Source: Bacteroidota bacterium
Lineage (GTDB): Bacteria > Bacteroidota > Bacteroidia > B-17B0 > Aurantibacillaceae
Direction of reading: 5' to 3'
Length of the DNA: 64,000 nt
Assembly: GCA_030692515.1 (NCBI GenBank)
Contig: JAUXZS010000056.1
Location: 372,001 to 436,000 of the forward strand
In this document: in pieces, positions 1 through 64,000 of the stretch
How positions within the stretch are numbered: the first letter of the stretch is position 1
Layout: each line of letters starts with the position of its first letter
Notes under the pieces: model-generated
What the model was told of the DNA's origin: nothing
Database searches by the model: none
What the model saw: only the letters and a program-made list of their open reading frames with translations
Translations under genes and position numbers: made by a program

Positions 1-161
1 AACCTACATATACAATTTCTGATACTATAAAAACATATCTTTCAGGCACAATTGACAAACAAATAGTTGATATAAATACAGCTATGCTGCCCAAAGGCGA
101 ATATAGCCTTAACATTACAGTGAAGGGAAAATCCATTTCCAAAAAAATCAAGATTAATTAA
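1..161 (+). CDS. C-terminal end of a T9SS type A sorting-domain protein (partial)
   Basis: The reading frame is open from the window edge to a TAA at 159-161. The last ~52 residues contain the pattern LPKGEYSLNITVKGKSI followed by a basic end (KKIKIN). This is the usual last part of the T9SS type A C-terminal domain, in which a 'G-x-Y-x-L/V-x-I' strand is followed by a lysine-rich final strand. Such domains direct cargo across the outer membrane through the type IX machinery and are then removed. The rest of the protein lies outside the window, so its function is unknown. Confidence 0.7.
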   Translation, partial: PTYTISDTIKTYLSGTIDKQIVDINTAMLPKGEYSLNITVKGKSISKKIKIN

Positions 162-269
162 TCTCTGTTAATTAAAATAAAACAGCACTCTCACTTTTCA
201 ACCAAACTATTGTTCACAAAAGGTGTAACTAAAGTATATCTTGAGCATTATACTGTTTAAATTTACTAG

Positions 270-2024
270 ATGCGTTTTTTAATATTTATTTCCCTTTTCT
301 CGATTAGCTTTTCTGTATCCTCACAATTAAAAAAAGAGTATTACGATGCTAAAGAATCCCAATTAAAATCCGAAACAGATTACTACAAGGGTATGCCGCA
401 CGGCGCTTATACCGAGTATTATCAAAATGGTAAAGTATTATCAAAAGGCTATTATTATTCTGGCAAATTAAACCAGTTTCTTGGAAAAGAAGACAGTATT
501 TGGACTTTTTATTACGAAGATGGAACCAAAAAAGCTGTTGAGCGTTATGATAAGGGCAAAAAAAACGGCACCAACATTTATTATTTTAAATCCGGCAAAG
601 TTTCTCAGAAGACTAAGTTTTTAGATAACAAAGCTGATAGTACTTGGACATCTTACCATGAAAATGGAAAAGTAAAAAGTCGAGAAAATTTTGAAAAAGG
701 CTTAAAAGAAGGCGAATGGACCTATTTTTTTGATAATGGTCAAATAGAAAGCAAAGGAACTTTCGAAAAAGATAAACGTCAGGGTAAAGTAGAAACCTAT
801 TCTAAAACTGGAAAACTAATTGCTATTCAAAATTATTGCGCTGGTAAACCGTGTAACCATTGGGAAGAGTTTTATGATAACGGACAAAAAAAATTCGTAA
901 AAGAATATAAGGACAGCACCTTGTATTTAATTGATTTATGGAACAATCAAGGAAAACAGCTGGTTTCTGGCGGAAACGGCAGTATTACTGCTAATTATGA
1001 TAACGGTGTTATTAGGGCAATGGGTTTTTATAAGGATGGATTGCAAGATGGTGTTTGGAGGTTTTTTCATGCGAATGGAGAATTAGATTACGAAGCAACT
1101 TACGAAGCAGGAGGATTAAATGGATATTACTCGTCTTACTTTGCAAACCATAAAATAAAAAGCGAAGGCAATTTTATAAATAACAAAAAAAATGGTGTTT
1201 GGAAGTTTTATACCGTAGAAGGAAAGCCTGAAATGATTGGCACTTTAAAGGATGATTTGCGAGAAGATAAATGGACCTATTACTATTCTAACGGAAAAGT
1301 TGAAAGCGAAGGGTTTTATTTAAATGACAAACAAAATGCAACCTGGAATTATTTTTACAAAGGCGGAGAAAAATGGCGACAAGGAAATTATGATAACGGT
1401 TTAAGAACAGGGGTTTGGACAACTTGGTTTGAAAATGGAAAAAAACTTCAAGAAGGACCTTATGTTTCTGGCAAAGAAAATGGTTTGTGGACCAGCTGGT
1501 GGGATAACGGAACCAAAAAAGATGAGGGCACTTTTAAAGATGCAGTATTGGTTGATTTATGGCAAGGCTGGTATTCAAACGAAAAACCAAATTATGCTGG
1601 GAAATATAATAGCAAAGGAAAAAAAACCGGTAAGTGGAATTATTATTACCAAAGTGGGAAGCCAAGAGAAATTAGTTCTTACGTTAATGGTATAAAGCAT
1701 GGAAATTATATTCAATGGTTTGAAAAAGGTGGTTTTATTGATACAAAAGGAAAATATCGTAAAGGACATCAAACCGGAGAATGGACATATTATTACGAAA
1801 CAGGAGGCATAAACAGGATACAACACTTTAAAAACGGCAAATTAAACGGGAAAAGCCTTTCTTATTACACAAATTCAAAACTACAAAGCGAGTGTAATTA
1901 TAAAATTATTAATGATACTAGAAAAGGCAAAGTACAAAGTGTTCCCCATGGATTATGGTTGTTTTATGACAAAAGCGGGAAAGAAATTAATCGAATTTTG
2001 TATGAAAATGGTGTTAAAAAGTAA
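270..2024 (+). CDS. Secreted MORN-type (YwqK-like) repeat protein
   Basis: This 584-residue protein opens with a signal peptide (about residues 1-18). Almost all the rest is a string of ~23-residue units of the form 'G.W..YY.NGK..S.G.Y..G', the MORN_2/YwqK pattern common in Bacteroidota. Around twenty units can be followed by eye. Pipelines often name such proteins 'toxin-antitoxin system YwqK family antitoxin', but no toxin gene sits next to it and the signal peptide argues against a cytoplasmic antitoxin. It is probably a periplasmic or surface beta-repeat protein; its partner is unknown. It stands alone, 108 bp after the preceding gene and 32 bp before the next. Confidence 0.8.
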   Translation: MRFLIFISLFSISFSVSSQLKKEYYDAKESQLKSETDYYKGMPHGAYTEYYQNGKVLSKGYYYSGKLNQFLGKEDSIWTFYYEDGTKKAVERYDKGKKNGTNIYYFKSGKVSQKTKFLDNKADSTWTSYHENGKVKSRENFEKGLKEGEWTYFFDNGQIESKGTFEKDKRQGKVETYSKTGKLIAIQNYCAGKPCNHWEEFYDNGQKKFVKEYKDSTLYLIDLWNNQGKQLVSGGNGSITANYDNGVIRAMGFYKDGLQDGVWRFFHANGELDYEATYEAGGLNGYYSSYFANHKIKSEGNFINNKKNGVWKFYTVEGKPEMIGTLKDDLREDKWTYYYSNGKVESEGFYLNDKQNATWNYFYKGGEKWRQGNYDNGLRTGVWTTWFENGKKLQEGPYVSGKENGLWTSWWDNGTKKDEGTFKDAVLVDLWQGWYSNEKPNYAGKYNSKGKKTGKWNYYYQSGKPREISSYVNGIKHGNYIQWFEKGGFIDTKGKYRKGHQTGEWTYYYETGGINRIQHFKNGKLNGKSLSYYTNSKLQSECNYKIINDTRKGKVQSVPHGLWLFYDKSGKEINRILYENGVKK

Positions 2025-2036
2025 TCACTTTTTTAT

Positions 2037-2044
2037 TATATTTG
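2037..2044 (+). promoter_or_regulatory. Candidate Bacteroidota -7 element (TATATTTG)
   Basis: The box matches TAnnTTTG exactly and lies 12 nt before the ATG of the next gene, so any transcript would have a very short 5' leader. No well-spaced -33 TTG is evident, so this is a tentative call. Confidence 0.4.
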
Positions 2045-2056
2045 TAGAGTACAATT

Positions 2057-2902
2057 ATGACTAAGCCAAGTTTTAAAATATTTTTACCCTTCTTAGTTTT
2101 CTTTTTTTCTTTCTGCAATAATTCAGAAAAAAATGACGAGAATATAGTTGACTATAATACAAAGCAAGCTGTTCAAGAAACCAAATTAAATGCGCAAAAT
2201 GTATTTAACTCAATGCCGGACAGAAAATTAATTTTAAAATTAATTGAGGATAATAAAATAGAATATAACCCCGATTTTTTGAATGATCCAAATTCACTTT
2301 CAAAGTATACTGTAGAGTTTTACAAAGCCGCCAATTTAGGGATTTACGGGTCAGATTTAAGCATCGCAAACTCCTTTGACCAAACGCAAGAAAGCATGGT
2401 GTTTTTAAAATGTGTTAACTCATTAGCGGCTAATATTGGTGTAAACAAAGCTTTTGATCAGGTAATGTTTGATAGAATGGAAGCCAACAGGGCAAACAAA
2501 GACTCTACATTAGAAATTATTACTGGGGCATTTAAAAAGGCAGATGAAATTTTAAAAGTAAATAATCGCCCCTCAACATCTGCTGTTATTCTTGCCGGTT
2601 CATGGGTTGAAGGTTTGTATGTTTCTTGTCAAATGGCTAAAACTGCAAATGGAGAAAAAATAATCAAAACAATTATCGACCAAAACGAGTCATTAAAAAA
2701 CTTAGTTATCATGCTTGAAGCCTCAGATTTGGCACCAGAAACCGAGTATATTGTTACAGATTTAAAATCTATAAAAGATGCATTTAATGTAGCTGAAACT
2801 AACACAGTTCATAACTTAGAAACCATAAAAACAATTACGGAAAAGGTTACTCTTTTAAGAAATAAACTTATTTCTGGCGGCACATTTAACTTGAAAGTTT
2901 AA
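2057..2902 (+). CDS. Putative lipoprotein of unknown function
   Basis: The 281-residue product begins with a short hydrophobic signal ending in FFFSFC followed by Asn, a plausible lipobox (Cys at residue 20). That predicts a lipidated periplasmic or outer-membrane protein. The remainder looks helical, without recognisable catalytic motifs. It resembles uncharacterised Bacteroidota lipoproteins, but I cannot assign a family from the sequence alone. It lies between the repeat protein and the asparagine-synthetase-B-like protein, all on the same strand, with 78 bp before the latter. Confidence 0.65.
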   Translation: MTKPSFKIFLPFLVFFFSFCNNSEKNDENIVDYNTKQAVQETKLNAQNVFNSMPDRKLILKLIEDNKIEYNPDFLNDPNSLSKYTVEFYKAANLGIYGSDLSIANSFDQTQESMVFLKCVNSLAANIGVNKAFDQVMFDRMEANRANKDSTLEIITGAFKKADEILKVNNRPSTSAVILAGSWVEGLYVSCQMAKTANGEKIIKTIIDQNESLKNLVIMLEASDLAPETEYIVTDLKSIKDAFNVAETNTVHNLETIKTITEKVTLLRNKLISGGTFNLKV

Positions 2903-2980
2903 AACTTTCTTTCATTTAACTTTTTTTCCCCTTTACAAATTTACTCAACACATTCTTTATACTTAATTTAGTGGTAATAA

Positions 2981-4246
2981 ATGAAAAAGGTATTTATAAT
3001 ATTTTTTGTTTTTCTTTTTGGAACTAAGGCTTTTGCTTCTTATATTTTAATTCCAATGGATGATGAACAAAAAAATCATCTTAAAGCCTATGGGTTAGCT
3101 TATTGGGCATTAAAGGGTGAGTTGGAGATTCACTGGCTATTAAATTATCGTGGTGGTAGTTTTATGATTCCAAATGCAAAACCGGTTTCTAACGAATGTG
3201 TTGTCAGAGGAATTAGTTATCAAACAATTTCGGATGCGCAAGGCAATTCTATTCTTGCTGATATTGCAAATCCTGAAGTAAACCAAGATGCTATTAAGTT
3301 AGAAAAAGCGCCTCGTATTGCAGTATATTCTCCAAAAGGCAAACAACCATGGGATGATGCGGTTACACTGGTTTTAAAATATGCTGAAATTCCGTATGAC
3401 ATAGTTTACGATGAGGAAATATTTTTGGATAAATTAAAAGATTACGATTGGCTTCATTTACATCATGAAGATTTTACTGGACAATACGGTAAATTTTTTG
3501 CTCAATTTCAAAATGCAGCTTGGTATCAAAACGATGTTAAAGAAAACGAGACTTTAGCAAAAAAATTAGGCTTTACCAAGGTATCATTAATGAAATTACA
3601 TTCTGCAAAAAAAATTAAAGATTTTGTTTTTAGTGGCGGTTTTTTATTTGCCATGTGCAGCGCAACGGATAGTTACGATATTGCTTTAGCGGCAGAGGGG
3701 GTTGATATCTGCGAAAGTATGTTTGACCATGATGCAGCTGATAAAAACGCGAACTCAAAACTCGATTTTTCAAAAGGTTTTGCTTTCGAAAATTATAAGT
3801 TATCTATGAATCCATACGAATATGAGTATTCAAATATTGATACTTATTTAACGCGTAGAAATTTTGGAATGAATCAAAAAACAGATTTATTTACACTTTT
3901 TGAATTTTCTGCTAAATGGGATCCGGTTCCAACTATGTTATGTCAAAACCATACCAATATTATTAATGGTTTTTGGGGACAAACAGCCGCTTTTGATAAA
4001 AAATATATTAAAAAAAACGTATTAATTTTAGGAGAAGCAAAGGCTTTTGGCGAAGCTAGATACATACATGGAGATATAGGCAAGGGCACTTGGACCTTTT
4101 ATAGTGGACATGACCCAGAAGATTACGAGCACAGAGTAGAAGAACCACCCACGGACCTAAGCTTACATCCAAATTCTCCGGGTTATAGATTAATTTTAAA
4201 TAATATTTTATTTCCAGCGGCGAAAAAGAAAAAACAAAAAACATAA
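2981..4246 (+). CDS. Conserved secreted Bacteroidota protein, usually labelled 'asparagine synthetase B'
   Basis: A signal peptide (about 1-19, ending AFAS) precedes a long conserved family that I recognise from Flavobacteria. Landmarks are HLKAYGLAYWAL near the start, LLNYRGGSF, the segment WLHLHHEDFTGQYGKF, GGFLFAMCSATDSYDIALA, and a C-terminal block with YSGHDPEDYEH and HPNSPGYRLILNN. Databases name this family asparagine synthetase B, but none of the hallmarks of that enzyme is present: there is no N-terminal Cys2 and no PPi-loop SGGLDS. The GGFLFAMCSA stretch and the HDPED block hint at a glutamine-amidotransferase-like or ThuA-like Rossmann fold. A signal peptide is also inconsistent with asparagine synthesis. 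Function unknown. Confidence 0.75.
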   Translation: MKKVFIIFFVFLFGTKAFASYILIPMDDEQKNHLKAYGLAYWALKGELEIHWLLNYRGGSFMIPNAKPVSNECVVRGISYQTISDAQGNSILADIANPEVNQDAIKLEKAPRIAVYSPKGKQPWDDAVTLVLKYAEIPYDIVYDEEIFLDKLKDYDWLHLHHEDFTGQYGKFFAQFQNAAWYQNDVKENETLAKKLGFTKVSLMKLHSAKKIKDFVFSGGFLFAMCSATDSYDIALAAEGVDICESMFDHDAADKNANSKLDFSKGFAFENYKLSMNPYEYEYSNIDTYLTRRNFGMNQKTDLFTLFEFSAKWDPVPTMLCQNHTNIINGFWGQTAAFDKKYIKKNVLILGEAKAFGEARYIHGDIGKGTWTFYSGHDPEDYEHRVEEPPTDLSLHPNSPGYRLILNNILFPAAKKKKQKT

Positions 4247-4248
4247 TT

Positions 4249-4284
4249 TAATTCCCCCTTTTTAAAACGGGGTTGGGGGGATTA
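4249..4284. repeat. C/G-rich inverted repeat between genes
   Basis: CCCCC and GGGG flank a TTTTTAAAAC loop, followed by a second G6 block and ATT that mirrors the leading AATT. It sits 3 nt after the stop of the preceding gene. It may act as a terminator, but it also resembles short dispersed 'AATCCCCC...GGGGGATT' repeats common in Bacteroidota intergenic DNA. I cannot decide from one copy. Confidence 0.45.
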
Positions 4285-4317
4285 GTAGATAATTAATAAA
4301 AAAAGTAATTTTACACT

Positions 4318-4680
4318 ATCAACTTCCTTTTAAAAATAATTATTTCGGCCATAGCAGTTTTTATAGCTGCTCATTTATTACCACATGTGCGGGTTGACGA
4401 TTATTTGTCTGCGTTGATGGTTGCTATTGTTTTGGCTTTTTTGAATACAATTGTAAAACCTATTTTAACTATTCTAACAATACCCATAACGGTTTTTACT
4501 TTGGGCTTTTTTTTATTAGCCATAAATGCTTTTATAATTATTTTTGCCGGTAAATTAGTGTCCGGTTTTCATGTAGATGGTTTTTGGTGGGCCTTATTAT
4601 TCAGCCTTATTTTATCCCTTTTTACTGGCATTCTTAACGCTTTACTTGGCGTTAACGACAAAACGAAACGGCAGGATTAA
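4318..4680 (+). CDS. Small holin-family (4-TM) membrane protein with apparent ATC start
   Basis: The protein has four hydrophobic segments and the family signature LNTIVKPILTILTIPITVFT plus DGFWWALLFSLILSL. This matches the 'phage holin family' of short chromosomal membrane proteins, which are not known to be phage lysis proteins. The first in-frame standard start is GTG at 4387, but that would remove the first conserved membrane helix. Reading upstream gives I-N-F-L-L-K-I-I-I-S-A-I-A-V-F-I-A-A-H up to a stop at 4306. Family members typically begin M-K/N-F-L-L-K, so the initiator is best placed at ATC 4318, giving 120 residues. No ATG, GTG, TTG or CTG is available there. Either a near-cognate start is used or a base is wrong. 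Confidence 0.75.
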   Translation: MNFLLKIIISAIAVFIAAHLLPHVRVDDYLSALMVAIVLAFLNTIVKPILTILTIPITVFTLGFFLLAINAFIIIFAGKLVSGFHVDGFWWALLFSLILSLFTGILNALLGVNDKTKRQD

Positions 4681-4698
4681 GTATGAAAATACTTATGG

Positions 4699-5340
4699 CT
4701 ATAGGTTAATTTCTTTAGGCCAGGTTGCTGGTTTGGCATAAGATAAACTGCCAATCTTTTTAGTTGTATGGTAACTATTTAAGCCGCTTACAGTAATTGT
4801 TTTTGCTGCTTCAAGATTAACCGATCCATCTGTCATTAAGCAATTGTCTGGAATAGAGACATAAATTATTTTACCAATTAATAAAATCGTCCCGTTAATT
4901 TCAAGATCTATTTTTTGTTCTAACTGACATGCAAATTTAATTTTACTCTCTTTTACAAATGGTGCAGTTATTGAATCTATGTATTCGGGAGTAAGCTTTG
5001 CTTCTTTAAATTCAGATATGTTTTCATCGTAACGCGCAGATGTTTGGTGTGCATTTACATAAAAACTATCAGTAATGTGATTTATTGTATACTGCTTCAA
5101 TTCAAGTATGTTATTTAATGTGTGCCGTGGCACTTCGCTTGGTCTTACAATTATTCCGCACAAAGCCGGGTTTGCACCAATATGAAATAAGGAACTAAAA
5201 ACCGCAAGGTTTTCGTGTTTTTGAGAATTAGTTGTGCCAATTAATACCACGCTTTTAAAACCACCCAATGAATTTACAAAGGCCGCTCGGTATAATTTTT
5301 CTAATTTTTCTATGTCTTCAGATGTAAATTCTTTTATCAT
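4699..5340 (-). CDS. Flavin reductase-like FMN-binding protein
   Basis: This 213-residue protein has the shape of the flavin reductase-like domain. An N-terminal segment (SLGGFKSVVLIGTTN, about 24-38) is followed by the conserved ENLAVFSSLFHIGANPALCGI block and the substrate-side motif RPSEVPRHTLNNI. Such proteins bind FMN and often reduce free flavin with NAD(P)H. It is the last gene of a minus-strand set (SRPBCC, TIGR03643, SDR-like, this gene) packed with gaps of 1-2 nt or small overlaps, so co-transcription is likely. In related genomes this set accompanies a photolyase/cryptochrome, where reduced flavin would be useful; that link is inferred. Confidence 0.8.
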   Translation of the reverse strand: MIKEFTSEDIEKLEKLYRAAFVNSLGGFKSVVLIGTTNSQKHENLAVFSSLFHIGANPALCGIIVRPSEVPRHTLNNILELKQYTINHITDSFYVNAHQTSARYDENISEFKEAKLTPEYIDSITAPFVKESKIKFACQLEQKIDLEINGTILLIGKIIYVSIPDNCLMTDGSVNLEAAKTITVSGLNSYHTTKKIGSLSYAKPATWPKEINL

Positions 5341-5341
5341 T

Positions 5342-6031
5342 TTATATTTTTAAAGTATTCATTCCCCCATCAACTGCTAATATTTGTCCTGTAATCCAAC
5401 TAGCTTTTTCTGATAGCAAGAATTCTATGGCGTTTGCTAAATCTTTTGTCTCTCCAATTTTTTTTAGGGGATTTCTTTTTTGCGATGCTTCTATTTTTTC
5501 TTGCGTATTTAAAAATTTTTCTGCCAATGGTGTATTTGTTAGAGAGGGGGCAATGCAGTTTACTCTAATAGTGGGTGAAAGTTCGGCGGCTAAGGCCTTT
5601 GTTAAACCTTCGACCGCCCCTTTAGCCATTGAAATGGAACTGTGAAAAGGCATCCCAGTATTTACTGCAACTGTGCTAATTAAAACAATAGAGGCATTTG
5701 CACTATTTTTCAAATTGGGTAAATATTTTTGAATAAAGGCAACAGCTCCCAGCGCATTAATTTTATAATCGGTTAAAAAATCTATTTCACTTAATCTATT
5801 AAACTGTTTTAAGTTGATGGTTCCAGGAAAATAAACTAAACCACTTAATGGCTCTGTTATCTCTGGGTAATTTTTAAGTTCGTAACTATCAATTTGATAA
5901 AACTTATCGTAAACACTATTTTCACTTTTTGTACTAATACCAATTACAGATTGGTTTTTTTCTTTTAATACTTGTAAAGTTTCTAAGGCTGTTTTGCTTG
6001 ATGCACCAGCAAATAAGTAAGGGTTAACCAT
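5342..6031 (-). CDS. SDR-family (Rossmann) protein lacking the usual catalytic tyrosine
   Basis: The 229-residue chain has an SDR core: an N-terminal nucleotide-binding turn (AGASSKTA, 8-15), the N-N-A-x-G-equivalent INALGA (91-96), a serine/threonine strand (ISTVAV, 118-123), and a C-terminal VDGG loop. In the active site the expected Y-x-x-x-K reads I133-S-M-A-K137, so lysine is kept but tyrosine is replaced by isoleucine. The protein may therefore be a binding protein or use altered chemistry. It overlaps the upstream TIGR03643 gene by 8 nt and is followed by the flavin reductase gene after 1 nt, implying one transcript. Confidence 0.8.
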   Translation of the reverse strand: MVNPYLFAGASSKTALETLQVLKEKNQSVIGISTKSENSVYDKFYQIDSYELKNYPEITEPLSGLVYFPGTINLKQFNRLSEIDFLTDYKINALGAVAFIQKYLPNLKNSANASIVLISTVAVNTGMPFHSSISMAKGAVEGLTKALAAELSPTIRVNCIAPSLTNTPLAEKFLNTQEKIEASQKRNPLKKIGETKDLANAIEFLLSEKASWITGQILAVDGGMNTLKI

Positions 6032-6389
6032 TATCTTTTTTTGAAATTTTATTTGAACTAATATTACGCTGTTGCTTACTTTTAAATCGAGAAACTTTAT
6101 TTAATCTCCTTTTTAAATGTTTTGTTTTACAACATTCAACTCTTTCTCGCCATAACGTATAACTTCTAAATTTTAATTGACTTTTCATTAAGGTTTTTAC
6201 TTCAGCCTCATTTAATCCAAATTGTAACTTAATGGCTTCAAAGGGAGTTCTATCTTCCCAAGCCATTTCAATTATTCTATCAATATGGTTTAAATTTAAT
6301 TCACCTTCGGGTATGTCGATAGTTACATCCAAGTAAGCCATTGGTGAAGGCAAATCACTGTAAAAACAATAATTAGTTAACTCTACCAT
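6024..6389 (-). CDS. TIGR03643 family protein (photolyase-associated)
   Basis: The core IIEMAWEDRTPFEAIKLQFG and the following FRSYTLWRERVE are the signature of TIGR03643, a small basic family typically encoded near cryptochromes/photolyases in Bacteroidota and Proteobacteria. I use the ATG at 6389 (121 residues): it lies 1 nt after the stop of the SRPBCC gene, whereas the longer frame to 6434 would run back into that gene by 44 nt. The C-terminus is rich in Lys/Arg (KRRLNKVSRFKSKQQRN), consistent with nucleic-acid contact, but biochemical function is not known. Confidence 0.85.
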   Translation of the reverse strand: MVELTNYCFYSDLPSPMAYLDVTIDIPEGELNLNHIDRIIEMAWEDRTPFEAIKLQFGLNEAEVKTLMKSQLKFRSYTLWRERVECCKTKHLKRRLNKVSRFKSKQQRNISSNKISKKDNG

Positions 6390-6390
6390 T

Positions 6391-6849
6391 TTATTGATTA
6401 AATAACTCCTCCATTTTTTTATATCTAAAATCAAAAATTGTGCTTAATTGTTTTTTTATAAAAAGTGAATTTGCTAGTTTTCCAAAAACGCCAAAAGGAA
6501 CTTTGTAGTGCACAACATCAATCATTTCTACTCCGCCTGAAACTTCTTTTAAAAAGTGTTTGTGATGCCACATGGAGTAGGGGCCAAATCGCTGTTCGTC
6601 AACAAAATATTCTTTATCCTTAACATGAGTAATTTCCGTAACCCAATTCATTTTAATTCCTGCAATTGGCGTAACAAAATATTCAATAATTTGGCCAGGA
6701 AACATTTTACCATCTCCTAAATCGCTTAAAATATTAAAGCCCATATATTTTGGCGTTATCTTTGATAAATTTTTTGGAGAGCTAATAAATTCCCAAAGGG
6801 TATTAATATCGCTTTTAATAAACTGCTTTGTCTGTATTGTATGTAACAT
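6391..6849 (-). CDS. SRPBCC family ligand-binding protein
   Basis: A 152-residue START/SRPBCC-like fold. It opens with a strand and helix typical of the group (LWEFISSPKNLSKITP), continues with FPGQIIEYFVTPIAG, and has the block MWHHKHFLKE plus EMIDVVHYKVPFG seen in the 'cell division inhibitor/SRPBCC' proteins that neighbour SDR (TIGR01777) and photolyase genes. These proteins hold a hydrophobic ligand in a central cavity. It is the first gene of the minus-strand set that ends with the flavin reductase; the next start codon follows its stop by a single base. Confidence 0.8.
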   Translation of the reverse strand: MLHTIQTKQFIKSDINTLWEFISSPKNLSKITPKYMGFNILSDLGDGKMFPGQIIEYFVTPIAGIKMNWVTEITHVKDKEYFVDEQRFGPYSMWHHKHFLKEVSGGVEMIDVVHYKVPFGVFGKLANSLFIKKQLSTIFDFRYKKMEELFNQ

Positions 6850-6895
6850 ACCCTGTTTAACAATCCATTTAAATATTTGTTTAGTGAATTAAACT

Positions 6896-6922
6896 AAAAA
6901 AGGGGCTATCGGCCCCTTTTTT
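6896..6922 (-). terminator. Rho-independent terminator, symmetrical
   Basis: A6-GGGGC, a five-base loop and GCCCC-T6 form an 11-bp stem with A/T tracts on both sides. It follows the DUF4412-like gene on the minus strand by about 20 nt and separates it from the SRPBCC operon; the symmetry would also let it work on the other strand. Confidence 0.85.
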
Positions 6923-6942
6923 CATTATTTAAAAAAAAATTA

Positions 6943-7581
6943 TTATTGATCAAACTTGTTATAGTTTGGAGGAACCGCTAAACTTGCATCGTCTGGTGCT
7001 TTATGACCAATTTTAACCACTTCTAATCTAGTAATTAATTTATTGTCGTTAATTTGCTTTTCTTCGCTTAACAATGGCATAGAGCCTGGCGCTAAATCAG
7101 CAATTTGATTAAAATAAATACTCTGCTTGTCTTTTCTATTCCAAAGTTTAATTACAGGTACAAAAAACGAAAACTTATTTTCTGCAACCCAATAAGTAAT
7201 TGTTGTGTTTTCGTCTGTATTACTTACGGTATATTCAACACATTTTAGACCCTGAATGGATTTTGTTTTCGCACCTTTAGTTACTGTGCAAACTCCCTTA
7301 ATAATTGGAGGGGTTTCGCTAGAATGCTCGCCCCAAACTTTGCGTTTCGGGTTTACAAATTTAATAGTGCTGGCATTTAAATCAAAAATAAAACTGCCTT
7401 CTATTGCGTTAGTCTTTTTACCGTATTGGTCTAATTTAATTAGTTTGTCTTTTACCAAATAAATATTTGTGGTAGTGTCTTTTTGGGTTGTATATTTAAA
7501 CTCAATACTACCATTAAAGTTTTGTGCAGTACTTTGAAATATTCCAAAATACAAAGTTAATGCAAATAAAATTTTTTTCAT
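6943..7581 (-). CDS. Secreted DUF4412-like protein
   Basis: The signal peptide (1-19, ending STAQ) is followed by a beta-rich domain. NFNGSIEFKYTTQKDTT opens the domain, and a middle block reads KLIKLDQYG and FIFDLNASTIKFVNPKRK. This layout of a substrate-strand, a 'K-lig' strand and a motif about a protein being converted to a table of strands resembles DUF4412/LolA-like periplasmic proteins of Bacteroidota. The function is unknown. It is transcribed alone, ends in a clear terminator, and is divergent from the YraN-family gene. Confidence 0.6.
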   Translation of the reverse strand: MKKILFALTLYFGIFQSTAQNFNGSIEFKYTTQKDTTTNIYLVKDKLIKLDQYGKKTNAIEGSFIFDLNASTIKFVNPKRKVWGEHSSETPPIIKGVCTVTKGAKTKSIQGLKCVEYTVSNTDENTTITYWVAENKFSFFVPVIKLWNRKDKQSIYFNQIADLAPGSMPLLSEEKQINDNKLITRLEVVKIGHKAPDDASLAVPPNYNKFDQ

Positions 7582-7632
7582 TTCAAATATAATTAGATTA
7601 CTAATTTATGTATTTTCGAGATAATTACTAGC

Positions 7633-8004
7633 ATGAAAAATGAAAATTCACATATTTTGGGTGCAGAAGGCGAAAAATTGGCAAAAAAGCACCTTTTAGC
7701 TAATGGATATTCTATTTTGCAAGAAAACTGGCGATATAAAAAGTACGAAATTGATATAATCGCTTCTTTTAAAAATTTAATAGTAATTATTGAGGTGAAA
7801 GCGCGGAGCACAAATAATTTTGGAGAGCCGGAAGCTTTTGTGACAAAACAAAAACAAGGCTTTTTAATTCAAGCCGCAAACGAATATTTAATCTCGAACA
7901 ACATTGATTTAGAATGCCGGTTTGATATAATTTCGGTTTTAGATGAAAATAACAAAATTATTGTAAAACATTTAGAGGGAGCCTTTTATCCATCAATAAA
8001 GTAG
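7633..8004 (+). CDS. yraN: YraN family (UPF0102) endonuclease-fold protein
   Basis: The 123-residue protein matches UPF0102/YraN throughout: GAEGEKLAKKHLLANGYSIL, then the nuclease-like core WRYKKYEIDIIASFKNLIVI with IEVKARS. The pattern E...D...E-x-K is the PD-(D/E)xK arrangement (Asp in EIDII, Glu-Val-Lys in IEVKA). The family is near-universal in bacteria, but its physiological role is unsettled; DNA processing is suspected from the fold. It is divergent from the DUF4412-like gene and followed closely by the pseudouridine synthase gene. Confidence 0.9.
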   Translation: MKNENSHILGAEGEKLAKKHLLANGYSILQENWRYKKYEIDIIASFKNLIVIIEVKARSTNNFGEPEAFVTKQKQGFLIQAANEYLISNNIDLECRFDIISVLDENNKIIVKHLEGAFYPSIK

Positions 8005-8006
8005 CG

Positions 8007-8014
8007 TATATTTG
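8007..8014 (+). promoter_or_regulatory. Candidate -7 element (TATATTTG) giving a nearly leaderless transcript
   Basis: An exact TAnnTTTG match ends 7 nt before the ATG of the pseudouridine synthase gene. Transcription usually begins 5-7 nt after this box, so the mRNA would start at or beside the start codon. No clear -33 TTG was found. Confidence 0.4.
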
Positions 8015-8021
8015 TTTTATT

Positions 8022-9620
8022 ATGCGTAAAACAAATTCTAGTAAGTCTGGTGCAGGAAGCAAACCAAAATCCTTTAAAATAAAAGACTCTAAAAAAGCAT
8101 TTAAAAAACCTTTCGGCAGTAAATCATATAGCGATAAGCCAAAAAAAGATGACGGTTCTTATTCTGATAGAGAAGAAAAACCAAAAAGGAAATTCGAAAG
8201 TTCAGGAGAACGACCATCTTATAAATCAACCGAAGGGACTGATAAAAAATACGGAGATAAAAAAAGAAGAAGTTTTGGGAGCGCAGAAGAAAAAAAGCCG
8301 TACAAAAAAAGTTTTGGTGGTGATAAGGAATCAAAGTATAGCGATAAACCAAAAAGAAGTTTCGGGAGTTCAGAAGAACGAAAACCCTTTAAGAAAAGTT
8401 TCGGAGGAGATAAGGAATCCAAATATAGTGATAAACCAAAAAGAAGTTTTGGAAGCTCAGACGAACGCAAGCCATTTAAGAAAAGTTTTGGTGGTGATAA
8501 GGAATCTAAGTACAGCGATAAACCAAAAAGAAGTTTCGGGAGTTCAGAAGAGCGCAAAACCTTTAAGAAAAGTTTTGGTGACGATAAAGAATCTAAATAT
8601 AGCGATAAACCAAAAAGAAGTTTTGGAAATTCAGAAGAACGAAAGCCATTTAAGAAAAGCTACGACGACGATAAAAAAAGTTTCGGGAATAAAAGAACAG
8701 AAAGTAAATCTAGCGATTCTATAAAGCTTGACAAAGATGAGAAAACAAGTAAACGCAGAAGCAGCAGAAGTTTTAATGAAGATTCTGACCAAACAAAGCG
8801 TGTAAAATTTGATGATTTTGAAGATGGAAACACATTTTCAAACGCATCTAAAAATGATAGCGGCAAAAAAGCAAAAAAACCCGATTTAATTAAAAGAACT
8901 GCTAGTGCTGATGGATTAACACGATTAAATAAATATCTTTCAAATGCTGGAATTGCCTCTCGCAGAGATGCAGATGTATTAATACAAAGCGGCGTTGTAA
9001 AAGTAAATGGTGTTGTGGTTGATCAATTAGGATATAAAATAAAAGCTGGCGATACCGTTACTTATGGTGATGCTGCTGTAAAAAGCGAACGAAAAGTATA
9101 TTTATTATTAAATAAACCAAAAGATTATATCACTACAGTTGAAGATCCTCAAGATCGCAAAACTGTGATGGAATTAATCAAGGGCGCATGTAAAGAGCGC
9201 CTATATCCTGTTGGGCGTTTAGATAGAAACACAACTGGTTTATTATTATTTACAAACGATGGAGAAATCACAACAAAATTAACGCACCCAAAATTTGGAG
9301 TCAAAAAAGTGTATCATGTTAGTTTAAATAAAGGCTTAAAAACAGAGGATTTTAAAGCTATAACTGAAGGTGTCGAACTAGAAGATGGAATTGTAAAAGC
9401 AGATGATTTAGCGTTTGTGGGCGAAGGAAAAAAGGAAATTGGCATTGAGATTCATAGCGGACGTAATCGTATTGTAAGGCGTTTGTTTGAGCACTTAGGA
9501 TATGATGTAATTAAGTTAGATAGAGTAGTTTTTGCGGGTCTTACTAAAAAAGATTTGTCACGTGGCAAACACCGTTTTTTAACAGCAAAAGAAATTGGGT
9601 TTTTACAAATGATTGGTTAA
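8022..9620 (+). CDS. rRNA pseudouridine synthase (RluB/RsuA family) with repetitive charged N-terminus
   Basis: Residues ~300-530 form a normal RsuA/RluB-type enzyme. An S4 RNA-binding domain (RLNKYLSNAGIASRRDAD) is followed by the catalytic domain with YPVGRLDRNTTGLLLFTNDG, in which Asp401 is the nucleophile, and by HSGRNRIVRRLFEHLGYDV. It should convert a uridine of 23S or 16S rRNA to pseudouridine. The first ~290 residues are unlike the usual enzyme: disordered, Lys/Ser/Asp-rich, with four tandem 29-residue repeats (see the repeat entry). Bacteroidota homologues often carry such tails, perhaps for RNA or ribosome contact; that is inference. Total length 532, about twice the usual 230-300. 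Confidence 0.9.
   Translation: MRKTNSSKSGAGSKPKSFKIKDSKKAFKKPFGSKSYSDKPKKDDGSYSDREEKPKRKFESSGERPSYKSTEGTDKKYGDKKRRSFGSAEEKKPYKKSFGGDKESKYSDKPKRSFGSSEERKPFKKSFGGDKESKYSDKPKRSFGSSDERKPFKKSFGGDKESKYSDKPKRSFGSSEERKTFKKSFGDDKESKYSDKPKRSFGNSEERKPFKKSYDDDKKSFGNKRTESKSSDSIKLDKDEKTSKRRSSRSFNEDSDQTKRVKFDDFEDGNTFSNASKNDSGKKAKKPDLIKRTASADGLTRLNKYLSNAGIASRRDADVLIQSGVVKVNGVVVDQLGYKIKAGDTVTYGDAAVKSERKVYLLLNKPKDYITTVEDPQDRKTVMELIKGACKERLYPVGRLDRNTTGLLLFTNDGEITTKLTHPKFGVKKVYHVSLNKGLKTEDFKAITEGVELEDGIVKADDLAFVGEGKKEIGIEIHSGRNRIVRRLFEHLGYDVIKLDRVVFAGLTKKDLSRGKHRFLTAKEIGFLQMIG
8295..8642 (+). repeat. Four tandem 87-bp in-frame repeats
   Basis: Each unit encodes 29 residues beginning K-P/T-Y/F-K-K-S-F-G and ending S-S/N-E/D-E-R, with SKYSDKPKRSFG invariant in all four. 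A fifth, truncated unit starts at 8643. The nucleotide copies differ mainly at third positions, so they are maintained at the protein level. They are contiguous with no spacers. Confidence 0.9.
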
Positions 9621-9668
9621 AATTTTGTATTTTTAAAGGATAGAATAACATTTTTTGAATTAGAAACT

Positions 9669-11513
9669 ATGTGTGGAATTGTAGCATATATTGGTAATCG
9701 CGAAGCTTACCCAATTATAATAAAAGGTTTACAACGTTTAGAGTATCGTGGGTACGATAGCGCTGGGGTAGCATTAATTAACAAAGCCGGAAAACTAAAT
9801 GTTTACAAACGTAAAGGCAAAGTTAGCGACTTACTTGACTTTGTTAAAGATGAAGATACTAGCGGAAGTATTGGCATTGGCCATACGCGCTGGGCTACAC
9901 ACGGCGAACCAAATGATGTAAACTCACATCCCCACTATTCGCAAACAAAAGATTTGGTAATGATTCACAATGGAATTATTGAAAATTATGCTGCAATAAA
10001 AGAAGGCTTAACAAAACGTGGACATACATTTCTTTCTGATACTGACACCGAAGTTTTAATTCATTTAATTGAAGAAATTCAAACGCACGAAAACATGAAA
10101 TTAGGGCACGCCGTGCAAGCTGCTTTAAAACAAGTTAATGGTGCGTATGCAATTGTTATTTTAGACAAAAACGACACTAATACTTTAGTCGCGGCTAAAA
10201 AAGGTAGTCCAATGGTTATTGGAATAGGTAAAGATGATTTTTTTATTGCTTCTGATGCAACACCAATTATTGAATATACAAAAAATGTAGTTTATTTGGA
10301 AGACGAAGAAGTTGCGATTCTAAGAAGAGGACAAGAATTAAAAATCAGAAATTTAAAAGACAAAGTTATTACTCCTTACATTCAAGAACTAACTTTGGAA
10401 ATTGAATCTATTGAAAAAGGTGGCTACGACCATTTTATGTTAAAGGAAATTTATGAGCAGCCTCGTTCTGTATTAGACAGTATGCGAGGAAGATTAAGGG
10501 CTTATGAAGGCGACATTAAAATGGGAGGGATTGTTGACCATGAAAAAAAATTCGAAAAAGCTAAACGAATTATCTTTATAGCTTGCGGAACTTCTTGGCA
10601 TGCAGGTTTAGTAGCAGAATATTTATTTGAAGAATTTGCAAGAGTACCCGTTGAGGTTGAATACGCTTCTGAATTTAGATATAGAAACCCGGTGATTTAT
10701 GAAGATGATATTGTTATAGCAATTTCACAAAGTGGCGAAACCGCTGATACTTTAGCTGCAATTGAATTAGCAAAATCTAAAGGAGCAACAGTATTAGGTG
10801 TTTGTAATGTTGTTGGTTCTTCTATTGCTCGCGCTACGCAAGGCGGGAGTTATACGCATGCCGGTCCAGAAATTGGAGTGGCCTCAACAAAAGCATTTAC
10901 AGCCCAGGTTACCGTACTAACGCTTATGGCATTGCATATGGCAAAAGTTCGCGGCACTTTATCTGAAACTCGTTTCCGTCAATTATGTTACGAAATGGAA
11001 GCAATCCCTTCAAAAATAGAGGAGGTTTTAAAATTAAACGATCAATTAAGAGAAATTGCATTTATTTATAAAGACACAGCAAATGCGTTATATTTAGGAA
11101 GAGGTGTTTCTTTTCCTGTTGCACTCGAAGGAGCTTTAAAATTAAAGGAGATTTCCTACATACATGCAGAAGGTTACCCTGCTGCAGAAATGAAACATGG
11201 TCCGATTGCATTAATTGATGAAGAGATGCCTGTTTTTGTAATTGCTACTAAAGGAGCAAATTATGAAAAAGTAGTTAGTAATATTCAGGAAGTAAAAGCT
11301 AGAAAAGGAAAAATAATTGCTGTTGTAACTTCCGGCGATACAGAAGTAAAGGCCATTGCAGATCATGTTATTGAAATTCCAGAAACAGACGAGTTTTTAG
11401 TTCCCTTAATTTCAGTTGTTCCATTTCAATTATTGTCTTACCATATTGCAGTAATGCGTGGTTGTAATGTTGATCAACCAAGAAACTTAGCGAAAAGCGT
11501 AACGGTAGAATAA
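9669..11513 (+). CDS. glmS: Glutamine--fructose-6-phosphate aminotransferase (isomerising)
   Basis: At 614 residues it is full length for GlmS. The chain begins M-C-G-I-V, so Cys2 becomes the N-terminal nucleophile of the glutaminase half. That half contains the HTRWATHGEP and HNGIIENY motifs. The second half holds two SIS sugar-isomerase domains with ACGTSWHAG and SQSGETADTLAA, and ends in the family's typical LAKSVTVE. It makes glucosamine-6-phosphate from fructose-6-phosphate and glutamine, the first step of peptidoglycan and LPS amino-sugar synthesis. The next gene starts 1 nt after its stop. Confidence 0.97.
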   Translation: MCGIVAYIGNREAYPIIIKGLQRLEYRGYDSAGVALINKAGKLNVYKRKGKVSDLLDFVKDEDTSGSIGIGHTRWATHGEPNDVNSHPHYSQTKDLVMIHNGIIENYAAIKEGLTKRGHTFLSDTDTEVLIHLIEEIQTHENMKLGHAVQAALKQVNGAYAIVILDKNDTNTLVAAKKGSPMVIGIGKDDFFIASDATPIIEYTKNVVYLEDEEVAILRRGQELKIRNLKDKVITPYIQELTLEIESIEKGGYDHFMLKEIYEQPRSVLDSMRGRLRAYEGDIKMGGIVDHEKKFEKAKRIIFIACGTSWHAGLVAEYLFEEFARVPVEVEYASEFRYRNPVIYEDDIVIAISQSGETADTLAAIELAKSKGATVLGVCNVVGSSIARATQGGSYTHAGPEIGVASTKAFTAQVTVLTLMALHMAKVRGTLSETRFRQLCYEMEAIPSKIEEVLKLNDQLREIAFIYKDTANALYLGRGVSFPVALEGALKLKEISYIHAEGYPAAEMKHGPIALIDEEMPVFVIATKGANYEKVVSNIQEVKARKGKIIAVVTSGDTEVKAIADHVIEIPETDEFLVPLISVVPFQLLSYHIAVMRGCNVDQPRNLAKSVTVE

Positions 11514-11514
11514 A

Positions 11515-13035
11515 ATGTTTAGAATAGCAACAATAACTTTTTTACTTAGTTATTGCACTTCTTTTTCACAACTGATTTATAGTAGAGATTTTGAAACGCG
11601 AAAAAAAAATGTTCCTCTTACTATAATAAATAATAATAAAAATTTCTTTTATCTTTTAAGATACAACAAAGCTGCTCACGACATTACAATTGAAAGAAGA
11701 GCAAAGCCCAGCGCAGAAATCATTTCTTTTACACCACTCAAATTAGACAGTGTAAACGCTGATTGGTTTGATTACGAAAAGTTGGATTATTTATTTTTCG
11801 AAAACAATTTCCACACTTATTTTTTATTTGAAAAAGTTTTAAACTATAAAAAAACTATCTATTTAAAAATTATAGATACTTTAGGAAAAGCATCCGGATT
11901 TATAGAATTAGCCTCTTTGGAAACTGAAAAAGGCGTTACCGATATTAATTTTGAATTTAAAAGAACAACTAGTAATAATATTTTAATTATCGCAACTCAA
12001 ACGTATGGAAGTTTTTTAATTAAGAAAAAGGCAATTCTTTTTAATATAGAAAAAAGAAAAATTACCTGGCAAAAGGAGTTGCCACAAGAGAACGATATTA
12101 CAGGCTACTCTAATTCTTTTGAGTGCAATTCTGAAGGTGATTTATTTTATGTTCTCGCAAAATCTCATACAGCCTCTTTTAGGCGAAAATATATAAATCA
12201 CTCTCAAGTGTTTGTGCCCGTGCTTTTTTACGATTCTCTCACAATTTGTAGCATTAACGTTAATGCCTCAAATATTAGCAAACAAAATTTGGCAATAAAT
12301 AATGTATCAGGAATTAACATTATAAATCTTATTCCGAAAAAAAATTCGATTATTGCAACAATTCATTTTTCCAAACAAAATACTGATGAAAGTATCAGTT
12401 CAAATTTCTTAAATCAAAAATTCAATACAGATTTATCGATCGAATATTATGCAATAATTACACCATTAGATAATTCAATAAATGATTGCCTAACGTTTTA
12501 TGATGGCACGGATAATAGTAGCCCTTGCGAAAAAGAATACAAATATTATGGCAAGTTTGAAATGGCAAATTCTTGCTTTCTAGTTTCGGAAAGAGTTGAA
12601 GAATATTATTATAAAGAATTAGTTGTTTGGCAAATTGATTTTGAGACAGGTAAAATTTTAAATCAAAAAATTATTCCACGCAAAGTTTATTCGTTTAAAG
12701 GAAGAACCCGCTTTAAAAATATTGGCGTAACTATGCCGTTTATTTATAATGAAAAACTAAACTTAGCTGTTTTAGAGTCTCCGGAAAATGTAAATCTTGA
12801 TCCAAATAATTTTAGTTATCACAAATTTAAAAAAGAAACTAATTTATGGAAGTCAAATATAATAATGTATCAACTTAGTATTAATGGTAATTTGGCAAAA
12901 AGAGTTATATATGAGAATGCTAATTACGATGTTGTACCCTTGCCATATCAGTCTATAAACCAAGAGGAAATGATATTTTATTTAAATGGCGGAACCAGTG
13001 AAAAGTTTGCTATTTTGCAATTGAATCAGTTTTAA
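11515..13035 (+). CDS. Secreted protein of unknown function
   Basis: A signal peptide (about 1-19, TSFSQ at the end) precedes ~490 residues rich in beta strands, Asn and Lys, without a sorting domain at the C-terminus or any motif that I recognise. The gene starts 1 nt after the glmS stop, so it is probably read from the same transcript. Its 3' end overlaps the convergent DUF4296 gene by 26 nt. It may be a periplasmic or outer-membrane propeller-like protein, but this is only an impression from strand spacing. Confidence 0.6.
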   Translation: MFRIATITFLLSYCTSFSQLIYSRDFETRKKNVPLTIINNNKNFFYLLRYNKAAHDITIERRAKPSAEIISFTPLKLDSVNADWFDYEKLDYLFFENNFHTYFLFEKVLNYKKTIYLKIIDTLGKASGFIELASLETEKGVTDINFEFKRTTSNNILIIATQTYGSFLIKKKAILFNIEKRKITWQKELPQENDITGYSNSFECNSEGDLFYVLAKSHTASFRRKYINHSQVFVPVLFYDSLTICSINVNASNISKQNLAINNVSGINIINLIPKKNSIIATIHFSKQNTDESISSNFLNQKFNTDLSIEYYAIITPLDNSINDCLTFYDGTDNSSPCEKEYKYYGKFEMANSCFLVSERVEEYYYKELVVWQIDFETGKILNQKIIPRKVYSFKGRTRFKNIGVTMPFIYNEKLNLAVLESPENVNLDPNNFSYHKFKKETNLWKSNIIMYQLSINGNLAKRVIYENANYDVVPLPYQSINQEEMIFYLNGGTSEKFAILQLNQF

Positions 13036-13393
13036 TTGTATCTCGTTTAGTTTGCATTTTACTTAATGTTATTAAAACATTATCATATATTTTTTTGTAC
13101 AATGCAGGATGTTTAGAGTAAAATGAAAGGGCTGAGTCGTATTGCGCAACCGTTATATTATTTTCTTCTAAAGGGCTAAAGGCATAAACAGAGTCTAGTT
13201 TTTCTGATGAAACATTTTTTACATTTATATTGCCTACACTTTCGGCCAAAGCAAAATCCACAATTACTTTTGTAAAAATTTCTTCATTTAAAACTGAATC
13301 AGGTACAATAACATCATCGTCATGCATTAAGGAACATGAAAAACTAAACGCTAAGAATATTAAAAGTAGTTTATTGAGGAAAGAGTATTTCAT
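13010..13393 (-). CDS. DUF4296 lipoprotein
   Basis: The 127-residue protein has a lipoprotein signal (AFSFSC, Cys20) and the short helical DUF4296 pattern: VLNEEIFTKVIVDFALAE near the start, then QYDSALSFYSKHPALYKKIY. This is a small Bacteroidota-specific family of unknown role, usually found among envelope genes. It lies just 3 nt downstream of the L,D-transpeptidase gene on the same strand, so a shared transcript and an envelope function are likely. Its end overlaps the convergent gene. Confidence 0.8.
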   Translation of the reverse strand: MKYSFLNKLLLIFLAFSFSCSLMHDDDVIVPDSVLNEEIFTKVIVDFALAESVGNINVKNVSSEKLDSVYAFSPLEENNITVAQYDSALSFYSKHPALYKKIYDNVLITLSKMQTKRDTIKTDSIAK

Positions 13394-13396
13394 TAA

Positions 13397-14164
13397 TTAT
13401 TTTTCGTTAAAAATATAATCTCCTGTTTTAGAAATCGTAATTTTTGGTAACTCATTATTTTTCTCGAAATAATCAAAAGGTTTTTTTAATGTTTCCCAAA
13501 AAGTATTTTTTTCAACACTAAAATTTTTATTAAGGTATTGCGTGTTTTTTTCAGTAAGGCGGCAAGGAAAAATTACCAATTGCGTTGTGTTTTTTCGGTT
13601 TTTAGACTCAGTAGTTAGCACATAAACTTCTTCGATTGGTTCATTTTCTAATGGAATACAACCTATAGTAACACAATTACCATGTATCATTATGTCACCC
13701 CCGGCATCTGCTCCGGTTTTTTTAAGTTTATCGCTTTGATTTGGATAATTTATTTTCATCGCTAAGTGGTAACTGCTATTTGGGTTAAAAGTTGCAATTT
13801 CATAAAATCCCTCCGGAACCTGGTAATCGCCTTGTTTTCTTTTGGGGCCTAAGGTACCACTAGAGGCACAAATGGCAATAGTTTTTAGTAAAGTAAATTT
13901 AACATCGCTTTTGTTTTTTACCCAAACTTCAAACTCTTTTTCAAGTTTAAATATTCTAAAATAAACTTCAAAATCATCCTTATTAATTTTTTTAGCCTCA
14001 AGTTGGGCTTGTAAATTAACCCATTTGTTGTCGTAAGCCACTCTAACTCTTTTATTATTGAGTTGAGCGTTTTTAAAACCGTTATCAAAATTTGCTGTAA
14101 ATGAAAACAGCGAAATTAATATAGCTAACAAGCTAATATTAATAATCTTTTTTTTGAACGTCAT
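13397..14164 (-). CDS. L,D-transpeptidase (YkuD/YafK-type) family protein
   Basis: A signal/anchor segment (about 7-22) is followed by a YkuD-like catalytic region. The key stretch is IMIHGNCVTIGCIPL, with His161 and the nucleophile Cys169 in the H-G-x(5)-G-C arrangement of the YafK/DpaA branch, and GPKRKQGDYQVPEGFYEI upstream as in that branch. Such enzymes make or break peptidoglycan 3-3 crosslinks or detach envelope proteins, working in the periplasm. The usual Arg after the catalytic Cys is Ile-Pro here, as in several YafK-like members. It is divergent from the FtsB-like gene, and the DUF4296 gene follows. Confidence 0.85.
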   Translation of the reverse strand: MTFKKKIINISLLAILISLFSFTANFDNGFKNAQLNNKRVRVAYDNKWVNLQAQLEAKKINKDDFEVYFRIFKLEKEFEVWVKNKSDVKFTLLKTIAICASSGTLGPKRKQGDYQVPEGFYEIATFNPNSSYHLAMKINYPNQSDKLKKTGADAGGDIMIHGNCVTIGCIPLENEPIEEVYVLTTESKNRKNTTQLVIFPCRLTEKNTQYLNKNFSVEKNTFWETLKKPFDYFEKNNELPKITISKTGDYIFNEK

Positions 14165-14183
14165 TTTTGCTTTTTTTCTGGTA

Positions 14184-14191
14184 TATCTTTG
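14184..14191 (+). promoter_or_regulatory. Candidate -7 element (TATCTTTG) for the FtsB-like gene
   Basis: It matches TAnnTTTG in the 42-bp gap between two divergent genes, 15 nt before the ATG of the FtsB-like gene. A TTG lies upstream at 14167-14169, but the 14-nt spacing is shorter than usual. Confidence 0.4.
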
Positions 14192-14206
14192 TGATACTAA
14201 TTTAAC

Positions 14207-14491
14207 ATGTTTTTAATTAAGATTATAAAGAACAAATATTTTTTAACGATAATTGGAATTATTGTTTGGCTACTTTTTTTTGACAAAAATGATGTTTTTA
14301 CACAATTTGATTTGATTCAAAAGAGAAATAAACTGCAAAAAGAAAAAGAATATTACATCTCAGAAATTGAGAATAATAAAGTTAATTTAAGCGAATTGCA
14401 AACTAACACAAAAAGCCTTGAAACCTTTGCGAGAGAGAAGTATTTAATGAAAAGAGATAATGAAGATGTTTTTGTTTTTGTAACAAAGTAA
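14207..14491 (+). CDS. Septum formation initiator (FtsB/DivIC-like) protein
   Basis: This small bitopic protein (94 residues) has a short basic cytoplasmic start, one membrane helix (about 11-27, FLTIIGIIVWLLFF), then a coiled coil (about 37-75) with the family's end motif T-F-A-R-E-K-Y-L-M-K-R. FtsB/DivIC proteins form part of the FtsQLB divisome subcomplex controlling septal peptidoglycan synthesis. It is a single gene that converges on the ferritin gene with only 2 bp between stops. Confidence 0.85.
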   Translation: MFLIKIIKNKYFLTIIGIIVWLLFFDKNDVFTQFDLIQKRNKLQKEKEYYISEIENNKVNLSELQTNTKSLETFAREKYLMKRDNEDVFVFVTK

Positions 14492-14493
14492 AC

Positions 14494-15021
14494 TTATTTT
14501 TTCCCAGCGTTGCTTTCTTTTGCAGACTCAACTTTTGCCATTGCTTCAAGGTCTCTATCAAAAAAGTATAAGCCACTTTTATCATCGCCAATCAATTTTA
14601 ATTTGTCAACAATTTGTCTAGCTAAAGCTTCTTCTTCAATTTGCTCACTAACATACCACTGTAAAAAATTATGCGTGGTATAATCTTTCTCTTTTAAAGT
14701 AATTTCAACCAGATTATTAATTTCAGAAGTAACCTTCATTTCATGTTTTAGAATTTCTTCAAAAACCGATTTAACCGATTTAAATGTAACCGGAGGTTGT
14801 TTTAAAGCAGGCACTATACCGTGACCACCGCGCTCATTCACAAAACGCAATAATTTTAACATGTGCATGCGCTCTTCATCGGTGTGAGTAAACAAAAACG
14901 CCGAAACACCATTCAATCCTTGAGTTTCTGCCCAACTTGCCATTGCAAGATAATATTGTGAGGACGCGCCCTCCATTTCAATTTGCTTATTTAAAGCTGC
15001 ACTTACTTTAGCTGATAACAT
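14494..15021 (-). CDS. ftnA: Non-heme ferritin
   Basis: The 175-residue four-helix protein aligns with bacterial FtnA. Glu17, Tyr24, Glu50 and His53 (DEERMH) form ferroxidase site A/B, and a second helix pair carries HNFLQWYVSEQIEEE. It oxidises Fe(II) and stores Fe(III) as a 24-mer mineral shell in the cytoplasm. The C-terminus is slightly longer (AKESNAGKK). A likely promoter box lies just upstream on the same strand. Confidence 0.93.
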   Translation of the reverse strand: MLSAKVSAALNKQIEMEGASSQYYLAMASWAETQGLNGVSAFLFTHTDEERMHMLKLLRFVNERGGHGIVPALKQPPVTFKSVKSVFEEILKHEMKVTSEINNLVEITLKEKDYTTHNFLQWYVSEQIEEEALARQIVDKLKLIGDDKSGLYFFDRDLEAMAKVESAKESNAGKK

Positions 15022-15033
15022 ATTGTTTTTTTA

Positions 15034-15041
15034 CAAATATA
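15034..15041 (-). promoter_or_regulatory. Candidate -7 element for ferritin gene
   Basis: On the minus strand this reads TATATTTG, an exact TAnnTTTG match, 12 nt before the ferritin ATG. No -33 TTG at ideal spacing; the nearest candidate is about 25 nt further upstream. No obvious iron-box was noticed. Confidence 0.45.
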
Positions 15042-15389
15042 CCGAAAATTAGTTCGTTTTATTTCTCAAAAAACTTTGCTTGACATTCTTTATTTTTAAA
15101 TATTTGAATTTTTTAAAAAATCTAACCGAATCTGAATTTTATCAATGATGTAAGCCATTAAAAAATCGCTAAATTTTTTTAGATTTCAAGAATCTGATAA
15201 TTAACGTATTACAGGATTTTTTTTTCGATAATTTTAAGCCGCGTTTTTCAACGAACACTTAACGAACAAGTTATTAACAATCATTTTTATTTTTCGTTTA
15301 TTGAAAGGTAGATTTGAATGAGTGAATGGTTTTTGTTGAGACGGAAATGTTACTAGCTTTAACAAAAATTAGGGTATCAAAAATAGTTT
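15042..15389. other. Gene-free AT-rich stretch between divergent ferritin and SprB-repeat genes
   Basis: No credible reading frame or hairpin with a T-tract was seen. A TAGATTTG at 15309-15316 fits the Bacteroidota -7 box for the giant downstream gene and would give a 5' leader of about 65 nt, but a matching -33 element is missing. Confidence 0.4.
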
Positions 15390-18300
15390 ATGAATAAGAA
15401 AATTTTAGTTACAGCAATAGCTTTACTTTTATCACTTTTAAGTTATAAAACAAAAGCTTGTCACGCATTACCATTAGTAAATTACAGCGCAGTGGTTGGA
15501 CCATTGGGGGTTACTGTAAATGGCTCTTCAGGCGCAGCTACATGCGGTTGTGGACCTTATTGGATGCAAGTAGAGATTGCTTGTACCGCTGCCGGATTGA
15601 CCGGTTTACCTCCTGCGGCAGTTCAATTTAGTATTGATAATTGGGCTGGTCCAGGAAACACGTATAATGCATATCCCTGGTTTTTCGGCTTATTAAATGT
15701 GCCAAATTATGTTGCACCAGGATGGCCAGATGCTTGTGTTCAAGAGCCCTATACAACGGTTTTTATACCATTTACTTCACTTTGTCCTGGTCAAACCTAT
15801 TTTATTAGAGCTAGAGAATGGCTAGGCGGAAGTACAGCTATTCCTCCAGCAGGACCCTGGTCTGCTATGTCATCTTTTGTTTGCCCCGGAGTTAATATGG
15901 CCCTTAATTATAGTATAACTGCAGTACCAGCAAATTATTGTGCTCCAAATTCAGCAACCTTAGCTGCAACTAATGTAAACACCTCTGCCTGCGGAAATGT
16001 TACTTATTTATGGAGTCCTGGTGGAGCAACCACTCCAAGTATTGTTGTTTCACCTGCAGTTACAACTGTTTATCAATTAACAGTTACAGCTCCTTGTCAA
16101 ACACCAGTAATAAAGAGTGTAACTGTTAATGTTGGCATTACCCCTTCGCCTGCTTTTACACCATTAAACCCAATTTCATGTACAGGAAGTCCAATCAATT
16201 TTAATCATACAGGTACTGCTGGCGTAACTCATACTTGGTCCGTTGCTTCAGCCGTCGGAGTCTCAATAGTCTCCCCAAATATTGCAAACCCCGTCATCAC
16301 GTTTGCAAACCCCGGTAACTATGTCGTCACCCACATTGTTTCTAATGGAACCTGTAGTAATACATTAACTACAAATGTTACAATTAATCCTGGCCCTAAC
16401 CCAGCATTTACGGTACCTACACCAACTCAGTGTTTGGTTGGAAATAGTTATAGTTTTGTTGGCGCAACAGCTGGCGGCACACACAGTTATACGTTTAACC
16501 CTGCTGCTGGAGCACCGGCCGCGGGAGCAGCAGCTAATTATGGCCCGGGAAGTTTTACAACTCCAGGAAATTATACAGTTTTTCACTCGGTAACATTATC
16601 AGGTTGTACTGCAAATACTACTTCTGTTATATCAGTTAGCCCGCATCCAAGTTTAACGCTTGTTCCAACAAATGCAATTTGTGGAAATAATAATGGTAGT
16701 ATATTAATTAATAATACCACTCCTGCTGGGCAAACAGTAGTAAGTTTCTCGTTAAACGGAGCGGCAATTGTTACTCAAAACCCAACGGGCTTGCCCACGG
16801 GCGCTTATACTGTAGCTTTTACAAATAATTTTGGTTGTATTACTTCTTCAGTTACTAATATCGCAAACACTCCCGGAGTAACTAATTTAGCCACCACCTT
16901 TGTAAATCCGTCTTGTGGCTTTTCTAACGGCTCAATAACGTTAGGGGTTGTAACAGGAGGAACTGGTCCGTTCACATATAGTGTTAATAACGGTCCTTTC
17001 GTTGCCGCACCACCTTTAACCAATTTACCGGCCGGAAATTATACCATAACTGTAAAAGACGCCAACAACTGTGTGTTTACTAAAGTGGTTGTATTGGTTA
17101 ATACCCCTGCAATTACTGCGGCAACATTTACCACAGCACCAACAGCTTGCGTTGGTAATACTGGTGTTTTAGGTATTACTGGTGTAACCGGTGGAACAGC
17201 TGCATATAGCTTTAGTGTTAATGGTGTTGCCACTACCTCGATTACAAATAATTTAGCAGTAGGGCCAAAAACTATAACAATAAAAGATGCTAATGGCTGT
17301 ACATATACAACTACTGCCAATATTCCAATGGTTACTGGTCCAACAGCTGCAAACATTGCGGTTACAGCGGCAGCTTGCGGTAACGCAAACGGAAGTGCAA
17401 CTGTAACCTCAGTTACAGGAGGATTACCGGCATACCAATATTCATTTAATGGTGGCCCATTTGTTGGAAGTGCTATTCAAGCGGGAATGTTAGCTGGACC
17501 AAAAAGTGTTGTAATAATGGATGCTAACTCATGTACTCTAACCGTAAATTTTGTTATTGGCAATACAGGCTCGCCAAGTTCAGCAATTGCAACCTTAACA
17601 AATGTAAGTTGTTTTAATGGGGCCAACGGTGGTTTTAGCGTTTCTACTAGCGGAGGAACTCCTGGCTATAGTTATACTTTAACACCAGGCAATATCACTA
17701 ACGGCTTTGGGCAGTTTACAAACCTAACTGCACAAAACTACACCATAAATGTAAAAGATGCTTTAGGTTGTATTACAACAGTAACAACTTCAATTAGTCA
17801 ACCTGCAGCATTAACTTTAAATTTAACATCCCTTCAGCCATCTTGTAATGGTGGTAATAATGGCACTATTACAGCAACAGCAGGAGGCGGAACAAGCCCT
17901 TATGTTTATAACATTAATGGGGGGCCAAACCAAGCGAGTAATACATTTACAAATAATATTTCAGCAAACGCTTATAATATAACGGTGATTGATAATTTGG
18001 GTTGTAGTTTGAGTCAAACTATTGCAGTTACTCAGCCATTACCTATAACTTTAACCCTTACAAGCATTCCTGCAAATTGTTCTGCGGCCAACGGTTCGGC
18101 TAGTGTAGCAGCAAGTGGCGGTACACCAATATATTCTTATACCTGGTCATTAACAGGTGGAAATAACCCACAAACAACAGGTGTAATTGCAGGAAATTAT
18201 ACTGTTACAGTAAAAGACACGAAAAATTGTGTTGTTACTGGAGTTGTTTCAGTAACAGCTACACCTGGAGGAACGGCGGCAATTACAAATGTGAATAACG

Positions 18301-21300
18301 TAACTTGTAATGGAGCGGCCAACGGAAGCTTAACTGCTAACATGATTGGAAACGTAACCGCACCTTTAAGTTATACATGGAGTAATGGACCAATTTTACA
18401 AACCAACGGACCTTTAGCGCCAGGCAACTATACAGTAACAGTAACCGATTTTTATGGTTGTAAATCAACTACTGTTGGCACAGTTACGCAACCAAGTTCT
18501 ATAACAGTAACTCCGGCGGGTTCACCTGCATTATGTTTTGGTGGAGCTACAGGAAGTGCCAGTGTAATTGCCAGTGGCGGAACGCCTGGTTATACATACT
18601 TATGGTCACCAAATGGCAGCACTACAAGCGTAACTTCAGGCCTACTTGCAGGAACTTATAGCATACAGGTAACAGACGCTAATGGTTGCGTACAAACAAG
18701 AACATTAAATATTACCCAACCAAGTTCTGTAACAATTAATACAAGTACATTAACGGCAGCATGTAATCAGGCCAATGGTGTTGCCTCAGCAACAGCGAGT
18801 GGTGGAAGTCCTGCTTATACTTACACGTGGAGCACAGGTTTTGTTGGTCAAACTTTATCAAATGTTACAGCAGGAACCTATACCGTTCAAGTAAAAGATG
18901 CTAACGGCTGTTTATATGTTTTAGCAGCTACTGTGCCTAATGCATCGGGACCGGCTATTGGAATTTCTAGTTTTACAAACCCAAGTTGTTTTGGAGGAAA
19001 TAATGGAATAGCAACTACTACCATAAGTGGTGGTACTGCCGGACCTGGTTTTCCTATTTATAGTTGGAGTAATGGACAAAATACAGGAACTGCCACCAAT
19101 TTATTAAATGGTGTTTATACGGTCACATTAACAGACGCTGCCGGATGTATTGCTTCAACAAGCGTTACAATTACCCAGCCAACATCTTTAACAATTAATG
19201 TAAGCGGAGTTAATCCAAAATGTTTTAACGCTACCAACGGAACTGCGAATGCGGGCGTTGCCGGTGGAACAGGTCCTTACACATACACATGGTTGCCTAC
19301 ACCAGGTGCCGGAGGAAACTCTGCAACGCCAAGTGGTATGGGACCAGGAAATTACAATGTAACAGTAACAGATAGTAAAGGATGTATCATTCAAGGCTCG
19401 GTTGCCTTGGCAAATCCACCGCAAATGTTATCAAGCGTTGCGTTTACAAACCCAACTTGTTTTAACGCTTGTAATGGTTTAGCCGTTGCATCAACAACAA
19501 ATGCAATTGGGGCAATCTCTTATTATTGGACCGGTGGACCGGTGCCGTTAACTACACAAAATGTTGCTAACCTTTGCGCGAACACATATACTATGTTAGC
19601 TACCGATCAGAACTCATGTACTTCAACTACAGTTTTTAATGTTGGTCAACCTACTTTATTAACAGTAAGTATCAGTGCCGTTGGTAGTGTTAGCTGTAGC
19701 GGTGGAAGTAATGGATTTGCTACCGCGACTCCAGGAGGAGGTACGCCAGGTTATACGTATAACTGGAGTAATGCTCAAACATTAGCAACAAGTAATAATT
19801 TAACTGCAGGTAATTACACCATCACCGTAACGGATTCTAAATCATGTACAGCAACAGCAGTTGCAGTAATTACGCAACCAGCAGGTCTCACAGCAACAGC
19901 AACTGGCACGAACGTAACTTGTTTTAACTTAAACAATGGTATTGGTAACGTAAGTTATTCTGGAGGAACCGGTATACCGGCAATATTATGGCAACCTAGT
20001 TTAGGAACTACACAACTAACTAATAATTTAGCACCAGGCACACACACGGTAACTTTACAAGATGGAAATGGATGTTCAATTACCAGAACAATTGTAATTA
20101 CCCAACCAACTCAATTAGTTGCAAATATTACCACTGTGGTTCCAACCAATTGCGGACAAGCAAATGGAAGTTCTTCGGTTGCGGCAAGTGGCGGCGCTGG
20201 AGGTTACACTTATCAATGGAGCTCAAACCCTACATTTACAAACCCTGCCTTAACAAATGTTGTTGCTCAGGCTTACACAGTAACTGTAACAGATGCTAAT
20301 AACTGTTCGGTATCTGCCGCAACTGTAATACCAAACATTGCTGCTCCAACAGTTGTTGTTACAAACACATTAGCTGTTACTTGTTTTGGTTTAGCTAATG
20401 GTGGCGCAACAATTACAACTTCTGGTGGCGCTGGTGGTAATACTTATTTATGGAGCTACTTAGCGCAAACAACGCAAAACGTTAACAACTTACCTTCAGG
20501 TTTACATAGTATAACAGTAACTGACGCAGCTGGCTGTGTTGGTGGCGCGGTTGTAAATATTACTGAACCCGCACAACTAGTAACCGCTATTGGCAGTGTT
20601 ACTAATGTGGCTTGTTCAGGCCAAAACAATGGTGGAGCACAAATGTTAGCCGTTGGCGGAACAACAAATTATGTTTACTTATGGCAACCTAGTGCACAAA
20701 CCAATTCTGTATTAACAGGCGTTGGTAATGGCGTTTATTCTTGTACTGTAACAGATGCAAATGGTTGTACAAGTTCAAAAACAGTAACTATTTCTCAGCC
20801 AAACCCATTAATAATCACAACAAATACTGTTGTACAAAATAATTGTAATGGCTTTGCTACTGGTCAAATTAATACAAGTATTACTGGCGGTACACCAACG
20901 TATACAATTGCATGGCTTCCAGTTCAACCAACTAATCCAATTATTACAAATTTAACAGCTGGTTCATATAGTTTATCTGTATTAGATGCGCTTGGTTGTT
21001 CAACTAGCAGTGTGTATACTTTGGTTGACCCTTCTGCTTTGGTAATTTTAGGAACAAGTACCACTATTGCAACTTGCGGTAACTCAAACGGTACAGCAAG
21101 TGTAACTATTGGTGGAGGTTCTGCACCGTATTCTTATAACTGGAATACTTCTACGCCACAATTAACTCCAGGAGCTATTGGATTACCAGCAGGAACATGG
21201 TCATTAACTACTACCGATAATAAAGGTTGTGTAATTACAGCATCAGTAAATATTACTGCTGCACCACTACCTTCTGTTACCGCAGTTTCCACAAACATTA

Positions 21301-22814
21301 TGTGTTTTGGACAAGGTAACGGTAGCGCTACTTTAACTGCAAGTGGTGTTGGTGGTTATTCTTATAATTGGAGTCCTAGTGGTTTAACTACCGCTATTAT
21401 TAACGGACTTGGGCCTGCTATACATTCTGCTACTGTAACGGATGCGAACGGTTGTAAAACTTACACAACAGTTAATATTAGTGAACCAAATGTTTTAGCC
21501 TTAAATGTATCTCCTGCTCAAACAATTTGTTTTGGAAATATTGCTCAAATATTTGGTCAGGCTTCGGGTGGAACAGTGCCGTATAATTATTCTTTAACGA
21601 ATCTTACTACAAATGCTACTACAAATTCTATCACACCTAATGGTATGAATGCCACACCAACATTAACTTCTACAACTCAATATACAATTTCGGTTATTGA
21701 CGTGAACGGCTGCTCAAACGGACCGCAAACAATTATAGTTAATGTTCGTCCTGCTCTTATTGCAACTGGCGCTTCATACACAAGTTGTGCTGATGGTAAA
21801 GTAGTATTATCTCCGAACATTACCAGTATCGGTAATGGCGGACCATACAATTATATTTGGAGCAATGGTAGTACTTCTGCTAATAATACAGTTACGGCTA
21901 ATTATGCTGCGGCAAATCCAAATACGTATACCGTAATTATTGATGATGGTTGTACCATCCCAAGCACTTCTGCGGTGTTTAATGTGTTTGTAAATCCTGC
22001 GCCTAACGCAACTTTTACGCCATTTTATAGCAAAGGATGTGCGCCTTTAACAGTAACCTTTACTGGATTAAATGATTCAACAACTACTAATCCTAATCCT
22101 TTCTTTTGGACATTTAGTGGTGGTTCGGAGCCACCTAGCCCTGTATTAAATCCGCAAACAATTTCTTTTCCAGATGCAGGAACTTATTCTTTAGGCTTAG
22201 TAGTCACAAATAAATACGGCTGTAAGCAGTACATTAATGATCCTTTAGCTGTTGAAGTTTATCCGGTGCCAGTTGCGGGATTTTTCACAAACCCAAGCAG
22301 TGCTAGTTTATTAGAACCAACAATTCATTTCACCAACACTTCTACAAATGCAAGTTCTTATGTGTGGGATTTTGGTGATTACGGTTATTTAGGAACTAAC
22401 TCTGCTTATGTTATGAACCCGAGCCACCTTTACACAAATGTTGGGAATTATCAGATTTATTTAGTTGCGATAAATTCATTTGGTTGTAAAGATACTGCAA
22501 CAAGTACCATAGAGATTACGCCAGACATGGGAGTTTATATTCCAAACGCATTTACTCCAGATGGAAATGGCCGTAACGATATATTTATGCCTTATGGCTA
22601 TGGCATTAACGAAGACAATTATAAAATGGAAATTTTTGATCGTTGGGGTGAGTTAATATTTACATCAAGTGCTTTTAGAAAAGGCTGGGACGGAACTGTA
22701 AAAGGCTCTTCTCAAATAGCTCAAGATGGTGTTTATATTTATAAGATATTAATTACTGATTTAGAGAACAATAAGAAAAACTACGTAGGTCACGTTACTT
22801 TAATTAAACAATAA
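15390..22814 (+). CDS. Giant SprB-repeat surface protein with gliding-type (T9SS type B) C-terminal domain
   Basis: This 2474-residue protein starts with a signal peptide (about 1-23). A unique N-terminal region (to ~180) is followed by Ig/PKD-like domains (~190-420). From ~420 to ~1990 there are about 21 units of 65-75 residues with the SprB pattern 'C-x-x-x-N-G-x-x-x ... G-G-T-P-x-Y-x-Y-x-W ... G-x-Y-x-V-x-V-x-D-x-x-G-C', paired Cys at each end. A further Ig-like unit and two PKD domains (ending near 2370; WDFGD is visible) come next, then the gliding-motility-associated domain: YIPNAFTPDGNGRNDIF, FDRWGELIF, GWDG and DGVYIYKI. It should be exported by T9SS and held at the cell surface as an adhesin like SprB of Flavobacterium. 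It is monocistronic, with a terminator downstream. Confidence 0.92.
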   Translation: MNKKILVTAIALLLSLLSYKTKACHALPLVNYSAVVGPLGVTVNGSSGAATCGCGPYWMQVEIACTAAGLTGLPPAAVQFSIDNWAGPGNTYNAYPWFFGLLNVPNYVAPGWPDACVQEPYTTVFIPFTSLCPGQTYFIRAREWLGGSTAIPPAGPWSAMSSFVCPGVNMALNYSITAVPANYCAPNSATLAATNVNTSACGNVTYLWSPGGATTPSIVVSPAVTTVYQLTVTAPCQTPVIKSVTVNVGITPSPAFTPLNPISCTGSPINFNHTGTAGVTHTWSVASAVGVSIVSPNIANPVITFANPGNYVVTHIVSNGTCSNTLTTNVTINPGPNPAFTVPTPTQCLVGNSYSFVGATAGGTHSYTFNPAAGAPAAGAAANYGPGSFTTPGNYTVFHSVTLSGCTANTTSVISVSPHPSLTLVPTNAICGNNNGSILINNTTPAGQTVVSFSLNGAAIVTQNPTGLPTGAYTVAFTNNFGCITSSVTNIANTPGVTNLATTFVNPSCGFSNGSITLGVVTGGTGPFTYSVNNGPFVAAPPLTNLPAGNYTITVKDANNCVFTKVVVLVNTPAITAATFTTAPTACVGNTGVLGITGVTGGTAAYSFSVNGVATTSITNNLAVGPKTITIKDANGCTYTTTANIPMVTGPTAANIAVTAAACGNANGSATVTSVTGGLPAYQYSFNGGPFVGSAIQAGMLAGPKSVVIMDANSCTLTVNFVIGNTGSPSSAIATLTNVSCFNGANGGFSVSTSGGTPGYSYTLTPGNITNGFGQFTNLTAQNYTINVKDALGCITTVTTSISQPAALTLNLTSLQPSCNGGNNGTITATAGGGTSPYVYNINGGPNQASNTFTNNISANAYNITVIDNLGCSLSQTIAVTQPLPITLTLTSIPANCSAANGSASVAASGGTPIYSYTWSLTGGNNPQTTGVIAGNYTVTVKDTKNCVVTGVVSVTATPGGTAAITNVNNVTCNGAANGSLTANMIGNVTAPLSYTWSNGPILQTNGPLAPGNYTVTVTDFYGCKSTTVGTVTQPSSITVTPAGSPALCFGGATGSASVIASGGTPGYTYLWSPNGSTTSVTSGLLAGTYSIQVTDANGCVQTRTLNITQPSSVTINTSTLTAACNQANGVASATASGGSPAYTYTWSTGFVGQTLSNVTAGTYTVQVKDANGCLYVLAATVPNASGPAIGISSFTNPSCFGGNNGIATTTISGGTAGPGFPIYSWSNGQNTGTATNLLNGVYTVTLTDAAGCIASTSVTITQPTSLTINVSGVNPKCFNATNGTANAGVAGGTGPYTYTWLPTPGAGGNSATPSGMGPGNYNVTVTDSKGCIIQGSVALANPPQMLSSVAFTNPTCFNACNGLAVASTTNAIGAISYYWTGGPVPLTTQNVANLCANTYTMLATDQNSCTSTTVFNVGQPTLLTVSISAVGSVSCSGGSNGFATATPGGGTPGYTYNWSNAQTLATSNNLTAGNYTITVTDSKSCTATAVAVITQPAGLTATATGTNVTCFNLNNGIGNVSYSGGTGIPAILWQPSLGTTQLTNNLAPGTHTVTLQDGNGCSITRTIVITQPTQLVANITTVVPTNCGQANGSSSVAASGGAGGYTYQWSSNPTFTNPALTNVVAQAYTVTVTDANNCSVSAATVIPNIAAPTVVVTNTLAVTCFGLANGGATITTSGGAGGNTYLWSYLAQTTQNVNNLPSGLHSITVTDAAGCVGGAVVNITEPAQLVTAIGSVTNVACSGQNNGGAQMLAVGGTTNYVYLWQPSAQTNSVLTGVGNGVYSCTVTDANGCTSSKTVTISQPNPLIITTNTVVQNNCNGFATGQINTSITGGTPTYTIAWLPVQPTNPIITNLTAGSYSLSVLDALGCSTSSVYTLVDPSALVILGTSTTIATCGNSNGTASVTIGGGSAPYSYNWNTSTPQLTPGAIGLPAGTWSLTTTDNKGCVITASVNITAAPLPSVTAVSTNIMCFGQGNGSATLTASGVGGYSYNWSPSGLTTAIINGLGPAIHSATVTDANGCKTYTTVNISEPNVLALNVSPAQTICFGNIAQIFGQASGGTVPYNYSLTNLTTNATTNSITPNGMNATPTLTSTTQYTISVIDVNGCSNGPQTIIVNVRPALIATGASYTSCADGKVVLSPNITSIGNGGPYNYIWSNGSTSANNTVTANYAAANPNTYTVIIDDGCTIPSTSAVFNVFVNPAPNATFTPFYSKGCAPLTVTFTGLNDSTTTNPNPFFWTFSGGSEPPSPVLNPQTISFPDAGTYSLGLVVTNKYGCKQYINDPLAVEVYPVPVAGFFTNPSSASLLEPTIHFTNTSTNASSYVWDFGDYGYLGTNSAYVMNPSHLYTNVGNYQIYLVAINSFGCKDTATSTIEITPDMGVYIPNAFTPDGNGRNDIFMPYGYGINEDNYKMEIFDRWGELIFTSSAFRKGWDGTVKGSSQIAQDGVYIYKILITDLENNKKNYVGHVTLIKQ

Positions 22815-22837
22815 AAAAATAATCTTTTTTTATAACT

Positions 22838-22869
22838 AAAGCCGTTCAAAACATTGAACGGCTTTTTTT
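22838..22869 (+). terminator. Rho-independent terminator after the SprB-repeat gene
   Basis: A perfect GCCGTTCAA/TTGAACGGC stem (extended by AAA/TTT), an AACA loop and a T7 run, 23 bp past the stop codon. Confidence 0.92.
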
Positions 22870-23004
22870 ATTGAAAAAGAGTTTTATAACATAAAATCTC
22901 GTCGAATAAACGCAACTTTAGTCTAAAACTAAAAAGGATTGAGACTTTTGTTTTTGAAATGCGAAAAAATGGTTATATCTTAATATATTGAAAAACCAAT
23001 AATC

Positions 23005-26000
23005 ATGAAAATCAAAACCCACTTAATTTTAATATTTTCTTTTTTTCTACTTAGTAAAATTAATGTTGCACAAACAAATAAAACTGTTGGCACAAATATT
23101 CCCTTAAATCCAGGGGAAATCCAAAGCAGAGGCTGCGCAACACAAATTCCTTCCCAAAAATGGGAAGATCAATTTCAAATTTTAGTTGCTCAATACTTGC
23201 AACAGCATCCCGAAGAAGCAAAAATGATTGGCAATTCTTCAACTATGGCAGGTTATAGCATACCGGTTATTATTCATGTTATTCATGGCGGACAAGCTGT
23301 CGGATCCTTTCCGAATTTAGCACAGGGACAATTAACATCTCAAGTTACTGTTTTAGACAATGATTTTTCCGGTATAGGGCAAAACGTTGGGAATTATCCA
23401 GCAACTGCCTTTACAACTTTTGCGACTAACACATTAATTTCGGCTGCGAGTAAAGATGCAAATGGAAGAATAGGTATTATAAATTGTAATATAAATTTTT
23501 GTTTGGCAACCAAAGATACGTTAGGAAATATATTAGCCGAGCCAGGGATACACCGTGTAAACTATAACACGCTTCCCGCAACTGCTTTTCCTTCTAAAAA
23601 CCCTGCGGCTACAAATTACAATACGCCGGCGTTGTTTACCAACTTCATGAATAATTATATAAAACCAAATACAATTTGGAACGTAAGTAAATATTTAAAC
23701 ATATGGGTTTCTGACAGACAAAACGCAACTGGTTTATTAGGATACGCAACATTCCCGCCATTAAGTACATTGTCCGGCATACCCGGAGGCGTTGGTACAG
23801 CAACTAGCGATGGATTTTGGAGCTGGGCAGCATCTTTTGGCTCAAGTACAATTTTTCCTGGTGGTTCTTATGCAGCTCCATATGATAAAGGAAGAACTTG
23901 TACTCATGAAATTGGACACTGGTTAGGGCTTAGGCATATTTGGGGAGATGGCTCGTGTGCCACAGACTATTGTATTGATACTCCGCCAGCAAGCGGCAGC
24001 AATGGGGGTTCTCCTGCATACCCATTTAAAGCAAATACTTGTAACGCCTCGTCACCTCCAAATGGAGCAAACGGCGAAATGTTTATGAATTTTATGGATT
24101 ACACAAATGATCTTGCCATGTATATGTTTACAAATGACCAACGTACACGCGCGCATGTTGCCATGCAAAACAGTCCGTACAGAAAGTTTTTGGGAACACA
24201 TGGCTTATGTAATTTGCCAGCACCAATTGCAAATTTTTCTGTTGCGCCGAACCCTGTATGTAATGGAGCAACACTTAATATTGGAGATTTGTCTTTAAAC
24301 GTTCCTACATCTTGGTCGTATACCATGAGTGGAGGTACCCCTTCAATTTCTACTGCACAAAATCCCACCGTTTCTTTTGCTAGCCCCGGTATTTATTCAA
24401 TTACGCTGATAGCTACAAACCTTGCTGGTTCGAGTACTCCTATTACTAAAACCGTGTCAGTAGTGGCAGGACCAACTTTTACATTATCTTCAAATCCATC
24501 AGCAACTCTTTGTGCCGGAAATAGTGCAACCATTTCAATGATTGGAGGAACTTCTTACACTTTATTAAACACAGGGTCAACATCAGCACCATTTATTGTT
24601 ACACCAACAGTTGCTACTATTTATTCTGTATCAGCGGTTTCTGCTGGAACAAACACTTGTTATCGAACTCAAACACTTAGCATTGCAATTGGCACTATTG
24701 CAATTAATATTACACCAACGGTTGCGAGTGTTTGCAGTGGACAATCGGTTGCTTTAACCGGAAGCGGCGCTACAACTTATACTTGGAGTACAGGCTCTAA
24801 TGCTACATCAATAATCGTTACGCCAACTGCAGTAACTGTTTATACATTAAATGGAACTAGTGGCGGATGTAACGGAACAAAAACAGTTCAAGTAAACATA
24901 AATGCTTCGCCTACAATTTCTGTAAACAACGCAACTATTTGTCCTGCGGGTACCGCCAGTTTAATCGCAAGTGGTGCAAATACCTATACATGGAACACCG
25001 GACCAACCACTTCGGTTATTACTGTTTCTCCACCAGTAAATACAAATTATACAGTTTCAGGGACTAATGCGTTAGGATGCGTAAGTTCCAAAACCGTTAG
25101 TGTAACTATTAGCGGTGCATTGAGTTTAAGTATAACTGCTAATCCAACGGTTGTTTGCTCCGGGCAACCGAGCACACTTACAGCAAGTGGGGCGACTACC
25201 TATACATGGAATACTGGACCGACAGGAGCAAATTTAGTGGTTAGCCCAAGTGCTACAACAAACTACACAGTAACGGGAACTGCTGGAACATGTTCAGGTA
25301 CACAAACAATTAATTTAGTTGTGAATTCTAATCCAACCATAACACCAACTTCAAGTTCAGCTTCAATTTGTGTTGGAGGTAGTGCCACATTAAGTACAAC
25401 AGGAGCTACAAGTTATACTTGGAATCCAGGAAATTTTGTTGGCGCTTCTTATGCTGTTTCTCCGGCGGCAACAACCATATATACTGTTACAGGCACTAAT
25501 GCAAGCGGTTGTTCCGACACCAAAACAATTTCTTTAGCAGTAAATAGTTTACCTACCATAAATGTATCGGCAAATCCTGCTACAATTTGTTCAGGGCAAA
25601 CCAGCACATTAACAGCATCAGGCGCAACTACTTATTCTTGGAGTGCAGGAGGAACCGGTAGTACCAAAACAGTTACACCTCTGTCAACTACGGTTTATAT
25701 GGTTACCGGAACGGTTGGTATATGCAGCAATTCTAATACCGTTAGTGTAAACGTAAACCCTACACCTACTGTTTCTGTAAATAATGCCACCATTTGTCCT
25801 GCCGGCACGGCAACATTAATTGCGAGTGGTGCCAACACATATTCATGGAGCACAAGCGCAACAACATCAGTTATAACTGTTTCACCTCCGATCAATACTA
25901 CTTATACTGTTACTGGCACTTCCTTAGGATGCAGCAATACCAAAACAGTTAGTGTAAGCATTGGTACAGCAATTAGTATAAACGTAAACGCCAGTCCTGC

Positions 26001-27153
26001 AAATGTTTGTATAGGCGGTTCAAGTACGCTTACTGCTTCCGGGGCTAGTACTTATACTTGGAGTACTGGACCAAGCGGCTCGAGCATTGTAGTTAGCCCA
26101 ACAACAAACTCTACTTATACAGTTGTTGGAACAAGCGGCTCTTGCACGGGCTCCAATACTATTAGCCTAGTTGTGAATCAATTAGCTACAACAGCGTTGG
26201 CCGGGCCAAACCAAACATTATGTATTAGTAATCCTTCAACTACATTAGCTGGAAACACTGCCGCGGTTGGAACAGGAAGTTGGTCGGTTATTTCAGGAGC
26301 TGCAACCATCGCAAATCCAACCTTGCCAAACACAACAATATCGGCGGTTGCAATTGGATTAAATATTTTACAGTGGCAAATAACAAACGGTGCTTGCTCG
26401 TCGGTATCAACTATGACGGTAACGGTTGACGCATTGCCAACTACTGCTAACTCTATTGCTTCTCAAACTGTGTGCTCAACATCTGCCACATTAACCGGAA
26501 ATGCTCCGGCAGTTGGAACAGGGGCTTGGTCTTTAGTAGCAGGAGCTGGCGCAATAACATCGCCAAACTCTCTAACTACAGGCCTAACTGGTTTAGGAGC
26601 AGGAACAAATATTTTTCAATGGACAATCTCAAATGGCGCAGTTTGCCCTCCTTCGAGCTCAACAGTTTCGGTTGCCAATAGTAATACACTAACCGTTACT
26701 GCAGTTACAGCATCAAGCATAATATGCGTAGGCTCAACCGTTAATATTACGGCAAGCGGCGCAACTACTTATAGTTGGAGCACAGGAGCAACCACTTCGG
26801 TAATTGCCGTGAGCCCAAGTGTAACTACAACCTACACGGTAGATGGAAGCAACGGTTCTTGTTCATCGTCAGCAATAATCGCGCAGTCAGTATCTGCTTG
26901 TACGGGCTTAAGTCAATTACCTAACACAAACTATAATGTATTAGTTTACCCTAATCCATTTAAAGAAGAGGTAACAGTTAATGCTGGCGAATTAGTAACT
27001 GCACAAGTGTTTAATACCTTAGGCCAATTAATAATTGTAAAAACCATAAATGGTATTGGCGCCATTAATACGGCAGAACTTGCTAAAGGGGTTTATTATT
27101 TAAATGTAAAAGGCATTAGCGGAAGCAAAACTTTAAAGGTTGTAAAGGAGTAA
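23005..27153 (+). CDS. Secreted M43-family zinc metalloprotease with Ig-like repeats and T9SS type A sorting domain
   Basis: The protein has 1382 residues. A signal peptide ends at VAQ (~23). The pappalysin-like (M43) catalytic domain runs to about residue 390. Its zinc motif is H304-E-I-G-H308-W-L-G-L-R-H314 (HExxHxxGxxH), and a Met-turn follows in FMNFMDYTND near 362. A PKD domain (~410-490) is next, then about ten ~80-residue Ig-like repeats built around 'C-x-G-x-x-x-x-L-x-A-S-G-A-x-T-Y-x-W'. The last ~75 residues (VLVYPNPFKEEVTVNAGE ... GVYYLNVKG) are a type A sorting domain. It is predicted to be a surface or released protease. It has its own terminator and no close partner. Confidence 0.93.
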   Translation: MKIKTHLILIFSFFLLSKINVAQTNKTVGTNIPLNPGEIQSRGCATQIPSQKWEDQFQILVAQYLQQHPEEAKMIGNSSTMAGYSIPVIIHVIHGGQAVGSFPNLAQGQLTSQVTVLDNDFSGIGQNVGNYPATAFTTFATNTLISAASKDANGRIGIINCNINFCLATKDTLGNILAEPGIHRVNYNTLPATAFPSKNPAATNYNTPALFTNFMNNYIKPNTIWNVSKYLNIWVSDRQNATGLLGYATFPPLSTLSGIPGGVGTATSDGFWSWAASFGSSTIFPGGSYAAPYDKGRTCTHEIGHWLGLRHIWGDGSCATDYCIDTPPASGSNGGSPAYPFKANTCNASSPPNGANGEMFMNFMDYTNDLAMYMFTNDQRTRAHVAMQNSPYRKFLGTHGLCNLPAPIANFSVAPNPVCNGATLNIGDLSLNVPTSWSYTMSGGTPSISTAQNPTVSFASPGIYSITLIATNLAGSSTPITKTVSVVAGPTFTLSSNPSATLCAGNSATISMIGGTSYTLLNTGSTSAPFIVTPTVATIYSVSAVSAGTNTCYRTQTLSIAIGTIAINITPTVASVCSGQSVALTGSGATTYTWSTGSNATSIIVTPTAVTVYTLNGTSGGCNGTKTVQVNINASPTISVNNATICPAGTASLIASGANTYTWNTGPTTSVITVSPPVNTNYTVSGTNALGCVSSKTVSVTISGALSLSITANPTVVCSGQPSTLTASGATTYTWNTGPTGANLVVSPSATTNYTVTGTAGTCSGTQTINLVVNSNPTITPTSSSASICVGGSATLSTTGATSYTWNPGNFVGASYAVSPAATTIYTVTGTNASGCSDTKTISLAVNSLPTINVSANPATICSGQTSTLTASGATTYSWSAGGTGSTKTVTPLSTTVYMVTGTVGICSNSNTVSVNVNPTPTVSVNNATICPAGTATLIASGANTYSWSTSATTSVITVSPPINTTYTVTGTSLGCSNTKTVSVSIGTAISINVNASPANVCIGGSSTLTASGASTYTWSTGPSGSSIVVSPTTNSTYTVVGTSGSCTGSNTISLVVNQLATTALAGPNQTLCISNPSTTLAGNTAAVGTGSWSVISGAATIANPTLPNTTISAVAIGLNILQWQITNGACSSVSTMTVTVDALPTTANSIASQTVCSTSATLTGNAPAVGTGAWSLVAGAGAITSPNSLTTGLTGLGAGTNIFQWTISNGAVCPPSSSTVSVANSNTLTVTAVTASSIICVGSTVNITASGATTYSWSTGATTSVIAVSPSVTTTYTVDGSNGSCSSSAIIAQSVSACTGLSQLPNTNYNVLVYPNPFKEEVTVNAGELVTAQVFNTLGQLIIVKTINGIGAINTAELAKGVYYLNVKGISGSKTLKVVKE

Positions 27154-27191
27154 TACAACTTTATTAATAGAATAACTTTGTATATACATTT

Positions 27192-27226
27192 AAAAGCCCT
27201 GCTTATAAAATAGCGGGGCTTTTTTT
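27192..27226 (+). terminator. Rho-independent terminator after the M43 protease gene
   Basis: Stem AGCCCTGCT/AGCGGGGCT (one T-G wobble) with an 8-nt A/T loop, flanked by AAA and followed by T7, 39 bp after the stop. Confidence 0.88.
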
Positions 27227-27265
27227 GTTTCCGATAAGACTCAATATTTATTTTCAAAATAAATA

Positions 27266-27294
27266 TTTGCATTATAAAAATAATTATATATTTG
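27266..27294 (+). promoter_or_regulatory. Bacteroidota-type promoter (TTTG-N17-TATATTTG)
   Basis: Both elements are present with proper spacing: TTTG at 27266-27269, 17 nt, TATATTTG at 27287-27294. The expected start of transcription is about 27300, some 27 nt before the ATG at 27327. It is the only convincing promoter before the 27327-44112 run of genes and so probably drives several of them. Confidence 0.7.
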
Positions 27295-27326
27295 TCGCCG
27301 AATTTATTTAATTGGACGGCATTTTT

Positions 27327-30300
27327 ATGCGATTGAACTGGATATTTGTTTTATTTTTTTCTGTTCAATCAGGCCTATATTCTCAAGAGATTGAGTTGCC
27401 AACAAGCCCGTTAACAAATTTAAATAGTAATACTCCGTTAGGAGAACAAACCACAAACCCTGAAATCAACAGGATAATATCTATCGTAAATACCGTAGAA
27501 AGCAAAAACAATTTTATTGACCAATTAAATCCCGATTCAAACGTTTCTTTGCCTTTTGGTATAATAAAACAAAAAGGAGGAGTAAGATATACGATCGCAA
27601 TTGACTCCATGCGATTTCTTCCGGCAGGCGCTTATTTTAGTGCGTATGCGGCGATTGACTTTCCTGGCAGCACAAAAAAATTGGCTTTTCGAGGTAGCAA
27701 TATTAAATTTAATCCAAGTGGAGTTATTGGTGGCGAACAGGCAAAATTATATTTAGCAAGCGATCATTTAATTTCAATAAATGCAAGTGTAAGTTTAAAA
27801 TTGTTGGGTAATGGACAAAATTATGTTGTCTGGGATTGCCAAGGATTTAAATCAATAAATTTAGTCGGACATTTTATATTTAAGAAAGGAAAACTTTTAC
27901 CGGATGAATCTCAAACTCAGGATTCTGTTGTAAAAGCTTCGTTTCAGATAAACACAACGGATTTACATAATTTTATTGCAAGCGTAGAAATTACACCTTT
28001 TAAAATTAATGGGTTAAACGATTGGTCATTTAAGGTTACAAACGCAATTGTTGACATGAGTGAATTAAATAACGCCAATTCAATGATGTTTCCAACTGGA
28101 TATTTAAATCAAAACCCAAACATAGTTACACCACAAATGTGGACTGGATTTTATTTACAAGCTTTAAAGGTAAAATTACCTAGAGAAATTTCAAAAGCTG
28201 GCACGCGAACAGAGATTAATGTAAACAATTTATTGATTGATAACATGGGTGTTAGTGGTCTTTTTCAAGTTAATAATATTATGGGACTAAGTGAAGGGAG
28301 CATGAGCGGTTGGAATTTTTCGGTGGAAGAGGTCGGAGTTGGATTTGTTTCAAATCAATTAGTAAGCGGCCATTTAAAAGGGAGAGTTAATATCCCTATA
28401 ATGGATAGCGTGCAATCTTTACAATATAATGCAAACATTAATTTTAATAGTACTACAAAAGAGATAGATTACAGCTTTGTTATTAATCCTGTTTCAAATA
28501 TTGATTTTAATGTTTTTTCAGCAAACGTTAGTTTAAATAATAATTCAAATATAAGTTTCCAAAAAATTAACGGAACGTTTAAGCCAACAGCAACTCTATG
28601 TGGGCAGATGGCATTTAATCACTCTAAATTTAATTCTAATGGTGGCAAGTTGGCTTTTCAAAATGTTGTTATTACTAGCACAGCGCCATACATTACCAAT
28701 GGGGTATTCACACTTCATACTATCAATGGTTTGCAACCAAAAACAAATTATTTTCCAATCAGCTTAAACGAAATTACTTTTGGAGTTAATCAAGGCGTTC
28801 CGGTTTTTGGTTTTAGTGTAACACTAAACTTATCTGATCAAACAAGTAATAGTTTAAGTGTTGGCACTTCTATTTTATTAAAAGGGAAAATTGACACCTC
28901 ACCAAAAACTTATTTAGGTGATGCGCCATTATCAGTTGTAAAAACAAAATGGAAATTTGATAAGGTTGTTATTAATGGAATAAGCGTAGATCTTCAAACA
29001 TCCCCATTTACACTTGCAGGAACAATTTTATTTAAAGATGATGACCCTGTTTACGGAAATGCTTTTTTTGGGTTGCTTAGTATGTCGATAAAGAAAGTAA
29101 TGCCCAATCCCGCAAACGTTAGCGTGTGTTTTGGTAGCATGCCATCATACCGATATTTTTATTTGGATGCCAAAATTCCAACTTCATTTGAATTCGGAAG
29201 TTTGCCAATTAAAATTACAAGATTAATTGGCGGTTTATATTATCATATGAATACAAACAAAACAACTGAGTCTGACTTCATATCACTAAATCAAAATTTT
29301 AATAGTGTAGCGGGAAATGCATTAACTTATGTTCCAAGTCAAACAACTTCAATAGGATTAAAGGCTGGCATTAGTTACGAATTTTTAGCAAATGAAGTAC
29401 CATATAATGGAGACTTAATGTTGGATGTTAATTTTACAAATTCTGGAGGCCTTGGAGTGGTCAGTCTTGCGGGTGATGTTTATTCAATGGTAACAATAAA
29501 TCAAAGGCCAAAAGCCCCGATTAAAGGTAAAATGGCAATGACGTATGATGCTCAAAACAGAATTTTTGACGCTTTAGCGGCAGTAAATATTAATTCTCAT
29601 CAAGTTATTACTGGCACAGGATATTTTAAAATTCACATCGATCCGCAGGTTTGGTATTTATGTGTAGGTAGACCAACGGTTCCAAACAATATTAGTTTTT
29701 TAGGGTTGGTTAATGTTCCTTCTTATTTTATGGTTGGAAATTCTTTAGAATCACCAATGGCTCCACCAGCGCAGGTTGCTGCAAACGCGGGGGTTGCAGG
29801 CGTTTTAGGAAATAGAAATCTGACACAATTGCAAAGCGCAGGAGGCTTTTGTGCTGGCTCACGCATAACATCAAGCATAAATAAGGGTTTTGGTTTAAGC
29901 TTTTTTAATGTTGCAGGCAGCTTTAATTTCGATTTAGGTTTTGATATGATGATGACAAACTATGGAGAGAATGCAACCTGTTCTAATTCGTCAGATAAAA
30001 TAGGAATGAACGGTTGGTTAGCCCAAGGTGACATGTATTTGGCAATGGGCGGTGCAATAAGTATAAATGGTAATTTTAAATTTCCGGGTAATTGTCCCTC
30101 TTCAACTACAGGTCATCTTTGCGGACCTGGGCATTGTTGCTGCTATACAATAAACTATCCTTGTCTTATTAACACAAGTTTTAATTTTAATGTATTTAGT
30201 GGAGCCGTTACCGCTATAACTTCAGCGAAAGCGCCTAGACCAACATATTTTGCTGGACAATTAAACTGTAATTATGATATCTGTGGAAAAGTGAGTGGCA

Positions 30301-30353
30301 ATTTTAATTATGATTTTAGTTATGGAACAAATTGTAACCCAATTTCTAACTAA
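27327..30353 (+). CDS. Large secreted protein of unknown function, first gene of the surface-protein cluster
   Basis: I place the start at ATG 27327, giving MRLNWIFVLFFSVQSGLYSQ, a normal signal peptide; the TTG 15 nt earlier adds an acidic residue in front and is less likely. The 1008-residue chain is beta-rich with many alternating strands and no sorting domain or known motif. Near the C-terminus there is a short Cys cluster (HLCGPGHCCCYTI) followed by more Cys residues, suggesting disulphides or a metal site. It shares its stop (TAATG overlap) with the next gene, so translation is coupled. It may be an envelope structural part of the cluster; no function can be assigned. Confidence 0.65.
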   Translation: MRLNWIFVLFFSVQSGLYSQEIELPTSPLTNLNSNTPLGEQTTNPEINRIISIVNTVESKNNFIDQLNPDSNVSLPFGIIKQKGGVRYTIAIDSMRFLPAGAYFSAYAAIDFPGSTKKLAFRGSNIKFNPSGVIGGEQAKLYLASDHLISINASVSLKLLGNGQNYVVWDCQGFKSINLVGHFIFKKGKLLPDESQTQDSVVKASFQINTTDLHNFIASVEITPFKINGLNDWSFKVTNAIVDMSELNNANSMMFPTGYLNQNPNIVTPQMWTGFYLQALKVKLPREISKAGTRTEINVNNLLIDNMGVSGLFQVNNIMGLSEGSMSGWNFSVEEVGVGFVSNQLVSGHLKGRVNIPIMDSVQSLQYNANINFNSTTKEIDYSFVINPVSNIDFNVFSANVSLNNNSNISFQKINGTFKPTATLCGQMAFNHSKFNSNGGKLAFQNVVITSTAPYITNGVFTLHTINGLQPKTNYFPISLNEITFGVNQGVPVFGFSVTLNLSDQTSNSLSVGTSILLKGKIDTSPKTYLGDAPLSVVKTKWKFDKVVINGISVDLQTSPFTLAGTILFKDDDPVYGNAFFGLLSMSIKKVMPNPANVSVCFGSMPSYRYFYLDAKIPTSFEFGSLPIKITRLIGGLYYHMNTNKTTESDFISLNQNFNSVAGNALTYVPSQTTSIGLKAGISYEFLANEVPYNGDLMLDVNFTNSGGLGVVSLAGDVYSMVTINQRPKAPIKGKMAMTYDAQNRIFDALAAVNINSHQVITGTGYFKIHIDPQVWYLCVGRPTVPNNISFLGLVNVPSYFMVGNSLESPMAPPAQVAANAGVAGVLGNRNLTQLQSAGGFCAGSRITSSINKGFGLSFFNVAGSFNFDLGFDMMMTNYGENATCSNSSDKIGMNGWLAQGDMYLAMGGAISINGNFKFPGNCPSSTTGHLCGPGHCCCYTINYPCLINTSFNFNVFSGAVTAITSAKAPRPTYFAGQLNCNYDICGKVSGNFNYDFSYGTNCNPISN

Positions 30354-32395
30354 TGAAAAAAATAGCTTTTATATTAATTTTATTAATAGGTTTCATTTTT
30401 TTAATGAAGTCACAAGAGAAGGTACAATTACACGCACGCCATTTTATTAAAAAAAATAAAATAATATTTAGAATTGTTCCGGATGACAAAAAAGTTTTCG
30501 AGTTAATAAAGACTAATGGATTAAGCATCACTCGGTATAACTTAACAAATAGTGGAATTACAAACTCAGTAGTTGTTAATGATTTTCTTCATCCATATTG
30601 GGAGGCCGATACATTAAACTGGATGCGTTTGATTAGGCAGGATAAAAATAAAATAGGTTTTGTTTATAATGCCCTGCACAAAAATAAAGCAGACTCTAAA
30701 CTTCCCGTGCAAAAAAGAGAGAGTCAAGAAGAGATGGTTTATAGTTTGATGTTATTAAGTTGCGATTTTGATTCTGAAATTGCTAAAGCCTGCGGTTTGT
30801 ATTTTGTTGATAGCACCATTATAAATAGTGAGAAGTATGTTTATCAAATTGCGGTTTATACAAGTTCCACTTCTCTTGCTATGCGAAAACTGTTAACTAT
30901 TAATATTGACCCCTTGATATTATCTACCAATAAGCAAATAGTAGGATTGAGTGGTAGAGGTAAAAATAAAATAACAACCTTAAAATGGAAGGTTGTAGAT
31001 TATAAAGATAATTTTTCTGGTTATAACGTGGAAAGATCAGAGGATAGTTTAAATTTTCAAAAAATTAATAATTCACCCGTAATTCTTTTTAGTAGTCAGT
31101 TTGAAAAAAACAAAGAGTATGTCTTTTATAGCGACACAATGCCGCAAACAAATAAAAAATATTTTTATAGAATAAAGGGAATTAATTTTTTTGGAGAAGA
31201 ATCAGAACCATCCAACATTGTTGCTAATTATAGCGCACCAATTATTAATTCAAATCCATTAATAGACACAATAGTTGTTTTGGAAAATAAAAAAGTGAAA
31301 GTTAAATGGAGAATGGAAAATAACGCCGAAACAAATTCGGTAAAAAATTATGTTTTGTTACGTTCAGAAAAAGATAATGGAGTTTATAAAAAGATGTTTG
31401 AATCCAATACCATTTTAAATTTTGTTGATTTAAATCCATCGAGCAGCAATTTTTATAAGGTCGGCGCAATTACTTTTAATAACGATACCGTTTTTTCTTT
31501 TTCTAGAATGGCAACTATTATTGATACAATAGCACCAAGCGCCCCTATAAATTTAAAAGCTATAGTTGATAAAACTGGTAATGTATCAATTTCTTGGAGT
31601 AAGGGTAAAGAATCAGATTTACAAGGATATAAATTATTTAAGGCTAACTCCTTAAACGAAGAGTTTGTTCAAATAAATAGTAAATTTATTACGGATACTT
31701 TTTATCACGATAAATTAAATCTAAATACTCTTTCCAAAAATATATATTACACTTTAGCTGCTACCGACGAAAATTTTAACTCATCGATAACAAGTTCGCC
31801 TATTGAAGTTATGCGACCAGATACTGTTCCACCATCAGCGCCGATTTTGAAATCTCTTTTTCCAGAAATCAAAGGTATAAAGCTCAGTTTTATTTTAAGT
31901 AATAGCGACGATGTTGAGAAGCATACGATTTCAAGAAAAACAAAGGAGCAAAGTAGTTTCGAAAATATGTATGAGTTTTACACAAAAGATTCATTAAGTT
32001 TTTTTATTGATACTACTGTCTCATGCGGCAATAACTATACTTATAAGATATCCGCTTATGATAAAAACAATAATTTTTCAGTTTCAAAAAATTTGACTTT
32101 ACAATACGAAACCGGCTTTCGAAAAAAACTTACAGGGGTAAATTATACTGTTGATAGAACATTAAAGGCCATAAGTTTAAATTGGGAATATAACGAATAT
32201 GAAATCGAAAAATTTATTCTTTATAGAAAAAAAGAGAATGAAACATTAACTATTCTTAAAACAATTAATGGAACAACAACTTTTTATGTTGATAATACAC
32301 CTAACATCGGAAACATATATGAGTATCGCATAAAAGCAGTTTTATATAATGGTGCCGAAAGCATAATCAGCGACCCAATCAAAGTAGTTTATTAA
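30353..32395 (+). CDS. Secreted fibronectin type III repeat protein
   Basis: A signal peptide (about 1-20, FLMKSQ) is followed by an N-terminal region. At least four FnIII-like modules then begin near residues 195, 300, 395 and 490, recognisable by W-K-V-V / I-S-W-S strand B motifs, 'GYKLFKA' or 'NYVLLRS' strand C motifs, and YFYRIKGINFFGEES strand F ends. A last module finishes at the C-terminus (YEYRIKAVLYNGAES). There is no sorting domain, so it probably stays in the periplasm or associates with the outer membrane. Its ATG overlaps the stop of the preceding gene by one base and the next gene starts 1 nt after its end: a tight operon. Confidence 0.75.
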   Translation: MKKIAFILILLIGFIFLMKSQEKVQLHARHFIKKNKIIFRIVPDDKKVFELIKTNGLSITRYNLTNSGITNSVVVNDFLHPYWEADTLNWMRLIRQDKNKIGFVYNALHKNKADSKLPVQKRESQEEMVYSLMLLSCDFDSEIAKACGLYFVDSTIINSEKYVYQIAVYTSSTSLAMRKLLTINIDPLILSTNKQIVGLSGRGKNKITTLKWKVVDYKDNFSGYNVERSEDSLNFQKINNSPVILFSSQFEKNKEYVFYSDTMPQTNKKYFYRIKGINFFGEESEPSNIVANYSAPIINSNPLIDTIVVLENKKVKVKWRMENNAETNSVKNYVLLRSEKDNGVYKKMFESNTILNFVDLNPSSSNFYKVGAITFNNDTVFSFSRMATIIDTIAPSAPINLKAIVDKTGNVSISWSKGKESDLQGYKLFKANSLNEEFVQINSKFITDTFYHDKLNLNTLSKNIYYTLAATDENFNSSITSSPIEVMRPDTVPPSAPILKSLFPEIKGIKLSFILSNSDDVEKHTISRKTKEQSSFENMYEFYTKDSLSFFIDTTVSCGNNYTYKISAYDKNNNFSVSKNLTLQYETGFRKKLTGVNYTVDRTLKAISLNWEYNEYEIEKFILYRKKENETLTILKTINGTTTFYVDNTPNIGNIYEYRIKAVLYNGAESIISDPIKVVY

Positions 32396-32396
32396 T

Positions 32397-35300
32397 ATGA
32401 AAAAAGTAGCAATATTTTTATTTGTCTTATTCCTGGGAAAAAGTTTTTCGCAACCACTTTTAGTGAATTCTAGTTTTTATGCCCATGAGTTAAGTTCAAT
32501 TGCTTTTGATTCTACAAACAATAAAATATTTTATAATGTATCACAGGGTTGCACACCATGGAATATACCTTGCGCGATGTCATACACTTCTGCATTATAT
32601 AATTTAATGAATAAGTATGATTTTGCAGATAACAACCTTTCTACTTATTTAAATACAAACCTTTTGGCTGGATATCCAAGCCATCCTGTGAGTAACTTTA
32701 ATGCCTCTCTATCCAGACAAACAACTTTTCAAGGAGCCAATATCTATACTAATTTTGGTTATTATTTTAATAAAATAGACACTATAAACTTAGCTACAAT
32801 TTGGTCATATACAACTAACTCGGGACTCAAAGAAATTTCAACATTCGAAATAAAAAATGATTCAGTCTTTTTATTTCAACGAGACTCTAGTTCTTCAATT
32901 AATTACTATACTGTTATTGTAAAAAATAAACAAACCGGAAACACTATTCCTTATAGTTCTTTAATCGAAAATAATCCTGCAAACAATCTTGGCGCCATTA
33001 AAGGAAATATTTATAGCTCGACAATTATCAATAATAAAATTATATTATCCGGATTATTTACGGCGTCTGTTTCTGGTGTATTTATTGGAAGAAATTTAGT
33101 TTTATTGGATATTACTACCGGACAACTTCAGGCACCACCGGTTTCAATCCCCAACAATACCATAATATACGATTTAAAATATAAAAATAATAAAGTGTAC
33201 ATAGCTGGTTTATTCTCAAGTATTGCCGGACAGAATAGAAAAAACTTTGCCGTGCTTGACAATAATTTAAATCTTTTAAGCGATACAATACAATTTACTG
33301 GCTTAGGAGCACCTTCAACAGTGTGGCTTGATAAAATAGTTTTTTATGATAACTATTTAATTGCTAAAGGAAATTTTAATAAAATTGATAATGCAGTTGT
33401 TTCAGCGAGTAATACATATTCAGTAAGGGTAATTAATACAAATAACAATTCCGTTATGCCATGGACAATTAATTTACCTCCCGGTGGAACTACAGCAGAT
33501 GGGTATACATATCAAATGGTTAAAAATAAATTATACATGAAAAAGCGAGGTACATTTTCGCCATTTTATATTTATTGTTTTGAACCTATTAGATATTCTT
33601 CAACTATACTCTATCCTGGAATGAATCAATCTAATCCTAACCCCTCAGTTTCAGTTTGTGCTCCCGACAACAATAATAGTTTTATTTACACCGCGCCAAT
33701 AAAATATGGCACTTCATATAACTGGACGTTTTCAGGAACAAATGCAACGGTTGTTCCCATAGGAAATGGAAATACCGCGAAATTAATTTCCGGATTAAAT
33801 TCTACGGGCGGTATTTTAAGCGTCACCGGCACTAATGATTGTGGGCTTTCTTCTGTTGCATCAACTTTGAACATTGTTATAAATCAAAAACCAAATTTCA
33901 CTTCTCCAATTTCACCTCAAATAATTATTTGTAATCCCGATTCAACTTTATTAAACGGAACATCAACAAATACAAATGCAATTATTGGATGGCGCAAAAC
34001 TTTAACGACTACAATTAAGCCCCAGCCATTTTATGCGAAGCTGCCCGGGAGTTATTACATGATTGTTTTAGATAGTATAAATGGCTGCAAAGACAGTAGT
34101 TCAATCACGGTAAATAATTTAAAAGCCAAACCAAATTCAAAAATTACTTCTCATATTTATCCTGGCGTTTCAATTCCAATAGATACTGTTACCTGTTTAA
34201 AACCAAATGTAATTATTAACGCTGCTTCGGATACTTCTGGCGTGATAATTACTTGGAAGAGCATCGCTACAAATTCTGTTTATTCTAATCCACTAAGTAC
34301 ATCCCTACAAAATAACTTAAAAATAATTGTTACACGCACCATTAATAATTGTGTAGACTCTTCATTAATTGTATTAGTAGGGCAAAATAATTCTAAACCA
34401 AATGTTGTTCTTAATACTAGTAACCTCTCCTTAAATTGTAGTTATTATACAGCTTCTTTAAGTGCAATTTTTTCACCAACAAATTGTTCTGCACTATGGA
34501 CTGGCCCATTAAGCTTTAATGCAACAAATCCAGCCGTTACAAATACAATCGGTAAATATTTTTTAACAACAAATAATGCTGACAATGGTTGTTCCAAGGT
34601 AGATTCTGTTATAGTAAACTCAAATAACAATCTAGTTTTAAAATCCAGTAACGACACAACAGTTTGTAAACAATCTTCGGTTTTATTGAACTCAATAAAT
34701 GTTGGAACCTTGAGCGGCGTTACTTATACATGGAGTAATGGCAATAACGGCAATTCAATAAGCGTGAGTCCAAACATAACCACTCAGTTTATTGTTAACG
34801 CAAGTGGCCCGGGTGGCTGTAATGGTAAAGACACCATTAATATTATTATTCCAAAAGACATTCAAGATTCCATAGTTGCTTATAGAAGTTGTGACAATAA
34901 TCAAACAGGAACAATTATTATTTTTGCAAAAGGAGGAATAGCACCCTATAAATATTCTATTAACAACGGCGCAACTTTTTTAAGTTCAAATTCCTTTACT
35001 AATATCCCTTTCGGAAATTACAGTTTAGTCATTAAAGATTCTATAGGCTGTATTAGATCAACTTCTGTAAGTTTAAATAGTTCAAGTAGTCTACCTGTTC
35101 CAAAATTTTTAGCAAGCACAAAAAATTTTAAAAGCGACACTATAGTTTTGGTTGATATAAGTATTCCGAAAGCGGATTCTGTTCAATGGGTTTTACCAAC
35201 TCAGGCTTCGATTATTGGTGGAGATATGTATAATCCAATTGTCGCCATTAATGATACAGGTTCGTTTATTGTTACCATGAAAGCTTTTTATGGGAACTGT

Positions 35301-35627
35301 ATCATTAACGCAACTAAACTAATTCGTTTTTCACCACAAGATTCTCTGCACGCAAATTATGCTAATGCAAATGGCATTAAAACATTTAATTTATTTCCGA
35401 ATCCAAACACAGGCCAGTTTACTGTTTTTGTTGAGTTTTATAAAAAACAAAATGTAAGTATTCAGGCATGGGATACAAGTCCGTTTAAACATTTGCAACA
35501 AAATTATTATGATGTGGATAGTATAACTTTACCTGTTAATCTTAGTCAATTACAAAACGGAAATTATATTTTAAGAGTGATTGGTGAGTATGACGCAAGA
35601 AATAAATCGTTTATTATTAGCAAATAA
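32397..35627 (+). CDS. Secreted T9SS type A cargo with propeller-like and Ig/SprB-like regions
   Basis: The 1076-residue product has a signal peptide (1-18, GKSFSQ). Residues ~20-400 have repeated 'NNKIILSG', 'NKVYIAGLFSSIAG' and 'DNYLIAKGNF' strands typical of a delta-60/beta-propeller repeat. PKD/Ig-like modules with paired Cys occupy ~420-820. A SprB-like unit (GGIAPYKYSINNGATF ... SLVIKDSIGC) lies near 840-900. The C-terminus has a clear type A sorting domain (FNLFPNPNTGQFTVFV, then LQNGNYILRV). It is exported to the cell surface by T9SS. It is embedded in the operon-like run, with gaps of 1 nt upstream and 5 nt downstream. Confidence 0.85.
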   Translation: MKKVAIFLFVLFLGKSFSQPLLVNSSFYAHELSSIAFDSTNNKIFYNVSQGCTPWNIPCAMSYTSALYNLMNKYDFADNNLSTYLNTNLLAGYPSHPVSNFNASLSRQTTFQGANIYTNFGYYFNKIDTINLATIWSYTTNSGLKEISTFEIKNDSVFLFQRDSSSSINYYTVIVKNKQTGNTIPYSSLIENNPANNLGAIKGNIYSSTIINNKIILSGLFTASVSGVFIGRNLVLLDITTGQLQAPPVSIPNNTIIYDLKYKNNKVYIAGLFSSIAGQNRKNFAVLDNNLNLLSDTIQFTGLGAPSTVWLDKIVFYDNYLIAKGNFNKIDNAVVSASNTYSVRVINTNNNSVMPWTINLPPGGTTADGYTYQMVKNKLYMKKRGTFSPFYIYCFEPIRYSSTILYPGMNQSNPNPSVSVCAPDNNNSFIYTAPIKYGTSYNWTFSGTNATVVPIGNGNTAKLISGLNSTGGILSVTGTNDCGLSSVASTLNIVINQKPNFTSPISPQIIICNPDSTLLNGTSTNTNAIIGWRKTLTTTIKPQPFYAKLPGSYYMIVLDSINGCKDSSSITVNNLKAKPNSKITSHIYPGVSIPIDTVTCLKPNVIINAASDTSGVIITWKSIATNSVYSNPLSTSLQNNLKIIVTRTINNCVDSSLIVLVGQNNSKPNVVLNTSNLSLNCSYYTASLSAIFSPTNCSALWTGPLSFNATNPAVTNTIGKYFLTTNNADNGCSKVDSVIVNSNNNLVLKSSNDTTVCKQSSVLLNSINVGTLSGVTYTWSNGNNGNSISVSPNITTQFIVNASGPGGCNGKDTINIIIPKDIQDSIVAYRSCDNNQTGTIIIFAKGGIAPYKYSINNGATFLSSNSFTNIPFGNYSLVIKDSIGCIRSTSVSLNSSSSLPVPKFLASTKNFKSDTIVLVDISIPKADSVQWVLPTQASIIGGDMYNPIVAINDTGSFIVTMKAFYGNCIINATKLIRFSPQDSLHANYANANGIKTFNLFPNPNTGQFTVFVEFYKKQNVSIQAWDTSPFKHLQQNYYDVDSITLPVNLSQLQNGNYILRVIGEYDARNKSFIISK

Positions 35628-35632
35628 AATTT

Positions 35633-37372
35633 TTGAAGAATAATAAATACATATTTTTTTCAATTTTTTTATCATGTATTGCGATTAGCAGTAGTGCACA
35701 AGATTTAGATAAAATTGGCAAGAAAGATATGGTAAAAATTTCCGGGGGATTAAATTATAGCTCTATTTTTTATAATGCAAATGGTATTCAAAACCGAAGA
35801 CAACCCTTTACGTATTTTTTAAATGGAAATATTACCGCAAATTTTATTGGCATCACATTACCATTCACATTTAATTATAGTAATAACCAAGTTAATTATT
35901 CTCAGCCTTATAATATTCAAAGTTTTAATCCTACCTATAAATGGGCAAAGGGTTATGCCGGAATTACATCTATGAATTTTTCGCAATACACAATGGCAAA
36001 TCATATTTTTGCAGGAGCTGGAGTTGAACTTTCGCCAAAAAATTTCAAGTTTGCCGCATTATACGGGAGATTTAAAAAGGCAACAGAATACGATTTTCAA
36101 AATAGGTCTGATATTAATATGACTTATAAACGTATGGGTTGGGGAGCTTCTGCTGCCTATGAAAAAAGCGGGCAGTCAATTAAACTCATTTATTTTTCAG
36201 CAAAAGATGATGCTCGGTCATTAAGTTTTGTTCCTATTAATACTAACGTTACGCCAATGGAAAACACCGTGGTTAGCTTAGCGGGGAAAACAACTTTGTA
36301 TAAACAAATTACTGTGGAAGGAGAGTATGCTTTAAGTGGTTTAACTAGAAATAGCAGTTCCCCGACAGATGTTAATGTGCCCCCAAGAAACCAATTACCT
36401 TTAATTTTTTCTCCAAACGCAACTTCGCAATTTTTTGCTGCCTATAAAGCCAGTTTGGGTTATCGCTTAAAATTGTTTGGTGTAAATTTAAACTATGAGA
36501 GAGTTGCGCCCGATTATAAAACTTTAGGCGCCTATTATTTTAACAATGATTTAGAAAATTTTACCATCGCTCCTTCGCTCACACTTTTAAAAGGAAAATT
36601 AAATTTAAATGTAAACACTGGTTTACAGCGCAATAATTTAAATAATGATAAATTAAATACAACCAGCAGATGGGTTGGCTCAACAAATATAAATTTTGCA
36701 CCAAACAAACAATGGAACATAACTTCTTCTTTCAGTAATTTTAGTAGCTATACAAAACAAAAACCTCAAAACGACCCGTTTTATAGAAACACCTTAGACA
36801 CCTTAAATTTTTATCAGCTTTCGCAAAGTAGTATGTTAAGTATAGCTTATAATTTTGGAACAATAAAAACAAAACAAAATTTAATGTTTACAGGTAATTA
36901 TCAAGTTACTGGACAAAATCAAGGCGCGATTGCAAACCCAGGTTTGTTTGGAACAACAACTGATATTAAATTACCATCAAAAATAATTAATTCAAATTTT
37001 GGACACAACCTAATGTTTACTAATACAAAAACAAGTATTACTACAGCGATTAACATTAATAATAGCTTGCTTAAAGATTTTAATATTTTATACTACGGAC
37101 CAAATTTAAATTTGAGTCAAGGCTTTATAAATAATAAATTAAAATTAAGCGTAGGCACTTCTTACAATCAAATACTTACCAATAAAATAAAAACTAACGA
37201 GGTTTTTAATCACCGTGTTTCTGCAAATTATGCACCTAAACTTAACAATGAAAAAATTGGCAAATTTAATTTCACATTAAGCGCTACTTATTTACAAAAA
37301 TTAAAAAGTGTTACAAATGCAATTTCGTTTAATGAATTTACCGGGAACCTAGGATTAAATTATAATTTTTAA
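35633..37372 (+). CDS. Outer-membrane beta-barrel protein, TTG start
   Basis: Translation most likely begins at TTG 35633, because only this gives the full signal peptide MKNNKYIFFSIFLSCIAISSSAQ; no ATG is nearby. The mature 556 residues are built of alternating aromatic/hydrophobic strands with Asn-rich turns, and the chain ends in an aromatic residue (GNLGLNYNF), a usual sign of a BAM-inserted barrel. No plug or TonB box was recognised. It follows the T9SS cargo gene by 5 nt and may be its surface anchor or pore; this is inferred from position only. Confidence 0.7.
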   Translation: MKNNKYIFFSIFLSCIAISSSAQDLDKIGKKDMVKISGGLNYSSIFYNANGIQNRRQPFTYFLNGNITANFIGITLPFTFNYSNNQVNYSQPYNIQSFNPTYKWAKGYAGITSMNFSQYTMANHIFAGAGVELSPKNFKFAALYGRFKKATEYDFQNRSDINMTYKRMGWGASAAYEKSGQSIKLIYFSAKDDARSLSFVPINTNVTPMENTVVSLAGKTTLYKQITVEGEYALSGLTRNSSSPTDVNVPPRNQLPLIFSPNATSQFFAAYKASLGYRLKLFGVNLNYERVAPDYKTLGAYYFNNDLENFTIAPSLTLLKGKLNLNVNTGLQRNNLNNDKLNTTSRWVGSTNINFAPNKQWNITSSFSNFSSYTKQKPQNDPFYRNTLDTLNFYQLSQSSMLSIAYNFGTIKTKQNLMFTGNYQVTGQNQGAIANPGLFGTTTDIKLPSKIINSNFGHNLMFTNTKTSITTAININNSLLKDFNILYYGPNLNLSQGFINNKLKLSVGTSYNQILTNKIKTNEVFNHRVSANYAPKLNNEKIGKFNFTLSATYLQKLKSVTNAISFNEFTGNLGLNYNF

Positions 37373-37396
37373 AAACAAAACCAAAAAAACATATAT

Positions 37397-37912
37397 ATGA
37401 AAAACATCAAATCAATCGCGTTACTTTTAATTAGTACATGTTTAATTTTTAGTTGTAAGAAAAAAGAAACCACCGAAACGCCACAAGTAACAAACACAAC
37501 ACCTGTACCGCCCGCCCATGTTAGTAGTATGACAGCAAAAGTTAACGCAGTTGATTGGTCTATGGCAAGCGACCAATACGGACCATTCACTTATTTATCA
37601 AAATCGGGAATAAGCCGCGGGTTTGGAGGACAGAATTCTTTTACCGCTCCATACAGTGTAATCAGCCTTAATTTTTATTGTACAGTTGGAACCTATACAT
37701 TATCTAATGTAGGAAATTATTCAGCAAGATATTCTGTGGGAAGTACAATTTATAATGTCAATACTGGAACAATAAATATTACGTCTATTGATACCTCGGG
37801 AGTAAAATCGCCTTTCATTGATAAATTTAAATGCACATTTAGTTTTATTACTGATACTATTGGTAACCAAAGTTATAATATCACAAACGGAATAGTTGAC
37901 TTCGAAAAATAA
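37397..37912 (+). CDS. Small putative lipoprotein
   Basis: The signal peptide ends with LIFSC followed by Lys (Cys at 20), giving a lipoprotein of 171 residues. The mature part begins with a Thr/Pro-rich linker and continues as a beta-rich domain similar to Bacteroidota DUF6252-like lipoproteins ('MTAKVNAVDWSM...', '...GTINITSID...KCTFSF'). Function unknown. It lies between the barrel gene and the 1250-residue protein. Its stop is 6 nt before the proposed start of the latter and in the same reading frame. Confidence 0.65.
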   Translation: MKNIKSIALLLISTCLIFSCKKKETTETPQVTNTTPVPPAHVSSMTAKVNAVDWSMASDQYGPFTYLSKSGISRGFGGQNSFTAPYSVISLNFYCTVGTYTLSNVGNYSARYSVGSTIYNVNTGTINITSIDTSGVKSPFIDKFKCTFSFITDTIGNQSYNITNGIVDFEK

Positions 37913-37918
37913 GCTACT

Positions 37919-40900
37919 ATCAAATCACAAAATAAAATAATTACCCTTTTAACATTAATCCTTTTCTTCTCCTCTTTTTTTTGGAGTGGGAAGGGAGGAA
38001 ATGTTTTTGGACAAACTTATCCTGTTCAAATTTCAACGCAATTAGTGCCTCCTTATAGCGGTTATTTACCTGACTATGCTGACCCAAGCGCAGAAAAATT
38101 AAAAGTGATTTTGCAGTTTAATGATTTTAGTGTTGCGCAATATAATTTAAAACTTAAAATCGAAATTAAAGGAAATGGATTTACATTAAGCACAAAAACT
38201 TTTTATAATCCACCTCCAATTACCTTATTGCCTGGTCAGCCTTTGCTATTAAGCAGTATAGATTTGGCACCTTACTTAAATAGTAATAATTTAGATTTTA
38301 TAGGCATTAATCAAAATCAATATGAACAGCGAATGGCTTTACCCGAAGGCTATTATTCTATTTGCGTAAAGGCTTATGATTACTATAACAGTACAAACAT
38401 TCAAGTAAGTAACGAAGCTTGCGCTCAGGCTTGGTTTACTTTGAGCGACCCGCCATTTTTAAATTTGCCTTTATGTAATTCGGTTGTTGTGCCGCAAACG
38501 CCTCAAAATATAATTTTTCAATGGACGCCGATGAATTTAGGAAGTCCTTTGAGCGCAGGAAATACTGAGTACGAATTTGCTTTATGGGAGATGAGACCGG
38601 ATAGTAATGCAAATCCAAATCAACTTGTTTTAAGCGCGCAACCTGTTTTTAGTACCACAACGCAACAAACATTTATTAATTATGGTATAACCGAAACGCC
38701 ACTAAATTTATATATGAAATATGTTTGGCGCGTGCGAGTAAAAGATAATACAGGAAGAGATTGGTTTAAAAATAATGGTTATAGTCAGATTTGTACTTTT
38801 ACATATGGCAACCTAACAAACGTTATTGGCAATGCACTTAATCTTACGTTAAATGCACAAACCATCAGTCACCGAACTGGGCAATGCGATTGGACAACCC
38901 AGAGTGCGTTTAATAATTATTTACTTCAAGTTAGGAAACAAGGCACTAGCTATTGGTTTAATTATCCAAATACTAGCGGCGTAGAAAAGGTAAGTAATTT
39001 GGAACCCAATACAACTTATGAATGCCGAGTTCGAGGCGAAGGAAATAACATAACGGGTAACTGGAGTAACATAGCTGCATTTACAACTGCGGCACCACCA
39101 AATTATGCTTGCGAAAATCAAACGCAACCTTTTAATCCAAATTCAACACAACCCTTACCTTTAATAAAAGCAGTTGTTGGTTTGGTAATTCAGAGTGGGC
39201 AGTTTGAAGTTATTACTTCGCAAATAGAACCTAATGGACCGCCGGGCTGGTATAAAGGAAAAGGTTACGCTTTGGTGTTTGGCGCATTACCGGTTGCCGT
39301 TAAATGGGATAATATTTATATAGATGAAGATAACAGGCAACAGCAAGGAGTTATTGAAGCGCTGACAGACGGTATAGATAAATGGATGAGTCAGTGGGAT
39401 ATAAAAATGGCTGAGGAAAATGCTACCTATGTTAATGGAACAATAGATAGCGTTTACATGAATGGTAATTTGGTTTGTTATAGTTTGCAAGGAAGCGCGG
39501 GTCCTATATGTGTGCCAACACCCACTGGGGTAAATGTGATGGTTATTAGAGACGAAGAAGGAAACCAATACGCCGTACAATTTGTACCACCGCCGCCAAA
39601 AATTACAGGACCAACTAATTATTTAAATTTTAGTAATGATAGTTTAGAAGCAAGTGAAAATGAAATAATTTATTTTAGTGCAAGTGCAAATCAAAAATTT
39701 GGTTTCGATAAAAAAGAGTATGCTGCTTTTATTTCAAATTATGAAGCAATAAAATTAAGAAACGGTAAAAATTATTTTGTTTCCAATAAAAGTATTGGGT
39801 TAAACCAAACCGATGAGCTAATTGCAGAAATACAAATCGCTAATTTTAATACCAATCAATTAAGTTTTAAAACCAATGCCGGAACAGAATTAAACAAAGC
39901 CATAACAAACGTAACTAATCAAATTAAAGTCACAGGTATTCCTGCAAATGCTGGCTGTGTTTATGCTTGGTACAATGGTAAAAAACTTGGGAAAATAAAT
40001 ATTTACAGCTTAAAAGAAATTGCAAAGAAAGTAGTTTTAGTGCCGGTAAATAATGCTAATGTTTCTATTACCAATGCACAGTTAAATGAAATTTTTAAAC
40101 AAGCTAATATAACTTGGTCTGTAACTACTGCACCTAATTTTACGTTTAATTTAGGCAACAATGGTTTAGATGCTGCAGACGCAACGCTTATGAGTAAATA
40201 TAGTGGCGAGATGCGAACCTTAAGAAACGCATACAAAAATTTTGACACACTGTACGATAAAGAAGCTTACTATTTATTTGTTGTTCCTAATTTTAGTAAT
40301 CAGGATTTAAAAGGGTATATGGTAAGAGGAAGAGCTGTTGGATTTATTGCTACAGATATTTCAATAAAAGAAGTGTCGCACGAGTTAGCTCATGGTGCAT
40401 TTGCACTAGAACATACTTTCCCAAAAATAGAAAAAAGTACAAGTAACAATTTAATGGATTATGCTAGCGGTGAAAAGTTGGTAAAGGAACAGTGGTATTT
40501 AATACAAAATGGTAAATTTGAATTAAATTGGCGCGATGAGGAAGAGGATGCGCAATATTATGTATCTCAAGTAGGAAACAAAATAACTTTATTTGAAACT
40601 ATGAAGCAAATTAAAAGGTGTTACAATCAAAATTCTTCAATGTCAATAGTACACTTACAAAACGGAAGGAGTTCGATGTTAAAAGCAACTAAAACAGTTA
40701 TTGCTGGTGTTCAATATGATTATGTTTTTTTATATAAGGATGTGGCAAATGGACAAACAGCTATAAGCCCAAAAAATCATATCACATCAAAAGAAAAATA
40801 TGGTAATAATGGTGTTTCTGGTGGTTTAAATTACGGTTTAATAGAAATTGACAATGGTATTTATATTGAAGTTCCTGCAAATCGCAGAGTAAATATGGAG

Positions 40901-41671
40901 CTTTATTTGAAAAGTCCTGAAGCAAAGAATTTATTGCTTTTTGTAAATGGGTATAGAAATAAAATATCCTTAACATTAGAAGAATTTCCCAATAGTATGA
41001 ATAAAGTACATAGCGGAGATGTTTATGGTTATTGGGATGGCTTAGACGGAGAATTTAGCATTCGTTTAAAATCAAAACAAGTTATTTATGCTGATGGACA
41101 TCTTAGTATCAACACCTCCAACCATCTAAATCAAGCTAAGTTTATGGCCAGCTGGAGGTCAACATCTGATATAATAACTATATTAAATACAGAACCTAAT
41201 GTACCTGGTTTTAATCTAAGAAAAGCTAACGGCATGGTGGCTGCCGCTGATCTACTAACTAAAATTAACAATGGGTCATATAGCTTTAATAAATTATCAG
41301 ACAGTTTGTATATTGTTTGCCACAGCATGGGATTTGCCTATGCCCAAGGAATGATAGAAACGTTAAGACAAGCCAATGTAAAAGTGGCCAGATATTATAT
41401 TATAGCTCCAGAAAATGGATGTTCAGGAAGTGTAGAAGTAAATAGTTTTGAAGAAGTGTGGCAATATGGTACTGATGAAGCAAATCATCCTTTAAGAAAA
41501 CAGGATGGCGTTGCTCCACAATGCCCGGTAAATGGCCTTCAAAATAAACGGGCTTATATACCTAATGAATCGCCTCAAGATTTTTTAAACAGTCATTATA
41601 TAAGTAATTATCATTGGATTTTTAATATTTCTAACACAAACGCTCCAGGATATGTTAAACCGAAAAATTAA
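37919..41671 (+). CDS. Multidomain surface protein with zincin-like and alpha/beta-hydrolase-like regions: candidate polymorphic toxin
   Basis: Numbering is from ATC 37919 (1250 aa). The first standard start (GTG 38045) would delete a signal peptide that reads KSQNKIITLLTLILFFSSFF and ends VFGQ; no ATG/GTG/TTG exists before it. After the signal come a family N-domain (TYPVQISTQLVPPYSGYLPD, ~34-155), two FnIII-like domains (~175-390), and a Gly/Pro-rich middle region. A zincin-like domain follows with H821-E-L-A-H825-G-A-F-A-L-E-H832 and a Met-turn-like NNLMDYA. Last is an alpha/beta-hydrolase-like domain: VNGYRNK, nucleophile elbow C-H-S1136-M-G, Asp1196 in QDGVAPQC, His1226 in SHYISNY. The 3' end overlaps a lipoprotein gene by 20 nt. 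Inference: a surface effector whose peptidase may free a lipase-like tip. Confidence 0.75.
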   Translation: MKSQNKIITLLTLILFFSSFFWSGKGGNVFGQTYPVQISTQLVPPYSGYLPDYADPSAEKLKVILQFNDFSVAQYNLKLKIEIKGNGFTLSTKTFYNPPPITLLPGQPLLLSSIDLAPYLNSNNLDFIGINQNQYEQRMALPEGYYSICVKAYDYYNSTNIQVSNEACAQAWFTLSDPPFLNLPLCNSVVVPQTPQNIIFQWTPMNLGSPLSAGNTEYEFALWEMRPDSNANPNQLVLSAQPVFSTTTQQTFINYGITETPLNLYMKYVWRVRVKDNTGRDWFKNNGYSQICTFTYGNLTNVIGNALNLTLNAQTISHRTGQCDWTTQSAFNNYLLQVRKQGTSYWFNYPNTSGVEKVSNLEPNTTYECRVRGEGNNITGNWSNIAAFTTAAPPNYACENQTQPFNPNSTQPLPLIKAVVGLVIQSGQFEVITSQIEPNGPPGWYKGKGYALVFGALPVAVKWDNIYIDEDNRQQQGVIEALTDGIDKWMSQWDIKMAEENATYVNGTIDSVYMNGNLVCYSLQGSAGPICVPTPTGVNVMVIRDEEGNQYAVQFVPPPPKITGPTNYLNFSNDSLEASENEIIYFSASANQKFGFDKKEYAAFISNYEAIKLRNGKNYFVSNKSIGLNQTDELIAEIQIANFNTNQLSFKTNAGTELNKAITNVTNQIKVTGIPANAGCVYAWYNGKKLGKINIYSLKEIAKKVVLVPVNNANVSITNAQLNEIFKQANITWSVTTAPNFTFNLGNNGLDAADATLMSKYSGEMRTLRNAYKNFDTLYDKEAYYLFVVPNFSNQDLKGYMVRGRAVGFIATDISIKEVSHELAHGAFALEHTFPKIEKSTSNNLMDYASGEKLVKEQWYLIQNGKFELNWRDEEEDAQYYVSQVGNKITLFETMKQIKRCYNQNSSMSIVHLQNGRSSMLKATKTVIAGVQYDYVFLYKDVANGQTAISPKNHITSKEKYGNNGVSGGLNYGLIEIDNGIYIEVPANRRVNMELYLKSPEAKNLLLFVNGYRNKISLTLEEFPNSMNKVHSGDVYGYWDGLDGEFSIRLKSKQVIYADGHLSINTSNHLNQAKFMASWRSTSDIITILNTEPNVPGFNLRKANGMVAAADLLTKINNGSYSFNKLSDSLYIVCHSMGFAYAQGMIETLRQANVKVARYYIIAPENGCSGSVEVNSFEEVWQYGTDEANHPLRKQDGVAPQCPVNGLQNKRAYIPNESPQDFLNSHYISNYHWIFNISNTNAPGYVKPKN

Positions 41672-42359
41672 TAGAATTTTAATATTATCATTTTTTATGT
41701 GTTTTATTTCTTGCACAAGAAACGGAAAACATGAAAATTATGTAAACACTAATTTTGTAAATTATAGAGATGTTTATAATTTATTTAATGATTCTCTACT
41801 TACGTATTTACAAAGTAGCATACAAGAGTTTAAATTTGTAAAAGAAGATAAATGGTTGATTGATTCATTTATGATTATCAACTCTAGCAAAGATAAACTA
41901 ATTTCAGCTGTGCTAGTTTCAAGTGGGGTTGGATATAAGGGAAAGAGTGATTGGGCAACAATGTATTTTGGTATCAAAAAGAAAGGCAATTGGTATTTTT
42001 ATCAAGGCGGTGGAAGTCTGATAATTCCACGCGACATGTATGGCAAAGATGAAAATCATCCAATAAGTTTTCATGAGTTAAGTCAAATTGCTAGAAAAGA
42101 AATGTTTGGCGAAAAATGTTTAATAAAAAAAGATGGAGAATGGATAGTAAATGATGCTTGGGTAGACTCTTATTTTTATAATAATGCTTATTATTCATTT
42201 GGTAAACATCGGGTAAAAGGTGTTGTTTATCCAGACGAATATTTTAAGATGCCTAGGGATAAATCAAAGTTTGATAGCGTTCATTGGAGTATAATAACTA
42301 GTAAATGGAAACACAAATTTGACACGGCCGAATACAAAAAGCAGAACAAAAACTATTAA
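41652..42359 (+). CDS. Lipoprotein, candidate immunity protein 1
   Basis: The 235-residue product starts inside the last codons of the preceding gene (20-nt overlap, ATG within Gly-Tyr-Val-Lys). A lipoprotein signal ends at FISC (Cys21), so the mature protein should be tethered in the periplasm. The core WYFYQGGGSLIIPRDMYG, then FHELSQIARKEMF, is clearly paralogous to the second lipoprotein at 42562 (WYFFSGPHIFIPHEM ... FAELHQIALKEV). Lipidated immunity proteins are known for periplasm-acting phospholipase effectors, which fits the hydrolase-like end of the upstream protein. That function is inferred from arrangement, not from a recognised family. Confidence 0.65.
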   Translation: MLNRKINRILILSFFMCFISCTRNGKHENYVNTNFVNYRDVYNLFNDSLLTYLQSSIQEFKFVKEDKWLIDSFMIINSSKDKLISAVLVSSGVGYKGKSDWATMYFGIKKKGNWYFYQGGGSLIIPRDMYGKDENHPISFHELSQIARKEMFGEKCLIKKDGEWIVNDAWVDSYFYNNAYYSFGKHRVKGVVYPDEYFKMPRDKSKFDSVHWSIITSKWKHKFDTAEYKKQNKNY

Positions 42360-42365
42360 AATTAA

Positions 42366-42581
42366 AAACAAGATGGAGTTGCGCCACAGTGTGCGTGCAA
42401 AGGTTTGGTAGGGGCAATTGCAGACCCAGGAAAGATTTTAAAAACCGCAAGAGTTTTTATACCAGATGGAGTTGAAAAAAATTTTACAGAAAGTCATACA
42501 ATTTCAAATTATGGATGGATTTTTAATATCCCAAATGTTTCGGGAGATCTTGGAAAAGGTTATGTTAAAGCAAGGAATTAA
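42366..42581 (+). pseudogene. Start-less duplicate of the toxin C-terminal tip (orphan cassette)
   Basis: The frame begins K-Q-D-G-V-A-P-Q-C directly after the preceding gene and ends G-Y-V-K-A-R-N-stop. It aligns with the final ~55 residues of the 1250-residue protein: KQDGVAPQC is identical, SHTISNYGWIFN matches SHYISNYHWIFN, and GYVKARN matches GYVKPKN. It is ~12 residues longer in the middle. It keeps the presumed catalytic Asp and His but has no nucleophile, no start codon and no signal. The copies are well diverged, so this is an old, retained cassette rather than a recent duplication. The next lipoprotein gene overlaps it by 20 nt, exactly as in copy 1. Confidence 0.8.
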
Positions 42582-43260
42582 AATAGTTTTAGTTTTGTTT
42601 TTTTGTTCGTGTAGTTTAAATGACGATTCAGATAAAATAAAAGAAACAAGCGTTAACGCTGTTGGATTAAAGACGTATAACAATTCAATTTCTTTAATTA
42701 ATGACAGTATTAATTTGTGGAAGCTAAATAAATTGCAAAATTATATTGAAACAAAAGGGGAAACAGAATATATAGTTGATAGCCTTATTTGTTTTAATAG
42801 AGGTGGAGACCGACTCATTGCTTGTTGGCTTGGAAGAGTTTTATTAAAACCGAATCTAGCTGCTGGAATTACTTTTTTGTATGGTGAAAAAATAAGAGAT
42901 GAGTGGTATTTTTTTTCTGGCCCTCATATTTTTATACCACATGAAATGAAAAGGGAAAAAGATGGAATGCCTTTTGATTTTGCCGAACTCCACCAAATAG
43001 CTTTAAAAGAAGTTTATTCTGGCTATTTAAAAAGAGATGGAGAAATTAATGAGGATTGGTTTACCTCACAGTTTGAGGGTCCGGGATGGGGAGACTTTAA
43101 CAATCAAGCATCACTCGATTTTATTTTGAACGGCAAAAGATTTACAAATAAAAAAGATTTTTTCGAATTTGCGCATCTAACTGTAGTTAAAGCAAATTGG
43201 AATGACGTAAATAAAGATTCTATAAAACAATTACCACCTAAAAATAATAATTTGCCATAA
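42562..43260 (+). CDS. Lipoprotein, candidate immunity protein 2 (paralogue of 41652)
   Basis: I use ATG 42562 because it reproduces the position of the first lipoprotein's start (20-nt overlap with the tip frame) and gives a clean lipoprotein signal MLKQGIKIVLVLFFCSC; an earlier ATG at 42466 would put 32 odd residues before it. The 232-residue product shares its core with immunity protein 1: WYFFSGPHIFIPHEM, FAELHQIALKEV and a Trp-containing end (VVKANWNDVN). It presumably matches the orphan tip upstream. Function inferred from layout. Confidence 0.65.
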   Translation: MLKQGIKIVLVLFFCSCSLNDDSDKIKETSVNAVGLKTYNNSISLINDSINLWKLNKLQNYIETKGETEYIVDSLICFNRGGDRLIACWLGRVLLKPNLAAGITFLYGEKIRDEWYFFSGPHIFIPHEMKREKDGMPFDFAELHQIALKEVYSGYLKRDGEINEDWFTSQFEGPGWGDFNNQASLDFILNGKRFTNKKDFFEFAHLTVVKANWNDVNKDSIKQLPPKNNNLP

Positions 43261-43269
43261 CTTAATTAT

Positions 43270-44112
43270 ATGAAACATCTATTACTACTTTTTATTTTTG
43301 TTTCCCAATTTTCTTTTTCTCAGAACAAGAAAATTAAGGTTTCTTTGTTTAATAAAGATTCTATTTCTAGATTTACACTTTTAGAGACAGGGCTGAATCA
43401 ACCTGGCGGCCCTGATACTACAAATTCTATAATTGAGCTTAAAAAGAAAGGCGGCATTTATTCTTTTCAATATATAGAAATTTCTCCAAAATCAATCGAG
43501 GTTTATAACTCTAAAACATTAAAAAGTATTTTATTTACCTTCAAATTAAAATATAATAGCGAGATAGAAGTATTAGTAAATAATGATGCAATAATGAATT
43601 CTCTTAGAAAAGATTTGATTGCAAAGTATGGGAAAGATACCGCTGCTTTTGGAGAGTATTTTTTCATGATGTATAGCCCCGATCTATTGATACAGGATAA
43701 ATTCTTGAAACAAATAGAGATACTTAAAATTTATTTAAACAATGAAATAACAAATTCAAAAAACGAGGTATATATCCCTTCTATGACTGGCCTTGTTCCC
43801 GCAAACAACATTACAAGTTATATAACAAACAAAGACCAAGTATCTATAAGTAATAAAATATTAACAGATTCGACTAAAGTAAGATCATATCTCTATGAAG
43901 AAGGAATAAAAAAAAATGGAGATGCTTATAAAGAAATTTTTAAGGAAAAAGACATGGTTTATGTTCCCACAACTATTACAACAATGGTTACAGGAGAAAA
44001 GGAAAAATTAAATGAAACGTATTTAATTAAACAACTTGATTATGAGCATAAGCACAACCAAGGAAATCCATTTGATATTATTGACATTATAAAAATAAAA
44101 AAGGTGTTTTAA
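43270..44112 (+). CDS. Secreted protein of unknown function at the end of the toxin-like locus
   Basis: A signal peptide (1-17, FSFSQ) is followed by 263 residues without recognised motifs; a Gly-Pro-rich turn (NQPGGPDTTNS) and several amphipathic helices are visible. It begins 9 nt after the second lipoprotein gene on the same strand, so it is probably co-expressed. It is not similar to the two lipoproteins. It could be an additional immunity or accessory protein, or unrelated. Confidence 0.55.
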   Translation: MKHLLLLFIFVSQFSFSQNKKIKVSLFNKDSISRFTLLETGLNQPGGPDTTNSIIELKKKGGIYSFQYIEISPKSIEVYNSKTLKSILFTFKLKYNSEIEVLVNNDAIMNSLRKDLIAKYGKDTAAFGEYFFMMYSPDLLIQDKFLKQIEILKIYLNNEITNSKNEVYIPSMTGLVPANNITSYITNKDQVSISNKILTDSTKVRSYLYEEGIKKNGDAYKEIFKEKDMVYVPTTITTMVTGEKEKLNETYLIKQLDYEHKHNQGNPFDIIDIIKIKKVF

Positions 44113-44158
44113 TTCCGTAAAACTTAAATCTACCTTAACTAAAACCCCAAAAATTAAT

Positions 44159-44314
44159 TTATAATTTTAATTTTGTTCTATATTCAACTTTTGGTTCTTC
44201 TAATAAAAACAAATCGAGTTCGTTTTCTGTATTAAAACCTCTTATTTTTTGCCGGTAAGTTTCTGCAATAGTTTTGTCTTCAATTTCGAGTTTTCTGTTT
44301 TTACTGATTTGCAA
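44159..44314 (-). pseudogene. Possible gene remnant (51 codons, no start)
   Basis: In the 294-bp stretch between two plus-strand genes, the minus strand holds an open frame without a start codon. Its charged, coding-like sequence (KNRKLEIEDKTIAETYRQ ... LLEEPKVEYRTKLKL) ends in TAA. The start side is closed by a TGA. It looks like the C-terminus of a lost gene. No homologue was recognised. The rest of the gap shows nothing. Confidence 0.35.
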
Positions 44315-44406
44315 TCATTTTTCTTCTTTCAGAATTATTAAAATGCTACTTACTGTATGTAGACTTTTATGTTTTATAGCTTTTACTTTGTATAAAAATA
44401 AATAGA

Positions 44407-44889
44407 ATGAATACCTCATTTGAAAGGAGTAAAAATACAAAAGTTGAATGGTTAACTCCGCCAGAATTAGTTAAAAAATTAGGAAAATTTGATTTAGACC
44501 CATGCAGTCCAATAAATGCTCCTTTTTATCATGCTAGAAATAATTATACAATTGAGGATAATGGTCTTTTGAAAAAATGGGAAGGAAGAGTGTATTGCAA
44601 TCCACCATATGGAAGAGATTTACATTTGTGGTTAAGAAAACTAAAAGAGCATGGAAATGGTATTGCTTTAATTTTTGCGAGAACAGAAACAAAATTCTTT
44701 TTTGAAAATATTTGGGATAGTGCTGATGGATTATTGTTTGTTAAAGGTAGAATTCGATTTTATCATGTTTCAGGTATTCAAGCGGGAACTCCCGGCGCAC
44801 CTAGTGTATTTATTGCTTATGGAAAAGAAAACGCAAAGAAATTAAAAGAAAGCGGCATCGCCGGTCGTTACTTAGATTTAAAATTATAA
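44407..44889 (+). CDS. Phage-type DNA N6-adenine methyltransferase (Dam family)
   Basis: The 160-residue protein fits the phage N-6-adenine-methyltransferase family. EWLTPPELVKKLGKFDLDPC covers the start and the SAM-binding FDLDPCS (28-34). The catalytic N65-P-P-Y68-G (DPPY-type motif IV) is followed by GIALIFARTET and FVKGRIRFYHV. It should methylate adenine N6 in DNA; target sequence unknown, and some members of the family act with little specificity. It converges with the DpnI-like operon: its 3' end overlaps the small gene by 6 nt. Confidence 0.88.
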   Translation: MNTSFERSKNTKVEWLTPPELVKKLGKFDLDPCSPINAPFYHARNNYTIEDNGLLKKWEGRVYCNPPYGRDLHLWLRKLKEHGNGIALIFARTETKFFFENIWDSADGLLFVKGRIRFYHVSGIQAGTPGAPSVFIAYGKENAKKLKESGIAGRYLDLKL

Positions 44890-45087
44890 AATTTCGTAGG
44901 CAATAAATTCTGCTATATTAAATTCGGCATCTATTATCCATGGATTTTCTTTAAGTAATTTAATTAAAGCAGTGTCTTCGCTTTCTACATTTTCAACAAC
45001 ACCTACAACCTGCATGTTATTGACTTCAATACTTTCGTTAGGCGCTATTGTTTGACCTTCTTTTGTAATAAAAATATATTTTTTCAT
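44884..45087 (-). CDS. Small protein translationally coupled to DpnI homologue
   Basis: This 67-residue acidic protein (KKYIFITKEGQTIAPNES at the start, AEFIAYEIL at the end) begins with an ATG that shares four bases (ATGA) with the stop of the DpnI-like gene, so it is almost certainly translated from the same mRNA. It contains no zinc or catalytic motif. In pneumococcus the DpnI gene (dpnC) is also followed by a small gene of unknown function (dpnD), but I see no motif proving homology. It may modulate the nuclease; unproven. Confidence 0.65.
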   Translation of the reverse strand: MKKYIFITKEGQTIAPNESIEVNNMQVVGVVENVESEDTALIKLLKENPWIIDAEFNIAEFIAYEIL

Positions 45088-45854
45088 AACATTACTTTTT
45101 TATATTTTCCTCGGTCAACAAACTCAATTAAATTTTTATCTCTTAACACTTGCAATTGCTGCCTTACTTTATCTTTTATAAAATTATTATTTGGATGTTT
45201 TAATTTTAATTTATTTTCAAATTTATAAATATCCTCTAATGTAAATACATCTTTTGGAATAGCATCAACGCATAACATTATATCTAAAATCCAGCCTTTT
45301 GAATCAACACTTTGATTTCTAATAAATAAAGTCTTTTTGAAAGAAGTTTCTACAATTGTTTTATCAATTAGTTTAGTGTTTTTAACTAAAAAAACTTTTC
45401 CTGCGTTAGCAACATTTGAAATGTCAATATTACAGCCTATCCAACCTGCCCTTTTAGCTGTTTGTGCAAGAGGTTTTCCTTTTATAATTATAGCTGGAGT
45501 AAAAAACTGTTTAGGAATAATTAAAAAATTATTTACTGCCCATTGTTTTGTGTAGGTCAAAAAAAAGAAATTAGGGTTTTGATTTGAATTTATTCTTTCA
45601 AGCATTTTTGAATAAGCCCCATCGGTAATTGTATTTGTTAGATTCCCATTTTTACTTTTTAATTCAAACTCTTCCGAACAGCTATTACAATAAAAATCGG
45701 CAACAGGTCTGTTATTTTCAAATTCATTTAAAGGAAGGTTGCCACAGCAAGGACAATATGAATTTTCTTTAACCCAATTTTCAGTTAATACTCTAGCAAT
45801 TTGAGAATTGCTAGAATAATTTTTCGCCTTTTTAATATCAAAATTTAAATTCAT
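45084..45854 (-). CDS. dpnI: DpnI-type methyl-directed restriction endonuclease (G-m6A-TC)
   Basis: The 256-residue protein is collinear with pneumococcal DpnI. The zinc-binding Cys pairs C34/C37 and C56/C59 flank the nuclease core. NNRPVADFY provides Asp53, and EEFELKSK provides Glu64 and Lys66, the PD-(D/E)xK residues at the same positions as in DpnI. ARILTE-like ARVLTENWV, NPNFFFLTYTK and KRAGWIGCNIDIS are also shared. The C-terminal winged-helix reader (LEDIYKFENKL ... VRQQLQVLRDKNLIEF) is intact. DpnI cleaves GATC only when adenine is methylated, so it acts against foreign Dam-modified DNA. It requires a host without GATC methylation, which makes the neighbouring adenine methyltransferase notable. 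Confidence 0.95.
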   Translation of the reverse strand: MNLNFDIKKAKNYSSNSQIARVLTENWVKENSYCPCCGNLPLNEFENNRPVADFYCNSCSEEFELKSKNGNLTNTITDGAYSKMLERINSNQNPNFFFLTYTKQWAVNNFLIIPKQFFTPAIIIKGKPLAQTAKRAGWIGCNIDISNVANAGKVFLVKNTKLIDKTIVETSFKKTLFIRNQSVDSKGWILDIMLCVDAIPKDVFTLEDIYKFENKLKLKHPNNNFIKDKVRQQLQVLRDKNLIEFVDRGKYKKVML

Positions 45855-45870
45855 TTATCTGGAATAACTT

Positions 45871-45957
45871 TTGCGTAAGGGATAGAAGCGGAAATCCTTT
45901 TTGTTCCCGAAGGGCAAAAAGATTGAAGCGAATAGCCCGACCCAAAGGGATACGCCC
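45871..45957 (+). ncRNA. Flavo-1-like structured RNA
   Basis: Within a 318-bp gene-free gap, a GC-richer island folds into nested elements. An outer GCGTA/TACGC pair (45873-45877 with 45951-45955) closes it. Inside are GGAT/ATCC around a GAAGCGGA-type loop, a CTTTTTG/CAAAAAG hairpin (45897-45921) with an inner CCC-GAA-GGG, and a CCC-AAA-GGG hairpin near the 3' end. The motif pattern (GGGATAGAAGCGGAAATCC, AGCCCGACCC, GGGATACGCCC) is one I recognise as recurring in Bacteroidota intergenic DNA and best matches the Flavo-1 RNA. Strand taken from that pattern. The remaining gap (45958-46172) shows nothing clear. Confidence 0.6.
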
Positions 45958-46172
45958 AAAAACATATTTTCCATTTTTTCACTTGTCTAAAATACTATTT
46001 AACGCGAAAAAAAGCTGTTATGGTTTATAGCATTAATTAAGGATTATTAATGTTTTACTAACAAAAGGGCTTGGTTTTGGTAATATTATCTATTTTATTT
46101 GGATACTTTAAAATTTGCAAATATTTTAGATTAAAAAAAATTACAGTTTTAAAAGTCAATATTTAATTTACC

Positions 46173-46445
46173 ATGAACCCTGCAGTTTTATTTAACCGAT
46201 GCGTAGTAGTTTTCAATACAATAATGAGCGTTTTGTTTTATAGCGATATACTTCATATTAATGCAGATTCTTTTGCGGGCATGATGCTTTTCTTCTTAGC
46301 GCCTTTTATCATTTTAATACATTTGATTATTTCTTGTGTTTTAGAAAAACGAAAAAATCATTACAATGAAACCTTTTATTTTTGGGGAGGTATTTTTCTT
46401 GTAGTACCATTATTTTTTATGGCAACTGGACTTAAATTTTATTAA
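46173..46445 (+). CDS. Small integral membrane protein of unknown function
   Basis: The 90-residue product is mostly hydrophobic, with three likely membrane segments (about 8-24, 33-55, 68-88) and a positive loop EKRKNHY between the second and third. It resembles short uncharacterised Bacteroidota membrane proteins. It stands alone between the structured RNA and the convergent lipocalin gene. Confidence 0.6.
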   Translation: MNPAVLFNRCVVVFNTIMSVLFYSDILHINADSFAGMMLFFLAPFIILIHLIISCVLEKRKNHYNETFYFWGGIFLVVPLFFMATGLKFY

Positions 46446-46484
46446 CGATTTAAGAAATGACTTAGGCTTTTATTTGGTGCCAAT

Positions 46485-47021
46485 TTATATTTGCGTAGTG
46501 ATTTTAATTTTAGATAAATCAAATCCTTTTTCTTTTAGGCGTAAAATAATTTGTTGATAAATGTTATCGTCCATTTTTGAAGTTCTAGAAAGTATCCATA
46601 AATATTTTTTGTTAGGATGGCTAACCACTGCATAACTATAATCATCTGCCAAATCAATTATCCAATACTTAGCTCTAAAAGGCCAAAAAAATTGAACTTT
46701 TAATTTAGCGTTGCCAGAATTTTTTACAACAAATGCCTTGCCCTTAATGTAAGCTTGTTTGCCTGTAACACTGTCTTTATTACACCTGTTTTCTACAATT
46801 ACATAACCTTTATCGCTAAGCGTATATTCTGCTGTGGTGCAATTACAACCTTTTTGAAAGCGTTGTGGGTAAGCAGCAATTTCGTACCACTTTCCAGCAT
46901 ATTTATTTAAATCTACACTGGGTACCGTTTGTAGTTCTTGCGCGTTTAAAATGTTTGTACTCATAATTATTAATATTAAGAAATTCTTTCGGAGATAGCT
47001 GTATAATTTAATGATTGTCAT
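46485..47021 (-). CDS. Bacterial lipocalin (Blc family)
   Basis: The mature part starts with the lipocalin signature around GKWYEIAAYPQRFQKGCNCT and contains the conserved VENRCN strand, YWIIDLADDYSYAVVSHPN and LWILSRT (the Arg of SCR3). A signal peptide is present (about 1-28, ending LNAQ) but without the lipobox found in E. coli Blc, so it should be a soluble periplasmic protein. Lipocalins of this group bind fatty acids or lysophospholipids and are stress-linked. 178 residues, usual length. Monocistronic. Confidence 0.92.
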   Translation of the reverse strand: MTIIKLYSYLRKNFLILIIMSTNILNAQELQTVPSVDLNKYAGKWYEIAAYPQRFQKGCNCTTAEYTLSDKGYVIVENRCNKDSVTGKQAYIKGKAFVVKNSGNAKLKVQFFWPFRAKYWIIDLADDYSYAVVSHPNKKYLWILSRTSKMDDNIYQQIILRLKEKGFDLSKIKITTQI

Positions 47022-47128
47022 TTTAATATCCTCTGTGTAATTTTAAATGTTTACTAATTGTTTTAAGATAACTAACAACATTAAATTTTGTTTGCAAACT
47101 ATTGGCAAGAAGCAACCATAATCTAACA

Positions 47129-47542
47129 TTATTCGATTACTTTTAAGTATTGTTGAGCTGTTAAAATTGTAATTTCAGCTTTTTTAAAATCTTTAAGATT
47201 TCGTGTTAACAAAGTGGTTATTCCGTTTTCAATGGTGGTATTATATTGAATGGCATCTTCAAAGTCATTAAAGTCTGAAGCTAAAGCTAGTTCAATAATT
47301 TTGTCGTTAACTGCCAAAACATTTAATAAAGTTTTAAATTTTAATAGCATTTTTCTTGCTTGCGCACCTGAAAGTTGCTTTGATAAAATGTAATTTATAT
47401 TTGCAAATGCTAATGATGAAACATAAAGTTTGATTGAACTTTCATCGGCAAGCGAAAACAATTCTGCTGCATATTTGTAATGTGGTTGTCTGGCGCTTAA
47501 AAGATCAAGAACGATGTCGGTGTCAACAAATACCTTCTCCAC
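47129..47542 (-). CDS. PIN-domain ribonuclease toxin (VapC-like)
   Basis: The 137-residue protein has a PIN fold pattern: FVDTDIVLDLL at the start gives the first acidic residues (Asp7/Asp9/Asp13 region), a central helix SLAFANINYILSK, and DFNDFEDAIQYNTTIE plus TRNLKDFKKA carry the remaining acidic site. Such toxins are Mg-dependent RNases. It starts on the base directly after the stop of the antitoxin gene (no gap), the standard toxin-second order of a type II module. Confidence 0.88.
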   Translation of the reverse strand: MEKVFVDTDIVLDLLSARQPHYKYAAELFSLADESSIKLYVSSLAFANINYILSKQLSGAQARKMLLKFKTLLNVLAVNDKIIELALASDFNDFEDAIQYNTTIENGITTLLTRNLKDFKKAEITILTAQQYLKVIE

Positions 47543-47788
47543 TTACTTATATTTATTAGTTAAGTAGTCTGTATAATCTTTTTTGTCGTTATAATCTTTA
47601 GGTAAGTTTATAATACCCGAAAGACTTTTAACAAGAGGTGTAATTGAGTTATTACTCTTATTGTCGCTAGTCAATTTTTGCAAGTAGTTTTCGATTAAGT
47701 CTGAAAGACTAGTTTTTTTTGCTTTTGCATATTCTTTGGCTTTCTCGATAATATCTTCGTTTAGCTTTAAAGTTAATTTTGTGTCCAT
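47543..47788 (-). CDS. Type II antitoxin (DUF6364/RHH-like)
   Basis: An 81-residue protein whose start (TKLTLKLNEDIIEKAKEYAK, then KTSLSDLIENYLQKLT) is the ribbon-helix-helix pattern of DUF6364-type antitoxins: a short strand then two helices. The C-terminal ~35 residues, Pro/Asp/Tyr-rich, would wrap the PIN toxin. It should repress its own operon; a promoter box with partly palindromic sequence (TACGTA) lies just upstream. Confidence 0.85.
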   Translation of the reverse strand: MDTKLTLKLNEDIIEKAKEYAKAKKTSLSDLIENYLQKLTSDNKSNNSITPLVKSLSGIINLPKDYNDKKDYTDYLTNKYK

Positions 47789-47803
47789 AATTATTTATAC
47801 GTA

Positions 47804-47811
47804 CAAATATA
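47804..47811 (-). promoter_or_regulatory. Candidate promoter box of the toxin-antitoxin operon
   Basis: On the minus strand TATATTTG, 15 nt before the antitoxin ATG, followed by TACGTA and A/T repeats that form a partial inverted repeat around it. This could be the antitoxin operator. TTG candidates occur 15 and 20 nt upstream. Confidence 0.45.
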
Positions 47812-48057
47812 TAAAAAAGACACGTGCAATGCAAACTTATTTCTAAGGTAAACTTTTGTCATATTTGATTAAAAATGTAAAATGAACACCAATTAAGTTT
47901 AACAATCTACCAGGTATTAAAAAAAAGCCGGTGCTTAAAAGAACCCGTGGTATTTTAATAGCCTTGTTTTTACCTTAGTTTAAGCAATTGTTAAATTTTA
48001 AGATTATTTATGGAATACTAATAATTGCTGCATCTTAATAATAAATACAAAGCAATT

Positions 48058-48987
48058 ATGACAACTTCAAACTTAATAATTCGTATTCCAGAGCCTTGCC
48101 ATGAGGATTGGAACAACATGGGGCCACATGCTAAGGGTAAATTTTGCTCGTCTTGCAGTAAAGCCGTTTTTGATTTTTCTAATAAAACCGATAACGAAAT
48201 AAAAAGTATTTTAATTGAGCATAAAGATCAAAAAGTGTGCGGTCATTTTAAAAAAACACAAGTTAACCGGCCATTAAACATTAGTTTTAATTTAAACAAT
48301 TTACCCAAAAATGTAAGTAGCACTAAAGCATTTGCTATTGCTTTATTTTTAGTTTTTGGTTCATTTTTATTTAGCTGTACCGATTTGCACGGACAAAAAA
48401 TTGAAAGCATTGAGGTTGTAAATTCAAAATTAGAAGAGCATATGCTTGGCGAAATGAAAATGCCACTAATAGAAACAATGCGTGGAGATACTATTTTTCA
48501 AGAAGATTCGATAAGCACAACCTGTAGTAAAAACGAATACATTGATGGCGGAATTAGTTTTGAAGAAGTGCCTGCCATACACGAAGTGATTCCTGAAACT
48601 GAAATTTTTGTATTAGGACAAATGGCAACTTTTGTTGAAACGAAAGATTCAGCTATGACGGATGTGGTGGATACAACTTCGGCTAATAAAATTGAATTTA
48701 AAAACCCTACAACAGAATTTACCACACAAAAAGAATTGTTAGTTTATCCAAACCCAAGCAATGGCGAGTTTACAATTAAATATTCTGTTTTAAAAAGAGC
48801 CAACATTATAATAGATATTTTTGACGTAAACGGTGCTCTACTAAAAAATATTGTGAACCAAAACAATCAGTTTGAAGGAAATTATCAAATACCGGTAAAC
48901 TCAAACGATTTGCCAAACGGTATTTATTTGGTTAGATTAATTAATAACGGCAAACGCTTTACAGAAAGAGTAATTATTGAGAAGTAA
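48058..48987 (+). CDS. Membrane-spanning protein with N-terminal Cys domain and T9SS type A sorting domain
   Basis: I start at ATG 48058; the earlier TTG frame adds an unlikely 11 residues. The N-terminal ~85 residues form a Bacteroidota domain often found in front of TonB-like or carboxypeptidase-regulatory proteins: IRIPEPCHEDWNNM, KGKFCSSCSKAVFDFS and VCGHF. Its Cys residues may form a small metal or redox site, and it has no signal sequence. A single hydrophobic segment (about 97-113, FAIALFLVFGSFLFSC) follows, then ~110 residues of linker, and a clear type A sorting domain (LLVYPNPSNGEFTIKYS ... PNGIYLVRL). The combination suggests an internal signal-anchor feeding T9SS. 309 residues. 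Confidence 0.8.
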   Translation: MTTSNLIIRIPEPCHEDWNNMGPHAKGKFCSSCSKAVFDFSNKTDNEIKSILIEHKDQKVCGHFKKTQVNRPLNISFNLNNLPKNVSSTKAFAIALFLVFGSFLFSCTDLHGQKIESIEVVNSKLEEHMLGEMKMPLIETMRGDTIFQEDSISTTCSKNEYIDGGISFEEVPAIHEVIPETEIFVLGQMATFVETKDSAMTDVVDTTSANKIEFKNPTTEFTTQKELLVYPNPSNGEFTIKYSVLKRANIIIDIFDVNGALLKNIVNQNNQFEGNYQIPVNSNDLPNGIYLVRLINNGKRFTERVIIEK

Positions 48988-49044
48988 TAAGCACTCTTTA
49001 AGATAAAATTGTAAATTAGTAGTCAAAGCCATATCGACTATTAA

Positions 49045-50355
49045 ATGAAGCTATATTTTAATTTAATTTTTTGTTTTCTTTTTTTCCTAAGTCCGGCTCA
49101 AACTCGGTCAATTGATTCATTAAGCAAATTAATTAATACTACTTCTGATAGCACAGTAAAAGTTAAAAACTTAGTTATCATTTGCATGGAGTTTAATAAA
49201 ATTGGTGACTATAAAAGCGGTTTGTTATACGGCAATAGAGCTGTGGTGACGGCAAAAAAATTTAAAATACCAATGCAAGAAGCTCAAGCACTTAATAACA
49301 TTGGGATTATTTATTATAATGGTGGCAAATACCCAGAGGCACTTCATAATTATTTTAATGGCTATAAAATTGCTTCTTTAATAAATGATAAGGAAGAGCA
49401 AAGCATTCTGTTAAGTAATATTGGGGCCGTTTACGATGAACAGGCTAAATATGATAAGGCCATGGAATATTATTTAAAATCTCAACAAATAGCTTTCGAA
49501 CAAAAAAACAAAGAGCTTGTTGCTAGTAATTATAATAATATTGGTAGCGTGTATTTAAAACGCAACGATTTAAAAACAGCCTTAGATTATTTTTTAAAAG
49601 GATTAAAAATTAAACAAGAGCTTGGTAATAAATATGGCGCATCTAACGCTTTATTAAATATTGGTGCCCTATATTATAACATGGGTGATTATGCAAAAAC
49701 ACTTAAATATTTTATGGGAGCCTATAAATATAAAGAAGACTTAAACGATAAGGCGGGTGTAGCGGTTGTTTTGGGAAACATTGGCGCTGTGTATATGGAA
49801 ATTGGGGAATATAGTAGAGCAGAAGATTTTTTAATACGCTCTTTAAAAAAGTCGGAAGAAATAAATTCCTTAGATGATAGAAGTAATGCCCATTTAAATT
49901 TGAGCGAGCTTTTTAAAACTACAAAAAAATTTGAAGAGGCATTGTTTCATTTTACAGCCTATAAAAATTTGGAAGATTCTTTAAGTAATGATAGTAAGAG
50001 TAAAGACATTGGTCGCCTTGAAGCTAAGCATGAGTTTGATATAAAACAAGCGGTGTTTGACGCTGAGCATAAAAAGGAAATTGAATTAGGCGCAGAAAGA
50101 GAAAAGCGTCAAAAATTTGTGAGTTATTTTATTGCCGGTGGATTACTTTTAGTTTTACTATTTGCCATTTTTATTTACAACCGATTTAAAATAACCAACA
50201 AACAAAAAATTATTATCGAGCATCAAAAAATAATTGTCGAACACAAACAAAAAGAAACCATGGATTCAATCAGGTATGCACAACGTATTCAAGAATCTAT
50301 ATTACCCTCCGAAAAATATATCAAAAATACTTTTGACAGGTTAAAGAAAGAATAA
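49045..50355 (+). CDS. TPR sensor-like membrane protein lacking its output domain
   Basis: A signal peptide (1-19, LSPAQ) precedes about seven tetratricopeptide repeats (40-330) of the form 'A-L-x-N-I-G-x-x-Y-x-x-x-G-x-Y-x-x-A-x-x-Y'. A basic helix (HKKEIELGAEREKRQKF), one membrane helix (about 357-377) and a cytoplasmic coiled coil follow. The chain ends after MDSIRYAQRIQESILPSEKY and ten more residues. In full-length relatives this S-I-R-Y-A-x-R-I-Q-x-x-I-L-P motif leads straight into a SpoIIE/PP2C phosphatase domain, which is absent here, and the next 245 bp do not encode it. The gene is therefore a truncated or stand-alone sensor. Confidence 0.85.
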   Translation: MKLYFNLIFCFLFFLSPAQTRSIDSLSKLINTTSDSTVKVKNLVIICMEFNKIGDYKSGLLYGNRAVVTAKKFKIPMQEAQALNNIGIIYYNGGKYPEALHNYFNGYKIASLINDKEEQSILLSNIGAVYDEQAKYDKAMEYYLKSQQIAFEQKNKELVASNYNNIGSVYLKRNDLKTALDYFLKGLKIKQELGNKYGASNALLNIGALYYNMGDYAKTLKYFMGAYKYKEDLNDKAGVAVVLGNIGAVYMEIGEYSRAEDFLIRSLKKSEEINSLDDRSNAHLNLSELFKTTKKFEEALFHFTAYKNLEDSLSNDSKSKDIGRLEAKHEFDIKQAVFDAEHKKEIELGAEREKRQKFVSYFIAGGLLLVLLFAIFIYNRFKITNKQKIIIEHQKIIVEHKQKETMDSIRYAQRIQESILPSEKYIKNTFDRLKKE

Positions 50356-50600
50356 ACTTATAACGCAATCATTTAATTTTTTGATTTCTTTGGCAGTTAA
50401 TCTAATCATGTAATTTCTTAACCAATTTTTTTAATTTTTAAAAACGCCCACTGTGTTTGTTAAAAGCAATAATTCTAACTCTTAAAGGCTATCAAAAACA
50501 CTAAAAATCTTACATATGTATTTTTTTACAAATGAGGTATAAGTTTATCATATCTGTTATTAAGAAATTTATACCAGTAAACAATTGAAAAATTTTAACC

Positions 50601-51107
50601 ATGAAAAAGGTAACGCCATTAGAATTATTAATAGTACTAATAGTTGTATTAGTATTTATCACCTCCAGCTTTATGGCTAAAGGTAACGACACTGCTTCTT
50701 GTCTACAATTAACAGGAAAGATTTTAAAAATTAAAGTAACTGTTTCTAATTCTTATTCGGTTGCATTAATCAAAGAAGGTACCATCGTTGACTATAAAAT
50801 AGTAAAAGGCAACAATGAGTTTAAGTTTGATATAAAAAGAAATGGAATATATAAAATACAAATACTTAAACAGGGCTATCAACCAAAGTTAATTGTGTTT
50901 GATACCGGTTTAGCTATCATGGAAAATGGTTCTTATAAATTTCATCTTGTAACTGAATTAACCGAGGATGAAAATAAATTTCATACTAAAAATTCTGAAT
51001 CTAAAATTACAATTATTTCTTTTGACCCTAAAAAACGTTGGTTTAATTATAATACTGTGCATAGTAGCAATGAAAAGGCTATGTTTTATAAAGCAAGAAC
51101 GGAATAA
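50601..51107 (+). CDS. Exported or anchored protein of unknown function
   Basis: The 168-residue product has an N-terminal hydrophobic segment (8-26) that can be a signal or anchor, then a beta-rich domain (KFDIKRNGIYKIQILKQGYQPKL as two strands) reminiscent of carboxypeptidase-regulatory-like (CarboxypepD_reg) modules. No catalytic residues seen. It stands alone with an AT-rich 245-bp region before it in which I found nothing definite. Confidence 0.5.
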   Translation: MKKVTPLELLIVLIVVLVFITSSFMAKGNDTASCLQLTGKILKIKVTVSNSYSVALIKEGTIVDYKIVKGNNEFKFDIKRNGIYKIQILKQGYQPKLIVFDTGLAIMENGSYKFHLVTELTEDENKFHTKNSESKITIISFDPKKRWFNYNTVHSSNEKAMFYKARTE

Positions 51108-51118
51108 GTAGAAATTAT

Positions 51119-51940
51119 TTAAGCCAAATCTGCAAAGTAGGCCTCTGTTTTTTTAAAGTAAAGTAGGCCAATAATAAAAATAATTATTGATGAAGCTATA
51201 CTTATAATATCAGCTTCCCAATTAATAACACCATTAGGAGTTATCCCTGCTCTAAAAATATCTAAGGGCGCAGTCATAGGATTTAAAGCTAACAAGCCTT
51301 TTAAATAAATATTTTGAGTAATATTAGTTGGATAAATTACTGGTGTTACAAACAATAAAAATTGTACTAAAAAAGGAATGATATATCTAAAGTCGCGATA
51401 CTTTACGTTTAGAGCCGCTAATAATGAACCCGCGCCAAATGTTGCTATACAAGTTAACACAACAGCAACTGGAAAATACAAAATGGAGGCGACAGAAAAA
51501 GATACGTGATTAAAGAAACAGTATATTATAAAAACAGCAAAGGCCATTAAAAAATCAAATAAACCAACTAACACTGATGAGATTGGAATTATTAAACGCG
51601 GAAAATATATTTTTTTAATGATGTTGGCATTTGTCACCATACTATTGCCCGCATTATTTATACCCGACGAAAAAATGCCCCATAACACCAAGCCGCTCAA
51701 AGCAAAAATATCATATGGTAATGGCAGCTCGGTAAAATTGCTAATGGCTTTTCCTAAAAAAAAAGTAAACAATAAGGCCATTATTAGTGGTTGTAATACT
51801 GCCCACAAAAAACCTAAAACAGTTTGTTTGTATTTTACTTTAATATCACGTAACGTAAAAAAATAAAACAACTCACGGTATTCCCAAAGTTCTTTTAAAC
51901 CAAGACTTAATTTTGTTTGAGGTTTTATTTCGTATTCCAT
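51119..51940 (-). CDS. ABC-2 type polysaccharide export permease (Wzm-like)
   Basis: Start set at ATG 51940 (273 residues), which gives the usual family beginning: a short cytoplasmic stretch LGLKELWEYRELFYFFTLRD followed by IKVKYKQTVLGFLWAVLQP and six membrane segments. The frame runs further to 51976 but those residues are not family-like. Permeases of this type, with a Wzt-like ATPase, export O-antigen, teichoic acid or capsule chains. The ATPase usually follows immediately but is not in the window: the next gene in that direction is on the other strand. Confidence 0.88.
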   Translation of the reverse strand: MEYEIKPQTKLSLGLKELWEYRELFYFFTLRDIKVKYKQTVLGFLWAVLQPLIMALLFTFFLGKAISNFTELPLPYDIFALSGLVLWGIFSSGINNAGNSMVTNANIIKKIYFPRLIIPISSVLVGLFDFLMAFAVFIIYCFFNHVSFSVASILYFPVAVVLTCIATFGAGSLLAALNVKYRDFRYIIPFLVQFLLFVTPVIYPTNITQNIYLKGLLALNPMTAPLDIFRAGITPNGVINWEADIISIASSIIIFIIGLLYFKKTEAYFADLA

Positions 51941-52025
51941 TAAGGTAAATATAAATGGGAATTCCCAATAAATCAAGCCTTCTGGGTAAAAATTAGGTCT
52001 ATACGACCAAAAGAATTATTTTTTT

Positions 52026-52057
52026 TTGTTGATGGTAAATAAATTTTTATACATTTG
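52026..52057 (+). promoter_or_regulatory. Promoter of the arginine operon
   Basis: TTGTTG at 52026-52031 and TACATTTG (TAnnTTTG) at 52050-52057, with an 18-nt spacing from the second TTG. Transcription would start near 52064, giving a leader of ~245 nt before the first structural gene. Confidence 0.65.
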
Positions 52058-52090
52058 CAGCTCATTAATTTAAAAACAATCACGAAAAAA

Positions 52091-52225
52091 GTGAAAACAA
52101 AAACTCTTACAACAGTTTCAATCGTTAGCCGGTTGCACTCTTCAACCAAGAGTGTGTTTTTGTTTATTAACCAATTAGCCGAAACAATCGTTCCGGTGCG
52201 CCCCATTTATTTTCTACGACGTTGA
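52091..52225 (+). CDS. Candidate arginine leader peptide (44 codons, ends ...YFLRR)
   Basis: The frame GTG 52091 to TGA 52223-52225 lies inside the long mRNA leader of the arginine operon, about 27 nt after the predicted transcription start. The peptide has Arg at residues 14 and 37 and closes with two consecutive Arg codons (CGA CGT) directly before the stop. This is the standard layout of an amino-acid leader peptide for the operon's end product. The Arg codons lie in the 5' arm of a hairpin (see attenuator entry). The start codon is GTG in a context AAAAAAGTGAAAACA. No known peptide family is implied; the assignment rests on position and composition. Confidence 0.6.
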   Translation: MKTKTLTTVSIVSRLHSSTKSVFLFINQLAETIVPVRPIYFLRR

Positions 52226-52282
52226 TTTAAAAATCGCCTTACGTCTTATTTAAAATATTAATTCCCTTTAGGGTATTAATAT
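52218..52282 (+). promoter_or_regulatory. Candidate attenuator hairpins of the arginine operon
   Basis: Hairpin 1 pairs GACGT (52218-52222, containing the last two Arg codons) with ACGTC (52241-52245), and has an inner GATTT/AAATC. Hairpin 2 is a 12-bp stem with one mismatch, ATATTAATTCCC / GGGTATTAATAT (52255-52266 with 52271-52282) and a TTTA loop, followed by CATTTTATTATTT. Stalling on Arg codons would block hairpin 1. The downstream T-tract is short, so hairpin 2 may act as a weak terminator or by hiding the start at 52311. Confidence 0.5.
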
Positions 52283-52310
52283 CATTTTATTATTTCTTAA
52301 TTATTTCACA

Positions 52311-52997
52311 ATGAAAAATTTTATTGTGCAACTGGCTAATAACAGTCATTTGCATTATGCAAACACAATTTGCAACGAGATGGAAGCATCTGCAAAAGCA
52401 AGAGGAACCGGAATCGCCAAAAGGTCGCCCGAATATCTTGAGCAAAAAATGCTGGATGGAAAAGCGATAATCGCATTTTCGCCAGATAAACAATGGGCAG
52501 GCTTTTGTTATATAGAAACATGGAGTCATGGTAATTATGTTGCTAATTCGGGATTAATTGTTGCCCCCGAGTTTAGGAAAAGTGGTTTGGCAAAAGCAAT
52601 TAAAGAAAAAATATTTGAGCTTTCAAAAACTAAGTACCCCGACGCAAAAATATTTGGCTTAACCACTGGCTTAGCGGTCATGAAAATTAATTCAGACCTC
52701 GGCTACGAACCTGTTACTTATTCTGAATTAACGCAAGACGAAGATTTCTGGAAAGGTTGTCGCAGTTGCGTAAACTTCGAAATATTAAAAAGCAAAGACC
52801 GAAAAAATTGTTTGTGTACAGCTATGCTTTATAATCCTGATGAAAAAAAGGATTCTGATAAAGAAAATAAATTTTTGAATTTCAAAAAATACGCAAAGCT
52901 TTTTGAAAGAATAACTAAAATAAAGAAAACCATATTTTTAAAACAACCTAAAGTAAAAAATAAAGAAAATGAAAAAATCAGTAGTATTAGCATTTAG
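52311..52997 (+). CDS. GNAT acyltransferase, likely N-acylglutamate synthase of the arginine operon
   Basis: The 228-residue protein is the GNAT found first in Bacteroidota arginine clusters. ARGTGIAKRSPEYLEQKM lies near the start, FCYIESW-like strand FCYIETWSHG and VANSGLIVAPEFRKSGLAKA (acetyl-CoA loop R-K-S-G-L-A) form the core, and IFGLTTGLAVMKINSDLGYEPV follows. A Cys-containing end (FWKGCRSCVNF, CLCTAMLY) may bind metal. It should add an acyl group (acetyl or succinyl) to glutamate, starting arginine synthesis in place of classical ArgA/ArgJ. Its 3' end overlaps argG by 29 nt. Confidence 0.85.
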   Translation: MKNFIVQLANNSHLHYANTICNEMEASAKARGTGIAKRSPEYLEQKMLDGKAIIAFSPDKQWAGFCYIETWSHGNYVANSGLIVAPEFRKSGLAKAIKEKIFELSKTKYPDAKIFGLTTGLAVMKINSDLGYEPVTYSELTQDEDFWKGCRSCVNFEILKSKDRKNCLCTAMLYNPDEKKDSDKENKFLNFKKYAKLFERITKIKKTIFLKQPKVKNKENEKISSISI

Positions 52998-54162
52998 CGG
53001 AGGATTAGACACTAGCTATTGCGCCATTTATTTATCCAAGATTTTAAATCTGGATGTTCATGCGGTTATAGTAAACACAGGTGGATTTGATAAACAAGAA
53101 ATAAATGAAATTGAAAAGAAAGCAATAGCCTTAGGTGTAAAATCTTTTGTTTGCTTAAATGAAACAGAAAATTTTTATAACAGCGTTGTTAAGTATTTAG
53201 TTTACGGAAATGTTTTAAAAAATAACACCTATCCACTTTCTGTAAGCGCCGAAAGAATTTCGCAAGCAAGTGCTATAGCAAAATATACAAAAAAAATAAA
53301 TGCAGATTTTGTTGCTCATGGCAGTACCGGTGCAGGTAACGACCAAGTTAGGTTTGACGCAGTGTTTAATATCTTAATTCCACACGTTCAAATTATTACG
53401 CCCATAAGAGATAATAAGTTGTCGAGAGAAGAAGAAATTAATTTTTTGAATGAAAATGGAATTTATATTAATGCTGAAAAAGCAAAGTATAGTATCAATA
53501 AAGGAATTTGGGGCACATCTGTTGGAGGAAAAGAAACTTTAACCTCTCATTCAGCTTTACCTTCTCAAGCTTATCCAACACAATTATCAGAAACGCTTGT
53601 AAAAGATGTTGAATTGTATTTTGAAAAAGGCGAGTTAAAGGGCATAGATGGTAAATTATTTGCGCACCCAACCAATGCAATTCAAGCTTTGGAAAAATTA
53701 GCGGCGCCTTTTGCCATTGGCAGAGATATTCATGTTGGCGATACTATTATTGGTATTAAAGGAAGAGTTGGATTTGAAGCAGCTGCCGCGCTTATAATTA
53801 TTAAAGCACATCACGCTTTGGAAAAACACACTTTAACAAAATTGCAATTAATTATTAAAGATCAACAGGCTATGTGGTATGGTAATTGGCTGCATGAAGG
53901 ATTATTTTTGGATCCTATCATGAGAGACTTAGAATGCTTTTTTGAATCAACACAAAAAAATGTAACCGGAAAAGTTTTTGTAAAACTCTCTGCTTATAAT
54001 TTTTCAGTTGAAGGAATTGAATCATCACACGATTTAATGAGTAATAAATTTGGGAGCTATGGAGAAATGAATAATACCTGGACCGGACAAGATGTAAAAG
54101 GCTTTACAAAAATAATGAGCAATCAAATGAGTATTTACCATCAAATAAATTCTGTACAATGA
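52969..54162 (+). CDS. argG: Argininosuccinate synthase
   Basis: 397 residues, normal length. The ATP-pyrophosphatase P-loop A-F-S-G-G-L-D-T-S-Y is at residues 8-17, followed by VAHGSTGAGNDQVRFD for the citrulline/aspartate site and NKGIWGTSVGGKETL. It joins citrulline and aspartate with ATP to form argininosuccinate. It overlaps the acyltransferase gene by 29 nt and shares ATGA with argC (4-nt overlap), so it is cotranslated. Confidence 0.96.
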   Translation: MKKSVVLAFSGGLDTSYCAIYLSKILNLDVHAVIVNTGGFDKQEINEIEKKAIALGVKSFVCLNETENFYNSVVKYLVYGNVLKNNTYPLSVSAERISQASAIAKYTKKINADFVAHGSTGAGNDQVRFDAVFNILIPHVQIITPIRDNKLSREEEINFLNENGIYINAEKAKYSINKGIWGTSVGGKETLTSHSALPSQAYPTQLSETLVKDVELYFEKGELKGIDGKLFAHPTNAIQALEKLAAPFAIGRDIHVGDTIIGIKGRVGFEAAAALIIIKAHHALEKHTLTKLQLIIKDQQAMWYGNWLHEGLFLDPIMRDLECFFESTQKNVTGKVFVKLSAYNFSVEGIESSHDLMSNKFGSYGEMNNTWTGQDVKGFTKIMSNQMSIYHQINSVQ

Positions 54163-55142
54163 AAAAATTAAATGTTTCAATAATTGGTGCAGCTGGCTAT
54201 ACTGGTGGAGAATTACTAAGGTTATTAATTCATCACGATAATATTGAGAGTATTACTGCCGTAAGTCAATCTCAAAAAGGAAAACAAGTAAGCGACGTTT
54301 TTAGTGATTTAATTGGAGAGGTTGAATTAGAATTTTCTTCAAAGGCAAATGAAAAATCGGACATTATTTTTTTATGTCTCCAACACGGTGATTCTGAAAA
54401 TTATTTAAAGGAGAACGCTCACTTGCTCAATTGCAAAATAATTGACTTAAGCAAAGATTTTAGATTAACAGATAATAATTCTTTTGATGATAAAAATTTT
54501 GTTTATGGGTTACCAGAGTTAAACAAAGAAAAAATTAAGACTGCTAATTACATTGCCAATCCAGGTTGTTTTGCCACTGCAATTCAGTTAGCATTATTGC
54601 CTTTTGCAAAGAATAATTTATTGAAAGGCACAATACAAGTAACTGCGGTAACAGGTTCAACTGGCGCAGGAATAAAGCCAACTGAAACTACACATTTTTC
54701 TTGGAGACAAAATAACATTTCCGTGTATCAGCCTTTTGAGCATCCTCACAATGCAGAAATAAAACAAAGCCTTAATCAATTGCAAGAAAATTTTGACGGC
54801 GAATTTTTATTTATACCACAAAGAGGAAATTTTGCAAGAGGTATTTTGGCTACAACTATTTTAGAATCGGATTTGTTGGAATCTGAAATAAAAAAAATGT
54901 TTGAAGAGTTGTATCAGAACGAAGCATTTACTTTTTTAATTGATAAAACAATCGATTTAAAAATGGTAGTTAATACTAACAAATGTTTTATAAACATTAA
55001 AAAGCACAATAAGCACGTGTTAATTACAACTGTTATTGACAACCTGCTGAAAGGCGCAGCCGGACAAGCAGTTCAGAATATGAACATCATGTTTGGACTG
55101 AACGAACAAGAAGGATTAAAATTAAAATGTATAACCTATTAA
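54159..55142 (+). CDS. argC: N-acyl-gamma-glutamyl-phosphate reductase
   Basis: 327 residues. The nucleotide-binding start VSIIGAAGYTGGELLRLL and catalytic Cys137 in ANPGCFATAI identify ArgC; the TGSTGAGIKPTETTHFSWR and HPHNAEI blocks complete the active site. It reduces the acyl-glutamyl phosphate to the semialdehyde using NADPH. The start overlaps the argG stop (ATGA). Confidence 0.95.
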   Translation: MKKLNVSIIGAAGYTGGELLRLLIHHDNIESITAVSQSQKGKQVSDVFSDLIGEVELEFSSKANEKSDIIFLCLQHGDSENYLKENAHLLNCKIIDLSKDFRLTDNNSFDDKNFVYGLPELNKEKIKTANYIANPGCFATAIQLALLPFAKNNLLKGTIQVTAVTGSTGAGIKPTETTHFSWRQNNISVYQPFEHPHNAEIKQSLNQLQENFDGEFLFIPQRGNFARGILATTILESDLLESEIKKMFEELYQNEAFTFLIDKTIDLKMVVNTNKCFINIKKHNKHVLITTVIDNLLKGAAGQAVQNMNIMFGLNEQEGLKLKCITY

Positions 55143-55152
55143 ACTTATTAAA

Positions 55153-56298
55153 ATGAATTTATTTGATGTATACCCACTGTTTGATATTACACCTGTTAAA
55201 GCAGAAGGCACTTTTATTTGGGACGATAAAGGAACTAAGTATTTAGATTTTTATGGCGGACATGCTGTAATTTCTATAGGGCATTCGCACCCGCATTATG
55301 TGAAAAAATTAGATGAGCAAATAAGTCAAATTGCATTTTATTCTAACGCAGTAAAAATGCCGTTACAAAATTTGCTTGCAGAACAATTAGGAAAACTAAG
55401 TGGTTACACTGACTACAATTTGTTTTTATGTAATTCGGGCACCGAGGCAAATGAGAATGCCTTAAAACTGGCATCGTTTCATAATGGAAGAAAAAAAGTT
55501 ATTGCCTTTAAAGATTCATTCCATGGTAGAACTTCTTTATCGCTTGGCGCAACAGATGACGCTAAACTTTCTGCGAATATTAATAAAGATCATCACGTGG
55601 TTTTTTTACCCTTTAATGATGTAGATGCTTTTAAAAATGCAATTGATGAAACTACTTGTGCTGTAATAATAGAAGGAATTCAAGGAGTGGGTGGTATAAA
55701 TGTGCCATCTCTAGATTTTCTTAGAATGTTAGAAACAGAATGTAATAAATTGGGCGTAGTTTTAATTTTAGATGAAATACAATCTGGTTACGGCAGAAGC
55801 GGAAAATTTTTCGCGCATCAGCATTCAGCTATTCAACCACACATTATTACAACTGCCAAAGGCATGGGCAATGGTTTTCCGGTTGCAGGCGTTTTAATTC
55901 ATCCAGATATAAAAGCAAAGCACGGTATGCTAGGCACAACCTTTGGTGGAAATTATTTGGCATGCGCAGCATCACTTTCTGTTTTAGAAGTTATTGAAAA
56001 TGAAAATTTAATTTCGAATGCAAAGGAAACAGGAAATTTTATAATGACTGAACTAAAAAAAATGGAAGGTGTAAAAAGTGTACGTGGCCTTGGATTAATG
56101 ATTGGTATTGAAACGGAGGGCGATGCGAATCTTATCCGAAAAAAATTATTACAAGATGAAAAAATCTTTACTGGTTTTTCTTCCGGAAAAAACACCATTC
56201 GTTTATTACCCCCTTTAAATATTACAATAGAGGAGGCGCAGATGTTTTTAAATTCAATCAATACAATTTTACAACAACAATTAATACCCAATACATAA
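55153..56298 (+). CDS. argD: N-acylornithine aminotransferase (class III PLP)
   Basis: 381 residues. PLP-enzyme features: NSGTEANENALKLA (phosphate-binding), FHGRTSLSLGAT, LILDEIQSGYGRSGKF with the PLP-binding Asp, and TTAKGMGNGFPVAGV with Lys236 as the Schiff-base lysine. It transfers an amino group from glutamate to the acyl-glutamate semialdehyde. Its place between argC and argF' fixes the role. It starts 10 nt after argC. Confidence 0.93.
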   Translation: MNLFDVYPLFDITPVKAEGTFIWDDKGTKYLDFYGGHAVISIGHSHPHYVKKLDEQISQIAFYSNAVKMPLQNLLAEQLGKLSGYTDYNLFLCNSGTEANENALKLASFHNGRKKVIAFKDSFHGRTSLSLGATDDAKLSANINKDHHVVFLPFNDVDAFKNAIDETTCAVIIEGIQGVGGINVPSLDFLRMLETECNKLGVVLILDEIQSGYGRSGKFFAHQHSAIQPHIITTAKGMGNGFPVAGVLIHPDIKAKHGMLGTTFGGNYLACAASLSVLEVIENENLISNAKETGNFIMTELKKMEGVKSVRGLGLMIGIETEGDANLIRKKLLQDEKIFTGFSSGKNTIRLLPPLNITIEEAQMFLNSINTILQQQLIPNT

Positions 56299-56299
56299 A

Positions 56300-57307
56300 A
56301 TGAAATACTTTACAACAATAAATGATATAAAAAGCGCTGAGTTTTTAATTTCAGAAGCTTTAAAGTTAAAGAAGAATCCCTTTGGGTTTTCTCAACTTGG
56401 TAAAAACAAAACGCTTGGTATCATTTTTATGAACCCAAGTTTAAGAACGCGGTTAAGCACACAAAAGGCTGCACAAAACTTAGGCATGAATACCGTTGTG
56501 ATGAATTTTAATCAGGAAGGCTGGGCGTTAGAATATGAGGATGGCGCAATTATGAATGGCAATACTGTAGAACATATAAAAGATGCCGCAGCTGTTATGG
56601 GAACTTATTGCGATATAATTGCCATTAGATGTTTCCCTTCTTTAAAAAACAAGCAAGAAGATTACAGCGAAAAAATTTTATTGCAGTTTATGAAATATTG
56701 CAACAAACCAGTTATTAGTTTAGAATCTGCCACCTTACATCCATTACAAAGTTTAGCAGATGTAATGACGATTGAAGAAAACAAACCAGGTAATAAAAAA
56801 CCAAAAGTTGTTTTAACATGGGCACCGCATATAAAGCCTTTGCCTCAAGCCGTTGCAAATTCGTTTTGTGAATGGATAAAACAAAGCGATGTTGAATTTG
56901 TAATTGCTCATCCAGAGGGATATGAGTTAAGCGAAGATTTTACTCATGGAGTTTCTATTTCTAATAATCAAAACGAAGCTTTAGCGAAAGCAGATTTTGT
57001 GTATGTAAAAAACTGGTCCGCGTTTAATGATTATGGTGCAATGCCGGAGGTAAAGGAAAATTGGTTGCTCAATGAAAATAAAATGAGTTTAACCAATAAC
57101 GCTTTCTTGATGCATTGTTTGCCAGTAAGACGTAATGTAGAAGTAATAGATAGTTTGTTAGATAATAATAAATCATTAATACTAAATCAAGCAGACAATA
57201 GAGTTTTTGCCGCCCAAGCAGTTTTGAAGCAAATGCTTGAATCTAACTATAATGTTGGCGAACAAATTAACAATACAAAACTTGAAATAGAATTATGCAA
57301 CAGTTAA
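56300..57307 (+). CDS. argF': N-acylornithine carbamoyltransferase, predicted succinyl type
   Basis: 335 residues. The carbamoyl-phosphate site P-S-L-R-T-R (46-51) and HCLPVRRNVEV are present, and ATLHPLQSLADVMTIEE replaces the HPxQ motif context of ordinary ArgF. The chain is collinear with the Bacteroides fragilis N-succinylornithine transcarbamylase rather than with ArgF. The residue that separates succinyl- from acetyl-specific enzymes (Pro90 in B. fragilis, Glu92 in Xanthomonas) is Val90 here, inside GNTVEH. Mutants of the Xanthomonas enzyme with Val at that position are reported to prefer N-succinylornithine, so succinyl is predicted. It overlaps argB by 13 nt. Confidence 0.92.
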   Translation: MKYFTTINDIKSAEFLISEALKLKKNPFGFSQLGKNKTLGIIFMNPSLRTRLSTQKAAQNLGMNTVVMNFNQEGWALEYEDGAIMNGNTVEHIKDAAAVMGTYCDIIAIRCFPSLKNKQEDYSEKILLQFMKYCNKPVISLESATLHPLQSLADVMTIEENKPGNKKPKVVLTWAPHIKPLPQAVANSFCEWIKQSDVEFVIAHPEGYELSEDFTHGVSISNNQNEALAKADFVYVKNWSAFNDYGAMPEVKENWLLNENKMSLTNNAFLMHCLPVRRNVEVIDSLLDNNKSLILNQADNRVFAAQAVLKQMLESNYNVGEQINNTKLEIELCNS

Positions 57308-58083
57308 CGATTGTAAAAATTGGAGGAAATGTAATTGATGATGAAAAAGCTTTGGCTGTTTTTTTGGAAGAGTTTAGTGTATTGAAAGGAAAAAAAATTT
57401 TAGTTCATGGAGGTGGCAAATTAGCCAATCAATTACAAGAAAAGTTAGGCATAGCAATAAACCTAATTGACGGAAGAAGAATTACTGATGAAGAAACATT
57501 AAAAATTGTTACCATGGTTTATGCAGGTTTAATTAATAAAAACCTTGTCTCCAAATTGCAAAGTTTAAAATGTAACACAATTGGATTATCGGGCGCAGAC
57601 GCAAATTGTATTCAGGCAAACAAAAGAAATAAAGATGAAATTGATTACGGTTTTGTTGGCGATATTGAAAAAGTAAACGCTTCATTTATTTCGTCTTGTT
57701 TAGAAAATAATTTAACGCCAGTTTTTTCTGCAATTACACATGATGGGCATGGACAATTGCTAAATACTAACGCTGATACTATTGCTTCTGAATTAGCAAT
57801 TGCTCTTAGTAATAATTATAAGGTTCAATTGGTTTATTGTTTCGAAAAAAACGGTGTATTAGAAAATATAGAAAATGAAAACAGTCTTATAAAAACAATT
57901 TCAAATGTTGAGTACTTAAATTTAAAAGAAAAGTTAATTATTAATAAAGGAATGATTCCGAAAATGGATAACGCTTTTAATGCACTTAGCAAGGGTGTAA
58001 AATTTATTCAAATTGGCAATTCTAATAAATTATTAAAATTACTAATCGAAGAAAATTATGAAGGAACAAGATTATATAGTTAG
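57295..58083 (+). CDS. argB: N-acylglutamate kinase
   Basis: 262 residues. Amino-acid-kinase fold: IVKIGGNVIDDE with Lys8, ILVHGGGKLANQLQ for the acylglutamate carboxylate, and LNTNADTIASELAIALS and NKGMIPKMDNA for ATP binding. It phosphorylates N-acylglutamate. It lacks the N-terminal helix that makes ArgB arginine-sensitive in some bacteria, which suits control at the leader instead; that is inference. The start overlaps argF' by 13 nt and its end overlaps argE by 26 nt. Confidence 0.94.
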   Translation: MQQLTIVKIGGNVIDDEKALAVFLEEFSVLKGKKILVHGGGKLANQLQEKLGIAINLIDGRRITDEETLKIVTMVYAGLINKNLVSKLQSLKCNTIGLSGADANCIQANKRNKDEIDYGFVGDIEKVNASFISSCLENNLTPVFSAITHDGHGQLLNTNADTIASELAIALSNNYKVQLVYCFEKNGVLENIENENSLIKTISNVEYLNLKEKLIINKGMIPKMDNAFNALSKGVKFIQIGNSNKLLKLLIEENYEGTRLYS

Positions 58084-59152
58084 TGATAGCGAAAATGTTT
58101 CTGTTTTAAAATCAGAAGTTACAGAGTTGCTTGAAAAATTAATTTCAACGCCATCCTATAGCAGGGAAGAAAATTTAACCGGAGATTTAATCGAGCAATT
58201 TTTGATTAAAAAAGAAATAGATGTAAATAGAAATATAAATAACGTTTGGTGTAAGAATAAATTCTTTGATGAGTTAAAAAAAACAATTTTATTGAATTCG
58301 CATCACGATACAGTTAAACCTAATTCTGGCTACACTAATAACCCGTTCAATCCTTTTACAGAAGAAGGAAAAATATTTGGCTTAGGTAGCAACGATGCCG
58401 GCGGACCTTTAATGGCCCTTTTAGCCACATTCATTTATTTTTATGACAAAGAAAACTTAAAGTACAATTTTATTTTTGCTGCGACGGCAGAGGAAGAAAT
58501 TTCAGGACAAAATGGAATTGCATGTTTAATAAATGATTTGCCTAAAATTGATTTTGCAATTGTTGGTGAACCAACACAAATGCAAATGGCCGCTGCCGAA
58601 AAAGGTTTGCTAGTTTTAGATTGTAAAGTTTTTGGTAAGGCCGGGCATGCTGCTCGTAATGAAGGAGAAAATGCAATTGTAAAATCGATGGAAATTATTA
58701 ATTGGTTTAGCACATTTAAATTTCCAAAAATTTCCGAAAGCTTAGGAGAAATAAAAATGAGTGTTACAGTAATTAAAGCTGGAGGGCAACACAATGTTGT
58801 TCCTGCCCTTTGTGAATTTACTGTTGATGTGAGAACGACTGATGTTTATACCAATGAAGAGGTTGTTACAATAATTAAAAATCATGTTGATTGTGAAATT
58901 ACGCCGCGTTCATATCGATTACAACCTTCTTCTATTTCAAAAAGTCATCCATTTGTTTTGGAAGGCTTAAAACTAAATAGAACAACTTATGGTTCGCCCA
59001 CTTTGAGCGACCAAGCTTTAATGCCATGGCCTTCATTAAAAATGGGACCGGGAGATTCTGCTCGCTCACATAGCGCAAACGAATTTATTTACATCAACGA
59101 AATTGAAGAAGCAATTGATATTTATATTACTATTTTAAAAAAATTAAATTAA
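58058..59152 (+). CDS. argE: N-acylornithine/N-acylcitrulline deacylase (M20 family)
   Basis: 364 residues. M20 metallopeptidase signatures: H82-H-D84-T-V for metal binding, GSNDAGGPLMA with bridging Asp113, and ATAEEEISGQNG with the general-base Glu. The dimerisation insert is present (KVFGKAGHAARNEGENAI). In the pathway with a transcarbamylase acting on acylornithine, the enzyme removes the acyl group from acylcitrulline. It overlaps argB and ends 0 nt before argH. Confidence 0.93.
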   Translation: MKEQDYIVSDSENVSVLKSEVTELLEKLISTPSYSREENLTGDLIEQFLIKKEIDVNRNINNVWCKNKFFDELKKTILLNSHHDTVKPNSGYTNNPFNPFTEEGKIFGLGSNDAGGPLMALLATFIYFYDKENLKYNFIFAATAEEEISGQNGIACLINDLPKIDFAIVGEPTQMQMAAAEKGLLVLDCKVFGKAGHAARNEGENAIVKSMEIINWFSTFKFPKISESLGEIKMSVTVIKAGGQHNVVPALCEFTVDVRTTDVYTNEEVVTIIKNHVDCEITPRSYRLQPSSISKSHPFVLEGLKLNRTTYGSPTLSDQALMPWPSLKMGPGDSARSHSANEFIYINEIEEAIDIYITILKKLN

Positions 59153-60451
59153 ATGAAAACAAAACTTTGGGAAAAAGAAAGTGTCGTTACGCCACATTGG
59201 TTATTAGAATTTACTGCCGGTAACGATAAAATTTTAGATTTAGAATTAGCTGAGTTTGACGTATTAGGCTCAATGGCACATGTTGAAATGCTTGCAAAGG
59301 TTGGTCTAATTACTTTAGATGAACATCCTTTATTAAAAAATGAACTACAAGTGATTTTGTCTAAAATTAAAAATAACGAATTTGTAATTGAAGAGGGAGT
59401 AGAGGATGTGCATTCTCAAGTAGAGATTCTTCTTACAAGAAAACTAGGTGATGTTGGAAAAAAAATTCATACTGCACGTTCACGGAACGATCAGGTGTTA
59501 ACGGATATTAAATTGTATACAGTTAATGAATTGAAAAAAACTGTTTCTTTAATTAACGACTTATTTAAATTATTAATTGGTAAAAGCGAAGAATATAAAA
59601 ATGTTTTGATTCCAGGATACACCCATTTGCAAGCAGCCATGCCATCTTCGTTTGGTTTATGGTTTGGTGCTTTTGCCGAAAGTTTATGTGATGATATGGA
59701 AATGGTTAATGCTGCATATAACATAGCCAATAAAAATCCATTAGGTTCTGGTGCTGGTTACGGAGGCTCGTTACCAATTGATAGAGACGTTACAACAGAA
59801 TTATTAAATTTTGATGGAATGAATTATAATGTGGTGTATGCGCAAATGACAAGAGGTAAAACCGAGAAAGCAACTACCATTGCATTAGCAACTGTTGCAG
59901 CAACGCTTTCGAAATTGGCAATGGATATTTGTTTGTATAACTCTCAAAATTTCGGTTTCGTTTCTTTCCCTGATTCATTAACAACTGGAAGCAGTATTAT
60001 GCCGCATAAAAAAAACCCTGATGTCTTTGAATTGGTTAGAGCCAAATGTAATAGGCTGCAAGCACTTCCAAATGAACTTACCTTATTATTAAATAATTTA
60101 CCTTCGGGTTATCACAGAGATTTTCAATTAACAAAAGAAATTTTGTTTCCAGCGTTTAAAGAAATGCACGCTTGCATAAAAGCTACCATAAAAATGTTGG
60201 AGCAAATTCAAATAAATAAAAACGCAATTAATGACGAAAAATATAAATTTATTTTTAGTGTTGAAGCTGTTAATCAATTAGTGCTTGGTGGAATGTCGTT
60301 TAGAGATGCCTACCAAAAAGTGGGAGCTGAAATTACAAACAATGAATTTGAATTTAATGAAACGCTTAAACACACGCATCAAGGAAGCATTCATAATTTG
60401 TGTAATGATGAGATTAAAAAACGTTTTGAGAAGTTGAGGGAGAAGAATTAG
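59153..60451 (+). CDS. argH: Argininosuccinate lyase
   Basis: 432 residues. Fumarase-superfamily motifs: EDVHSQVE, TARSRNDQVLTD, PGYTHLQAAMPSSFG and the signature GSSIMPHKKNPD with the catalytic Ser loop. It splits argininosuccinate to arginine and fumarate, the last step. It begins on the base after the argE stop and is the last gene of the operon; a large inverted repeat follows. Confidence 0.95.
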   Translation: MKTKLWEKESVVTPHWLLEFTAGNDKILDLELAEFDVLGSMAHVEMLAKVGLITLDEHPLLKNELQVILSKIKNNEFVIEEGVEDVHSQVEILLTRKLGDVGKKIHTARSRNDQVLTDIKLYTVNELKKTVSLINDLFKLLIGKSEEYKNVLIPGYTHLQAAMPSSFGLWFGAFAESLCDDMEMVNAAYNIANKNPLGSGAGYGGSLPIDRDVTTELLNFDGMNYNVVYAQMTRGKTEKATTIALATVAATLSKLAMDICLYNSQNFGFVSFPDSLTTGSSIMPHKKNPDVFELVRAKCNRLQALPNELTLLLNNLPSGYHRDFQLTKEILFPAFKEMHACIKATIKMLEQIQINKNAINDEKYKFIFSVEAVNQLVLGGMSFRDAYQKVGAEITNNEFEFNETLKHTHQGSIHNLCNDEIKKRFEKLREKN

Positions 60452-60475
60452 CTAGTGTTATCTTCTTCAATATCA

Positions 60476-60520
60476 AATTTGAACGAAACCCTTGAAGATA
60501 CAAGGGACTTCGTTCGAATT
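60476..60520. terminator. Long inverted repeat between convergent genes
   Basis: AATT-GAACGAA-CCCTTG and CAAGGG-TTCGTTC-AATT enclose a six-base AAGATA loop; stem of ~17 bp with small bulges. It lies between the ends of argH and the minus-strand lipoprotein gene, so it may stop both. No T-tract, so it is a hairpin-type or processing end rather than a textbook terminator. Confidence 0.6.
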
Positions 60521-60544
60521 CCAAATCAGATACTTAAAAATTGA

Positions 60545-61111
60545 TCACCAATTCTTTAAGTATATCGCACGAGCTTCTGTTGAAGTAAAAAAATAATACC
60601 ACTCTCGCGGAGCTTCCTTGTCATAGTCGAATTGCACCACTGCATACCCCAATTGTTTTTTAACGATTTCGCCTGTATGTTTGTTGTAATACCAAGATTC
60701 GTAAAACTTTAATATGTTTATCCTTTTCCAAAAAATGGTAGAATCGTGTTTAATTATTAGGTTGTTTCTATCCTTAAGACTAGCGGTAGAATCTGATTCT
60801 GGATCAAAATAAATTAATGCATTATGGTCGTTAAACGTTTGTTTCATCTCTTTTATAAGTGAAGTAAACGCAGGATAACTTAAGTATCTTTTAGGAAATG
60901 CCTCCATTGGAGGATGAGGTCGATTAGATTTATTCTGTTTAGCGCTATCATGAAGCCATACATCTGTTTCAATTAATGGAGTTATTTCTTCCAATTCATT
61001 TTCAGATTTATCTGTTTGCGTGGTTTGTTTATCCACAGGTGGTGTTGCGCAAGAAGAAAATAATGCCAGCAAAATTGCGGACATGTATGTACAAAAATTA
61101 ATGTTTATCAT
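60545..61111 (-). CDS. Lipoprotein, third gene of a sigma-factor operon
   Basis: The 188-residue product ends its signal at ALFSSC followed by Ala (lipobox, Cys21). The mature part has an acidic linker, then a domain with YLSYPAFTSLIKEMKQ and HDSTIFWKRINILKFYESWYYNK that I do not recognise. It starts 11 nt after the gene for the probable anti-sigma protein. It may be a regulated envelope component or part of the signal chain. Confidence 0.65.
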   Translation of the reverse strand: MININFCTYMSAILLALFSSCATPPVDKQTTQTDKSENELEEITPLIETDVWLHDSAKQNKSNRPHPPMEAFPKRYLSYPAFTSLIKEMKQTFNDHNALIYFDPESDSTASLKDRNNLIIKHDSTIFWKRINILKFYESWYYNKHTGEIVKKQLGYAVVQFDYDKEAPREWYYFFTSTEARAIYLKNW

Positions 61112-61122
61112 TTTATATATTT

Positions 61123-61989
61123 TTAATTTGTTTTTTGAGAAATATTATCGGTTGGATTGATAGTTGCAATACGTTTATTGATTCTGAATTTACCTCCGAC
61201 TTGAGGATCAGCATTTTTATAAAACAAGAGTATATCAATTTGTTTATTATATTTTACAGTAATAGTCTTTCCTTTAAAATTTGATCCCCATAATTTAGGA
61301 CCGCTACTTACCTTTATCAGAAAAGGATGAAGTTCTTTGGCTTTACCTTTTAAAAGAGCAAAGTTTTTCAGTTGATCTTCTAGTTTAAGATATGCATTTT
61401 CTTTTGTTGTTAATGTTAACCAAATGCATGAAACATCTTTCGAATGATATATCGACTCGCAATCTATGAGATTAAATTCTACACCCGCAGAATCAACCGA
61501 TGTGGCAAATTTAGCACTCTTCGGAATACAATAACAGCAATGACTTGGAAGCAATATAACACATCTTTTGGGTTTAAAAAATTTAAATACTTTTTGATTA
61601 TTTAGTGTTGAATCAAGTGTTTGTTTACTCTCCACTTTCTGAGTTTCTTCCTTGATAGTTATAGGCCTATTGTTTTTAGTAACAAATTTGGTTTGTTTGG
61701 AAGTATCAATTAAAGGGCTTGAAATTGAATTAGTAATAAGGATGGTTTTTTTATTTTCATTTTTCAGGATCACATTATTGTTTTCCGAAACTTTGCTTGT
61801 TGTTAATTTATAAACTAATAGACTTGAACCTGTAAGCGCAATTCCCAAAACGCATTTAATTATCAGTGATTTTAAAATTGCTGTTTTAGCAATAGCTGCA
61901 TTTGTTTTTATTTTGTTGAAATCCATGCCTTGTGTTAACTGTTCTTTGGAAAGCTCAGGACGATTTTCTATTATCTTGTAGTTTTTCAT
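61123..61989 (-). CDS. Single-pass membrane protein, putative anti-sigma factor
   Basis: The 288-residue protein has a ~40-residue cytoplasmic N-terminus (IENRPELSKEQLTQGMDF), one membrane helix (about 41-61) and a large periplasmic part with Cys residues near HCCYCIP. Its position 14 nt after the ECF sigma gene and this topology are typical of Bacteroidota anti-sigma proteins, though it does not show the FecR domain. Function inferred. Confidence 0.6.
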   Translation of the reverse strand: MKNYKIIENRPELSKEQLTQGMDFNKIKTNAAIAKTAILKSLIIKCVLGIALTGSSLLVYKLTTSKVSENNNVILKNENKKTILITNSISSPLIDTSKQTKFVTKNNRPITIKEETQKVESKQTLDSTLNNQKVFKFFKPKRCVILLPSHCCYCIPKSAKFATSVDSAGVEFNLIDCESIYHSKDVSCIWLTLTTKENAYLKLEDQLKNFALLKGKAKELHPFLIKVSSGPKLWGSNFKGKTITVKYNKQIDILLFYKNADPQVGGKFRINKRIATINPTDNISQKTN

Positions 61990-62003
61990 TTCGTATAATT
62001 TTA

Positions 62004-62540
62004 TTATGAGACCTTTTCGAAAACCCCTTTTAATTTCTCAATTATTCTGTAGGTTTTTACTTTTGCATTATTTTCAGTAATCCCTAATATTTCTCCCACT
62101 TCCGAAAAAGGTCGCTCCTCAAAATAACGAAGTTCAATTATCATATACTCATCTTCAGATAAATAGTTCAGTGCAGCTTTTAAATGCGATATCATTTCCC
62201 TTTTTTCAGTATCAGTTTCAGCCGCAAGATTTTGAATTCCATTTTCATCAATACTAATTGCCCTCATCTTTTTAGTATCTCTATAAAACTGATTAATCTC
62301 ATTGATTGAAATGCGATATAACCAACTTGAAAAAGGAAAACCTTGATCCTTGTATTTAGTAATATTTATTAATGCTTTTGTGAATACAATAGCTACGATT
62401 TCTTTAGTATCATCAAAAGATTCTACTCGTTTATAAATGAACTTTAATATAGGCTCATAATATTTTACATATAAAGGCTCAAAACATTGGGGATTTGTTT
62501 TGGATTCCTCTATTTGTTGTTTCTCATCAGGAGCGAGCAT
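62004..62540 (-). CDS. ECF-type RNA polymerase sigma factor
   Basis: 178 residues with region 2 (YYEPILKFIYKRVESFDDTKE, FPFSSWLYRISINEIN) and region 4 (LNYLSEDEYMIIELRYFEE, SEVGEILGITENNAKVKTYR helix-turn-helix). It directs RNA polymerase to a small set of promoters on release from its anti-sigma partner, presumably the following gene. First gene of a three-gene minus-strand operon. Confidence 0.92.
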   Translation of the reverse strand: MLAPDEKQQIEESKTNPQCFEPLYVKYYEPILKFIYKRVESFDDTKEIVAIVFTKALINITKYKDQGFPFSSWLYRISINEINQFYRDTKKMRAISIDENGIQNLAAETDTEKREMISHLKAALNYLSEDEYMIIELRYFEERPFSEVGEILGITENNAKVKTYRIIEKLKGVFEKVS

Positions 62541-62737
62541 TAAACTTTATTGTATTATGGTTTCTTAATATGCAACGGAGCACTTTTTAGAAAGATACAA
62601 AAAAAGGTAAATTTATTTCTTGTTAAGAATGTTTGGCTTAGAGACTCGAACATTAACTGCATGGAAACAAACAGTTTTGTGGTTCCTTTATCGAAGTAAA
62701 AACTCCTGAGAAATAATTCTTAAGGGGGGTTTGTTAT

Positions 62738-62810
62738 GTCCCTCTGAGCGAAGTCTAATGGTTCTGAAACAGGCTTGCACATTTTTCTAACTCACTAGAC
62801 ATGACAAAAC
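62738..62810. repeat. Possible dispersed intergenic repeat
   Basis: The 273-bp gap between the sigma gene and the ATP-grasp gene holds no reading frame. Its last part (TCCCTCTGAGCGAAGTCTAA and following GTTCTGAAACAGGCTTGCAC) resembles 'TCTGAGCGNAGTCGAAG' repeats frequent in Bacteroidota intergenic regions. Only one copy is in this window. Confidence 0.3.
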
Positions 62811-62813
62811 TAA

Positions 62814-64000
62814 TCAGGAAACCGCTTCTAAACGTTCTTTACCAAAATCTAAAATTTTGTCAATGAACTCGTAAGGTTTATAATTATTTATCGCGGCTTG
62901 ATGAAAGATGCATGTTGCGGGTGTCATGCCCGGTAATGAATTAACCTCAATAAAAATTATCTCTGCTCTGTAGTCAGGATAAACTCTAACAAAGGCATCT
63001 ATTCTGCAATATCCTGTAACTCCCAAAGCTTTTGCTGCCCCGCCTAATGCTTTCTTAACTTGTTCGCTTACTTTTTGTCTGTCTTTTACATCTTTAGCGT
63101 AACGCGCAGGCGTAATATTTTGACCTTGACCGGCTAAAAATTTTTCTTCTAAACTTAAAATTTCTCCATCTGCTAAAGCTTCCGACGCTTCAAATACTTC
63201 GTATTGAATTTCACCAGCTGCATTTATTTTGGTAAGCATGCCACCTGTAATTTCTAAGAAGTGAGCGGCATCTTTTTTACTGATTAATTCTTCAACCAAC
63301 ACAACTTGTTTTTGCGGAAATTCTTCTTTTGGTTTAATATGCAAAATGTTTGCTGCTTGAGCATCAAACTCTTCGGTGGGTCTAAAAAGTAATTTGCAAA
63401 ATGCTTCAAACTCTTCTAGAGTTTTTATTTTTTTAACTGCACTGCTACATCCGTCATCCACTGGTTTTGCAATAAAAGGATACTTAATTCGGTTTTCTAA
63501 AATCTCGGCAAGTTTGTTTTTGTCATTGGCCCATTCGTCTTTAGAAATTAAAATATGGTCGGCAATTAAGAAGCCGTTATTTTTTAAAATCTCATTCGTT
63601 CTGTATTTATCTATTGTAATAGATGAACTTTCTTTATTAGAACCATTATAAGGTAAATTTAATTTATCTAACTCTTCCTGAATTGCGCCATCTTCTCCTG
63701 GCCTTCCATGCAAGGCAATAAATACTTCGTCGGCTTTTTGTTTTAATGTAGCGTAAGTTAATTTTTCTGGTTCTGCTGTATGGTTGGTTGAAGCATATTT
63801 ATGAGTAATAGCTTCGCACTCTTGCATAATTTTTTTTATGACAGTGTGCACCTTAAAATTTTCTACTTTTTCTTTTATATCGTCTGCATTATCTTTTAAC
63901 AACAAATTAATTGGCACGTGATACATTTGATGCTCTTTAGAATTGCCAGTTAAAAAAACCGGAAACGGCGCATATTTTTCTGACGACGATAATTTTTCAA
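62814..64000 (-). CDS. Large D-alanine--D-alanine-ligase-like ATP-grasp protein (5' end outside window)
   Basis: The frame continues upstream of the first internal ATG (63926) to the window edge (EKYAPFPVFLTGNSKEHQM...), so the protein is incomplete and longer than shown. Seen: VFIALHGRPGEDGAIQEEL, LPYNGSNKESSSITIDKY, the ATP-binding strand YPFIAKPVDDGCSSAVKKI, LVEELI, and the metal-binding GYCRIDAFVRVY with FIEVNSLPGMTPATCIFHQA. This matches the Ddl family. Many Bacteroidota carry both a normal ~330-residue Ddl and a large ~900-residue version of this kind, whose substrate is not certain. Position relative to Ddl partners is unknown here. Confidence 0.85.
   Translation of the reverse strand, partial: EKLSSSEKYAPFPVFLTGNSKEHQMYHVPINLLLKDNADDIKEKVENFKVHTVIKKIMQECEAITHKYASTNHTAEPEKLTYATLKQKADEVFIALHGRPGEDGAIQEELDKLNLPYNGSNKESSSITIDKYRTNEILKNNGFLIADHILISKDEWANDKNKLAEILENRIKYPFIAKPVDDGCSSAVKKIKTLEEFEAFCKLLFRPTEEFDAQAANILHIKPKEEFPQKQVVLVEELISKKDAAHFLEITGGMLTKINAAGEIQYEVFEASEALADGEILSLEEKFLAGQGQNITPARYAKDVKDRQKVSEQVKKALGGAAKALGVTGYCRIDAFVRVYPDYRAEIIFIEVNSLPGMTPATCIFHQAAINNYKPYEFIDKILDFGKERLEAVS

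What the first reader, a model, noticed from the sequence alone, without database searches (positions are those of the whole stretch)
52026..52311. Leader peptide ending in tandem Arg codons before a Bacteroidota arginine operon
A promoter, a 44-codon frame ending ...Y-F-L-R-R-stop, a hairpin whose 5' arm is made of those Arg codons, and a second hairpin before the first gene together form the layout of transcription attenuation. Bacteroidota lack the Shine-Dalgarno mechanism, and leader-peptide control of arg genes in them is, to my knowledge, not well described. Competing pairing of ACGTC (52241-52245) with the Arg codons makes the logic explicit.
Basis: partly seen in the sequence, partly recalled or inferred. 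Interest (0 to 1): 0.7.

Follow-up and report, generated by a model that had tools for sequence, protein, structure and literature searches.

The report
Arginine-sensing leader peptide before arginine operon
A tiny gene ending in arginine codons sits in front of the arginine-making operon in many Bacteroidota without an arginine repressor; it looks like a starvation sensor, but its RNA layout differs from the textbook attenuators in the same genome.

Summary
Window 52091-52225 (GTG start, 44 codons...PVRPIYFLRR*) lies between a Bacteroidota-type promoter and an eight-gene arginine operon (52311-60451), with two hairpins after it. Relatives keep the frame and change it mostly synonymously. In the class, 78 of 124 ArgR-lacking genomes with this operon start have an upstream ORF with at least 3 Arg in its last 12 codons, against 2 of 14 ArgR-bearing ones; in 13 of those 14, argR occupies the leader's place. 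An arginine-codon-sensing leader is well supported by comparison.

The textbook attenuation logic is not. The ACGTC pairing called competing is simply hairpin H1 (Arg codons plus stop codon as its 5' arm). With the ribosome on the last Arg codons no stable antiterminator is predicted in 13 relatives, and there is no excess of intrinsic terminators outside the window's clade. The his and trp leaders of the same genome pass the antiterminator test cleanly. So the arg leader looks like a distinct variant: sensing codons at the very end, stop codon folded into a hairpin, downstream output unresolved. No experiment supports regulation yet; an earlier prediction in an unheld paper cannot be excluded.

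The parts
52026..52057 (+). promoter: TTG and TACATTTG (TAnnTTTG)
   Evidence: sequence; consensus recalled; TATTTGC or CCTTTGC-like elements at the like place in relatives
52091..52225 (+). leader peptide ORF, 44 codons, GTG start, ...PVRPIYFLRR*
   Evidence: purifying selection
52134..52156 (+). terminator-like hairpin inside the ORF, followed by TTTTTGTTT; the U-run pairs with the start region 52095-52104 in the predicted fold
   Evidence: role unknown
52199..52201 (+). Arg codon CGC of the VRP motif
   Evidence: Arg in 9 of 9 and 3 of 3 sequences of two groups
52217..52222 (+). tandem terminal Arg codons CGA CGT
52218..52245 (+). hairpin H1 over the last Arg codons and the stop codon
52255..52282 (+). 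hairpin H2, followed by the U-rich stretch 52283-52298
52311..52997 (+). GNAT acetyltransferase, first gene of the operon (probably the first acylation step of arginine synthesis; inferred from position)
   Evidence: Pfam PF00583
52969..54162 (+). argG argininosuccinate synthase
   Evidence: Pfam
54159..55142 (+). argC (semialdehyde dehydrogenase)
   Evidence: Pfam; gene name inferred from operon
55153..56298 (+). argD class-III aminotransferase
   Evidence: Pfam; gene name inferred
56300..57307 (+). acetylornithine/ornithine carbamoyltransferase
   Evidence: Pfam
57295..58083 (+). argB (amino acid kinase)
   Evidence: Pfam; gene name inferred
58058..59152 (+). argE-like M20 deacetylase
   Evidence: Pfam; gene name inferred
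59153..60451 (+). argH
   Evidence: Pfam Lyase_1; gene name inferred

Best explanation
This is a cis-acting leader that senses charged arginine tRNA through ribosome stalling on Arg codons at the very end of a 44-codon peptide, and sets expression of the arginine operon. Supported by comparison: the frame is kept as a coding frame, Arg near the end is its constant feature, mostly minor Arg codons are used, a hairpin (H1) spans the last codons and the stop, a second hairpin (H2) follows, and the leader and ArgR replace each other. Inferred: with enough arginine the ribosome reaches the stop and leaves, so H1 folds and the operon is kept down; when arginine is short the ribosome stalls on the terminal Arg codons, covers the 5' arm of H1, and the operon is on. 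Not known: how H1 is read. In the window's clade H2 plus its U-rich tail could terminate transcription; elsewhere Rho, mRNA decay or translation control must be considered. Step odds: Arg-codon sensing 0.85; H1 as the switch 0.55; intrinsic termination, Rho, and decay/translation about 0.3 each.
For: At least 3 Arg in the last 12 codons of an upstream ORF: 62 of 100 fetched loci against a mean of 5.6 and a maximum of 10 in 20 shuffles; at least 4: 36 against 1.1; of the other residues (4 shuffles each) only Pro is clearly enriched, 20 against 3.5. Upstream regions of other genes: 5 of 113, four of which are the GNAT gene itself under another start, leaving 1 of 109. Purifying selection: N/S observed over expected 0.26, 0.34, 0.18, 0.35, 0.52 in five groups. 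Codons: in the window's family 37 of 39 terminal Arg codons are CGA, CGT or CGC (13 loci), which the single ACG tRNA found should read (recalled); AGA is 2 of 39 against 179 of 350 in long ORFs of the window. CGA is 3-9% of Arg codons in six groups of relatives but both tandem codons are CGA in 18 of 18 Mucilaginibacter leaders. ArgR: 0 of 87 family genomes; leader with >=3 Arg in 78 of 124 ArgR-minus and 2 of 14 ArgR-plus genomes, Fisher p 0.0009; in 13 of the 14 the ArgR match ends 41-143 bases before the GNAT start on the same strand (my arithmetic). H1 stands at the same distance from the stop in three clades with unrelated sequences; H2 does in two, and lies nearer in Pedobacter.
Against: No expression data. 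46 of 124 ArgR-minus genomes lack a leader by the >=3 criterion (29 at >=2), among them 7 of 15 of family f53. The reverse strand of the same 100 loci, scanned over a wider range, gives 13 hits at >=3 Arg. The 58 loci of other families show the stop-anchored profile only faintly. Not all chosen codons are rare: CGA is 11% of Arg codons in the window (40 of 350), and CGT, common in Pedobacter genes, is 10 of 30 of its terminal codons. Blocking H1 changes nothing downstream that folding can see, so the switch has no shown reader. Counts are not corrected for phylogeny. Conservation of non-Arg residues inside clades could also mean a peptide-sequence role.
Confidence: 0.65

Rival explanations
1. 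Textbook transcription attenuation (trp/his type): the ribosome stalled on Arg codons lets an antiterminator form instead of an intrinsic terminator made of H2 and its U-rich tail.
For: Right genes and codons; H2 has a U-rich tail in the window's clade (T fraction 0.62 in the 12 bases after it, 12 of 13 sequences; terminator-like at H2 in 8 of 13); the same genome uses this mechanism for his and trp. With the ribosome on the first Arg of VRP the nascent RNA folds to -4.4 to -10.8 kcal/mol, with some pairs into the 5' arm of H2 in 6 of 13, 11 pairs in L011; and with the whole leader free the pairs of the H2 region weaken in 10 of 14 sequences, in L014 from 0.80 to 0.25.
Against: With the ribosome on the last Arg codons the nascent RNA folds to 0.0 to -1.9 kcal/mol in 13 of 13 against -15.0 and -12.0 for his and trp; H2 is not weakened when H1 is blocked; no U-tract after H2 in Pedobacter and Mucilaginibacter (T fraction 0.18 and 0.24); terminator-like sites 18 of 145 against 13, 15, 12 in shuffles.
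Confidence: 0.2
2. Rho-dependent control like tnaC: a ribosome held at the last codons covers the RNA just after the stop codon and keeps Rho off; when arginine is ample it leaves and Rho ends transcription.
For: Sensing codons directly at the stop would explain the layout; no intrinsic-terminator excess in most clades; the stop-to-gene stretch has C above G in 94% of 145 loci, mean C-G +0.077, against 61% and +0.024 in 119 other upstream regions.
Against: The C bias is modest and also present in the ORF itself (+0.057); two hairpins sit where a Rho site should be open; Rho was not searched for or tested.
Confidence: 0.25
3. Arrest peptide: the nascent chain itself binds arginine and stops the ribosome, as SpeFL does with ornithine (recalled).
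For: Inside clades non-Arg residues are conserved too (PVRPxFxIRR, SRRRLFIPRV, RQNYTPRI); Pro is enriched near the end.
Against: Between clades little but Arg remains; at several positions the Arg codon is fixed while Pro codons nearby vary (fixed codons also occur for some other residues); arginine-induced arrest would have the opposite sign unless arrest represses.
Confidence: 0.08
4. A small functional protein, or a structured RNA aptamer for arginine, that happens to lie before the operon.
For: Structured RNA inside the ORF with covariation in nine relatives (score 0.402 against 0.132 in shuffles, 0 of 500).
Against: No Rfam family fits (no hit on the leaders at gathering, none below E 0.5 in 20 relatives); peptide and RNA sequence diverge between families while Arg at the end stays.
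Confidence: 0.05

Closest known systems
trp and his leader attenuators (here the trp and his leaders of the same genome, L199 and L198)
   Same: short ORF with codons of the end product, before the biosynthetic genes
   Different: there the codons are mid-peptide, a strong terminator with a run of T follows and an antiterminator is evident; here the codons are terminal, the stop codon is in a hairpin and no antiterminator is found for a ribosome on the last codons
rbfL of Staphylococcus aureus (PMC13009471; passages read)
   Same: leader peptide that senses arginine shortage through rare Arg codons read by a scarce tRNA
   Different: rbfL lowers translation of a biofilm regulator by blocking its ribosome site; no arg operon and no stop-codon hairpin in the passages seen
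tnaC leader (Rho-linked; mechanism recalled, not read here)
   Same: ribosome held at the end of the leader next to the stop codon
   Different: tnaC senses free tryptophan with its nascent chain and turns on a catabolic operon
ArgR repressor of arginine operons
   Same: same operon start; argR lies where the leader lies in 13 of 14 ArgR-bearing genomes with the GNAT gene
   Different: a protein repressor; not found in the window's family, 0 of 87

Membership tests
classical leader-peptide transcription attenuator | translated leader ORF rich in codons of the operon's amino acid | tested here: met
   by comparison only:
classical leader-peptide transcription attenuator | intrinsic terminator with U-tract before the first gene | tested here: inconclusive
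   U-rich tail in the window's clade only; no excess in 145 loci
classical leader-peptide transcription attenuator | antiterminator that excludes the terminator when the ribosome stalls on the control codons | tested here: not met
   last Arg codons: and for other groups; stall on the first Arg less clear (6 of 13 with some pairs); positive controls his and trp
classical leader-peptide transcription attenuator | expression rises on starvation for the amino acid | not testable with these tools
   needs reporter or RNA-seq
tnaC-like Rho antitermination | C-rich, G-poor unstructured Rho site after the leader stop | tested here: inconclusive
   C above G in 94% of 145 loci, but hairpins lie there
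tnaC-like Rho antitermination | dependence on Rho | not testable with these tools
   needs bicyclomycin or Rho depletion
ArgR regulon | ArgR in the genome | tested here: not met
   0 of 87 family genomes, control positive in 8 of 14
described RNA families (riboswitches, leaders of Rfam 15) | match to a covariance model | tested here: not met

The most novel reading that the evidence does not exclude
A second kind of amino-acid attenuator, widespread in Bacteroidia: the sensing codons and the stop codon are themselves the 5' arm of the decisive hairpin, so a ribosome stalled at the last codons switches that hairpin directly, with no antiterminator and mostly no intrinsic terminator; it stands in for ArgR across much of the class.
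Probability: 0.4. Interest if true: 0.8.

Novelty: new variant of a known kind. Interest (0 to 1): 0.68.

Why it matters
124 of the 138 class genomes tallied with this operon start have no ArgR match, so how they control arginine synthesis is open. The leader gives a concrete, testable answer, shows an alternation between a leader sensor and a repressor at the same spot, and offers a case where a phylum that does without Shine-Dalgarno initiation (recalled) would still use ribosome stalling for control, in a form that differs from the his and trp leaders of the same genome.

Tried and rejected
Competing pairing (2:3). In the window's family it is absent for a ribosome on the last Arg codons (-0.5 against -1.4 kcal/mol in shuffles). 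In Pedobacter one search gave -5.9 against -3.5, but there my rule had often picked a hairpin further down as H2; with a position rule it is -2.9 against -2.2, and in Mucilaginibacter -1.6 against -1.8. In 12 loci picked for a TAYG-like loop (most with the UACG/UAUG hairpin), GCGUA seemed to match UACGC, but complementarity was no better than after permuting loci (402 of 500 permutations at least as good). Left open: pairing that acts when no ribosome is on the leader (H2 region weaker in 10 of 14) or when it stalls on the first Arg.

Rfam: no family (the weak hit RF02546, E 0.82, is taken as chance). A simple count of hairpins over the stop codon: shuffles reach 59-71%, so that count was set aside for the position profile.

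Literature: ten searches; the rows listed (in several cases only the top 10 to 15 of many) show no paper that by title or start of abstract describes an arginine leader peptide in Bacteroidota. Lopatovskaya et al. 2010 (attenuation of amino acid operons, comparative genomics) was seen only as a reference entry and is not held; it may hold an earlier prediction. Alignment A1 started in mid-ORF and was replaced by A2.

Rows dropped: L016 and L017 (chance ORFs; L017 a cut contig), L018 and L019 (same places as L002 and L004); 9 of 97 first loci had no leader (L079 has almost no upstream DNA). 156 leaders were reduced to 145 by identical post-stop sequence; one search used these 145, only the listed clades plus 58 loci of other families. 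G178 and G380 of the 140 genomes, and second gene copies, were not fetched. The unnamed and named sets overlap in part. In the 119 and 113 control genes a few are the GNAT gene under another start.

Full report
What is there. The window holds an eight-gene arginine operon, 52311-60451, whose genes match a GNAT acetyltransferase, argininosuccinate synthase, a semialdehyde dehydrogenase (ArgC), a class-III aminotransferase (ArgD), a carbamoyltransferase, an amino acid kinase (ArgB), an M20 peptidase-family deacetylase and a lyase (ArgH) (gene names in brackets inferred from the operon). Before it lie a TAnnTTTG promoter element at 52050-52057, a 44-codon frame starting with GTG at 52091 and ending ...PVRPIYFLRR* at 52225, and two hairpins: H1 at 52218-52245, whose 5' arm is the end of the CGA codon, the CGT codon and the stop codon, and H2 at 52255-52282, followed by a U-rich stretch. 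The whole leader folds better than its shuffles (z -3.16).

The frame is real. In the family, 17 of 87 genomes hold the GNAT gene. One locus (L017) is cut off; of the other 16, 14 have the leader, L015 and L016 do not. Nine relatives (five labelled genus g7, four the window's genus) end in variants of LPVRPxFxIRR*, with ATG where the window has GTG, and length changes keep the frame. Single-base codon differences are mostly synonymous relative to expectation: N/S observed over expected is 0.26 in these nine, 0.34 in L001-L003, 0.18 in Pedobacter, 0.35 in Mucilaginibacter and 0.52 in Daejeonella.

It is widespread, and arginine is what stays. Among the 80 named loci, Mucilaginibacter leaders end mostly SRRRLFIPRV* or close variants, Pedobacter RQNYTPRI* or close variants, Daejeonella FRRPFMPRT*, Chitinophaga SRRPRI*, Adhaeribacter VRRVLNIRR* or VRRILNIRR*; six Flavobacterium loci (L049, L065, L072, L073, L075, L076) have none. 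In 100 places fetched from the 140 GNAT-bearing genomes among 396 of the class, 62 have an ORF with at least 3 Arg in its last 12 codons, against 5.6 on average and 10 at most in 20 shuffles; the reverse strand, scanned over a wider range, gives 13; of other residues only Pro is clearly enriched. Upstream of 113 other genes the count is 5, four of them the GNAT gene itself under another start. In the larger set 24 of 37 families have at least one such ORF, one of them (f56) probably by chance.

It alternates with ArgR. ArgR was not found in any of 87 family genomes, with the control positive, and is present in 18 of 396 class genomes. Among 138 of the 140 GNAT genomes, a leader with at least 3 Arg occurs in 78 of 124 without ArgR and 2 of 14 with it (p 0.0009); at 2 Arg the figures are 95 of 124 and 4 of 14. 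The two exceptions are G192, whose ArgR hit is weak (E 8e-5, stop inside), and G436, where the ORF lies in the argR region and looks like a chance ORF. In the other 13 the ArgR match ends 41-143 bases before the GNAT start on the same strand (arithmetic; G436 is one of these 13), so repressor and leader occupy the same place. The tests are not corrected for phylogeny, and 46 of 124 ArgR-minus genomes show no such leader.

Codons. The Arg tRNAs found in the genome are UCU, CCU, CCG and ACG (26 of 30 loci scanned, the other four lie within them; the tRNA search scored 150 of 392 candidates, so the list may be incomplete). In the family 37 of 39 terminal Arg codons are CGA, CGC or CGT, which the ACG tRNA should read with inosine (recalled), and AGA, about half of all Arg codons in the window's long ORFs (179 of 350), is 2 of 39. 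In Mucilaginibacter two tandem CGA codons are invariant in 18 of 18 while CGA is 3% of Arg codons there. This fits sensing through scarce or slow tRNAs, though CGA is 11% in the window and Pedobacter also uses its common codon CGT.

RNA layout. Averaged pairing probabilities anchored at the stop codon show H1 in the window's family, Pedobacter and Mucilaginibacter: 5' arm about -5 to +9 (to +4 in Pedobacter), 3' arm +10 to +24, above shuffles. H2 runs from about +28 to +52 in the family (12 of 13) and +30 to +51 in Mucilaginibacter (19 of 19); in Pedobacter it is a shorter hairpin, median +24 to +38 (17 of 17). In 58 loci of other families the averaged signal is faint, though single families show clear versions by eye, for example GCCC-GUAA-GGGU with the stop in the loop in f53, and CUGACAGG...CCUGUCAG in f36 (f53 includes a Flavobacterium, since G312 and L075 share contig length and place). 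Inside the ORF of the nine relatives a further hairpin covaries strongly (4 of 5 pairs with changes on both sides; score for two helices 0.402 against 0.132, 0 of 500 shuffles).

It does not look like a textbook attenuator. The same genome has textbook ones: a his leader (MHIHHHHNLHQ) and a trp leader (WWW), each with a terminator and a run of T. With the ribosome on the control codons, the nascent RNA before the terminator's 3' arm folds to -15.0 (his) and -12.0 (trp), and with the ribosome at the stop to -0.3 and -2.6. The same test on 13 arg leaders of the family, ribosome on the last Arg codons, gives 0.0 to -1.9, and blocking H1 lowers the pairs of the H2 region by at most 0.03 in any of 14. 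Less clear: with the ribosome on the first Arg of VRP, 6 of 13 have some pairs into H2's 5' arm, 11 in L011, and with the leader wholly free the H2 region weakens in 10 of 14. Terminator-like sites after the leader stop are 18 of 145, against 12 to 15 in shuffles; in the family 8 of 13 have H2 with a U-rich tail, a ninth hit being H1 of L004. After H2 the T fraction is 0.62 in the family, 0.18 in Pedobacter and 0.24 in Mucilaginibacter.

Mechanism proposed. A ribosome short of Arg-tRNA stalls on the terminal codons and covers the 5' arm of H1; a ribosome with enough arginine ends translation and leaves, and H1 folds. The comparative facts are shown; the effect on the operon is inferred. What reads H1 is open: intrinsic termination at H2 in this clade, Rho (C above G in 94% of 145 loci between stop and gene, against 61% of 119 other upstream regions), or mRNA decay or translation.

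What is known. rbfL in Staphylococcus aureus senses arginine through rare Arg codons but represses translation of a biofilm regulator (PMC13009471, passages). In Bacteroides thetaiotaomicron long 5' UTRs with short ORFs reminiscent of attenuation leaders were noted, with no mention of arginine in the held main text (PMC7366714, passages). A survey of leader genes reports a leader-gene distance peak in Bacteroidetes but does not mention arginine (PMC4833913, passages and discussion). Ten searches listed no paper describing this leader by title or start of abstract; one 2010 comparative study could not be read. I rate it a new variant of a known kind.

Noticed in passing
L198 (G000:C25, before hisG), reverse complement about 1196-1340: Textbook his leader (MHIHHHHNLHQ...) with terminator and antiterminator in the window's genome.
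   Followed up: partly
L199 (G000:C51, before trpE), reverse complement about 1320-1440: Textbook trp leader (MKNNNVNKMWWWFANKIVNS) with terminator and antiterminator in the window's genome.
   Followed up: partly
window 52134-52166: Terminator-like hairpin with TTTTTGTTT inside the leader ORF (1 found, 0.2 expected); its U-run pairs with the leader's start region in the predicted fold, and L002-L004 keep the arrangement. Role unknown.
   Followed up: partly
L181, L185 (family f53): Two successive Arg-ending ORFs before the operon; L219 has one far upstream ending LRRRRPMRRR.
   Followed up: no
L170, L171, L175, L182, L185: Conserved loop AGGTGAGTCC in a hairpin whose stem differs between loci.
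   Followed up: no
upstream ORFs of 100 class loci: Pro is also enriched in the last 12 codons (20 against 3.5 at three or more); may follow from C-rich stems or mean dual control.
   Followed up: no
window 45868-45946: Flavo-1 RNA, Rfam RF01705, 64.7 bits.
   Followed up: no
G000 whole genome: No IlvD/Edd (PF00920) match in a genome rated 100% complete, so branched-chain synthesis may be missing.
   Followed up: no
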